DNA from: a virus | IMG/VR virus record: IMGVR_UViG_3300046003_006532 | Location: 1 to 30,853 of that record | Strand: one strand, 5' to 3' | Length of the DNA stretch: 30,853 nt | Shown: one piece after another, positions 1-30,853 of the stretch | How the letters are laid out: each line of letters opens with the position of its first letter | How positions within the stretch are numbered: the first letter of the stretch is position 1 | Program-made: the position numbers and the translations under genes | Notes under the pieces: generated by a model | The model's database searches: none | Seen by the model: the letters and a program-made list of their open reading frames with translations, nothing else | What the model was told of the DNA's origin: nothing

Positions 1-2215
1 AGGCATAATCCAGCTTTTCCATCTGGAACACGCCGGAGCGGTTTGTGCAAATAAACAGCGTGTCACTTCCAACGGTTGGAATCACGCATCCGGAAACGAC
101 CGTGGCGCCAGACAGCGGATGGTTTGCCCATCCGGCAATGTTCATCTCCTTGTCGTAGGTGAACGAAATCAGCGTGTCGTCTTCCGTGCCTGCCCAAATC
201 ACCGGAAACGGATTCTTCTGCACGCTCAACCACCGGAAGCCGCTCCCGGCAATATCCGGGCAGGAGATCGTCATATTCATGCCCGCATAACCCCATTTTG
301 CGTCACTGAACGACATGCTCCGCAGCGTCTTTTTATCGCTTTGCACAAAAATAATATCCTCACCAATCAGCAACGCCTGAGTCGGTGCCGAGCTGTAGGA
401 GTTTTGCACCGCAATTTTGGGAGGGTTCACCCCGCTGATAATCTTGTCCGAGTCGCGCGATCCGGCGGAATACTCGTTAAAGTCCGTACCGAATAACAGT
501 TCCCCCTTGCTCGCCAGCCAACAAAGCCGCGTCGCACGGTCTGCATTCGCCTGAATCGCCAGCGGAGAGGTTTCCAACACCCCGTCAGCAAACCACGTCC
601 AGTTGTTGACCGCCGAACCCCACACCATAAACGGTTGAAGACGTGACCCGCCCAGCATCAGCCGTTCGTCATGGATAGCCACCACACCCGGATACCCGTT
701 CGTTTCACTGAAAGCACCCAGCTTCCAATTCTTGGTCTGGAAAAGAGCCGTTAGCGCGGTTTCGGGTGTAACCGTCACCGTTCGCGCATCAGTATACGCC
801 GTGATCGTGCCGATAAACGGAGTTCCTGATGGAAATTCCAACTGCCATTTGCAGTTGGTTCCGTTCGTCACTACCTCATACGTCTTCATATAAACGCGCA
901 GCAAGGCCAACGGTTCTTCGATATCGCGCGTAATTTCACCGTTATGGTTTCCGCCTCCGCCATTCACCACGCCGATCGTTTCCCACGTCACCCCTCCGTC
1001 CACACTCTTCTGTAGAGCGCAAATACCACCCCACACGCCGCCCTCAGTACGCAGCGTGACTGCCCCGTTGCAGTACGCCACCGGATCGGAGGACTCGCCC
1101 GCTGCATCAAAAACCCCATCATACGTCTGCGCGATGTTGACTGCGCAGAAAACTTTTTGCCCAATGTTGTCAGCAGTAAACAAATCGTCGCTGCTTTTTA
1201 GAGTGATGCTCCCCACGGAGGCCGTCCTGCGCCAGTGCGCCGTCTCAATTGCCGGAGCAACCGGTAGAGCATTGCCAACATTCCCGGCAGAGAGTGAAAC
1301 AAAGAACTGATCTCCGCCGTTTTTTCCGACCTTCTCACCACTGAATGACGATGGAAGCGGATAGTCATTATACCAAGTGCTGTAATATGCATACCAGTAG
1401 CGCCCGGTGTTTATGGTTACGGTAGTAGCCGAAACCGCGACAACCGTATACGTCCCATTTAGCTGTGCAGATGCACCCCCGAAGCCAGAAAGAGTTACAA
1501 CATCAGAGGTTGTAATCGTGTGAGAACCGACGGTTATGTTAAGAAGATAATAAGTAACATTTCTCCATGTGTACCAATAAACATATGCCGCAGCAGTAAT
1601 TGATGCATTACTAGCTCCAGAATGCACAATATCCCCCACCGCATACGTTGTCCCTGCCGCATAAGCCGCCTTCTCAACCGATAGCGTCGTTTCATCCGCA
1701 TTCCACGGCAACCACGGCCCGCCCTCCATCTCCGCGTCTTCCAGCGTCCATTCGGTGTCACCGTTGCGAACCAGTTTCGCCAGCGGATAGCCGTTGTGTG
1801 CGATGTACATCACGTCATTAAGCTGCTTCACCGCCAACTCGTTAAAGTTCAGCGCCGCATAATCGCAGTCCACCGCGTCCTTCAGCGTGCCGGCCAGATC
1901 AAATATCTCAAACCGGCTCCATGAGTCATGACCGGCAGCCGCATAGCTGATGAGCGCCACGATATACTGTGCCTCCCGATCATACACAAAGTCAAAATAC
2001 CGCATAGCGGACGGCTGATAAACCACGGCATCAACCGTTACCGAACCATGCTCCAGAAGTTTTTCGCTGGGCGGCCTGCGGATCATCCCGCCGTAGGGCG
2101 TTGGCAAAAAACTATCCTGCACCAGATTGCCCTTATGATAATGCTCCATGTCGGACCGGTAGTGCAGATCCGCACCCAGCACCCCGCCGCTAAGATTATG
2201 ACGGAACACTCTCAC
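1..2215 (-). CDS. Tail nozzle / tail tubular protein B-like (3' end cut by window edge)
   Basis: The frame is open from a GTG at 2215 to the left edge (738 codons, no stop), so the C-terminus is missing. The N-terminus carries the pattern of a widespread podophage tail family: 'NLSGGVLGADLHYRSDMEHY', then a Gly-rich 'PYGGMIRRP' stretch about 20 residues later. This matches the usual FSGGELSP...R.D...Y...PxGGxxRRPG arrangement of T7 gp12-like and related tail tube proteins. The role is inferred from the family and from position: it directly follows the adaptor gene, as T7 gene 12 follows gene 11. The GTG shares its first base with the adaptor's TAG stop, which implies coupled translation. A second GTG two codons on is an alternative start. 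Aromatic- and Gly-rich beta-type sequence follows throughout. Family assignment is fairly secure; the exact role in the tail is inference. Confidence 0.82.
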   Translation of the reverse strand, partial: MRVFRHNLSGGVLGADLHYRSDMEHYHKGNLVQDSFLPTPYGGMIRRPPSEKLLEHGSVTVDAVVYQPSAMRYFDFVYDREAQYIVALISYAAAGHDSWSRFEIFDLAGTLKDAVDCDYAALNFNELAVKQLNDVMYIAHNGYPLAKLVRNGDTEWTLEDAEMEGGPWLPWNADETTLSVEKAAYAAGTTYAVGDIVHSGASNASITAAAYVYWYTWRNVTYYLLNITVGSHTITTSDVVTLSGFGGASAQLNGTYTVVAVSATTVTINTGRYWYAYYSTWYNDYPLPSSFSGEKVGKNGGDQFFVSLSAGNVGNALPVAPAIETAHWRRTASVGSITLKSSDDLFTADNIGQKVFCAVNIAQTYDGVFDAAGESSDPVAYCNGAVTLRTEGGVWGGICALQKSVDGGVTWETIGVVNGGGGNHNGEITRDIEEPLALLRVYMKTYEVVTNGTNCKWQLEFPSGTPFIGTITAYTDARTVTVTPETALTALFQTKNWKLGAFSETNGYPGVVAIHDERLMLGGSRLQPFMVWGSAVNNWTWFADGVLETSPLAIQANADRATRLCWLASKGELLFGTDFNEYSAGSRDSDKIISGVNPPKIAVQNSYSSAPTQALLIGEDIIFVQSDKKTLRSMSFSDAKWGYAGMNMTISCPDIAGSGFRWLSVQKNPFPVIWAGTEDDTLISFTYDKEMNIAGWANHPLSGATVVSGCVIPTVGSDTLFICTNRSGVFQMEKLDYA

Positions 2216-3450
2216 TATGCCGCCTCGTAACTGATGCTAAAACTGATTCGGTCTGTGTTTGCCAATGCAAAGTTCGGATTCTGACCAATCGCTGTTGATG
2301 TCGCCTGCTGTGCATAAATTTTCACAGATGTTGCGGATTCCGGTATTACGACGCCCGGATAATTTGACGTACCGGCATCAACAATGAGTCCAGAACCAAT
2401 GGCAATCTCACTGGCATAAAACGCCATTGCAGGAAGTCCTGAAATTACAATGGCATTGGCTCCTGTTCCGGTGCCCGTTACGGTACACGAAAGCCGAGCG
2501 TGAATCTGATTGCCGATTTTCACATACTTCGCGTAATTAACCGTTTTTCCAATATTAGTTGAGCCTCCCTGTGAAACAGTCGGCGTCCAAACAGTGAACG
2601 CCCCAACAGTTCCAAGCGCCTCATAACTCTCCGCATGATTATGACCAAGAAGTGAATACCGCGCGTCATGCAGATGATCGATCAGTGCATAAACCCCCGT
2701 GTGCAGATGATCTATCAGTGCATAAACCCCCGTGTGCAGATGATCGATCAGTGCATAAACCCCCGTGTGCAGATGATCGATTGAGCTGTAATCCACATCA
2801 TGATTATGCCCCGGAGCAATCACCCCTATAACCCGGTTAAACGCACCGGCAAGCGCACCCCCAACTCCGCCGCGCGTCCGGCTGTACCGGCCCCGCGCAA
2901 TGCGTGGACGCGGATTCTCTGTGTCAAAGCTCCCCACCATTTTTGCGCGCGGGAAAACCACCTTCTCATACTCTTCAAGCAGGCTGTTGTACTTCTGCGC
3001 GTTCTCCGTCAGCGGCATACAGATTTCCAGCGCCAGCCGGAAATACACGCACTTGACCATCAGCCCGCTCCATTCCTCTGGATACTCCGAATAGCGGATG
3101 TACCGAAATGGGAAGTTTTTGGCCACGGCCGTGAATAAATAGCCGTTTTCTATCACATAGTCCTGATCCCGGTTGCTCGCCGGCCGCAGATAATCACTCG
3201 GCAGCGTGTACTGGTAGGTATCATCATTCTCAGCGATCGGGCTCTCCAGCTCCACCGATTTGGTCACTTCCGACCAGCGAAACTCACTCTGCACTTCGCG
3301 GATCACCTGGCTTATAAACAGCCGAACCACATCCGCATGATTGCCGGTATCCGTTTCGAGGTTTGTCAGGCGCTTATTTTCGCCAACTTTCCCCAAAGCC
3401 AAGTTAGCCACCTGCTCCAGCGTATCAACAAAACTCGCGTGTACCGGCAT
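2215..3450 (-). CDS. Head-tail adaptor (T7 gp11-like) fused to an HxH-repeat fibre-like domain
   Basis: 411 aa. Residues 1-190 resemble T7 gp11/tail tubular protein A: an N-terminal helix with 'LANLALGKVGE'-type sequence (here VANLALGKVGE), a 'FRWSEVTK' stretch, a 'YTLPSDYLRP' strand and a helical C-terminal part, close to the usual ~190 residues. A basic Gly/Arg linker (about 181-210) follows. Residues 215-280 then form six 11-residue units of the form HxHxxxYxxxx, and about 130 residues of Thr/Gly/Ala/Ile-rich beta-type sequence complete the protein. HxH repeats of this kind occur in trimeric phage fibres; in T4 gp37 such motifs bind iron. The second half may therefore be a fibre or whisker carried directly on the adaptor, which is inference. 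The ATG at 3450 lies just downstream of a terminator. The stop overlaps the nozzle start. Confidence 0.82.
   Translation of the reverse strand: MPVHASFVDTLEQVANLALGKVGENKRLTNLETDTGNHADVVRLFISQVIREVQSEFRWSEVTKSVELESPIAENDDTYQYTLPSDYLRPASNRDQDYVIENGYLFTAVAKNFPFRYIRYSEYPEEWSGLMVKCVYFRLALEICMPLTENAQKYNSLLEEYEKVVFPRAKMVGSFDTENPRPRIARGRYSRTRGGVGGALAGAFNRVIGVIAPGHNHDVDYSSIDHLHTGVYALIDHLHTGVYALIDHLHTGVYALIDHLHDARYSLLGHNHAESYEALGTVGAFTVWTPTVSQGGSTNIGKTVNYAKYVKIGNQIHARLSCTVTGTGTGANAIVISGLPAMAFYASEIAIGSGLIVDAGTSNYPGVVIPESATSVKIYAQQATSTAIGQNPNFALANTDRISFSISYEAA
2670..2780 (-). repeat. 33-bp in-frame tandem repeat inside the adaptor-fibre gene
   Basis: Three complete 33-bp units (2670-2702, 2703-2735, 2736-2768) are followed by a 12-bp partial unit. 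The units differ by a single base (T at 2713). Each encodes one 11-residue HLHTGVYALID unit. Flanking units of the same protein repeat have diverged in DNA sequence, so the central copies look like a recent expansion. Confidence 0.95.
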
Positions 3451-3463
3451 AATCGACCTCTTT

Positions 3464-3499
3464 AGTAAAAAGGCGGAACGGACTTACCCGCTCCGCCTT
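3464..3499 (-). terminator. Rho-independent terminator after the secreted-protein gene
   Basis: On the minus strand AAGGCGGAGCGG (3499-3488), a six-base loop, and CCGTTCCGCCTT (3481-3470) form a 12-bp stem with one G-T pair, followed by TTT. It lies between the stop at 3522 and the adaptor start at 3450, so adaptor and nozzle transcription needs read-through or its own promoter. Confidence 0.8.
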
Positions 3500-3521
3500 G
3501 GTTTCATCACATGCGAAACGC

Positions 3522-3947
3522 TCAAGGCAACTTAAACACAACCCGATAAAACACGTTTGTGCTCGCCGTTCCACCGGCGCCGGTAAGCGGCAGAACATCG
3601 CCGCGATTCATGATAACCGTGCCCGCTGAATTGGTATTCAGAGGGTCGTTCAGTACCACCGTGGCTTCCGCTCCGCCAACCGTCGAAAACGAGCCGATCC
3701 GGTAGGTTTTGCCATAATCAGCCGCATTCGTAGCAACCGAAGGCGTAAAACCGATTGTTACCGCGTTCGTGGTCGTTCCGTTCAGGTCCGTGTAGATCGC
3801 CACCGGAATGGCTACCGCCGCGAAGCTTTGCGTAATGGTTGCCACGTTATTCGTTCCGGGAGCAACGCCCACCGTAACATACTTCTCAGCCTGCACACCC
3901 AGCGCCAATCCCGCGAGCACCGCCATAATAATCACTGCTTTTTTCAT
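3522..3947 (-). CDS. Small protein with signal peptide, between capsid and adaptor genes
   Basis: I chose the ATG at 3947 because AAAGGAA lies just upstream and because the protein then begins MKKAVIIMAVLAGLALGVQA, a textbook Sec signal peptide (two lysines, hydrophobic core, AQ/A-type cleavage at about residue 20). The mature part (about 121 aa) is rich in Thr, Ala, Val, Gly and Asn, typical of a beta-structured exported or virion surface protein. I do not recognise the family. The gene sits where a head decoration or head-completion protein would be expected, 64 bp after the capsid gene, yet has an export signal. It may be a decoration protein, an envelope protein of the infected cell, or an adhesin; none is proven. 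Confidence 0.72.
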   Translation of the reverse strand: MKKAVIIMAVLAGLALGVQAEKYVTVGVAPGTNNVATITQSFAAVAIPVAIYTDLNGTTTNAVTIGFTPSVATNAADYGKTYRIGSFSTVGGAEATVVLNDPLNTNSAGTVIMNRGDVLPLTGAGGTASTNVFYRVVFKLP

Positions 3948-3974
3948 CTCAATTCCTTTCGTTTTTATTCCAAA

Positions 3975-4005
3975 CAATGGAAGCCCCGGCCTTACGACCG
4001 GGGCC
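3975..4005 (-). terminator. Stem-loop after the capsid gene (possible weak terminator)
   Basis: GCCCCGG and CCGGGGC (4004-3998 and 3989-3983 read on the minus strand) can pair perfectly around an 8-nt loop, immediately after the capsid stop at 4011. It is followed by TTCCATTGTTTGG rather than a clean U-tract. It may attenuate transcription or protect the 3' end of capsid mRNA. Confidence 0.45.
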
Positions 4006-4010
4006 GTCCG

Positions 4011-5066
4011 TTATTGCGCCGCGGCGACGATATCGCCAACGACTACACCGAGGTCGTCGATGCGCTTGAAGTCTTCTTTTTCGCGCATGTAAACCAACTG
4101 CGTATCACGCAGCAACCCTTGAGTAGAGGTCGAGGTCTTGAACCCGCTGTACATGACCCGTTTGATAGCCTGGGGAACCCATGCCACATAGGAGTCTTCC
4201 GCGCCTTCACCGGTGATGGAGGCCATCATAGATTTCGGCAGGACAATGAAGGTTACACCGTCGATGTCCGGGATCGTTCCCTGCATGAAATGCTCATAAC
4301 TCCGCACGAAGTCGGTGTTATGAATCTGGCTGCGGCTGTTCTTGCGGAAATGCCGCGCCATCGTTGCGGAAATTGCGCAATAGATCGGGCTGCCCTTGGC
4401 ATACCAGACATTGTCAAACTTTTCGCAGATCATGCTCGGCAGACTGTCGACATTAATATCCGCATACGTCATGTCATCCAGAGTTTGAGACGCCGGCAGA
4501 GAAACCGAGTGCAAAGTTTCATTGTCGCTGGATTTGCGGCTGACGGTTGCGGCCGTAGCACCGGCAAGGAACAGCTCATCGCGTTCTTTGAAGATTTTAC
4601 GGATACCGACGTTAACCGTTGAACCCTTCGGATCGGCCAGATGCTGCCATTCTTCGTCTTCGTCAAACGAGTGCCCCCACTCAACCAGACGCGGAGCGGA
4701 CCAGCTGACCATCTTCATTACATCGTTAAACGGAGTAATGGTCTTTTTGAAGTTGTCCCAGGTTTGGCTTTCAGCGGCCAGCTGCTGGTATTCCTTCACC
4801 GTGTCTTTAGCCGTCAGGGCTTTGCTGACCGCATCGTCGCTGTCCGCAGCACTGATCCCGTTAATCCAGACGCCTTTGCCGGAGCCCGCTTCTTCTTCGC
4901 ACATGTGCGCGAGAATAGAGTGGGACGGATGTTCTCCCAGCAGGTCTTTTACGTTGGCCGTAAACTGCTCGAACATGTGAGTATCCTGCGACGCAAAACG
5001 CACCGCCGGAGCAAGCAACCAGCTCAGCAATGCCAAGACTGGATTTCCAATAAACATGATTTTCAT
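4011..5066 (-). CDS. Major capsid protein
   Basis: 351 aa. The call rests on position (portal, two small head proteins, scaffold, this gene, adaptor, nozzle) and on sequence: acidic N-terminal helical region, beta-rich core, and a C-terminal end 'EKEDFKRIDDLGVVVGDI' typical of HK97-fold capsid proteins in podophages with Bbp-type head modules. The start at 5066 is supported by AAGGAG spaced six bases from the ATG. With this start the protein begins with a hydrophobic segment (about residues 3-22, including PVLALLSWLLAPAV) that looks like a signal peptide or membrane anchor, which is unusual for a capsid protein. An internal Met at residue 31 would remove it but has no comparable ribosome site. 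The gene has its own 140-base leader after a terminator, in keeping with high and separately controlled expression. Confidence 0.82.
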   Translation of the reverse strand: MKIMFIGNPVLALLSWLLAPAVRFASQDTHMFEQFTANVKDLLGEHPSHSILAHMCEEEAGSGKGVWINGISAADSDDAVSKALTAKDTVKEYQQLAAESQTWDNFKKTITPFNDVMKMVSWSAPRLVEWGHSFDEDEEWQHLADPKGSTVNVGIRKIFKERDELFLAGATAATVSRKSSDNETLHSVSLPASQTLDDMTYADINVDSLPSMICEKFDNVWYAKGSPIYCAISATMARHFRKNSRSQIHNTDFVRSYEHFMQGTIPDIDGVTFIVLPKSMMASITGEGAEDSYVAWVPQAIKRVMYSGFKTSTSTQGLLRDTQLVYMREKEDFKRIDDLGVVVGDIVAAAQ

Positions 5067-5207
5067 CTTCTTCTCCTTCGTTTTTACATTTCAGTTAACA
5101 AACCGTGATTTCTCACCATTCGCTCACCGTGTTCCTCCGAAGAAGGGGGCTTGCTTGCGGTTGCGCCGCCACCCGCCGCGATCCACGCGGATGGAGGGGC
5201 TCAGCCC
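5067..5207 (-). promoter_or_regulatory. Leader region of the capsid gene
   Basis: This 141-base gap separates the scaffold/capsid terminator from the capsid start. On the minus strand it holds a small hairpin (ATCCGCGTGGAT and flanks), a GGAGGAACACG site before a five-codon GTG reading frame, and an 11-codon ATG frame ending shortly before the capsid ribosome site. No conserved gene is visible. A translated leader or mRNA-stabilising 5' region is possible. Confidence 0.35.
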
Positions 5208-5237
5208 AAAGAAAAAGGGCGAGGTATTCCCTCGCCC
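5208..5237 (-). terminator. Rho-independent terminator between scaffold and capsid genes
   Basis: Read on the minus strand, GGGCGAGG (5237-5230), loop GAATA, and CCTCGCCC (5224-5217) form a perfect 8-bp GC-rich stem followed by TTTTTCTTT. This is a strong intrinsic terminator in the middle of the head operon. The TGCGTATATAG motif abuts its upstream arm. Confidence 0.85.
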
Positions 5238-5251
5238 CTATATACGCACCC
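5238..5251 (-). promoter_or_regulatory. Candidate late promoter, copy 1 (upstream of capsid)
   Basis: The minus strand reads GGGTGCGTATATAG. The 11-nt core TGCGTATATAG is identical in two other places (8818-8828 and 27559-27569), always on the coding strand. It contains a TATATA box preceded by TGCG and has no recognisable -35 hexamer. It sits just after the scaffold stop (5266) and next to the terminator that precedes the capsid gene. A -10-type element for a dedicated phage sigma factor is the simplest reading. Confidence 0.55.
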
Positions 5252-5265
5252 AGTTTTACCCAGAT

Positions 5266-6231
5266 TTATTTTTTCCGCAGCGCATCGCGTTTTTTATACA
5301 ATTCCGATTCCTGCTTGATCAGCTTCTTCCGCTCCAGTGAGTTTTCGGTGCCCTTGATCTTTGTCCGCAGCTCGGTGATCTGCGTTTCAATAGCGTCCGC
5401 CGACTCCTTGCCACTTCCGCCCGGATGATCTTCACTGATGCTCCGCGCCACTTCGTCCATCATGACGCGGAAGTCCTTCCGCGCATCGATCCCGACCGAC
5501 TTCATCACGGAAAAAAGTTCCGGATATTTTTCGCCAATGCGGTCAATCCCCGCCTGGCGATCCGCAAACTCGGCCCCCCATTCGGTTTTTAACTCGGCAT
5601 CCGTGGATGCTCGCTGGGTTGCAATCACCGCCTGCGCATCAGCCATATCCTGCGAAACCTGATCCGCATAGATATCCATCACCGCCTGCGCATGCTTGTT
5701 GCTTAATCCGGCCTTATGAAACGCGCTGGTGATTGCCTTTTGCCGCGGCTCCGGAAGTCCGGAGTCCTTGAACATCGGGATTTCATATTTATCGGCGCTT
5801 TCCGGTGCCACCGGCAGATCGGGAAAATGCTTCATCACTTCGGCCTGAAACGCTGCTTTCTGTTCCGGTGTGGCATCTTTAGGTGGCAAAGGAATCCCCT
5901 TTGACGCGGCAAGCTGCCGGGCACTTTGCGCCCCCTTCACATAGTCACCAATGGTTTTATACTCCTTGTCCTTGTCGGTCAGGATAGCCGGATCAACCCC
6001 GGCCGACTCAAACCACGGCTTATCACCGCCGCCGGCTGGAGTCTTTGTCCGTCCACCATCGGGAGGAATTTCAATACTGCGAGATCCACCGTCACCATAT
6101 CCTCCGCCGTCACCGCCGCCGGAGCCCCCGTCCCCGTCAGCGCCGTCACCGCCGCCGCCGTCACCGCCGCTGTCAATATACCGGACCATCGGAAGCAACG
6201 GGAAAAACAGCCAAAGAATTAATTTCAACAT
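5266..6231 (-). CDS. Capsid scaffolding protein
   Basis: 321 aa, immediately upstream of the capsid gene. Residues 18-50 are a low-complexity Gly/Asp/Ser stretch. The remainder is acidic and strongly helical, with a 'W-F-x-x-A-G-V-D-P' segment near residue 75 and a Lys/Glu-rich coiled-coil tail ending KKRDALRKK. Such a helical, charged protein before the capsid gene is the usual scaffold layout. The start ATG at 6231 is three bases after the preceding stop, with AAAGG overlapping that gene's end. The first 16 residues (MLKLILWLFFPLLPMV) are intensely hydrophobic and signal- or anchor-like, which is unexpected for a scaffold. The alternative Met at residue 15 has no ribosome site. The coding DNA for the Gly/Asp stretch is a near-repeat of GCC, CCG and TCACC units (6085-6178). 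Confidence 0.75.
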   Translation of the reverse strand: MLKLILWLFFPLLPMVRYIDSGGDGGGGDGADGDGGSGGGDGGGYGDGGSRSIEIPPDGGRTKTPAGGGDKPWFESAGVDPAILTDKDKEYKTIGDYVKGAQSARQLAASKGIPLPPKDATPEQKAAFQAEVMKHFPDLPVAPESADKYEIPMFKDSGLPEPRQKAITSAFHKAGLSNKHAQAVMDIYADQVSQDMADAQAVIATQRASTDAELKTEWGAEFADRQAGIDRIGEKYPELFSVMKSVGIDARKDFRVMMDEVARSISEDHPGGSGKESADAIETQITELRTKIKGTENSLERKKLIKQESELYKKRDALRKK

Positions 6232-6234
6232 GCC

Positions 6235-6630
6235 TTAGCCTTTCGGATTCATTTTCTTGAAACGACGGGCAATGTAAGAGCTTTTTCTGGCCTGCTCTTT
6301 CAAGTCAGATGGAATCTGACCGAGTTCGTTGCGTCCGGCCTTAATCTTGCCGGCACGACGTTTGAGATAGTTCGATCCGCTAACGGCCGGTTCACCGAGT
6401 TCACCAGCAGGCTCATCCGTAGCAGGTGTTTTGAAACCTTCATCCGATTCAGGAGCCACGTCGCCGCGAGCTTCCAGCGCGTCGCAAATGGCGTTCAGAA
6501 TATCAGCCTTTTTTCCAGACACGGGAACTACTAGATTTTCATCAGCTACAAAAGCGTCCAGCTCTTCGACTGTCACTTTTTTTACATCCACCTTGCCGCC
6601 CAGCAGCAGCGCGCTTGTAATTTTACTCAC
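6235..6630 (-). CDS. Small head-module protein with HeH/SAP-like domain
   Basis: 131 aa from a GTG start (6630) with GGAGG six bases upstream; it overlaps the preceding gene by eight bases. Residues about 18-53 (VTVEELDAFVADENLVV..GKKADILNAI) fit the helix-extension-helix (HeH/LEM/SAP-like) motif, a short two-helix fold often found in phage head proteins between portal and scaffold. The C-terminal part is basic (RRAGKIKAG, ARRFKKM). A role in head assembly or DNA contact is inferred from place and domain; no specific homologue is recalled. Confidence 0.7.
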   Translation of the reverse strand: MSKITSALLLGGKVDVKKVTVEELDAFVADENLVVPVSGKKADILNAICDALEARGDVAPESDEGFKTPATDEPAGELGEPAVSGSNYLKRRAGKIKAGRNELGQIPSDLKEQARKSSYIARRFKKMNPKG

Positions 6631-6886
6631 TTGTATCCTCCTTGCCCTCTACGGGCTTCCAGTTGATTTGTTCGATAACCCACACCATGAAATCATTCCG
6701 GGCAACATTCGCATCCTGCACCCGCTGATCCGTCGCAAACAGCGGCCCGTTCATCCCGGACTTGGAAACCATATCTTCAAGAACCTGCTTTCCATCCGAC
6801 GTGCCGAACACCTTCCTAAACCGCGCCGCCCGCTTGCGCCGCTCCCCATCGGCCACTGCCCGCCGCGTTTTGCTTGGTTTAACCAT
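6623..6886 (-). CDS. Bbp19-like phage protein
   Basis: 87 aa. The segment RFRKVFGTSDGKQVLEDMV (residues about 22-40), followed by a helix with A.RNDF..WV, matches the Bbp19-like family first seen in Bordetella phage BPP-1 (F..vF.t..G..VL.dL....Gr). The family is normally found next to portal genes; its function is unknown. The start overlaps the portal stop as TAATG, with AAGGGG about ten bases upstream. Confidence 0.75.
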   Translation of the reverse strand: MVKPSKTRRAVADGERRKRAARFRKVFGTSDGKQVLEDMVSKSGMNGPLFATDQRVQDANVARNDFMVWVIEQINWKPVEGKEDTSE

Positions 6887-8550
6887 TATATTGCCACCCC
6901 TTGAGCGCTTTCCATCGCCGCCACGCCGGCTTCAAGCGGACTGCCCTCTTCCGGTGCCCGCTGCGCATCAATCGGATGCACCATGCTTCCAAGCTGCCGT
7001 TGCTGAGCCGCCGACGCCTGCGCGTCCATATATTTTTTGATGTTGTCTTTGAACTGCTGCTCAGTAAACAACAGCTCCACATCCACGTTTTTTGCCGCAA
7101 AAATCTTTTTGATTGTTTCGTAGGTCTTAACAACAGCATCCAGCCAGGGATTCTGTTTAATGGCCGCGATCAACTCCGCCGCCTGCATAACCGCCTGCGC
7201 CAGACTGGAGATCTCCAGATCGGCCAACTGCACATCCAGACGGCTGGTGTACTGCACGGAGAACTCACTGCCACCCAGAGCTGCCGGAATTTCTTCACCA
7301 AGCAGGTCATATTCAAGAATGTCTTCCGCAACCAGTTCGTACAGCGGCGAAAAGAACCCATTCCCAAGCCGATTAATTACCGGGCTGATCGCCTGTATCC
7401 GTTCCGCGATCAGTTGAGAAACCTCAAACGCCGTCTTGGCGCTGTTTTTAATCTGCTCCAGCATCGTGAACAGATCCACGTAATGCAGCTTATTCACCTC
7501 ATCCGTCAGCCAAGTGATGAAATCCGCACTCAGTTGCAGATTGCCGTTGCCGGTGTACGTGAAAATCTGCCCCTTGCTGGTGTCGCAGTAGTTCACCCCG
7601 AACGCTTCCAGCACCGCAGACTCTACCGCGTCCCTATCCGGCAGAAAAATTGGCGGAGCAATCCCCAGCTCAACCCCGTCCATGTGATCCGAAACAACCT
7701 TCATCAGCGTACGGGCCACCGGCAGAGCCTTCATGGCCGGAGACCGCCCGAACGGCTCCCCGTCGCGCACGTAAAAGCGTGGCACCAGATACCGCATCCG
7801 CTTTGTCCCGGACTCTTTCACCTTCGACCGGGTTGATTCTTCAACGTGGATGCTTTCATACGGCATGTTTTTGCTGTCCAGCCTCTTGCTGTTGCGTACT
7901 TTGCGCCGCCGTAAAACATGCACAAACTTGAATTTTTCTTCGTGCTTTTCGTTTTTGTAGGCCGTCTGAATCACCTGAGGAACTTCCTCCAGCCCGAACT
8001 CATCAACCGCCTCAACCGCCGTCAGTTCATATTCCCGATAAACCTCAATCAGCTCCGCGCGCGCATTACGCACCGGAAAAACCTTCGTGCTGGGATACAC
8101 CAGAAACTCGTGCTGTGAAGTTTTCTCGTTAAAATCGACATAAAACACCCCTTCACCACGCACACCAAAGCCGGACAACATTTCGTTGTATGCTTCAGGA
8201 AATGGGCTTTGCTGAATCCTTCGGTGCGTCGCCTTGCTGAGCGCCGTATAAAACCGCGCCACCTCGGACTGCTTCATTTTCTTCTGGTCTTGATCGATGA
8301 TGTTCCCGCGGCCCATGCTCATGGTGTTGGAAAACAGCCCGGACACCATCCGCTCCTGCGCCAGAATGCCCGTTGAAATGATCGGCTGAAGAACCTCCGA
8401 GCCTGCAGGCGCTTCAAGCAGATCCTCCAGTTCGGGATTAAACAGCCGGCAAGCCTCATCACACACGTTTTTATACGTTGCCCGCTGGCCTTTCAGCGTA
8501 TCGCGCGTCCGGAGAATTTTCTCTGCAATCGTTTTTGCCATATTATTCAT
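6886..8550 (-). CDS. Portal (head-tail connector) protein, T7 gp8-like
   Basis: 554 aa, the usual size for a podophage connector. It begins with a helical region containing 'RTDTLKGQR..YKNVCDEACRLFNP'-type sequence (here RDTLKGQRATYKNVCDEACR), then 'TGILAQERMVSGLFSNTMS', a GFGVRGEGVFYVDF strand near residue 125, and the conserved 'YGRSPAMKALP'-type stretch (here FGRSPAMKALPVAR, about residue 270). It ends with a clip and crown region rich in Gln/Ala. This is the pattern of the podovirus head-tail connector family: a dodecameric ring at one capsid vertex through which DNA is packaged. Its position downstream of terminase genes and upstream of scaffold supports it. No strong ribosome site is seen; a heptamer repeat tract lies just upstream. 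Confidence 0.92.
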   Translation of the reverse strand: MNNMAKTIAEKILRTRDTLKGQRATYKNVCDEACRLFNPELEDLLEAPAGSEVLQPIISTGILAQERMVSGLFSNTMSMGRGNIIDQDQKKMKQSEVARFYTALSKATHRRIQQSPFPEAYNEMLSGFGVRGEGVFYVDFNEKTSQHEFLVYPSTKVFPVRNARAELIEVYREYELTAVEAVDEFGLEEVPQVIQTAYKNEKHEEKFKFVHVLRRRKVRNSKRLDSKNMPYESIHVEESTRSKVKESGTKRMRYLVPRFYVRDGEPFGRSPAMKALPVARTLMKVVSDHMDGVELGIAPPIFLPDRDAVESAVLEAFGVNYCDTSKGQIFTYTGNGNLQLSADFITWLTDEVNKLHYVDLFTMLEQIKNSAKTAFEVSQLIAERIQAISPVINRLGNGFFSPLYELVAEDILEYDLLGEEIPAALGGSEFSVQYTSRLDVQLADLEISSLAQAVMQAAELIAAIKQNPWLDAVVKTYETIKKIFAAKNVDVELLFTEQQFKDNIKKYMDAQASAAQQRQLGSMVHPIDAQRAPEEGSPLEAGVAAMESAQGVAI

Positions 8551-8560
8551 TCAGACCAGC

Positions 8561-8584
8561 CTAAAGCCTAAGGTCTAAAGCCTT
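8561..8584. repeat. Heptamer repeat tract (CTAAAGC family), copy 1
   Basis: The plus strand reads CTAAAGC CTAAGGT CTAAAGC CTT, three 7-bp units in the 37-base gap between the stop at 8588 and the portal start at 8550. The same family occurs at 20671-20694 and 23811-23840. Confidence 0.75.
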
Positions 8585-8587
8585 TTT

Positions 8588-8791
8588 TTAGTCGCCCGTC
8601 CGTTTTTTCCGCATGTTAGCAAACTGCCCGCCGGCAATCGGATTAACCTGATAGGTAGTTTGCCGCCCATTTTGCTGTTGCAACCTGCGACGTTCTGCCT
8701 CACCGGCAGCCTGCACTTCGGCATTCTCCGGAGTAACCGGCGCCGCAGCCTTTTCAGGATCAGCAGATTTTTCTGGTTTTGGTTTTCCCAT
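8588..8791 (-). CDS. Small hypothetical head-module protein
   Basis: 67 aa, rich in Pro, Lys, Glu, Ala and Gln with no hydrophobic core (MGKPKPEKSADPEKAAA at the start, MRKKRTGD at the end). Podophages often have a short, charged, disordered protein of this style just before the portal gene; its job is unknown. AAGGG lies 7-8 bases upstream of the ATG. The gene overlaps the GNAT-like gene by 32 bases in another frame. A copy of the candidate late promoter lies 27 bases upstream of its start. Confidence 0.65.
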   Translation of the reverse strand: MGKPKPEKSADPEKAAAPVTPENAEVQAAGEAERRRLQQQNGRQTTYQVNPIAGGQFANMRKKRTGD

Positions 8792-9275
8792 AAATATACC
8801 CTTTGTTGGTTTTCAGGCTATATACGCACCCGCCAACCCGAACCACCTCAACAAACCCCATCGATCGCGCCATTTTCTCGGCAACCTGATTGTTTCCCTC
8901 GCAGCAAACCTCCAGCAAATCCACCTCCTTGCTGTTCAAAATCATGTCTAGAGCTAGCTTGGACGAAGAAAACACAGTCTTTGGACGGTAATGAGCATGC
9001 GCCGCAAAATGAACCTGCACGCTCTTCCCGCATTCTCGCCAGTTCGTCAGGTAAATCACCGCCGGATATCGCCCATCGACCTCAATCACCACCGGACAAA
9101 ACGCGATCGCGCGCGGAGCTTTGGGTTTCGGGTTTAAATAACTCATCCAGCCCGGAAGCGTCCTCAACCATTCAGGCAGATGTTTGATCGTACCGGCCTC
9201 AACCTGCTCCATAAACGCCTGCCGTAGCTCGTTCGCCGTCGGCTTCAAATGAATAAACACGCTTGAATTGTGCAT
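8760..9275 (-). CDS. GNAT-fold-like phage protein
   Basis: 171 aa. The second half reads like the C-terminal part of the GNAT acetyltransferase fold: a helix after 'KTVFSSSKLALDMIL', a strand 'VDLLEVCCE', then 'NNQVAEKMARSMGFVEVVRVGG', the characteristic helix plus (L/M)GF turn followed by a final strand. Proteins of this type sit beside terminase or portal genes in many podophages, and their substrate is not known. The usual acetyl-CoA loop (Q/RxxGxG/A) is not obvious, so it may be non-catalytic. The start overlaps the TerL stop as TAATG, with GAGGAG upstream. The final codons overlap both the next gene and a candidate late promoter. Confidence 0.62.
   Translation of the reverse strand: MHNSSVFIHLKPTANELRQAFMEQVEAGTIKHLPEWLRTLPGWMSYLNPKPKAPRAIAFCPVVIEVDGRYPAVIYLTNWRECGKSVQVHFAAHAHYRPKTVFSSSKLALDMILNSKEVDLLEVCCEGNNQVAEKMARSMGFVEVVRVGGCVYSLKTNKGYIYGKTKTRKIC
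8818..8831 (-). promoter_or_regulatory. Candidate late promoter, copy 2 (before the portal-side genes)
   Basis: The minus strand reads GGGTGCGTATATAG, 14 nt identical to copy 1. It lies inside the last codons of the GNAT-like gene (encoding GCVYS) and 27 bases before the small gene that precedes the portal. Conservation of the full 14-mer in a coding context that copy 1 does not share argues for selection on the DNA motif itself. Confidence 0.55.
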
Positions 9276-10654
9276 TAGTATCTCCTCAATTTTTTAACCA
9301 CCCGACTGCTCACCCGCCGCCCTGCATTCAACGCCCTCGGCTTCACGTTCCGCCGCGCCCAATACCTCAACCCGTCAATCAGATGGTTGAACTTATCCTC
9401 CGGCTCATCGGAAAACTTACCGTCCGGCTGCTTCTTCCAGGCATAGTTCTCAAACTCAGCCTGAAAATTATTGCTGTCGCGGTGGACGTAGATCGTGAAT
9501 TGCTTCAGCAGACTGATCCCGTACTGGATGCTTCCAGCGCCCTTTTCGCACGCCTCGACGCGGAATCCGCTGGTTTCCAAGTCGGCCAGCTGCTCAGCCG
9601 CCGCCGCATCACCGATCATCAGCAGACCCGGAATAAACAGCCCGCACTCGATAGCCTCTCTCAACCGCAGTTCCAGCGACGGCTTATCCGGATTGCTCTG
9701 ATTCACCGTGGTGATCAGCCCCGTCTCATACACCACTTCGCGCACATACAGCCGATCATTCAGCAGGAACGCCCGGCCCACGGCCGTAGGATCCTGAGAG
9801 AAACCGAAGTCCACGAAATGTCCGTCCCGCTGCGCCGCGTAGAGTTCCTTCGGCCACTGTTCATCCTCCAGCACCAGCCAGTTGTCAAAGATTGCCCCTT
9901 CGCGCCGGGCACGCTTCCCAAGCCCGTAAACTTCCCAGCTCCACTTATCCGCCGTGCCAGCTAGTATATTTTCAGGCGTTGGCCGCCAGCTCATGATATC
10001 TGCACGCGCCTCCGGACTGATGAAAGGATTGTCCCGGAACGTCGAATGGAAATAATCCACCCGATCCCCGCCCTGCTTCAGCACGCGCTCAAACACCCAA
10101 TGCACCGAAATGCTGGGATTAAAGTCCATGATAATAAAATCGTTGGTTCGGGCATTAATCTGCCGGAACGCTTCGTAGGATATTTCCGTAACCTCGTTCA
10201 GCCACGCAATATCACGGCGCGGACCGTGCAGCTTGCCCGGCTTCTGACACCCGCGGAACCGCAGCATAGACCCGTTTTTAAACCGGTACTCCTTGCGCTG
10301 CTCATTCCAGCACTTATCATCCCACAGCCCAAACTGATCCGGCCCCATCACAAACCGGAAATCCTCAATCACCGAATCGTTACACGTCGCTTGATCGTGC
10401 CGGAAACAGTCCACCTTCACCTTGCGCTGAAGCAACTGATACGAAATCAAATATTGCAAAATTGAAATCGTTTTGGATGAACCAGACGAACCCTCCAGCA
10501 CCGCATACCGCTTGCGCGTTGCCCGGTAATCAGAGCCTGATAAATTCCATCCACCGCGACGCTCCGCCGCCGACTTATTCAACCAGCTCGAATAGGCCGG
10601 AAACGTGCTATCCACCAGCCGCTGATAGTTCAGGGTTGCCGATATCTCACGCAT
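9275..10654 (-). CDS. terL: Terminase large subunit (DNA-packaging ATPase/nuclease)
   Basis: 459 aa from the ATG at 10654, preferred over a GTG at 10669 because GGAGG lies six bases before it. It has a Walker A loop (EGSSGSSKT, residues 54-62), a Walker B strand ending in Glu (DIAWLNE, 148-154) and a RNase H-like nuclease domain with acidic residues D282 (DFGFSQDP), D349 (MIGDAA) and D427 (NHLIDGLRYW). The SSGSSKT loop and the DP...NHLIDALRY-type ending suit the PBSX/SPP1-like (Terminase_3) group. The protein docks on the portal and pumps DNA into the prohead using ATP, then cuts it. The start overlaps the TerS end by eight bases. Confidence 0.95.
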   Translation of the reverse strand: MREISATLNYQRLVDSTFPAYSSWLNKSAAERRGGWNLSGSDYRATRKRYAVLEGSSGSSKTISILQYLISYQLLQRKVKVDCFRHDQATCNDSVIEDFRFVMGPDQFGLWDDKCWNEQRKEYRFKNGSMLRFRGCQKPGKLHGPRRDIAWLNEVTEISYEAFRQINARTNDFIIMDFNPSISVHWVFERVLKQGGDRVDYFHSTFRDNPFISPEARADIMSWRPTPENILAGTADKWSWEVYGLGKRARREGAIFDNWLVLEDEQWPKELYAAQRDGHFVDFGFSQDPTAVGRAFLLNDRLYVREVVYETGLITTVNQSNPDKPSLELRLREAIECGLFIPGLLMIGDAAAAEQLADLETSGFRVEACEKGAGSIQYGISLLKQFTIYVHRDSNNFQAEFENYAWKKQPDGKFSDEPEDKFNHLIDGLRYWARRNVKPRALNAGRRVSSRVVKKLRRY

Positions 10655-11207
10655 CCGGCACCTCCGCACGTCTCACCACCATCATAAACCGGCCATCACC
10701 AGAACCCTCTTCGTCTTCGCCTGTCGCCATTTTTAACCGGTCAAGCGCCTCTTCAACACCGGCCAGCTGCTCCCCAATCCGGAACTTGCCCAGATACCAC
10801 TTGAGCCCGTCCATCTCCAGTTTGAAGCGTACCGCCTCCATCTCACGAAACTCCAGCGCCGGAGTTGTCCGAATCTTGCGAATCAGCTCAACAAAATCAT
10901 CTTCCAGCAGAGCCACCCGCACCCGGCACGCCAGCACAAACCCCTCCGCAAACTGACGCAAATCCGAATCAATACCCAGTGCACCCTTACGAACCCAACC
11001 CGACACCGTTTTGCGAGTAGGCAACCCGTCCTTTTCACAGGCATGAGTCAGACTATCGCCCCCCGCAATCGCATCCAAAACCAGCTCCGCAACCGGCCAC
11101 GAAAACCCGTCCGGCCTTCCCGCTTTCTGCAATTCTTTCTTCGGGTTCTTTCGCGCTACAGCGCGACCATTCACCGCTTTGTTCGTCTGCTTTTTCTGTT
11201 TTTTCAT
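10647..11207 (-). CDS. terS: Terminase small subunit
   Basis: 186 aa, directly upstream of and overlapping terL. After a Lys-rich N-terminus comes a helix-turn-helix (residues about 45-75: VLDAIAGGDSLTHACEKDGL, then TRKTVSGWVRKG). A long helical oligomerisation region follows, with KWYLGKF near residue 137, a signature of Sf6 gp1-like and related small terminases. The acidic tail (ATGEDEEGSGDG) may contact TerL. It recognises the packaging site on concatemeric DNA. No strong ribosome site is visible (GACGG before the ATG), so expression may depend on upstream translation or a long leader. Confidence 0.87.
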   Translation of the reverse strand: MKKQKKQTNKAVNGRAVARKNPKKELQKAGRPDGFSWPVAELVLDAIAGGDSLTHACEKDGLPTRKTVSGWVRKGALGIDSDLRQFAEGFVLACRVRVALLEDDFVELIRKIRTTPALEFREMEAVRFKLEMDGLKWYLGKFRIGEQLAGVEEALDRLKMATGEDEEGSGDGRFMMVVRRAEVPDA

Positions 11208-11245
11208 CCGTCAGATTTGTCCGGTTTGTCAGTTGCGGTATAAGG

Positions 11246-11287
11246 ACGCGCGCGCGTGCGCACACAATTCCGCGCACGCATGCGCGT
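11246..11287. other. Alternating purine-pyrimidine GC tract with inverted repeat
   Basis: Most of this 42-bp stretch alternates CG, TG and CA dinucleotides. It contains an 8-bp inverted repeat (GCGTGCGC at 11254-11261, GCGCACGC at 11272-11279) around an AT-containing loop. It lies in the 93-base gap between the GroES-like gene and TerS. No U-tract follows, so it is not an ordinary terminator. A cos/pac-type packaging signal, an mRNA hairpin or Z-DNA-forming DNA are all possible. Confidence 0.5.
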
Positions 11288-11300
11288 AGCGGGGTAATAA

Positions 11301-11567
11301 TTAGAACTTTCCGAGAATATCCTTCTCCTCGAAAAAGCTGTACAGCTTCACCCCGTCGCCGTTGTCAAACTTCAACGGCTTACCATCACTTGACCGACAC
11401 ACAACACAATCCCCCACCTTCACCGCCTTGACCTCCGGACCGACAGCCCGGACAACAATGTCACACGGAGCGCTCTCCTTGGCCGCTTCCGGAATAATCA
11501 GCTTAATCGCCTGCTCCTTCGGAACCGGCTCAACCATCACCGCCTTGCCATACAATTTGACACCCAT
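11301..11567 (-). CDS. GroES-like co-chaperonin
   Basis: 88 aa, close to the ~95 of GroES. It shows the Cpn10 layout: an N-terminal strand with a VMVEPVPKE segment in place of GroES 'DRVIVKRxE', a mobile-loop region followed by IIPEAAKE (GroES: GGIVLP..AKE), a 'IVVRAVGPEV..VKVGDCVV' strand pair (GroES: V.AVG.G....VKVGD.V.F), and a C-terminal DILGKF matching '.DILAI'. It would cap a GroEL chamber for folding phage proteins, as T4 gp31 does for the T4 capsid. The mobile loop lacks the usual Gly-Gly-Ile-Val motif and has AIKLI instead, so the GroEL contact may differ. AAGGG lies upstream of the ATG. No GroEL gene is in the window. Confidence 0.82.
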   Translation of the reverse strand: MGVKLYGKAVMVEPVPKEQAIKLIIPEAAKESAPCDIVVRAVGPEVKAVKVGDCVVCRSSDGKPLKFDNGDGVKLYSFFEEKDILGKF

Positions 11568-11570
11568 AAC

Positions 11571-11801
11571 CTACCCTTTCTCTTCCTGTTCTATTTTTTC
11601 CATCACCTGCCGGACGCTCTTGCCATGCTTCCGCGCTAAATAGCGCAGATCGCTTTGAAACACCAAAAACCGCGCCAGCTTCAACCGCTCCCTCAGAGGC
11701 TGCATCTGCATCCTCAAAAACACATTCAGCGCCAAATCATTCGCCTGCTTCACCCGGCGCTCACGCCGAAATATCTTCCGCTTCCCATTGTCCTTGCTCA
11801 T
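11571..11801 (-). CDS. Small basic hypothetical protein
   Basis: 76 aa, rich in Arg and Lys (KRKIFRRERRVKQ near the start) and predicted helical throughout; residues 50-72 (DLRYLARKHGKSVRQVMEKIEQ) could be a helix-turn-helix. It is coupled to the methyltransferase gene by an ATGA overlap. Family not recognised. A nucleic-acid-binding role is plausible from charge alone. Confidence 0.6.
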   Translation of the reverse strand: MSKDNGKRKIFRRERRVKQANDLALNVFLRMQMQPLRERLKLARFLVFQSDLRYLARKHGKSVRQVMEKIEQEEKG

Positions 11802-12538
11802 ACCGTTACCGCCTCCATGTTTTGTCCGTTCCTGTCCGCTGAAAAATCCATCCGGCCCTGCTCATTCCGTCCGGGCATCGCCGCGCAGCGTTTCGCCGCC
11901 ACCTCGCACCACTTTTCGTTATGCTCAAACCCGACCGCCAGCCGCCCCATTGACTTGGCCGCCACCAGCGTGGTGCCCGTCCCGCAAAAACAATCCAGAA
12001 CCGTCTCGCCATCCTGCGAGCCAAGACGAATCAGCCACTGCATCAAATCCAGCGGCTTTGTGGTGGGATGCCCAAACTTATTCCACTGCCGCATCGCCGG
12101 GCGCAGAAAATAGCGATGCTTATCATCCATCTCCCCGAATAGCCGCTTCGGCTGAAAGGCGTGAACCAAATACTCCGTATCCGGCAAATAATTCCCGTTG
12201 CACAGCGGAGCCGGATCAGGCTTCAGCCAGTTCAGCACCATCCTCCGTCCGCCCTGCGCCTTGCGTTTCTCCGCCATCACCAGCAGCAGCGAAAGCTGAT
12301 CGAGCGAACAGAAACACATCCAGTTTGCAAACCGCTCCAGAATCGTCTCATCAAACCCGTTGTGAATCCCGTTGGCTTCGACCTGCGCCAGATAATCGCG
12401 CTGCTTCGCAATGCCGCTCCTGCGCGTCGAAATTTCATACGGAGGATCAATCAACAGCAGATCGCACTCAGGAAGATCTACCGCATAGCTGTCCGCGTGA
12501 TAAATAATCACCAAATCATCCTGGTAATACGGCTTCAT
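11798..12538 (-). CDS. DNA methyltransferase, beta-type (N6-adenine or N4-cytosine)
   Basis: 246 aa from the ATG at 12538, which overlaps the upstream stop as ATGA; the frame extends further upstream but that part overlaps the neighbour. The catalytic motif DPPY (residues 31-34, in LLLIDPPYE) comes first. The AdoMet-binding motif (LDCFCGTGTTLVAAK, 181-195) is near the C-terminus with HPTTKPLDLM before it. This order defines the beta group of amino-methyltransferases. No restriction enzyme is adjacent, so it is an orphan enzyme, most likely protecting phage DNA from host restriction or marking DNA for replication or packaging. Target specificity cannot be read from the sequence. Confidence 0.92.
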   Translation of the reverse strand: MKPYYQDDLVIIYHADSYAVDLPECDLLLIDPPYEISTRRSGIAKQRDYLAQVEANGIHNGFDETILERFANWMCFCSLDQLSLLLVMAEKRKAQGGRRMVLNWLKPDPAPLCNGNYLPDTEYLVHAFQPKRLFGEMDDKHRYFLRPAMRQWNKFGHPTTKPLDLMQWLIRLGSQDGETVLDCFCGTGTTLVAAKSMGRLAVGFEHNEKWCEVAAKRCAAMPGRNEQGRMDFSADRNGQNMEAVTV

Positions 12539-12843
12539 TGCGCCAGCTCCTCGCGCCGTTGCCGCGTCCGCTGCTGTCGGTTGAAATCCATCCCCGCCCA
12601 GCGCATCTGCTGCGTCAGCGCAGAATACGGATTCCGCTCCGGATCGATCTTCTGCCAATGCTTCATAAGCCGTACGCGAAACCCGCCCAGCACCTCATCC
12701 ACCGCATACGCCCAGCCGCTGCATGAACGCTTCGCATACCAGCCGCGTCCGATCTCCTCCGCCAGCACCGCAAACCGCTCCGTCATCACCCCGGCCGCCA
12801 GCGACTTCTCCAACTCCGCCTTCAACTCAATTTTGCAAACCAT
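12535..12843 (-). CDS. Putative phage late sigma factor, T4 gp55-like
   Basis: 102 aa, start ATG at 12843 with AAGGAG six bases upstream and coupled to both neighbours. The arrangement resembles the sigma region 2 core of T4 gp55: an LAEEI helix (compare gp55 LIAEGL), a central helix with AVDEVLGGFRVRL, then KIDPERNPYSALTQQMRWAG (compare gp55 [20 protein letters not shown]), and a basic RQQRTRQRR helix (compare QRIKKERK). In T4, gp55 directs host RNA polymerase to late promoters that consist of a TATAAATA -10 box alone. Here the NPxxxxTQ core and basic tail are clear, but the alignment is by eye and a remote similarity only. The protein is shorter than gp55 (185 aa) and lacks its C-terminal clamp-binding tail. 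Alternative: an unrelated small helical phage protein. Confidence 0.6.
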   Translation of the reverse strand: MVCKIELKAELEKSLAAGVMTERFAVLAEEIGRGWYAKRSCSGWAYAVDEVLGGFRVRLMKHWQKIDPERNPYSALTQQMRWAGMDFNRQQRTRQRREELAQ

Positions 12844-14126
12844 CACGCTCTCCTTCCAGAAATATGGGCAGGGTTCATCCCTGCCCGCCGATACGGCCGC
12901 GCTCCGCTAGCCTTCTGCAGCTGGCTCATGAACAGAGCCGCCCACGAATGCGGCGGCTGACGGCGCGAAGCCCGCCGATCGATAAAATCCGCCACCAGAC
13001 GGCTCAGGCACTCCCTCCACATCGCCGTGGCCTCCTTCGGCCCGAGACGCTTCGACATCGCCGCGTACTGCGAAAGCAAGGCATCCTGCGAAAGCGGAGG
13101 ATCACTCGGAAACCCATGCCGCGGCGGAATAGAGTTCCATCCGGAGGTGCCACTCAGAAACCGCTCCGTCGCATGGATCGGGTCTTTCACCACAAACGCA
13201 TCGCTCGGCTCAAACAGGCAATCCTCCGAACACTCCGGCGGCGGTATCGGACGTTCCTCCCGGCTAGGGGGAACGTGCCCCCCGCGAATGGCTGGCGGCA
13301 AAAAGCCGCCTCCCTCGCTTCGCTCGCGCTCCCCCCCCTCCAACAAGGGACGCGCACCCGCGCCCGCACCAACTGGAACCAATTGGATTCCCGTAAGGGA
13401 ATCTTTATCTGGATCTTGGTCTTGGTCTGCGGGAAATTTCCCGGCAGGGACAATTTCTCCACCAGACCCAACCCGCGCAGAAACGGCACCAACCCCAACA
13501 CCAGCGGGGGGGAGCGCGAGCGAAGCGAGCGCACTGGAGTCTCGCACGAGAAACCCTGAATCAAACAAAACCCGCAAAATGCGGATTCTGGTTTTCTCGT
13601 ACTTCCCGGTGCGGGCATACAGAAAACCGTTCAATTCCGCCTCGGTCACCTTACGTCCGCCCAGCTCGGCAAACCACCCCGCCAGCGGACCGTGCAGCGC
13701 CTCGGCCTCTTCAACCAGCTCCTCGCTTGCCTTCATCTGGTGCCGCTCCACATCGCCGCTCGCCGGCGTCTCCTGATCTTCATGCCAATGCACCAGCTTA
13801 ATAGCACCGGCATCAAATGCCCGCTTATCCAGCTGGCGGGCAGTCACCAGCAGACTCAGCATCCCCGAAATCTCCGCGTTGCGGGCACTCGAACCGTCCC
13901 CTATAAGGAATAGCAGCTCGTCGACCGACAGCTTCCCGCCGTCCGTACCGTACAGCACCCCTTTTTCATAACCCTCCAGCGTACTGCCCGCCATACACTC
14001 GATATGAGAAAGCAACCCCTTCGCCTCGAAAGGCAGCCGCATCCAGAACGGATCCCTCAATTTACGGTCATGCGCACACTTATGGTATCGCCGCCGATAT
14101 CGACCATCATCATTCCGTCCGCTCAT
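12843..14126 (-). CDS. Replication initiator-like wHTH protein
   Basis: 427 aa. Residues about 20-190 resemble the N-terminal domain of phage replisome organiser proteins: 'RDPFWMRLPFEAKGLLSHI', a winged-helix region, 'KLSVDELLFLIG', and a second helical segment with NGFLYARTGKYEKTRIRILR. A long Gly/Pro/Asp-rich linker follows (about 195-330), encoded partly by a 24-bp inverted repeat unit. The C-terminal ~100 residues (SLSQ..LLSQYAAMSKRLG, then AALFMSQLQKASG) are helical and may bind a helicase or loader. Assignment as O-like initiator is inference; no helicase is seen nearby. AAGG precedes the ATG within a CCTTATATAAGG palindrome. Confidence 0.6.
   Translation of the reverse strand: MSGRNDDGRYRRRYHKCAHDRKLRDPFWMRLPFEAKGLLSHIECMAGSTLEGYEKGVLYGTDGGKLSVDELLFLIGDGSSARNAEISGMLSLLVTARQLDKRAFDAGAIKLVHWHEDQETPASGDVERHQMKASEELVEEAEALHGPLAGWFAELGGRKVTEAELNGFLYARTGKYEKTRIRILRVLFDSGFLVRDSSALASLALPPAGVGVGAVSARVGSGGEIVPAGKFPADQDQDPDKDSLTGIQLVPVGAGAGARPLLEGGERERSEGGGFLPPAIRGGHVPPSREERPIPPPECSEDCLFEPSDAFVVKDPIHATERFLSGTSGWNSIPPRHGFPSDPPLSQDALLSQYAAMSKRLGPKEATAMWRECLSRLVADFIDRRASRRQPPHSWAALFMSQLQKASGARPYRRAGMNPAHISGRRA
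13314..13529. repeat. 24-bp inverted repeat bounding an in-frame insert in the initiator-like gene
   Basis: The left arm 13314-13337 (starts CTCGCTTCGCTCGCGCTCC) and right arm 13506-13529 are perfect reverse complements over 24 bp. The 168 bases between hold more dyads: GATTCCC GTAA GGGAATC, and CGGGAAATTTCCCG. In the protein the arms encode ASLALPP and GGERERSE within the low-complexity linker. The layout resembles a small palindromic, MITE- or REPIN-like element tolerated in frame. No target duplication was identified. Confidence 0.7.
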
Positions 14127-14134
14127 AAAAACGC

Positions 14135-14177
14135 CCTTATATAAGGAAAGCCCGTAATGGCAGGTTTCATACCTGCC
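14135..14177 (-). promoter_or_regulatory. Palindrome and hairpin before the initiator-like gene
   Basis: CCTTATATAAGG (14135-14146) is a perfect 12-bp palindrome overlapping the ribosome site of the gene starting at 14126. Just upstream, GGCAGGT TTCAT ACCTGCC (14159-14177) can form a 7-bp hairpin. The palindrome could be an operator or contain a TATATA -10 box; it lacks the TGCG of the late motif. Confidence 0.4.
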
Positions 14178-14189
14178 AAGTTTGAAAAA

Positions 14190-14894
14190 TCAGTCCGCTT
14201 CGTCCGTCCGCAACCGCTCCAAATTCCTCTTCTCCCGAACCTCGATCCCCGCCGCTTTCAGGCAATCCACCAGCCTCATCACCTTTTCAAACGTCGGCTC
14301 AGGCAAACCATGCCCCTTGGAATCCGCACCGATATTAATAAAGTCCGGCTTCGCCTCGATCAGCAGCCTGGCGAACTTCTCCAGATCAAAATCCATGATC
14401 GGCTCGATGGTCACAAATCGCTTAGATGTAAATCTTGGATCAAAACCGGCCAGCGCAGTAAGCCGACAACGGCGCCGCGGAGCGCCGCCCAAATCGTTCT
14501 CCCTGTTTGTCTCAACCGTCACCCCAATCAGGCAACGCGGAGGAAAAATCCAGACACCCTTTTCAATCCGCCGTGGATTCTTCGTCTGGAAAATATATTC
14601 ATTCTGCGGCCATGCGTCGCAGTGCGTCAAAATCCGATCAATCCACTCCAGCGGCACCGCGTCCGCAAACAGATCGTTGCAGTTCTCTTCGAAGATCGTC
14701 TTGCCTTCCCCGTACTGCACGGCGAACTCCTTTTCCCGCAGACACAGCGGCCCGCTGTACGGCAATTCCGGAAAACGCTTCTGCATATCCTGAATGGAGC
14801 AATACACGCACTTGTGCGGACACTCCCCGCCCAGGTGGTTGTGAGTGTGTGTAATCCAGTCGTACATATTCCCCTTCGTCTTATTCAGCGGCAT
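14190..14894 (-). CDS. Radical-SAM-like protein with CxxxCxxC cluster (phage DUF5131/Gp37-Gp68-like)
   Basis: 234 aa from the ATG at 14894 (GGAGG six bases upstream; TGATG overlap with the preceding gene). The N-terminus PLNKTKGNMYDWITHTHN and the cluster CPHKCVYC (about residues 25-32) match a phage-borne family related to radical SAM and spore photoproduct lyase-like proteins. Further features are YIFQTKNPRRI, IGVTVETNRE and KRFVTIEPIMDFD, the usual TKN, ETN and EP motifs. The CxxxCxxC cysteines should hold a 4Fe-4S cluster that cleaves S-adenosylmethionine. The substrate is unknown; nucleic acid or a nucleotide is a guess from the context of HD-domain and ASCH genes. Confidence 0.8.
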   Translation of the reverse strand: MPLNKTKGNMYDWITHTHNHLGGECPHKCVYCSIQDMQKRFPELPYSGPLCLREKEFAVQYGEGKTIFEENCNDLFADAVPLEWIDRILTHCDAWPQNEYIFQTKNPRRIEKGVWIFPPRCLIGVTVETNRENDLGGAPRRRCRLTALAGFDPRFTSKRFVTIEPIMDFDLEKFARLLIEAKPDFINIGADSKGHGLPEPTFEKVMRLVDCLKAAGIEVREKRNLERLRTDEAD

Positions 14895-15343
14895 CACATC
14901 CCTCCCGTCAGCAGCTTCTGAAAATTGTTCGCCTTGGCCTGCTGGAAAAACGTCTGCTTGGTTGCCGGATCGTAGAGGTACGGCATAAACACCTCCATCA
15001 CCTCAACCTGCGCCAGCTCGATCATGGCCATCTGCGCTTCAACCCAATCGGAGAGGATTTTCCATGCTGTTCGCTCCGCCTGTTTCGGAATCATCTTCTT
15101 TGTCTCCGGACGTGCCCGCCGACTGAGTGTAGACATCAACACCCGTTCACAGTTCGCAATCTGCGCCGGAAGTTTAAAATGTATTTCCTGCCCGTTCATC
15201 GGAATGGAAAAACAAATTCCGTCACAGCGGCCGGCCTCGTCATACTCCTTGAGAATCTGCCGCGCGCCGTTCTTCGTCAGACATTGCTCGATAAACGAAA
15301 CCGACGTGCTCACCGGCACCTGGCTTGTGTAATTTTTCAGCAT
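14894..15343 (-). CDS. Conserved phage protein of unknown function
   Basis: 149 aa from the ATG at 15343, chosen because GGAGGGG precedes it; the upstream extension is Arg/Gly-rich and looks non-coding. It starts MLKNYTSQVPVSTSVSFIE and continues with a 'GARQILKEYDEAG..DGICFSI' strand-helix region and a helical C-terminal half (AWKILSDWVEAQMAMIE..QVEVMEVFMPYLYD). I recall this type of protein from many temperate phages, in early operons and without known function. The stop overlaps the radical-SAM-like start. Confidence 0.72.
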   Translation of the reverse strand: MLKNYTSQVPVSTSVSFIEQCLTKNGARQILKEYDEAGRCDGICFSIPMNGQEIHFKLPAQIANCERVLMSTLSRRARPETKKMIPKQAERTAWKILSDWVEAQMAMIELAQVEVMEVFMPYLYDPATKQTFFQQAKANNFQKLLTGGM

Positions 15344-15384
15344 ATCCCCTCCGTGTTCGTCCGTTCTGTCCGTGAAAACATGCA

Positions 15385-15402
15385 GGCGGCCTTTCGGCCG
15401 CC
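15385..15402 (-). promoter_or_regulatory. Stable GAAA-tetraloop hairpin between two early genes
   Basis: On the minus strand GGCGGCC GAAA GGCCGCC is a perfect 7-bp stem closed by a GNRA tetraloop, 13 bases after the stop at 15415 and about 40 bases before the next start. A U-tract is missing, so it is more likely an mRNA processing or stabilising hairpin than a terminator. Confidence 0.55.
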
Positions 15403-15414
15403 CGCCTTCTATCC

Positions 15415-16260
15415 TTAATCCTCCAGCAAAACGAATCCCTCCGCCGTGCCTCCAGGAACGCATCCGGAACACGGGTTAAACGTCATCAGATTGCGCCGAA
15501 ACTTGCAGTTAGTGCATTTATCAGGCTTCTCGAATCCAGGCAGACCGTCTTCCAACTCACACTCTCTGCACTCCGGGCGGGTATCCAGTTCCGGATAGTG
15601 CCGGCAATCTTCACACCTCCGGCTGATGTCCACGATAACCAGCGGATCGTTTTCAGTTCCTTCACCAACCAGCACTTTTCCTTTCAGCAGCCCGATAATC
15701 CGTTCACCAAACGAGACCGACACACCCAGCGTTTCCGCTACAATGTCCGCAAACTCCTGCGGATCGGTTAGCTGTTCCAGGTGCTGGCGGATTACATCCA
15801 CTGCCCGCTGTAAAAACTGATCGCTCGGATCAGACTCCAGCATCGATGCAAAATCGCGCTGACACTCATCCGCACCAAACTCCCGGTCTTCTACCACTTC
15901 GCCGGTCTCGATCACCTCCACGCGCAGACGGCCCAGGGCGAAGTCCTTGATAATGCGGACTTCCTTCGTGGCCGGAACCGTCTTGCGGTAAAACTGTTCA
16001 TCCAGCTCGGCCGCTTCGTCGTCCGGCGTTTTGATCTGCGCTTTGCGCGAATCACTAAACGCCTTGATTTCAACATGCAACTGCATTACCGCCCGGTGTT
16101 TTCCGCAGGCTTCGTCCGCGATCTCCAGCAAGCGCTCATCGCTCAGCCGTACCAGCACTTCACGCTCTTCAACCATCACATCCACAAACCGGCTCTCCGC
16201 CGGAGCCTGCTGTTCAACAGGCTTCTCTTCTATCGACTCTGCTTTTTTCTTCTTAGCCAT
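15415..16260 (-). CDS. Hypothetical protein with C-terminal cysteine-rich zinc-ribbon-like region
   Basis: 281 aa; the ATG at 16260 has GGAGG five bases upstream. The Lys/Glu-rich N-terminus is followed by a helical and beta region (30-195) that I do not recognise. The last 70 residues carry four CxxC-type pairs: CEDC, CREC, CTNC and CSGC, plus H near the first pair (CRHYPEL). This is enough to bind two metal ions, probably zinc. Phages use similar modules in DNA- or RNA-binding proteins. No catalytic motif is visible. Confidence 0.68.
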   Translation of the reverse strand: MAKKKKAESIEEKPVEQQAPAESRFVDVMVEEREVLVRLSDERLLEIADEACGKHRAVMQLHVEIKAFSDSRKAQIKTPDDEAAELDEQFYRKTVPATKEVRIIKDFALGRLRVEVIETGEVVEDREFGADECQRDFASMLESDPSDQFLQRAVDVIRQHLEQLTDPQEFADIVAETLGVSVSFGERIIGLLKGKVLVGEGTENDPLVIVDISRRCEDCRHYPELDTRPECRECELEDGLPGFEKPDKCTNCKFRRNLMTFNPCSGCVPGGTAEGFVLLED

Positions 16261-16305
16261 GATTTCCTCCGTTTTTATTTACGTTTCTCAAAAAAATCCG
16301 CCCGA

Positions 16306-16710
16306 TCAGTCCAATACGTCCGGAACCTCAAACAACCCCAGCCGCCCCTTCATCGGCACAGGCTCCGCCAGCGCCACCGGATTGCTCACCAGCCACCCCA
16401 CCGGCCCGAAAAACCACCGACCGTTGCAGTCCGCTGCGTCCGTGATTCCCAAAAACTCCACACTCCCCACCACGCACCCAACCGGGTACGCCTTCGGATC
16501 GATCGGGATATCCTCCAGCTTCAGCCCCAGCTCTTCATGGTTCGCGCAGATCCAGCGCAGACCGTCCACGTCAAACATCTTGCTCGCATGAATCGCCAGC
16601 CGATCCCCCGGCTTCAACGCTTTACCCGGAGCCCACGTCCGGTTTTCAACATCCTTGCCCGCATAAAGGATCGCCCACGCCCACGGCTGCCGCACAGAAA
16701 GGCATTTCAT
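16306..16710 (-). CDS. ASCH-domain protein
   Basis: 134 aa. LSVRQPWAWAILYAGKDVEN (residues 4-23) followed by RTW and, at about 36-43, GDRLAIHA is the signature of the ASCH fold (PUA-like beta barrel): the 'QPWA..I..G.K..E.R.W' strand and a 'G.lliHA' strand. The C-terminal 'VGSVEFLGI' and 'GRLGLFEV' strands fit too. ASCH proteins bind RNA or nucleotides, and some hydrolyse modified nucleosides. The start overlaps the stop of the HD-domain gene (ATGA), so the two proteins are probably made together; joint nucleotide metabolism is inference. Confidence 0.85.
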   Translation of the reverse strand: MKCLSVRQPWAWAILYAGKDVENRTWAPGKALKPGDRLAIHASKMFDVDGLRWICANHEELGLKLEDIPIDPKAYPVGCVVGSVEFLGITDAADCNGRWFFGPVGWLVSNPVALAEPVPMKGRLGLFEVPDVLD

Positions 16711-17273
16711 CGGACAAATCCCTCTGTATCCACATTCACCCCCAACTCCACCAGCCGCCGCAGATATCGCCCCTTATAAATCTCAAAATCCGGTTCGCAT
16801 GAAATGCGGATATTAATCGGCTCGATGTTCAGGCTATCCAGCGCCCACGGCTCCGGAGGCTCACCCATCAGTTGCTGGCGTTCCGTCAACAGCATCTTCA
16901 AATCGTAGAGACGAACCAGACGCTCCGCCTCTTCGTCCAGTGACCGGATGCCAGCCGCCTCATACACCGCCGCCAGAACCCCCTCCTCGATTGCCCGTAT
17001 CTCTGAAAGACACGCTTTGACGGGTTGCGGGATGTCACCGATGTACGCCTCCCCAGCGTCATGCAACAAAGCATACAGCGCAAACTCCGGCGGAATCTCC
17101 CGGCTCATAATCACGCAATGATGCGCCACGCTGTAGAACTGCTTTGTATGGCCGTTAAACCGGCACTGATGCGCCAGCGCATGGGCAACATCAACAAAGC
17201 TCACATCCTCCGCGCGCGGACTCAGCACATCAAACTTCCGCCCCGTATAGGTTTGCATCCAACTTGAACTCAT
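16707..17273 (-). CDS. HD-domain phosphohydrolase, YfbR-like
   Basis: 188 aa. Metal ligands of the HD fold are in order: H51/H52 (SVAHHCVIM), H71-D72 (LLHDAGEAYIGD) and a later D (RLYDLKMLLTERQ). The 'HDAGEAYIGDIPQPVK' stretch is typical of YfbR-like 5'-nucleotidases and their many phage relatives. The likely reaction is removal of phosphate from a (deoxy)nucleoside monophosphate, which would shift nucleotide pools during infection. GGAG lies seven bases before the ATG. It is coupled to the ASCH gene downstream. Confidence 0.85.
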   Translation of the reverse strand: MSSSWMQTYTGRKFDVLSPRAEDVSFVDVAHALAHQCRFNGHTKQFYSVAHHCVIMSREIPPEFALYALLHDAGEAYIGDIPQPVKACLSEIRAIEEGVLAAVYEAAGIRSLDEEAERLVRLYDLKMLLTERQQLMGEPPEPWALDSLNIEPINIRISCEPDFEIYKGRYLRRLVELGVNVDTEGFVR

Positions 17274-17288
17274 ATTTTCACTCCGTGT

Positions 17289-17669
17289 TTAAAACAAACT
17301 GCACTGCCCGGCTCTTGCCGGAACCTTCCACCGCTCAATGCGCCCAACCCGCTCCCCTACATCCCGTACGGGCGACACGCTTGTCGCCCCAACTCTCATC
17401 TCTAAAAAATCCCCGCTGATCCTCACCATCCGCACCGTCTTGCCGGTCACGGGACAAACCGTATCGCCAACCACCTCCAGCGCCTTGCGCTCGATCAGCT
17501 CATTAATGCGCGGACGCACCCCGTTCATATCCGCCTGCTCCAGCCCCGTCTTAATCTGCCGATCCGTCCAGGCGCCCGGATTCATCAGCAGCCAGCCGAG
17601 AATCATCGTTTCCCGCTTACTGAACTCCTTGCGCCCCTCGTAATACGCCAGCAGAGAATTAACGTGCAT
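17289..17669 (-). CDS. Winged-helix phage protein
   Basis: 126 aa from the ATG at 17669 (GGAG eight bases upstream); the longer GTG form has no spaced ribosome site. Sequence: a short N-terminal helix, then FSKRETMILGWLL, TDRQIKTGLEQADMNGVRPRINEL and VCPVTGKTVRMV, the plan of a winged-helix domain common in phage early regions (..DRqv...lgf.DMN.VRPRi.eLv..g...). The C-terminal tail VGATSVSPVRDVGERVG is encoded by a palindromic repeat unit (17370-17389), which suggests the natural C-terminus was extended by an inserted element. DNA binding is likely; the target is unknown. Confidence 0.7.
   Translation of the reverse strand: MHVNSLLAYYEGRKEFSKRETMILGWLLMNPGAWTDRQIKTGLEQADMNGVRPRINELIERKALEVVGDTVCPVTGKTVRMVRISGDFLEMRVGATSVSPVRDVGERVGRIERWKVPARAGQCSLF
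17370..17389. repeat. Palindromic repeat unit A (inside the winged-helix gene)
   Basis: GGGCGACA CGCT TGTCGCCC is a perfect 8-bp stem with a 4-nt loop, preceded by CCCGTAC. Unit B at 17776-17793 shares the GTACGGGCG flank, the stem-loop size and a CGC-containing loop. The two appear to belong to one short palindromic family. Confidence 0.7.
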
Positions 17670-17682
17670 GATTTGCTCCGGT

Positions 17683-17958
17683 TTAAGGTCTGCCCCACTG
17701 CCAAAACACCCGCGTCTTGCCACCTTCCCAATTCACCATCCAGCAGCCCCTCCAGATGCGAAGCCATCCGGTACGGGCGCGACGCATCGCGCCAGCAGGT
17801 AGCACGGCGCGGAGCGGCCCCGCCAAGGAGACCAAGCCGAAAACGGGACTCGCCTGCCCGCGCCGTGCAATTTTTAAAAATCCAGTCCGATCAATCGCCA
17901 ATCGGCAATCACCAATCCTAAATGCCCGCAACCTCTGAATGTCTAAGAAGTGCATCAT
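17683..17958 (-). CDS. Doubtful small ORF coupled to the PcfJ-like gene
   Basis: 91 codons. The ATG at 17958 overlaps the PcfJ-like stop as ATGATG, with AAGGTGG upstream, the same coupling style as true genes here. Against it, the ORF runs straight through a heptamer repeat tract, an 11-bp inverted repeat and palindromic unit B, and the protein (Arg, Trp and Gly heavy in its second half) resembles no family. It may be a decayed gene, or an intergenic region filled by repeats. The region between 17670 and 17954 holds nothing else I can support. Confidence 0.22.
   Translation of the reverse strand: MMHFLDIQRLRAFRIGDCRLAIDRTGFLKIARRGQASPVFGLVSLAGPLRAVLPAGAMRRARTGWLRIWRGCWMVNWEGGKTRVFWQWGRP
17776..17868. 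repeat. Cluster of palindromic repeats after the PcfJ-like gene
   Basis: Unit B, GGCGCGA CGCA TCGCGCC (17776-17793), is preceded by GGTACG like unit A. Next to it an 11-bp perfect inverted repeat, GCACGGCGCGG (17802-17812) and CCGCGCCGTGC (17858-17868), encloses 45 bases with smaller dyads. Together they look like REP- or MITE-type palindromic DNA. Confidence 0.65.
17892..17919. repeat. Heptamer repeat tract (CAATCNN family), copy 1
   Basis: CAATCGC CAATCGG CAATCAC CAATCCT: four 7-bp units on the plus strand, 36 bases past the stop of the PcfJ-like gene. Related tract at 20874-20908. Confidence 0.75.
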
Positions 17959-19262
17959 GCCGCCACCTTGAGTTGAACTTTTGCCTTGGAAAAAACCCTC
18001 TCGACGAACTTCCGCACCTCTTTCGGTGGGGTGCTGTTGTTTTTGCCGTAGCACTGAGTAACCACGCCCGTCTTCGGATCGTAAGCAGCCGCCACATACG
18101 CCGTATTGGGCCGCCGCGCCTGACTCACAAAAACCACAACGCACTCACCGCGCGCCACTTTGGCTGCATACTGTCCAAGACAATTGACCAGCGCCTTGCC
18201 TTCGACAATGAACGCATCTTCTGTGCGCGGACACACCACCCGATAATCCCCGCTCTTGCGCTCAACCCAGCTCCATTTGTCGGCAATCGCCGCCAGCTGG
18301 CGGTTCATCGCCGCGATCTTCTCCGCATTCTCTGCCCGGCGGATAGCGTCAACCTGATCCTGCACCGCCTGCTGCCGTGCTTTAAATTGACGCGGAAACG
18401 AAACCTTCGTATCCGACAGATCAAGCCCCAGCTTTTCGCAGTTTTTGAGATAACCAACGTAATCGGTGCGGCAGATTCTGGCCTTGCTAATATAACCAGC
18501 GGCCTTTAATGCTGGAACCGAGCGCGGAAGGCCATAGCCGCGAAACGACCGGATCACCTCAATATCTTTCCATGCGGTACCCAGCGACACTCCGTTTTTA
18601 TATGCCAGGAAAATGGCGTCCACACCCGAATGGCGAATGTCTTCCGCATTCTTCATAAAGAACTGCCGGAAATTCCTGTCAGATTTCAGCCTCCGGACAA
18701 TGGAAATCTTTGTGCAGAACTTGCCCAGCCCGCATTTTGAAAGCAGTTCGATCTCCGGATGCTCTTTGTAGACCTTCAGATAATCCAGCAGGTGCCCCCG
18801 CGCCGGTTCCCACGCCGACCATTTGAACCGGCGCGTCCGATTGAGAATCTCAGGATTAACAACCGGAGCATTGATCTTCCACATGCAGCGCAGCGCATAG
18901 GCGCATGGTTCCCATCTGCGACTGTACCCAAATTCATTGTACGACAGAAATCCTTCAGGAGACCAGTCAACCGTATATCCTGAGATCGGTCTATGTCCCA
19001 AGTCATGCACATGAATCCACGGATCATCTACACTGGCCCGCGACACTTCCTTCACCAGCGGCTTTTCCGTCCGCTTGGCCGCCTTCACCGCCACCGTCCG
19101 GATCTGCACATCGCTACCGCATTGCGTCAGGTAGTGGTAAAACCGGTTGCGGTTCGTCTCTGTACCGCCGGGCCCAAAACCGGACGCACGATCAAACGCA
19201 AGGATGCTTCGCATCGCCGCCGCCGACAGCGGCTTATATTCTGGCGAATCAAACCGCTTCAC
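17955..19262 (-). CDS. PcfJ-like protein
   Basis: 435 aa from a GTG that overlaps the stop of the PcfK-like gene (GTGA), with GGAGCG upstream. The C-terminal ~85 residues carry the PcfJ-like signature: ALVNCLGQYAAKVARGECVV, then a strand pair with AYVAAAYDPKTGVVTQCYG and KNNSTPPKEVRKFVERVF (family pattern: HCV..Y...v..G...i...R......y.t.e......i.Q..g..N........f...w). PcfJ is named from the enterococcal plasmid pCF10. Its relatives are common in phages and mobile elements, but the biochemical role is not established. The N-terminal 300 residues are helical with conserved-looking Trp and Arg residues. Its pairing with PcfK is the normal arrangement. Confidence 0.8.
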   Translation of the reverse strand: MKRFDSPEYKPLSAAAMRSILAFDRASGFGPGGTETNRNRFYHYLTQCGSDVQIRTVAVKAAKRTEKPLVKEVSRASVDDPWIHVHDLGHRPISGYTVDWSPEGFLSYNEFGYSRRWEPCAYALRCMWKINAPVVNPEILNRTRRFKWSAWEPARGHLLDYLKVYKEHPEIELLSKCGLGKFCTKISIVRRLKSDRNFRQFFMKNAEDIRHSGVDAIFLAYKNGVSLGTAWKDIEVIRSFRGYGLPRSVPALKAAGYISKARICRTDYVGYLKNCEKLGLDLSDTKVSFPRQFKARQQAVQDQVDAIRRAENAEKIAAMNRQLAAIADKWSWVERKSGDYRVVCPRTEDAFIVEGKALVNCLGQYAAKVARGECVVVFVSQARRPNTAYVAAAYDPKTGVVTQCYGKNNSTPPKEVRKFVERVFSKAKVQLKVAA

Positions 19263-19717
19263 CGCTTCGCTCCACTTAATTCCTCGTTGGAAAAAAGCTC
19301 TGGGAAAATCAGGCCTTTCGGCTTCTCTGGCTTCGGATCCTCCGGCTTCTGCTCGCCGTCATCAGCAGTCTGTTTCGTCCGTTTTGTCGGTTTGGTCGGT
19401 TCGGTCTGTTTCTTCACCCTGCCAGGCAGTTTGACTGCGGCCTTTTCCTTCTTCGGTTCGGTAATCTCATCCTCTTCGAAGAAGTGGATAATCCAGCCGA
19501 ACACCGTCGCATCATCCACACAGACGCAGCCGTCGTGAGTTCCGAGCTTCTTGGCCTCAGCCGTCGCATACCGCACAGCCCCGGCCAGCGTCTTTGTGCC
19601 CGCGTTGATCTTCTCGACAAGCACGTCGGAAGCATTCTGATTCAGATAATCCAGAATCCGCTGCTCGGTCTGGTTCTCTGCTTTCAGCTTCAGCTTAAAA
19701 ACCAATTCGACGCTCAT
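19259..19717 (-). CDS. PcfK-like protein
   Basis: 152 aa from the ATG at 19717 (GGGGG upstream, ATGA overlap with the preceding stop). Residues about 15-90 fit PcfK: helices with QRILDYLNQNASDVLVEKI, 'TLAGAVRYATAEAKKLG' and DDATVFGWIIHFFEEDEI (family: DD.VyG.aiHYF.ED). A disordered, charged linker follows, including a TEPTKPTKRTKQT stretch made of 9-bp DNA repeats, and a short hydrophobic tail (GLIFPELFSNEEL) that could be a docking peptide. Function unknown; it travels with PcfJ in plasmids and phages. Confidence 0.78.
   Translation of the reverse strand: MSVELVFKLKLKAENQTEQRILDYLNQNASDVLVEKINAGTKTLAGAVRYATAEAKKLGTHDGCVCVDDATVFGWIIHFFEEDEITEPKKEKAAVKLPGRVKKQTEPTKPTKRTKQTADDGEQKPEDPKPEKPKGLIFPELFSNEELSGAKR
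19369..19413. repeat. Nonamer repeat tract (TCNGTTTNG) coding for a TKx tripeptide repeat
   Basis: Five 9-bp units on the plus strand: TCTGTTTCG, TCCGTTTTG, TCGGTTTGG, TCGGTTCGG, TCTGTTTCT. On the coding strand they give TEP-TKP-TKR-TKQ in the PcfK-like linker. Similar TCCG-rich 9-bp fragments recur at gene borders (for example near 11205-11235, 15359-15375 and 23723-23740). Confidence 0.65.
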
Positions 19718-20124
19718 TTCACACCCCCGTCCAGCCACGCCAGATACTTCTCTGCTACTTCCAGAGTCTGGACATATCCGCCGGTCTTAACGGTCTGCAC
19801 TGCGCATTTCAGCGCCGTCTGCCGGTTCGTCTCTCCGGAAGCCTGAGCACGGAAGCCTGAACCCTGCTTCTTCTCCGGCCCCACCAGATAGGAAAACGGC
19901 GCGGCGTCGCCTTGCTTCTTGGACTCAAACGTCTTGCCGGTGCCCTCCTCAATCTGCTTGGCGGTCGCTTCATCAAAGGTTTTCACCGTCCGGACTCCAT
20001 CAACTCCACTCCCGTCAACTTCAACCAGACAATCGAACAGGAACAGCTTCCACGTCTTATCCTTCGGTCCGCCGGTCTTCATCGCGTGAACCTTCTCAAT
20101 CTTCTTAATCAGCACCTTGCACAT
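19714..20124 (-). CDS. OB-fold-like protein, possible single-strand DNA-binding accessory protein
   Basis: 136 aa; AAGGAG is well placed before the ATG at 20124. The first half has alternating strands of an OB-like barrel (KVLIKKIEKV, KTWKLFLFDCLVE) with GVRTVKTFDEATAKQIEE. The second half ends with TNRQTALKCAVQTVK and a EVAEKYLAWLDGG helix, the 'R..AL..AV........ vl..A..F..WL' ending I associate with phage ssDNA-binding-like proteins. It lies next to PcfK/PcfJ in the early operon. The functional call is inference; a binding test would be needed to confirm it. Confidence 0.6.
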   Translation of the reverse strand: MCKVLIKKIEKVHAMKTGGPKDKTWKLFLFDCLVEVDGSGVDGVRTVKTFDEATAKQIEEGTGKTFESKKQGDAAPFSYLVGPEKKQGSGFRAQASGETNRQTALKCAVQTVKTGGYVQTLEVAEKYLAWLDGGVK

Positions 20125-20151
20125 GTTGGTCTCCTTGTTTTTTACTGTTGA

Positions 20152-20643
20152 TTATTTCAGGCCGTTCCGTGCCCACTGAAGAACGAACCCTAAACACCGC
20201 CAGAACTCATCCTTGATCGGCTTCGAGCCGTATTTAATGCCGAGTTCAGTGCTGTAATTCGCGGGAGAAACACAGCTGCTCACGTTGTAGGTGTCGAACC
20301 CGATCAAAGACTGCTCTGCCTTCACCAGCGTGCTCTTCGGACTGATCTGATCGCCTTCCAGCGGACCCATCATCCGCTCAACATCCGCCTCTGTAATCCG
20401 TGTTGCATCCTCCAGACCGAAATACGCCTTCTCAAACGTCGCCTTCGGACTCCACGAGCGATATCCATCCGGATACGTCACGATATAACCTGGATCATCC
20501 GATTCATACGCGAGCTGCGATTTACCAAGCACCTCGGCAGCTTCAAACCGGCGTGCAGGCTGAGCCCAAATCATTTTAACGCCGATATATGGACGATCAC
20601 CCGGATACGCATTTGCACATGCACCATTACAATCAACACTCAT
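20152..20643 (-). CDS. Gp49/Sf6 gp66-family protein with N-terminal extension
   Basis: 163 aa. The C-terminal 55 residues (about 104-160) match the phage N4 Gp49/Sf6 gene 66 family: an AEQSLIGFDTYNVSSCVSPA strand and turn, then YSTELGIKYG and a final helix W..LGFVLQWA (family: F...G.S.cV.p.NFd...G...a..nA...iw..eG%ll). The N-terminal 80 residues contain 'PGYIVTYPDGYRSWSPKATF', a pattern seen in small phage proteins that often neighbour Gp49, so this looks like two phage modules fused. Function unknown for both. Only a weak AGTAGAAG ribosome site is visible. Confidence 0.78.
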   Translation of the reverse strand: MSVDCNGACANAYPGDRPYIGVKMIWAQPARRFEAAEVLGKSQLAYESDDPGYIVTYPDGYRSWSPKATFEKAYFGLEDATRITEADVERMMGPLEGDQISPKSTLVKAEQSLIGFDTYNVSSCVSPANYSTELGIKYGSKPIKDEFWRCLGFVLQWARNGLK

Positions 20644-20670
20644 ACTTCTACTTGTTTGTTTTTTTATGGT

Positions 20671-20694
20671 CTAAAGCCTATGGACTAAAGCCTT
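20671..20694. repeat. Heptamer repeat tract (CTAAAGC family), copy 2
   Basis: CTAAAGC CTATGGA CTAAAGC CTT on the plus strand. Its first unit contributes the TAG stop of the small gene 20671-20856, and the tract encodes that protein's last residues (KALVHRL). Confidence 0.75.
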
Positions 20695-20856
20695 CCCTCT
20701 CCCCGCCCGTTCCTGCTCCAGCCACCGATCAAAATCATTGGGATGCCGATCAAACTCCACATCCGGATCAACCGAGGGCTGGAACTTGCGCGGAGGTCTA
20801 GGCGGCTGCGCGCCCTGCTTGCCCTGCTCCTGATTCCAGTACCCGCGTTTTGTCAT
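20671..20856 (-). CDS. Small hypothetical protein
   Basis: 61 aa from the ATG at 20856 (GGGGACGGG upstream); upstream in-frame codons overlap a heptamer tract and look untranslated. Polar and Pro/Arg/Gln-rich with a DPDVEFDRHPNDFDRWLEQE acidic helix. Family not recognised. The C-terminal seven residues and the stop codon come from a repeat tract, which suggests the original end of the gene was altered. Confidence 0.45.
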   Translation of the reverse strand: MTKRGYWNQEQGKQGAQPPRPPRKFQPSVDPDVEFDRHPNDFDRWLEQERAGRGKALVHRL

Positions 20857-20873
20857 TGCCCGTCCCCTTTTCA

Positions 20874-20908
20874 AATCGACAATCATCAATCGGAAATCGC
20901 CAATACCC
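20874..20908. repeat. Heptamer repeat tract (AATCNNN family), copy 2
   Basis: AATCGAC AATCATC AATCGGA AATCGCC AATACCC: five 7-bp units filling the gap between the stop at 20909 and the next start at 20856. Related to 17892-17919. Confidence 0.75.
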
Positions 20909-21094
20909 CTATGCCACCACCCCCGCGCTTAAATAGCGCTCCAGCTCGATGCGCGAAAACTTGAACGGCTTGCGGTATCCGCGCAGACGGCGGATATGCC
21001 CGGCCTGCATCAGCCGCTTCAGCTCCGGCGCCGGAATACCCAGCCATGCGGCCGCCTCCGCCGTCGTCATGATTTGTTTTGCCGGGGCCTTCAT
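20909..21094 (-). CDS. Excisionase/AlpA-like wHTH protein
   Basis: 61 aa. MTTAEAAAWLGIPAPELKRL, then GHIRRLRGYRKPFKFSRIEL and ERYLSAG are the full pattern of the MerR-like helix-turn-helix used by excisionases and AlpA-type regulators: T..EAA..LGi....l..l...G.i......g....fr...le.fl. It may direct prophage excision or regulate the operon. It is co-transcribed with, and overlaps, the HD-domain gene (ATGA) and is 2.7 kb from the integrase, so a role as recombination directionality factor is possible but unproven. Confidence 0.78.
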   Translation of the reverse strand: MKAPAKQIMTTAEAAAWLGIPAPELKRLMQAGHIRRLRGYRKPFKFSRIELERYLSAGVVA

Positions 21095-21702
21095 GCCCGC
21101 ACCTCTTCCGCCTGCTCTCCAAGCGTCGCCAGCTCATCGGCAAAATACATCAGCTTAACGATGGGATGATGGTGCCAGGAGTTCGCCAGCCCGCCGCCGC
21201 GCAGCGGATACTCGCCCTTGCCGGGCTCAAACTCGTTCAGGCCATAAACGCCCATGTGATAACGGATCATCAGCTCTTCAATTTCGGTGAGCTCGATGAA
21301 CTCCCGAATGCGCTTGATCGACAGCACAGCGTGACCCTTTGGCTGCTCCTTGTTCCAGCGGTACTCCGGAACACCCGCCACTTTCCACTTGTCACTTTCC
21401 ACCGGAAGATAGGCCCCAACCTTGCAGACATCGTGGAGAAGAGCGGCGATCGCCAGAGATTCCTGCGGAACCGCGATCCGGTACGCCGCCACCATCACCG
21501 AAAGACGGTCAAACACATTCAGCGAATGCGCGGCCAGCCCGCCCTCATAAACTCCGTGATACTTCGTAGAAGCCGGAGACTCAAAAAAACATTCATCAAC
21601 CAGCCAACCAATCAGCCCATCCATGCCCGCACGTCCGGTGTTTGTCAGCAAATCCACCACCCGAACCCGATTCACCGCCGCCTGTTTTTTTCGATCAATC
21701 AT
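21091..21702 (-). CDS. HD-domain phosphohydrolase (phage early-region type)
   Basis: 203 aa from the second of two nearby ATGs, which has the better spacing (8) from AAGGAG. Metal ligands: H59 (GGLAAHSLNVFD), H90-D91 (AALLHDVCKVGAY) and later H/D residues (GHAVLS, IRYHMG, YFADELAT). 'HGVYEGGLAAHS' and 'LLHDVCKVG' are standard for HD hydrolases of phage early operons, related to those acting on nucleotides or RNA ends. The substrate is unknown. It is the second HD protein in the operon and differs from the YfbR-like one. Confidence 0.83.
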   Translation of the reverse strand: MIDRKKQAAVNRVRVVDLLTNTGRAGMDGLIGWLVDECFFESPASTKYHGVYEGGLAAHSLNVFDRLSVMVAAYRIAVPQESLAIAALLHDVCKVGAYLPVESDKWKVAGVPEYRWNKEQPKGHAVLSIKRIREFIELTEIEELMIRYHMGVYGLNEFEPGKGEYPLRGGGLANSWHHHPIVKLMYFADELATLGEQAEEVRA

Positions 21703-21731
21703 TTTCATTTCTCCTTAAAGTCGAAGGTCTG

Positions 21732-21965
21732 TTAATCATGAATTGGACAGCCTGCGCTTGGAACAAACCCATACGGATCATCGAATCCGCAGTCACAACC
21801 ACAATCCAACCCCATTGATTTTTTGCGCGTCTCGGATAACATCGCTGCAATGCGGTGAAGTTCTGTGTTTTTGTCCGGAGGGAGACTTTCGTTTGCCATT
21901 TCAACCACGCGAGCAAGCGATCTAAGATCGAAATTTTTTATATTTTCTACGTACGTAGTCTTCAT
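21732..21965 (-). CDS. Small hypothetical protein with cysteine-rich tail
   Basis: 77 aa from the ATG at 21965, which has GGAGG seven bases upstream and overlaps the preceding stop (ATGA). The body is helical; the last 24 residues hold DCGCDCGFDD and AGCPIHD, four Cys plus His that could bind a metal or an iron-sulphur cluster. Family not recognised. Confidence 0.6.
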   Translation of the reverse strand: MKTTYVENIKNFDLRSLARVVEMANESLPPDKNTELHRIAAMLSETRKKSMGLDCGCDCGFDDPYGFVPSAGCPIHD

Positions 21966-22126
21966 GACTGCACCTCCCCAATCGCCTTCAACGCACTCCA
22001 CAGCTTAAACAGATCGTTGTCCGGCAGATCTGGCAGACGCCCCAGCACCGTCAGCTTGTCCATCCCCAGCGCCTCCGCCGCCACCTCGATCTCCGCGATA
22101 ATCTCCAACCTATCGAAAGAACTCAT
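21962..22126 (-). CDS. Small helical hypothetical protein
   Basis: 54 aa. The ATG at 22126 has AAGGAG at ideal distance; the long upstream extension of the frame overlaps a plus-strand gene and is not credible. All-helical, acidic sequence (MSSFDRLEIIAEIEVAAEAL...DNDLFKLWSALKAIGE). First gene of the left-going early operon after the switch region. No family known to me. Confidence 0.6.
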   Translation of the reverse strand: MSSFDRLEIIAEIEVAAEALGMDKLTVLGRLPDLPDNDLFKLWSALKAIGEVQS

Positions 22127-22208
22127 TGGGACTCCTTCTTTGAAAATCCAGCCCTTGCCCGCGCCGTGAAAATCCGGTAAACAACCTTTCGAAAGGAGGT
22201 GATTCCAA

Positions 22209-22343
22209 ATGTCAAAAAACGAACACACATCAAAACGCGTTGCCGGCATTGCCGCCAAAGTGCTGAGCAACCCGAAGTCGTCAAAAACGAGCAAAACGCT
22301 TGCCGCATCTGTGCTAACGCAGCGTCCTGATAAAAAGAAATAG
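22209..22343 (+). CDS. Short Lys/Ser-rich conserved protein, opposite strand
   Basis: 44 aa (begins MSKNEHTSKRVAGIAAKVLS, ends DKKK). It is preceded by AAAGGAGGTGATTCC, an almost complete complement of the 16S rRNA 3' end and the strongest ribosome site in the window. Similar ~45-residue proteins (TS.kVAs.AskvL....tsk..kslAgSaL.q) recur in many bacterial mobile elements with unknown role. It lies on the opposite strand between left-going genes and ends one base before the stop of the neighbour at 22344. Small, basic and highly translated: a DNA- or protein-binding modulator is a guess. Confidence 0.75.
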   Translation: MSKNEHTSKRVAGIAAKVLSNPKSSKTSKTLAASVLTQRPDKKK

Positions 22344-22583
22344 TCACAGCACCCGCCTCCCCTTAATGCACCCCGTCGGAATACAGAATCGGCACGCAAA
22401 CTGATCTTCTGTATACGACTGCGTAAGCGTCAGGTGGGAGGCGGTCTCTTCAACCAGATACCCAACCGACATCACCAGAACCGGCTCCAGCGGCTCAACA
22501 CCCTCCCGGCTTTCCCACACATCCCCGGCAACTCGGTGCGAGTCTTCCCACTTGACTTCAACCCTTTTCATCTTCGTGCCCAT
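22344..22583 (-). CDS. Small conserved phage-type protein
   Basis: 79 aa from the ATG at 22583 (AAGGAG upstream). MKRVEVKWEDSH..., then VLVMSVGYLVEETASHLTL and FCIPTGCIKG follow a pattern common in temperate phages and mobile elements (V.W.D......W......l.......SvG.l..e......l........ ...IP...I). It is probably a small SH3-like beta barrel; function unknown. One copy of the 14-bp operator-like site lies 18 bases before its start, directly upstream of the ribosome site. Confidence 0.65.
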   Translation of the reverse strand: MGTKMKRVEVKWEDSHRVAGDVWESREGVEPLEPVLVMSVGYLVEETASHLTLTQSYTEDQFACRFCIPTGCIKGRRVL

Positions 22584-22600
22584 CTGGTCTCCTTGGTTGG

Positions 22601-22614
22601 GGTGTTTAGTCACC
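22601..22614. promoter_or_regulatory. Operator-like site O1
   Basis: GGTGTTTAGTCACC on the plus strand, with GGTG/CACC inverted ends. Exactly repeated at 22648-22661 and, in the other orientation, at 22971-22984. O1 lies just before the ribosome site of the gene starting at 22583. Confidence 0.65.
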
Positions 22615-22627
22615 CTGCTTAAAATAA

Positions 22628-22798
22628 TCATGCGCATTTTTTGCGCGGGTGTTTAGTCACCTCGGCCAAAAAAAAACGGCTGATGCCTTCGCTAATTGCA
22701 AGACGCGCAGTATTAGATAGAGTCCGATGCTGTTCGGCAGCCACCTTCTCCAGCTTTCCTCGAAGATCATCATCAATTTTTATCGTCAGTGTTTTCAT
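22628..22798 (-). CDS. Ribbon-helix-helix regulator 2
   Basis: 56 aa from the ATG at 22798 (GGAGGGG upstream). MKTLTIKIDDDLRGKLEKVA, then EQHRTLSNTARLAISEGI is the standard CopG/Arc ribbon-helix-helix layout: an N-terminal beta strand, a helix, a short turn and a second helix. Such dimers repress promoters by inserting the beta ribbon in the major groove. It overlaps the upstream regulator gene by 26 bases in another frame. A run of nine T (22668-22676 on the complementary strand) lies within its C-terminal codons, so slippage could alter the tail. Confidence 0.72.
   Translation of the reverse strand: MKTLTIKIDDDLRGKLEKVAAEQHRTLSNTARLAISEGISRFFLAEVTKHPRKKCA
22648..22661. promoter_or_regulatory. 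Operator-like site O2
   Basis: The same GGTGTTTAGTCACC as O1, 47 bp away, inside the last codons of regulator 2 (encoding VTKHP). Confidence 0.65.
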
Positions 22799-22949
22799 GC
22801 TTCCCCTCCGCATATTCTAAAATGAATTGCTTAACCAGCTCGGTCATCGATATCCCCTTAATCTTGGAGATTTCCTTTAGGCTGGTGTATTCCTCTTCTG
22901 AGAGGTACACCCCTAGCATTTTTTTTCTACTGTCTCGCTGGTTTGGCAT
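22773..22949 (-). CDS. Ribbon-helix-helix regulator 1
   Basis: 58 aa, ATG at 22949 to TGA at 22773. After a basic start (MPNQRDSRKKM) comes LGVYLSEEEYTSLKEISKIK, then GISMTELVKQFILEYAE, a ribbon-helix-helix fold with the 'G(I/M)S.(T/S)E' turn. It is the first gene of the left-going set after the divergent region and probably represses its own promoter, since operator-like site O3 lies 22 bases upstream of its start. The ribosome site is weak. An in-frame ATG at residue 11 follows an A-run and is a less likely start. Confidence 0.68.
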   Translation of the reverse strand: MPNQRDSRKKMLGVYLSEEEYTSLKEISKIKGISMTELVKQFILEYAEGKHENTDDKN

Positions 22950-22970
22950 TGCTGTTTCTTTTCTATCTGT

Positions 22971-22984
22971 GGTGACTAAACACC
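22971..22984. promoter_or_regulatory. Operator-like site O3 in the divergent region
   Basis: GGTGACTAAACACC, the reverse complement of O1/O2. It lies in the 95-base AT-rich gap between regulator 1 (leftward) and the plus-strand gene at 23045 (rightward), so one bound protein could control both. Flanking AATATTTTAC and TATTCT elements may be -10 boxes. Confidence 0.68.
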
Positions 22985-23044
22985 TAGCCGTAAAATATTA
23001 CAATACATAATTTCACTTTTTTTTATTCCTGTTATTCTGCCCGC

Positions 23045-23701
23045 ATGGAATTAAAACAAACTATCGCTTTTATAATAATCAGCCTACTGGCTTTTGCGTT
23101 TGTTGCCGTTCTAATTATAACTGGAAAAAACAGCGACGCTCCGCGAGTTAGACTGGCCAAAGAAAACAGAGAGCGCAAAAAATCACACCGAAACACAGAT
23201 GTTGATGAATTTAGAGCGTTTTTAAACAGCATTGATATAGACGCCGCTGTTGAAAAGACATTCAATCAAATGAAGGCGACTGGAATTTACGATGCTCTTC
23301 GAAAATATAGAGATGAACCTGAAGCCCAGGACATTTTAAGCCAGATACACTCAACTTTAGATTCGTTTTTATCATCTTGCAGCCCGATTAATCTCGGCGC
23401 TCCAATTGTTCGAAATACTTACACCGAGTGGTTTAAAACCGCACCGCAGGATCTAATAAACGCAGCAAAAAACATTGGTACAGAAGTCTCTGTTTATAAC
23501 TCAATCTACACCATGACTGCTGATTATTTAGCATCCGGAGAATATCATATTTATCGCGGAACGCTCGGGCTAGAAGGACGCGATCTGCACACGCTCTGTC
23601 TTCACGCTCTCGACAAAATCGTTGAGCAAGGAGCTTGGTCAGAAGAAATGGCAAAAGAACAACGCAGCGTTGTTAGTCAACAAATCGCCTATGTAGGATA
23701 A
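23045..23701 (+). CDS. Membrane-anchored hypothetical protein, possible lysogenic-conversion gene
   Basis: 218 aa. Residues 6-27 (TIAFIIISLLAFAFVAVLII) form one strong membrane segment, followed by a basic stretch (RERKKSHR) and a helical soluble domain of about 170 residues (FLNSIDIDAAVEKTFNQM..., YTEWFKTAPQDLINAAKNIG) that I do not recognise. The gene is clearly more AT-rich than its neighbours, lies on the opposite strand next to the regulators and integrase, and shares the divergent region with regulator 1. That is the usual place and look of a moron, such as an exclusion factor expressed in the lysogen. This is inference; no exclusion family is recognised. Confidence 0.68.
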   Translation: MELKQTIAFIIISLLAFAFVAVLIITGKNSDAPRVRLAKENRERKKSHRNTDVDEFRAFLNSIDIDAAVEKTFNQMKATGIYDALRKYRDEPEAQDILSQIHSTLDSFLSSCSPINLGAPIVRNTYTEWFKTAPQDLINAAKNIGTEVSVYNSIYTMTADYLASGEYHIYRGTLGLEGRDLHTLCLHALDKIVEQGAWSEEMAKEQRSVVSQQIAYVG

Positions 23702-23830
23702 CCCATACACAATCCGCCCGATGCGTCCGATCCGTCCGCCTTTAGCCAACCCTTGTCTAGACAACATCCGGCCTAAAACCTTCCGCCTCGGCGGATCTGC
23801 CGAAGGCACGAAAAGCCCAAAGCCTAAAGT
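23702..23830. other. Gap between convergent genes: palindrome, hairpin, repeat; possible attachment region
   Basis: No gene. It contains the perfect 12-bp palindrome TTGTCTAGACAA (23753-23764), a GC-rich hairpin region CCTTC...GAAGG with an inner CCGC/GCGG stem (23779-23806) that is followed by TTTT on the minus strand and could end integrase transcription, and the start of a CTAAAGC heptamer tract. A phage attachment site is possible here, next to the integrase, but no core can be identified without the host sequence. Confidence 0.4.
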
Positions 23831-23840
23831 CTAAGGCCTT
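23811..23840. repeat. Heptamer repeat tract (CTAAAGC family), copy 3
   Basis: AAAAGCC CAAAGCC TAAAGTC TAAGGCC TT on the plus strand. It overlaps the end of the integrase gene and supplies its TAG stop codon. Confidence 0.75.
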
Positions 23841-24925
23841 ATGCCGAAATACCTTTCGGCATCCCCCCTGCCCGCGTTCCCCTTATAGTGCTGGTACAGG
23901 ATCGCCACATTCCCCCGGTGCGTCAGCAGCGTAGCCGTCCGGCCCGCGTCTCCATACAGCGCGCAGTGGTGGGTGCAGAACGAGTGTCTAAGGGCATTGT
24001 GCGGCATCACCACCTCCGCCTTCTCCGCCACCTGCCCGCGACGACGCTCCCACGCCCTTGGCTCCAGATCAAACCCGCCCGGAGCATGCTCCCGCGCCCA
24101 CTCCAGCCACGCCCACAAATTCGGCTCGTGCCCGTCCACAAACTGCCGACGCTTGTTTTTGGCATTCTCACCGGTAATCAGGATCCCGCGCTGCTCAAAA
24201 CGGATATGCTCCTTCCACTCCAGCCGGCAGATCGCCGACGAACGGAGCCCGGCAAACGCCCCCAGCGCAAAATAGGCCACCGCATCCGGAAAATGATCCC
24301 GCGCCGCCTTCAACAATGCCCGCGTCTGCTCCACCGTCAAAAACCCTGGCTCCTTCTCAACCACCTGTGGCATCGGCACCTTCGCAAAAACATTCTCGGC
24401 CGCATACTTACGCTCAACCAGCCAGCCCCAGAACGTCCGGCACACCTTGATATGGCCATGAACCGACACCGGACTCAACGGCAGCGCCGACGCCCATCGC
24501 CTGGCATCCGCATCGCTCACCCGCTGCGGAGAAACAAAATCCAGCTTACCAAGGATGTCCTCCAGCTTTTTAACATACTTCTCATCCCGACCGGCATTCG
24601 TCCGCTCATCAATGTATTCCTGCCGCGCCGCGGCCAGCGATATACTCCCCAGCAAAGCCCGCCCGCAAACCTCATGGACAGCCCGCAGAACCGCCCCGGA
24701 CGAACCGGCCAGCTTAATACACTCCGCCATTACTGAGGCATCAGCCGCCGACAGCGACAGAATTACACGACCCTGCACATCAACCGCCTTCTGCAAATCC
24801 TTGGCATACGCATCCCGATCCTTGGCCGATCCAAAAAACCGGAACTTCCGCTTACCGCGCTCCGACCACCTCACCCCGAACGGACTCTTCTTCCGATCCG
24901 CCCGCTTAAACGTCATAATTCCCAT
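23831..24925 (-). CDS. int: Tyrosine recombinase / phage integrase
   Basis: 364 aa. The order is a basic N-terminal arm-binding region (RADRKKSPFGVRWSERGKR), a core-binding SAM-like domain (about 95-185) and the catalytic domain from FLTVEQTRALL (195) on. Catalytic residues: R228 (GAFAGLRSSAICRLEW), a Lys in the beta hairpin (K256 or K258), R313 in MPHNALRHSF, H336 in LLTHRG and the nucleophile Y344 or Y347 (LYQHYKG). At the usual HxxR position the sequence has N310, with His one place earlier, a variant seen in some NALRHS-type integrases. The ATG at 24925 lacks a clear ribosome site; a second ATG three codons on follows GGGA. It catalyses site-specific insertion, which makes the element temperate. 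Confidence 0.93.
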   Translation of the reverse strand: MGIMTFKRADRKKSPFGVRWSERGKRKFRFFGSAKDRDAYAKDLQKAVDVQGRVILSLSAADASVMAECIKLAGSSGAVLRAVHEVCGRALLGSISLAAARQEYIDERTNAGRDEKYVKKLEDILGKLDFVSPQRVSDADARRWASALPLSPVSVHGHIKVCRTFWGWLVERKYAAENVFAKVPMPQVVEKEPGFLTVEQTRALLKAARDHFPDAVAYFALGAFAGLRSSAICRLEWKEHIRFEQRGILITGENAKNKRRQFVDGHEPNLWAWLEWAREHAPGGFDLEPRAWERRRGQVAEKAEVVMPHNALRHSFCTHHCALYGDAGRTATLLTHRGNVAILYQHYKGNAGRGDAERYFGIRP

Positions 24926-25061
24926 GTTGAACCCCGAGTGGTTGCCGACTGGTTGCTGTTTTCAGACGATCATAGGCGTATCATAGGAGTATGATAGGAG
25001 ACAATAGCAAAACTTCCCCGCACCGCGCCGCCCGCGCTGGCATTGATTAAACCCAACAAAA
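24926..25061. other. Upstream region of the integrase gene
   Basis: No gene seen. It contains the three 11-bp iterons at 24969-25001 and GC-rich sequence, and ends at the terminator of the lysis cassette. It is the likely place of the integrase promoter and perhaps of attP arm sites. Confidence 0.4.
24969..25001. repeat. Three helically phased 11-bp iterons upstream of integrase
   Basis: ATCATAGGCGT, ATCATAGGAGT, ATGATAGGAGA in direct tandem (24969-24979, 24980-24990, 24991-25001), 44 bp upstream of the integrase start. The 11-bp period places the units on one face of the helix. They could be integrase arm-type sites or an operator for a repressor of int. Confidence 0.75.
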
Positions 25062-25088
25062 ACGGCACGTCCGTAAAAAACGTGCCGT
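25060..25088 (-). terminator. Rho-independent terminator after the lysis cassette
   Basis: ACGGCACGT (25088-25080 read on the minus strand) and ACGTGCCGT (25070-25062) pair perfectly over 9 bp around a 9-nt loop, followed by TTTTTGTTG. It ends leftward transcription from the lysis genes before the integrase. Confidence 0.85.
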
Positions 25089-25176
25089 CAAATGGTCTGC
25101 ACCCAACAGGGGTTTAGTTTTGTGCTGTTTTTATTGAAGAATGTCGTTGTGGTTGAACTTTGGTTGAAGAAAGCTG
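25089..25176. other. Gap after the lipoprotein gene
   Basis: No gene. Contains short direct repeats (GGTTGAACTTTGGTTGAAGAA with an earlier TTGAAGAA) and CCCAACA repeated on both sides of the terminator. Meaning unknown. Confidence 0.3.
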
Positions 25177-25419
25177 TTACTTCGGCCCGGTGAACCTCCA
25201 CCCAGCCGGAACCTCAAAATCATCCATCACCGCTTCCATCTGCTTGTTCGTATTGACGAAATACAACGAACCTTCCGGTAACGGAATAGGCCGCGTTGTA
25301 TAATAGACCGCGTGTTCATTCGGAATGTGTTTTGGAACCTTCGACCTGCATCCGCTCGCGCTCGTCAAAATCAGCGCGGCCAACAGGATCGTCAGGTGCG
25401 GTGTGTAGGATTTTTGCAT
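25177..25419 (-). CDS. Small lipoprotein, candidate o-spanin (Rz1-like)
   Basis: 80 aa from the ATG at 25419, which has GGAGG and GAGGAAG upstream. MQKSYTPHLTILLAALILTSASGC is a lipoprotein signal peptide with lipobox L-T-S-A-S-G-C around Cys24 (the residues before Cys are ASG). The mature ~57 residues are Pro- and Tyr-containing. The gene starts inside the preceding membrane-protein gene in another frame, the arrangement seen in Rz/Rz1 pairs. As an o-spanin it would sit in the outer membrane and fuse it with the inner membrane in the last step of lysis. Function is inferred from signal, size and context. Confidence 0.65.
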   Translation of the reverse strand: MQKSYTPHLTILLAALILTSASGCRSKVPKHIPNEHAVYYTTRPIPLPEGSLYFVNTNKQMEAVMDDFEVPAGWRFTGPK

Positions 25420-25528
25420 CTTCCTCTTCCTCCTTTTTATCCTTGCGCCATACCACATAGAGCGAAGGCAGGACGACGGCGAGAATGCCGCCGACCGCCA
25501 ATGCCCAAGATGGAACGGCAAACGACAT
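25316..25528 (-). CDS. Small membrane protein of the lysis cassette
   Basis: 70 aa from the ATG at 25528, which overlaps the stop of the holin-like gene (TAATG). Residues 3-26 (FAVPSWALAVGGILAVVLPS and on) form one membrane segment. A charged tail follows (KDKKEEEEDAK...) that is rather short for a coiled coil. It may be an unusual inner-membrane spanin partner for the overlapping lipoprotein, or an antiholin. Which of these is undecided. Confidence 0.58.
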   Translation of the reverse strand: MSFAVPSWALAVGGILAVVLPSLYVVWRKDKKEEEEDAKILHTAPDDPVGRADFDERERMQVEGSKTHSE

Positions 25529-25872
25529 TACAGCATCTTCGGAATTGCCATGCGGATTGTCCCGGCTCCGGCGGTAGCCAGCAGGCCGAACACAAATTCG
25601 GGAATCACGAGACCATACGCTTGCAGTCCGCCAAGGACGGCCATGATTGCGGCGATGATGTATGTTTTCTTTCCGGTAAAAAAGCCAGAACCCTGTACCG
25701 GAACAACCCCGGCCACGGCAGAACGAATCGTTCCAAGACCACACGCGCCGAGCAACGGCCATACATATTCAGGAATCTGGATACCAGCGGCCAGCAGACC
25801 GATTATAACGGCCGTAACGAGTACGACGATATACGTTTTCTTCCCACTCAGGAACTCCAATACTTTGTTCAT
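25528..25872 (-). CDS. Holin-like membrane protein with internal duplication
   Basis: 114 aa; the GAAGGAGG ribosome site is excellent. Two copies of one ~45-residue module follow each other: GKKTYIVVLVTAVIIGLLAA, GIQIPEYVWPLLGACGLGTI (residues 10-50) and GKKTYIIAAIMAVLGGLQAY, GLVIPEFVFGLLATAGAGTI (68-107). Each has two membrane segments around an IPE turn, giving four in total. The single module is common in phages near lysis genes and is holin-like; the tandem form suggests duplication. It lies at the centre of the membrane-protein cassette. Confidence 0.72.
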   Translation of the reverse strand: MNKVLEFLSGKKTYIVVLVTAVIIGLLAAGIQIPEYVWPLLGACGLGTIRSAVAGVVPVQGSGFFTGKKTYIIAAIMAVLGGLQAYGLVIPEFVFGLLATAGAGTIRMAIPKML

Positions 25873-25887
25873 GTTTCCTCCTTCGGC

Positions 25888-26193
25888 TTAATTGCCGGAA
25901 ATTATTTTTTCTGTCTTCTTTGGTGTGAACCCGTTCCCGTCGTCACCATAGTCGTTCATTCGGCTCTGTTGTTTTAATAGCAACTTCACATCGAGTTTCA
26001 TTTCCTTAAACCCGTCCGTGAGATACTCGACATCCTTTTTCATGCTCACCAGTGAATCGTTTTTTGATTCAAGTTGGCGAATGCGCCCTTCTTGAAAAGA
26101 TAAGTACAGCCCCGCAATCACCAAAATAAACGATACGAGCGATGACATTACTTTAACTGTTCGACATGGTTCATGTTCTCTTGTTGCTGCCAT
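25888..26193 (-). CDS. Membrane-anchored coiled-coil protein, candidate i-spanin
   Basis: 101 aa from the ATG at 26193 (AAAGGA upstream). A short N-terminal cytoplasmic part with basic residues, one membrane segment at about 17-33 (SSLVSFILVIAGLYLSF) and a long coiled-coil region (RIRQLESKNDSLVSMKKDV, then LTDGFKEMKLDVKLLL) give the topology of an inner-membrane spanin. It is not adjacent to the lipoprotein, however, so it might instead be an unrelated lysis or exclusion protein. Confidence 0.58.
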   Translation of the reverse strand: MAATREHEPCRTVKVMSSLVSFILVIAGLYLSFQEGRIRQLESKNDSLVSMKKDVEYLTDGFKEMKLDVKLLLKQQSRMNDYGDDGNGFTPKKTEKIISGN

Positions 26194-26248
26194 CTGCGTC
26201 CTTTCTCTGCCCTTTCGGGCTGGCTCATTGAGCCGTGGTTTCAATACA

Positions 26249-26416
26249 TCACTTGGTTGGCTGACGTTTAAGAATCACTTGGTTGGTTATCACCGCGCCG
26301 TCGGCGCGGTATTCTGTGCGTGTGACAGAGTTGCTGTTGGAAACAACTTTTACGTAGAACACCTCACTAGCGGTAGCCGCAAATGCAAATGCGATAAAGA
26401 TAAGTATTGTTTTCAT
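26249..26416 (-). CDS. Short secreted protein
   Basis: 55 aa: MKTILIFIAFAFAATAS is a signal peptide with cleavage after about residue 16, and the mature ~38 residues look like a single beta hairpin (EVFYVKVVSNSNSVTRTEYR). GGGGGAA lies before the ATG at 26416. ACCGCGCC GTC GGCGCGGT (26292-26310) is a perfect inverted repeat inside the gene, and a 13-bp direct repeat (26248-26260 and 26274-26286) spans its end, including the stop codon. Function unknown. Confidence 0.6.
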   Translation of the reverse strand: MKTILIFIAFAFAATASEVFYVKVVSNSNSVTRTEYRADGAVITNQVILKRQPTK

Positions 26417-26425
26417 AAGTTCCCC

Positions 26426-27049
26426 CTAATAAACAGCAACCAAAATTCCATCTATGATGAAGTAGGTAACAGCAGATCCATCGGGTTGAATCATTAAGTT
26501 TTCAACCTTTCTGCCATTGATATAATAATCCGCAAACTGAACAGATGGTGTACCAGTTGAACTGAGACTATTTACATCCCCCCCCCCTCCCCATGTTGCT
26601 CCCGCATCCTCTGATATAATGTAATAACTGGAATAAGGATTGTGGTCCTCGATGTCTGTCACCATGTAGATATTGCCATACACGGTAAGTACTTTACCGT
26701 ATTGGTTTGTGTAAGCGGGATAAATTCCGGGAAATACCTCTCCAACCCATGTGATATAGGCAAATGAATAAGTACCTGTGTAGGTTACATAGTTTATGTT
26801 TGTTGACATTATCATGAGGGGCGTAGAGTTTGTTACGGTGCTGAGCCTAAATGAACCAGAGGTCGCGAGGTTCGTAATTATACCACCGCCAGCTTTGATG
26901 CCAGAGTCGCCCAGCAGTCCGGCCCGCGTCACAGAGGGAACGTTTCCTGCAGGAACGCCTTTCATTTCAACGCCGGACTCCTGCGCAGGAAGTCGCTGAC
27001 AGGAATACAGAACCGCCAGCACAATAAAATTCAAAACGGATTTTCTCAT
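26426..27049 (-). CDS. Secreted protein with phase-variation-type G tract
   Basis: 207 aa from the ATG at 27049 (AAGGAG upstream). An N-terminal signal segment (MRKSVLNFIVLAVLYSC) with Cys17 is followed by beta-rich Thr/Ser/Gly/Tyr sequence typical of fibre or adhesin domains. The C-terminal region ends FIIDGILVAVY. Ten consecutive G residues on the coding strand (26587-26578) encode GGGG in TWGGGGDVNS; the codons after a one-base slip in either direction hit a stop at once. It may be a surface-exposed or virion-associated protein whose C-terminal third can be switched off. I do not recognise its family. Confidence 0.65.
   Translation of the reverse strand: MRKSVLNFIVLAVLYSCQRLPAQESGVEMKGVPAGNVPSVTRAGLLGDSGIKAGGGIITNLATSGSFRLSTVTNSTPLMIMSTNINYVTYTGTYSFAYITWVGEVFPGIYPAYTNQYGKVLTVYGNIYMVTDIEDHNPYSSYYIISEDAGATWGGGGDVNSLSSTGTPSVQFADYYINGRKVENLMIQPDGSAVTYFIIDGILVAVY
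26578..26587 (-). repeat. G10 homopolymer (C10 on plus strand) within a coding region
   Basis: Ten C on the plus strand, followed by T and CCCC. With nine G the frame reads ATG TAA after the tract; with eleven it reads GGA TGT AAA TAG. Both truncate the protein within four codons of the tract. Confidence 0.9.
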
Positions 27050-27060
27050 GACACAGCTCC

Positions 27061-27537
27061 TTAGAGTTCGAGGAATGAAATGACGGACGTTCCGGACGCC
27101 GGGACAAAACGCCAGTCACCGCGCGCCGGATCAAAGACGTTCTTCACCGTCCACGGCATGTTCGTTGTCGCGGCCGCGTTGCGGTTGTAATGGACTTCCG
27201 ATCCCGACAACACGCAAGCGATCACTCCCTTATGCCCGATGGTTGGACTGCAAAACAGCCAGCTGATGCCGTCCGTTGTGGATGCCTTGCCGATCCGGTG
27301 CGTCGGTGAGTTGGTTCCTGTGCCCGCGGTGATGGCCATGTAGGTTTGACCGGCGGCGTTCTTGTAGTACCCGCCCGGCGACACGGCAATGCCGCTGGTC
27401 CAGGTGGTCACAAGATTGGTGGCAATGCTCTGCGCCGGAATGCAGCGCGTCGAATTGGTGATGGTCATTGTCCACTGCTCAGCCAGCGCAACCATGCAAG
27501 CGGCCAATACAAACAGAAATGCTAGTATTTTTCTCAT
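27061..27537 (-). CDS. Secreted protein directly behind a candidate late promoter
   Basis: 158 aa. MRKILAFLFVLAACMVALAE is a clear signal peptide, cleaved at about residue 19. The mature part (138 aa) has Thr/Asn/Ser/Gly-rich beta sequence with a Trp/Tyr scatter (YYKNAAGQTYMAITAG, SGSEVHYNRNAA) that resembles fibre-type or carbohydrate-contact domains, but no family is recognised. The ATG at 27537 has GGAAAGGGAG upstream. Candidate late promoter copy 3 lies 22 bases before it, so the three secreted proteins may be made late in infection, together with the virion. Confidence 0.7.
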   Translation of the reverse strand: MRKILAFLFVLAACMVALAEQWTMTITNSTRCIPAQSIATNLVTTWTSGIAVSPGGYYKNAAGQTYMAITAGTGTNSPTHRIGKASTTDGISWLFCSPTIGHKGVIACVLSGSEVHYNRNAAATTNMPWTVKNVFDPARGDWRFVPASGTSVISFLEL

Positions 27538-27558
27538 AAGCGGATTCTCCCTTTCCGC

Positions 27559-27569
27559 CTATATACGCA
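27559..27569 (-). promoter_or_regulatory. Candidate late promoter, copy 3 (upstream of secreted-protein genes)
   Basis: The minus strand reads TGCGTATATAG, the same 11-nt core as at 5238 and 8818, here in the 44-base gap between the internal virion protein stop (27582) and the start at 27537. It is followed by GCGGAAAGG. The distance to the start codon is too short for a long leader. Confidence 0.55.
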
Positions 27570-27581
27570 TCACAGCCTGAT

Positions 27582-30500
27582 TTACTCGCTGTAGTTCTTT
27601 ACCGCTTTGCGAACGTCGCGATACGGCGGCGCCATGCCCGCTAATATCCGGTCAAGGTCTTTCCACATGGTTTCAAAATCTCCGGTTGCCAACGCATTGG
27701 CCGCCGCCGCCAGCGTCTGCGCATCCCCAGCTAGTCCGGAGATCGGGATAATGTCGCCGCCGCCGAAGCTGCTTTCACCTGTCAACAGACCATGCACAAT
27801 TCCTTCTTGAATAGAGCCGACCACCAAAACGCCGCTCCATGGCCCTATTGCCATGCTTTCGATCATCTGCATCCAGTCCTTTTTGTCAGGAGGATCGCCC
27901 AGTGCCGCCTTCCAAAGGATATTCACGCCGGTATAAAGTCCGGCCAGCAGCACATGGTTAATCAGTGATGTTTTTAGAAATTGAGCACGCGCCTCACTAG
28001 CCCGATCCGATCCTTTGCCTTCCGCCTCAATCGCCGCTCTCCATTCACGCCAGTCAAATGTCTGTTTTGCCCAGAACTGCGACGGGGTGGACAGGAATTG
28101 TCCAATGGCCCGCCCGGCGCTTCCACCATGCCGCTGCCATTCCGCCATATTGATCAGACTGCCGGACTGCTGACTCATCTCTACCAGCCGGAAAAGCTGA
28201 TCCATGGCCCACTCTTTGCCTTCTTCCGTGCGCATTCCCTGCCGCGAGGCGTCGGCCAGCATTTCCCGATAATAACCCTGCCCGAAGATCAGCGTCGGAA
28301 CGATATCTCCCGCCATAGTCGGATACCGTCCCCAGCGCTTGTAGGCTTCCCAAACCGTCATTCCGGTTTCGTTCAGTCCGCTCAGCATGTCCCGGTCAAC
28401 CTGCGTCTGCCCGGTGCGTAAGCGGGTTTTTGCGTGCGGACTGTCCCAAATCTCTTTCATCGCCGCGCGGCCTTCATCCGTGAATGCGGTGCTAACGTAC
28501 TTTGCAAAATCACCCGCATTCACATACATCGCAAAGGCCGGCAGACTGGTGAGCTGTTTTGGGAACAGACTGACATTCCAGCCCAGCCGGGTGACCGCAA
28601 AGAAGTTTGTCAGCGAGTCTATAATTTCCAGCTTCCCGCCGGTGATCGGCTGATTGCTCAACACGTCGCGCAGATGAACGCCCAACTGATCGGCAAAGCG
28701 CTTTCCGTGCGTCAACTCGATTGCCTGCGTCAGCTCTCCGTCATTAAAGATGCCCGCGATCCGCTGATGAAGCTTCGCAAAGTGGACAAACTGCTCGTTG
28801 CTCTCTAAGCGGCGCATGTAGATGCTCACAATGTCCGCGCTTTCATCAAGGTCTTTGGTGTTAAACACACGCGGAGTCAGCGACGGCGGAACCACCGGCA
28901 TAGCGATATTCACCGAACGGATCGCCCCTGCCCGGTAGTCCACCTTCGACGGAATATAGAACGCATCCGGCGGCTGAATCACAAAGCCGGTCACCTCTTT
29001 ATTGACTGCGCTCAGTGCCATCCGATTGTTCCGGTAATAATCCCGGAACCAGTCCAGCAATTCAAAATCTTGCGGATTGACTTCCCGCAGCGCCTGGAGC
29101 ATTTCCGGCTCCATCGCCAGCCGACGAGCCAGCTTAGAACCATCCGCCACCCCGCGCACGGCCTGCAACAGTTCGTAACTGTTCAATTCCATGCCCGCAG
29201 CCGTCCGGTATTTAATAAACTCGTCCGGACTCTGCCAAAGCGCCTGCGCGACCTCTTCCGGTTTGGTTGTCTTCCAGAGTCCGGACAGATCACCCCCATG
29301 CTCTGCCTTCAACTTGGCTTCAATTTCCGCCACGGTTTGAGCCCGGGAACGAATATCGTTCTGCGCCAGCATGCCGAGCATCTGCAAAACGTGTGACCGG
29401 CTCAGCCGCATCCCGTCCAGACTGAACTTCTGGAAAGCTTCCAGCGGTTCCATCAGCGCCTTCAGTTCGTTCTCCGCAAAACGGCCGCCGTAGATCCGCT
29501 GGAGGGCTTCGCCGAATGCCCGGTTATCCTCCGCCACTTTGTTGTTTTTGTGGAAATTGGCCGCCGCAATATCAAACGCCAGCTTTTCCATCATCTTCAG
29601 CGCCGCCTTACGGTCCGCGTCTTTTCCGTACATCGGAATTTCCATCATCCGCTGTTCAAGAAAAAGCACCTGAGAATTGCTGTCCGCAAACTTTTCGGCT
29701 ATCGACCGCACCCCATGTCCGGCCGTCTTGCGGCGCGGCAAGGCTTTTTGCAGAGCCGACAGAATCTTTTCGGCTTCCGCCTTACGCGCCGCCCGGCGCT
29801 CTTCCTGCTCTTTCAGTTCCGTCTCAATCCGGCTTTCCAGCCAACCGACCGCGTCCGCCCGCTCCGCCGCCGTCTTGTATTTGAATGCACCAAACCGATC
29901 CATCATGTTATACCGGTCAACCGCATCCTGAGTCCACGCTTCAACATCCGACCCTTCCGGCGCATATTTCTGCGGATCGTCAAACGCATTGCGAAGCTGT
30001 TCCATCTCTGCCTGCACCGCATCTGGTTCCATCAGCAACACGCCAGACTTGCCATCCCCGCCGCGAATCATGCGGAACATCTTGAGTGCCCGCACCTGCA
30101 CCGCCTGCGATGTTTCCTGAAGCCGGTATTTTAACCGGCCACCAAACTTCTGCGTCAATTCAAGTACCTTAGAAACCTGAGTGTCGAGAGTTTCAAAATC
30201 ACGCGCATCAAACATCTGTTGCAGGAGCATTCCGGCCTTGTTGTCCAATGTACTCATCAGCTTGGCGTCATCCAGCGCCATAATCTTGCGCTCGATCACA
30301 TCCCTCCGGAATCCATAGGTCAACTCCGCCGCCGTATTGCCAAGGACGTTTTGTAATGTTTTTCGATATTCAGCCACCGCCACCGGTGAACGCATGGCTT
30401 TGAGTAAATCCTTGTTCTGTGCCAACACGCCCTCTTTTGTCAGCTTACGCACCACGGCCGTTTTGACGCGGAATAAGAAATCATCCACCTCCGCCCGATA

Positions 30501-30853
30501 ACTTCCGGAAGCGTTGCCGTCCACCCCCATATCCGGCATCTTTCCGGAATCCACCATCTGCTCAAACTCATCATCCGTCATGCGCTGTTCGCGCGGCTTG
30601 AAATCGCGCTTCTTCTCTTCCAACTCCAGCTTGTCCAGCAGATGCCGCGTGTCTAGATTGTATTCCCGCAACTCTTCCGCGCCGAGACCCGGACGAGTCC
30701 GTAACATGGTTTGCGAGGCTTTTTCCTGCTGATAACGCACCTCGGCTTCCGCCGCCGCCGCAATCTTCCCGCCGGACTGCCCTTCGCGATAGATCGTTTC
30801 CACCTGCCGATTGAACCACTGCCGGGTTGCTTCATCGCGGATGAACTTAGTCT
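27582..30853 (-). CDS. Large internal virion / ejection-type protein (5' end cut by window edge)
   Basis: The frame is open from the right edge (codons encoding TKFIRDEATRQWFNRQ precede the first GTG at 30803) to the stop at 27582, giving over 1,080 residues; the true start lies outside the window. Most of it is helical and charged, with long Ala/Glu/Arg/Lys stretches. Near the C-terminus are LGWNVSLFPKQLTSLPAFAM, a FLSTPSQFWAKQTF stretch and one or two hydrophobic segments (HVLLAGLYTGVNILW and WSGVLVVGSIQEGI). This fits the large core proteins that podophages keep in the head and eject ahead of DNA, and 'polyvalent' phage proteins with similar C-termini. No lysozyme motif is seen in the visible part. 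Confidence 0.68.
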   Translation of the reverse strand, partial: TKFIRDEATRQWFNRQVETIYREGQSGGKIAAAAEAEVRYQQEKASQTMLRTRPGLGAEELREYNLDTRHLLDKLELEEKKRDFKPREQRMTDDEFEQMVDSGKMPDMGVDGNASGSYRAEVDDFLFRVKTAVVRKLTKEGVLAQNKDLLKAMRSPVAVAEYRKTLQNVLGNTAAELTYGFRRDVIERKIMALDDAKLMSTLDNKAGMLLQQMFDARDFETLDTQVSKVLELTQKFGGRLKYRLQETSQAVQVRALKMFRMIRGGDGKSGVLLMEPDAVQAEMEQLRNAFDDPQKYAPEGSDVEAWTQDAVDRYNMMDRFGAFKYKTAAERADAVGWLESRIETELKEQEERRAARKAEAEKILSALQKALPRRKTAGHGVRSIAEKFADSNSQVLFLEQRMMEIPMYGKDADRKAALKMMEKLAFDIAAANFHKNNKVAEDNRAFGEALQRIYGGRFAENELKALMEPLEAFQKFSLDGMRLSRSHVLQMLGMLAQNDIRSRAQTVAEIEAKLKAEHGGDLSGLWKTTKPEEVAQALWQSPDEFIKYRTAAGMELNSYELLQAVRGVADGSKLARRLAMEPEMLQALREVNPQDFELLDWFRDYYRNNRMALSAVNKEVTGFVIQPPDAFYIPSKVDYRAGAIRSVNIAMPVVPPSLTPRVFNTKDLDESADIVSIYMRRLESNEQFVHFAKLHQRIAGIFNDGELTQAIELTHGKRFADQLGVHLRDVLSNQPITGGKLEIIDSLTNFFAVTRLGWNVSLFPKQLTSLPAFAMYVNAGDFAKYVSTAFTDEGRAAMKEIWDSPHAKTRLRTGQTQVDRDMLSGLNETGMTVWEAYKRWGRYPTMAGDIVPTLIFGQGYYREMLADASRQGMRTEEGKEWAMDQLFRLVEMSQQSGSLINMAEWQRHGGSAGRAIGQFLSTPSQFWAKQTFDWREWRAAIEAEGKGSDRASEARAQFLKTSLINHVLLAGLYTGVNILWKAALGDPPDKKDWMQMIESMAIGPWSGVLVVGSIQEGIVHGLLTGESSFGGGDIIPISGLAGDAQTLAAAANALATGDFETMWKDLDRILAGMAPPYRDVRKAVKNYSE

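Follow-up and report, generated by a model that had tools for sequence, protein, structure and literature searches.

In phage T4, the coat protein gp23, with its ~56 kDa, makes the co-chaperonin gp31 necessary, and gp31, which is devoid of the roof loops of the dome, is able to replace GroES, as stated in a passage of PMC6318259. Co-chaperonins have been recorded in other phages as well. A section of PMC9599517 places GroES, together with terminase, among the 13 core genes of the HTVC023P-type pelagiphages (Podoviridae). A passage of the paper on siphovirus B8b refers to the earlier detection of GroES in podoviruses as well as myoviruses, and proposes greater complexity of the capsid or tail to explain its presence (PMC4294664), and a figure legend names GroES for roseophage CRP-901-type genomes (PMC10149686). 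In our searches, relatives of T4 gp31 matched 1,355 of the 50,697 phage records, many of them close kin of T4, and E. coli GroES matched 89 phage records, including a few that are plainly contigs of bacteria. Thus, the first-pass annotation of the locus described here overstates the case in saying that few phages have a co-chaperonin of their own. A literature search on viral chaperonin, GroES and virome jointly returned no paper.

The DNA analysed here (the window) is an entire virus record of 30,853 bases, classed as linear, which often denotes a fragment. Its genes encode a PF12236 head–tail connector, tail proteins, a major capsid protein, and a protein resembling integrases (E 1.4e-19 to PHROG 1; 26.2 bits on the Pfam integrase family, slightly below the cut-off of 27.1), and this gene content gives the virus the appearance of a podovirus-type phage bearing a temperate signature. 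An ORF check of the whole window placed an 88-codon ORF with an ATG start exactly at 11301-11567 on the minus strand. This gene, cpn10, encodes a GroES-family co-chaperonin of 88 aa and 9.5 kDa. Its ATG is preceded by AGAAAGGG and is located 3 bases past the stop codon of a basic 76-aa ORF of no assigned function (11571..11801, minus strand), which matched no Pfam family over the cut-off and nothing in PHROGs; a homologue of this ORF follows the gene for the terminase large subunit (TerL) in the related virus record L012. On the other side, 93 bases separate cpn10 from the gene of an Sf6-type terminase small subunit (TerS; 10647..11207; PF20901 42.3 bits, phrog_1482), followed by that of TerL (9275..10669; PF04466 71.2 bits, PF17288 30.4 bits), so that the placement of a co-chaperonin beside the packaging genes, as initially annotated, was borne out. 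Farther along the minus strand, there are genes for the 62.3-kDa head–tail connector, or portal (6886..8550; PF12236 215.5 bits), for a protein assigned to the scaffold role by its position only, just before the coat gene (5266..6231), and for the 39.1-kDa major capsid protein (4011..5066; PF19821 31.7 bits, phrog_3437). The scaffold-position protein belongs to no Pfam family; its best PHROG is 3742, of unknown function, and its matches to protease PHROGs are weak (E 2.8e-5 and 6.4e-5). The minus strand of this podovirus-type genome also encodes a DUF5131 protein (14190-14897; 38.4 bits, with a radical SAM match below the cut-off) and a PcfJ-like protein (17955-19262; 87.7 bits), of a family named from conjugative plasmids.

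The assignment of the cpn10 product to its family is supported by several profile comparisons. On the Pfam Cpn10 family (PF00166), it scored 33.3 bits (E 5e-8; cut-off 21.1), as compared with 30.8 bits for T4 gp31 used as a yardstick, and its residues 7-88 aligned with positions 6-93 of the 93 in the profile, i.e., with the whole domain. It also matched PHROG 3188, 'co-chaperonin GroES' (E 1.2e-6). In hhalign, its profile matched a 13-member GroES profile at 95.8% (E 7.3e-9), whereas the match to a profile of four gp31 proteins was weaker (32.7%, E 4.6e-4, 52 columns), and the control profile of the coat protein gave 0.3%; a kinship specifically to gp31 thus appears weak. Sequence searches against solved chains gave no significant match: with the single sequence no Cpn10 was found, the top hit being a dehydrogenase at E 0.22, and with a four-sequence profile Cpn10 came first, but at E 0.032. 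Similarly, tblastn of the protein against the 50,697 phage records returned nothing at E 0.01. The possibility of a stand-alone alcohol-dehydrogenase 'GroES-like' domain was considered and rejected, as the ADH_N score (14.3 bits) stayed below the cut-off of 23.5, and the best oxidoreductase-domain match to the structural model in VIA reached a Z of only 6.4.

Orthologues of the protein are encoded in four further virus records, at 93% or 81% identity, and at 52% identity in a fifth, L016, whose Cpn10 had 7 matches among phage records, none better than E 0.7. Comparison with L001 (dN/dS 0.030/0.193) and with L004 (0.138/0.930) gave a ratio of ~0.15 in both cases, and cpn10 is under purifying selection. 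Clearly, the GroES-like co-chaperonin proposed for 11301-11567 corresponds to a real gene, on the evidence of its Pfam and PHROG matches, its orthologues, and its dN/dS.

The predicted structure is of the same kind. AlphaFold run on an alignment of 23 phage Cpn10 sequences, with the window protein included, returned a model with a mean pLDDT of 72.9, in which the blocks from residue 41 onward reached 79-88, while the four nearest sequences alone gave a model of low confidence (pLDDT 35.6). The 23-sequence model is predicted to adopt the Cpn10 beta-barrel fold. A Foldseek search with it yielded a best GroES match at E 3.4e-4 and gp31 at E 2.3e-3, and in VIA it aligned over 83 residues with T. 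thermophilus Cpn10 (4v4o_O; Z 10.9, rmsd 2.4), and scored a Z of 9.1 with GroEL-bound gp31 (2cgt) and 8.9 with 1g31. The first-pass annotation was to be abandoned if prediction failed to produce a Cpn10 fold, and the fold was found; as the input alignment was itself made up of Cpn10s, this result confirms the family, without being independent of the assignment by sequence.

The part of the protein in which the annotation had seen an anomaly is the mobile loop. In the model, pLDDT falls below 50 at residues 18-26 and 28-34, where the mobile loop of GroES sits, and by this low confidence and by column match we place the predicted loop at residues 18-34 (EQAIKLIIPEAAKESAP; 11466..11516, minus strand), with LII as its hydrophobic anchor. 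The loop reads AIKLIIPEAAKES, with IKLIIPEA in place of GGIVL. Thus, the statement that GGIVL is missing is literally true (IKLII), but it does not follow that the loop is broken. The Gly-Gly ahead of the triplet is replaced by Ile-Lys, and LII itself occupies the hydrophobic-triplet column of the 23-sequence alignment (III, IVL, IIL), the position of IVL or III, and matches the SGIIIP of other phage Cpn10s. Moreover, the oddity is milder than claimed, since the loop of T4 gp31 (SGLII) also lacks GGIVL, yet gp31 works with GroEL, and its LII triplet is identical to that of the window protein. In L016, the Cpn10 encoded at the same locus has the loop GGLVL, which indicates that the loop has changed within this phage group, in either direction. 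The mobile loop looks adapted rather than lost, and the protein, by prediction only, has a flexible loop with a hydrophobic GroEL-binding triplet, though not with the strict GGIVL.

The second feature by which the protein resembles gp31 is its roof. Only 8 residues lie between the conserved glycines G43 and G52 (11415..11438, minus strand), as compared with 17 in E. coli GroES (G44-G62) and 10 in gp31 (G55-G66); the lengths in E. coli GroES and gp31 were counted from the conserved glycines, and that in the window protein was taken from the 23-sequence alignment. The roof hairpin is absent, as in gp31. An 8-residue roof also occurs in Bacteroides phage SJC03 and in the virus records L054, L055, L060 and L064, so that the short roof is common to several phage co-chaperonins and is not special to the window protein. 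As the phage Cpn10s were sampled from pattern matches (34 of 220), and such a sample favours the motif of the query itself, we give no frequency for the roof-less forms.

Apart from these likenesses (a similar score on the family profile, the LII anchor and the short roof), T4 gp31 and the window protein differ in several respects. Gp31 is longer (111 vs. 88 aa), and the mobile loop of the window protein is shorter. The gp31 gene adjoins rIII and 31.1, whereas the window cpn10 adjoins the TerS gene in a podovirus-type phage with an integrase. The HTVC023P-type pelagiphages also have a co-chaperonin in podovirus genomes, according to the section of PMC9599517 cited above, but they are marine SAR11 phages, and the likeness noted here is one of gene presence. 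In Shewanella phage 1/44 and Vibrio phage 1.049.O, which are phages of 45-50 kb, a Cpn10 gene lies, as here, within the virion gene block; however, it is located shortly before the gene of the major tail protein, and its product has a GGIVL loop. Bacteroides phage SJC03 shares with the window the 8-residue roof (GPKVEEVKVGD), but differs in its SGIII loop and in the phage Cpn60 gene that follows (PF00118 245.7 bits). In SJC03 (L050:2501-4400), the roof-less Cpn10 and the Cpn60 are thus encoded side by side, and both are annotated as 'hypothetical'. The closest comparison is with L016, which has the same locus, the short roof, the same TerS type and the hairpin core described below, but in which, besides having the GGLVL loop, Cpn10 is extended at both its N- and C-termini and scores only 22.7 bits on Pfam Cpn10.

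Taken together, the sequence comparisons suggest that the window protein is a genuine, probably working gp31-like co-chaperonin that uses host GroEL. We consider it likely that it acts as T4 gp31 does, as a lid on host GroEL, in the folding of one or more late proteins of the phage. In support of that are its family, its predicted fold, a disordered loop in the right place, the short roof, purifying selection, and the position of the gene at the packaging genes; against it count the replaced Gly-Gly of the loop, the weak kinship to gp31 in particular, the lack of a significant sequence match to solved chains, and some relatives that seem to manage without cpn10. The protein would be made together with the head and packaging proteins and would form a heptameric lid, the flexible loop of which would bind host GroEL by docking of the LII triplet. 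With the roof hairpin missing, the cage would be closed with a slightly open top, and one or more phage late proteins would fold inside it. We infer the heptamer, the binding to GroEL, and late expression, as well as the use of the host's GroEL, given that no Cpn60 was seen in the window and nine related, possibly incomplete records, while control genomes were matched in 14 of 14 cases each time (the search covered 4 plus 6 records, the window included, with G007, G008, G010 and G011 lying outside it). Scans of genome contigs for a host with the Cpn10 alignment and with the TerL alignment found no relative. Judged from position only, the substrate is likely to be a head or packaging protein.

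A tie to packaging in particular is suggested by the distribution of cpn10 in the group. Cpn10 was found in 5 of the 13 related records G001-G013 (5/11, 0/1 and 0/1 by search set), and the TerS type phrog_1482 was found in the same five, which makes 6/6 with the window. L024, which begins inside TerL, and L015, of which only 340 bases lie ahead of the TerL match, were left out of this comparison, as were L017 and L018, whose TerL is only 30% identical. In L012, L013, L014 and L045, the stretch before TerL is covered by the record, and no Cpn10 was found there or elsewhere in these records, which are linear and possibly incomplete, so that a Cpn10 could lie outside them. The portals of these four are 75%, 68%, 65% and 45% identical to that of the window in L012, L014, L013 and L045, respectively, and the best PHROG of their TerS is 4102 (L012), 51 (L013 and L014) or 309 (L045). 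TerS proteins of four best PHROGs (1482, 4102, 51 and 309) thus precede a related TerL in the window and in these relatives, whose TerL is 45-79% identical to that of the window, pointing to repeated TerS exchange.

Between cpn10 and the TerS gene, just after the cpn10 stop codon, there is a conserved GC-rich hairpin (11246..11287, minus strand; element 11234-11302). In the comparison of the window with L016, the element is better conserved (53/65 ungapped columns) than either of the flanking genes (155/243 for cpn10 DNA and 415/555 for TerS DNA). The hairpin folds with -31 kcal/mol, which is only mildly better than composition shuffles: the z-score was -1.9 in the window (9 of 200 shuffles were as good), -1.9 in L001, -2.5 in L004, and only -0.9 in L016. 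The hairpin core CCGCTACGCGC follows cpn10 in 6/6 records; it was present in 26 of 87 loci, each of which belongs to the window or to one of the five Cpn10-bearing records of the group, and was absent from every locus of the relatives without Cpn10. The hairpin is followed by no T run, and an Rfam search of the window gave nothing at gathering scores. The element is a candidate packaging site, terminator or regulatory element that moves with the phrog_1482 TerS, and, together with the 6/6 linkage to this TerS, it suggests that Cpn10, site and TerS form a cassette.

If so, Cpn10 could serve packaging, by helping this TerS, or TerL, to fold, or could merely travel with TerS and the site. The association in all six records of Cpn10 both with the phrog_1482-type TerS and with the hairpin core speaks for this, as do the four records in which TerL and portal are related to those of the window, but which have a TerS of three other best PHROGs and no Cpn10. 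However, linkage alone is no proof of a functional bond, the six records represent only about three distinct lineages, and TerS, at only 20.7 kDa, is no obvious chaperonin client; we regard this explanation as unlikely. Its narrower form, in which the roof-less lid would be specialised for the folding or assembly of one TerS type and exchanged together with that TerS and the adjacent DNA site, is improbable; if true, it would mean a phage chaperone matched to the packaging motor and not to the capsid.

The alternative put forward in the first-pass annotation concerned the capsid: the co-chaperonin was taken to reflect special folding needs of the capsid protein, possibly related to its hydrophobic N-terminus. 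In this explanation, Cpn10 would be a working co-chaperonin with the major capsid protein as its main substrate, needed for the N-terminal leader of that protein. The coat protein does have a hydrophobic leader of ~24 residues, its gene has a strong Shine–Dalgarno sequence, and the scaffold-position protein starts with a hydrophobic stretch, too. Moreover, a coat leader is present in all five Cpn10-bearing records with a readable coat start (window, L025, L026, L027 and L028); the sixth, L003, stops short of the coat gene, ending inside the scaffold gene, with the scaffold leader present. Leaders on both proteins occur in these five and in L015 and L024. In agreement with such a link, L013 and L045 have neither a coat leader nor a Cpn10 in the record, L045 lacking the scaffold leader as well.

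Other observations argue against it. The coat protein, at 39.1 kDa, is not oversized and lies well below gp23, so that the size argument that holds for gp23 fails here. Where the record of a relative is long enough to include a related coat (79% identical to that of the window in L012, 65% in L013 and 59% in L045), it has no Cpn10, though it may be incomplete. In particular, the 14.4-kb record L012 encodes a coat with a leader, has no scaffold leader, and has a different TerS in the slot and no Cpn10, and the 34.8-kb record L013 has a leader on the scaffold-position protein and no Cpn10. Thus, there are records in which either the coat or the scaffold-position protein has a leader although no Cpn10 is seen. 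The compared lineages are few and related, which makes the correlation weak in either direction, and the records may be incomplete, so that the comparison of leaders argues against the capsid link without excluding it. Coat and scaffold leaders do not appear to follow Cpn10, and the proposed connection of special folding needs with the hydrophobic N-terminus is unsupported. We hold the leader-dependent role of Cpn10 to be quite unlikely, and a strict need for it by the coat protein is unlikely as well. Across the window and L012, L013, L015, L016, L027 and L045, the coat and scaffold leaders are alike, many of them having RFA, RY or a comparable sequence at their end, and were gained or lost independently. 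Possibly, they serve membrane contact, or are removed later in head assembly. A search for capsid proteins with signal peptides, in the part of the literature available to it, returned a mycobacteriophage review only, which does not imply that they are absent from print.

Finally, a loss of co-chaperonin activity in favour of another role, such as the capping of a ClpP-like ring or the poisoning of host GroEL, could be read from the replaced Gly-Gly of the loop and from the chains of 7ekq (titled CrClpP-S2c) among the Foldseek matches, which presumably is a ClpP complex from Chlamydomonas that includes Cpn10-like chains and as such suggests that Cpn10 lids may act beyond GroEL, but this is very unlikely, as the hydrophobic triplet is kept in a form identical to that of gp31, and the low confidence of the loop and the purifying selection fit an active lid.

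A gp31-like lid on host GroEL is a kind of protein already known from phages, and the general view of phage co-chaperonins is unchanged by its presence here. What the window adds to them is a compact, roof-less Cpn10 of a small podovirus-type group. As relatives in this group keep the head module, yet show no cpn10, they offer a useful comparison for finding out which phage protein needs a phage-made lid.
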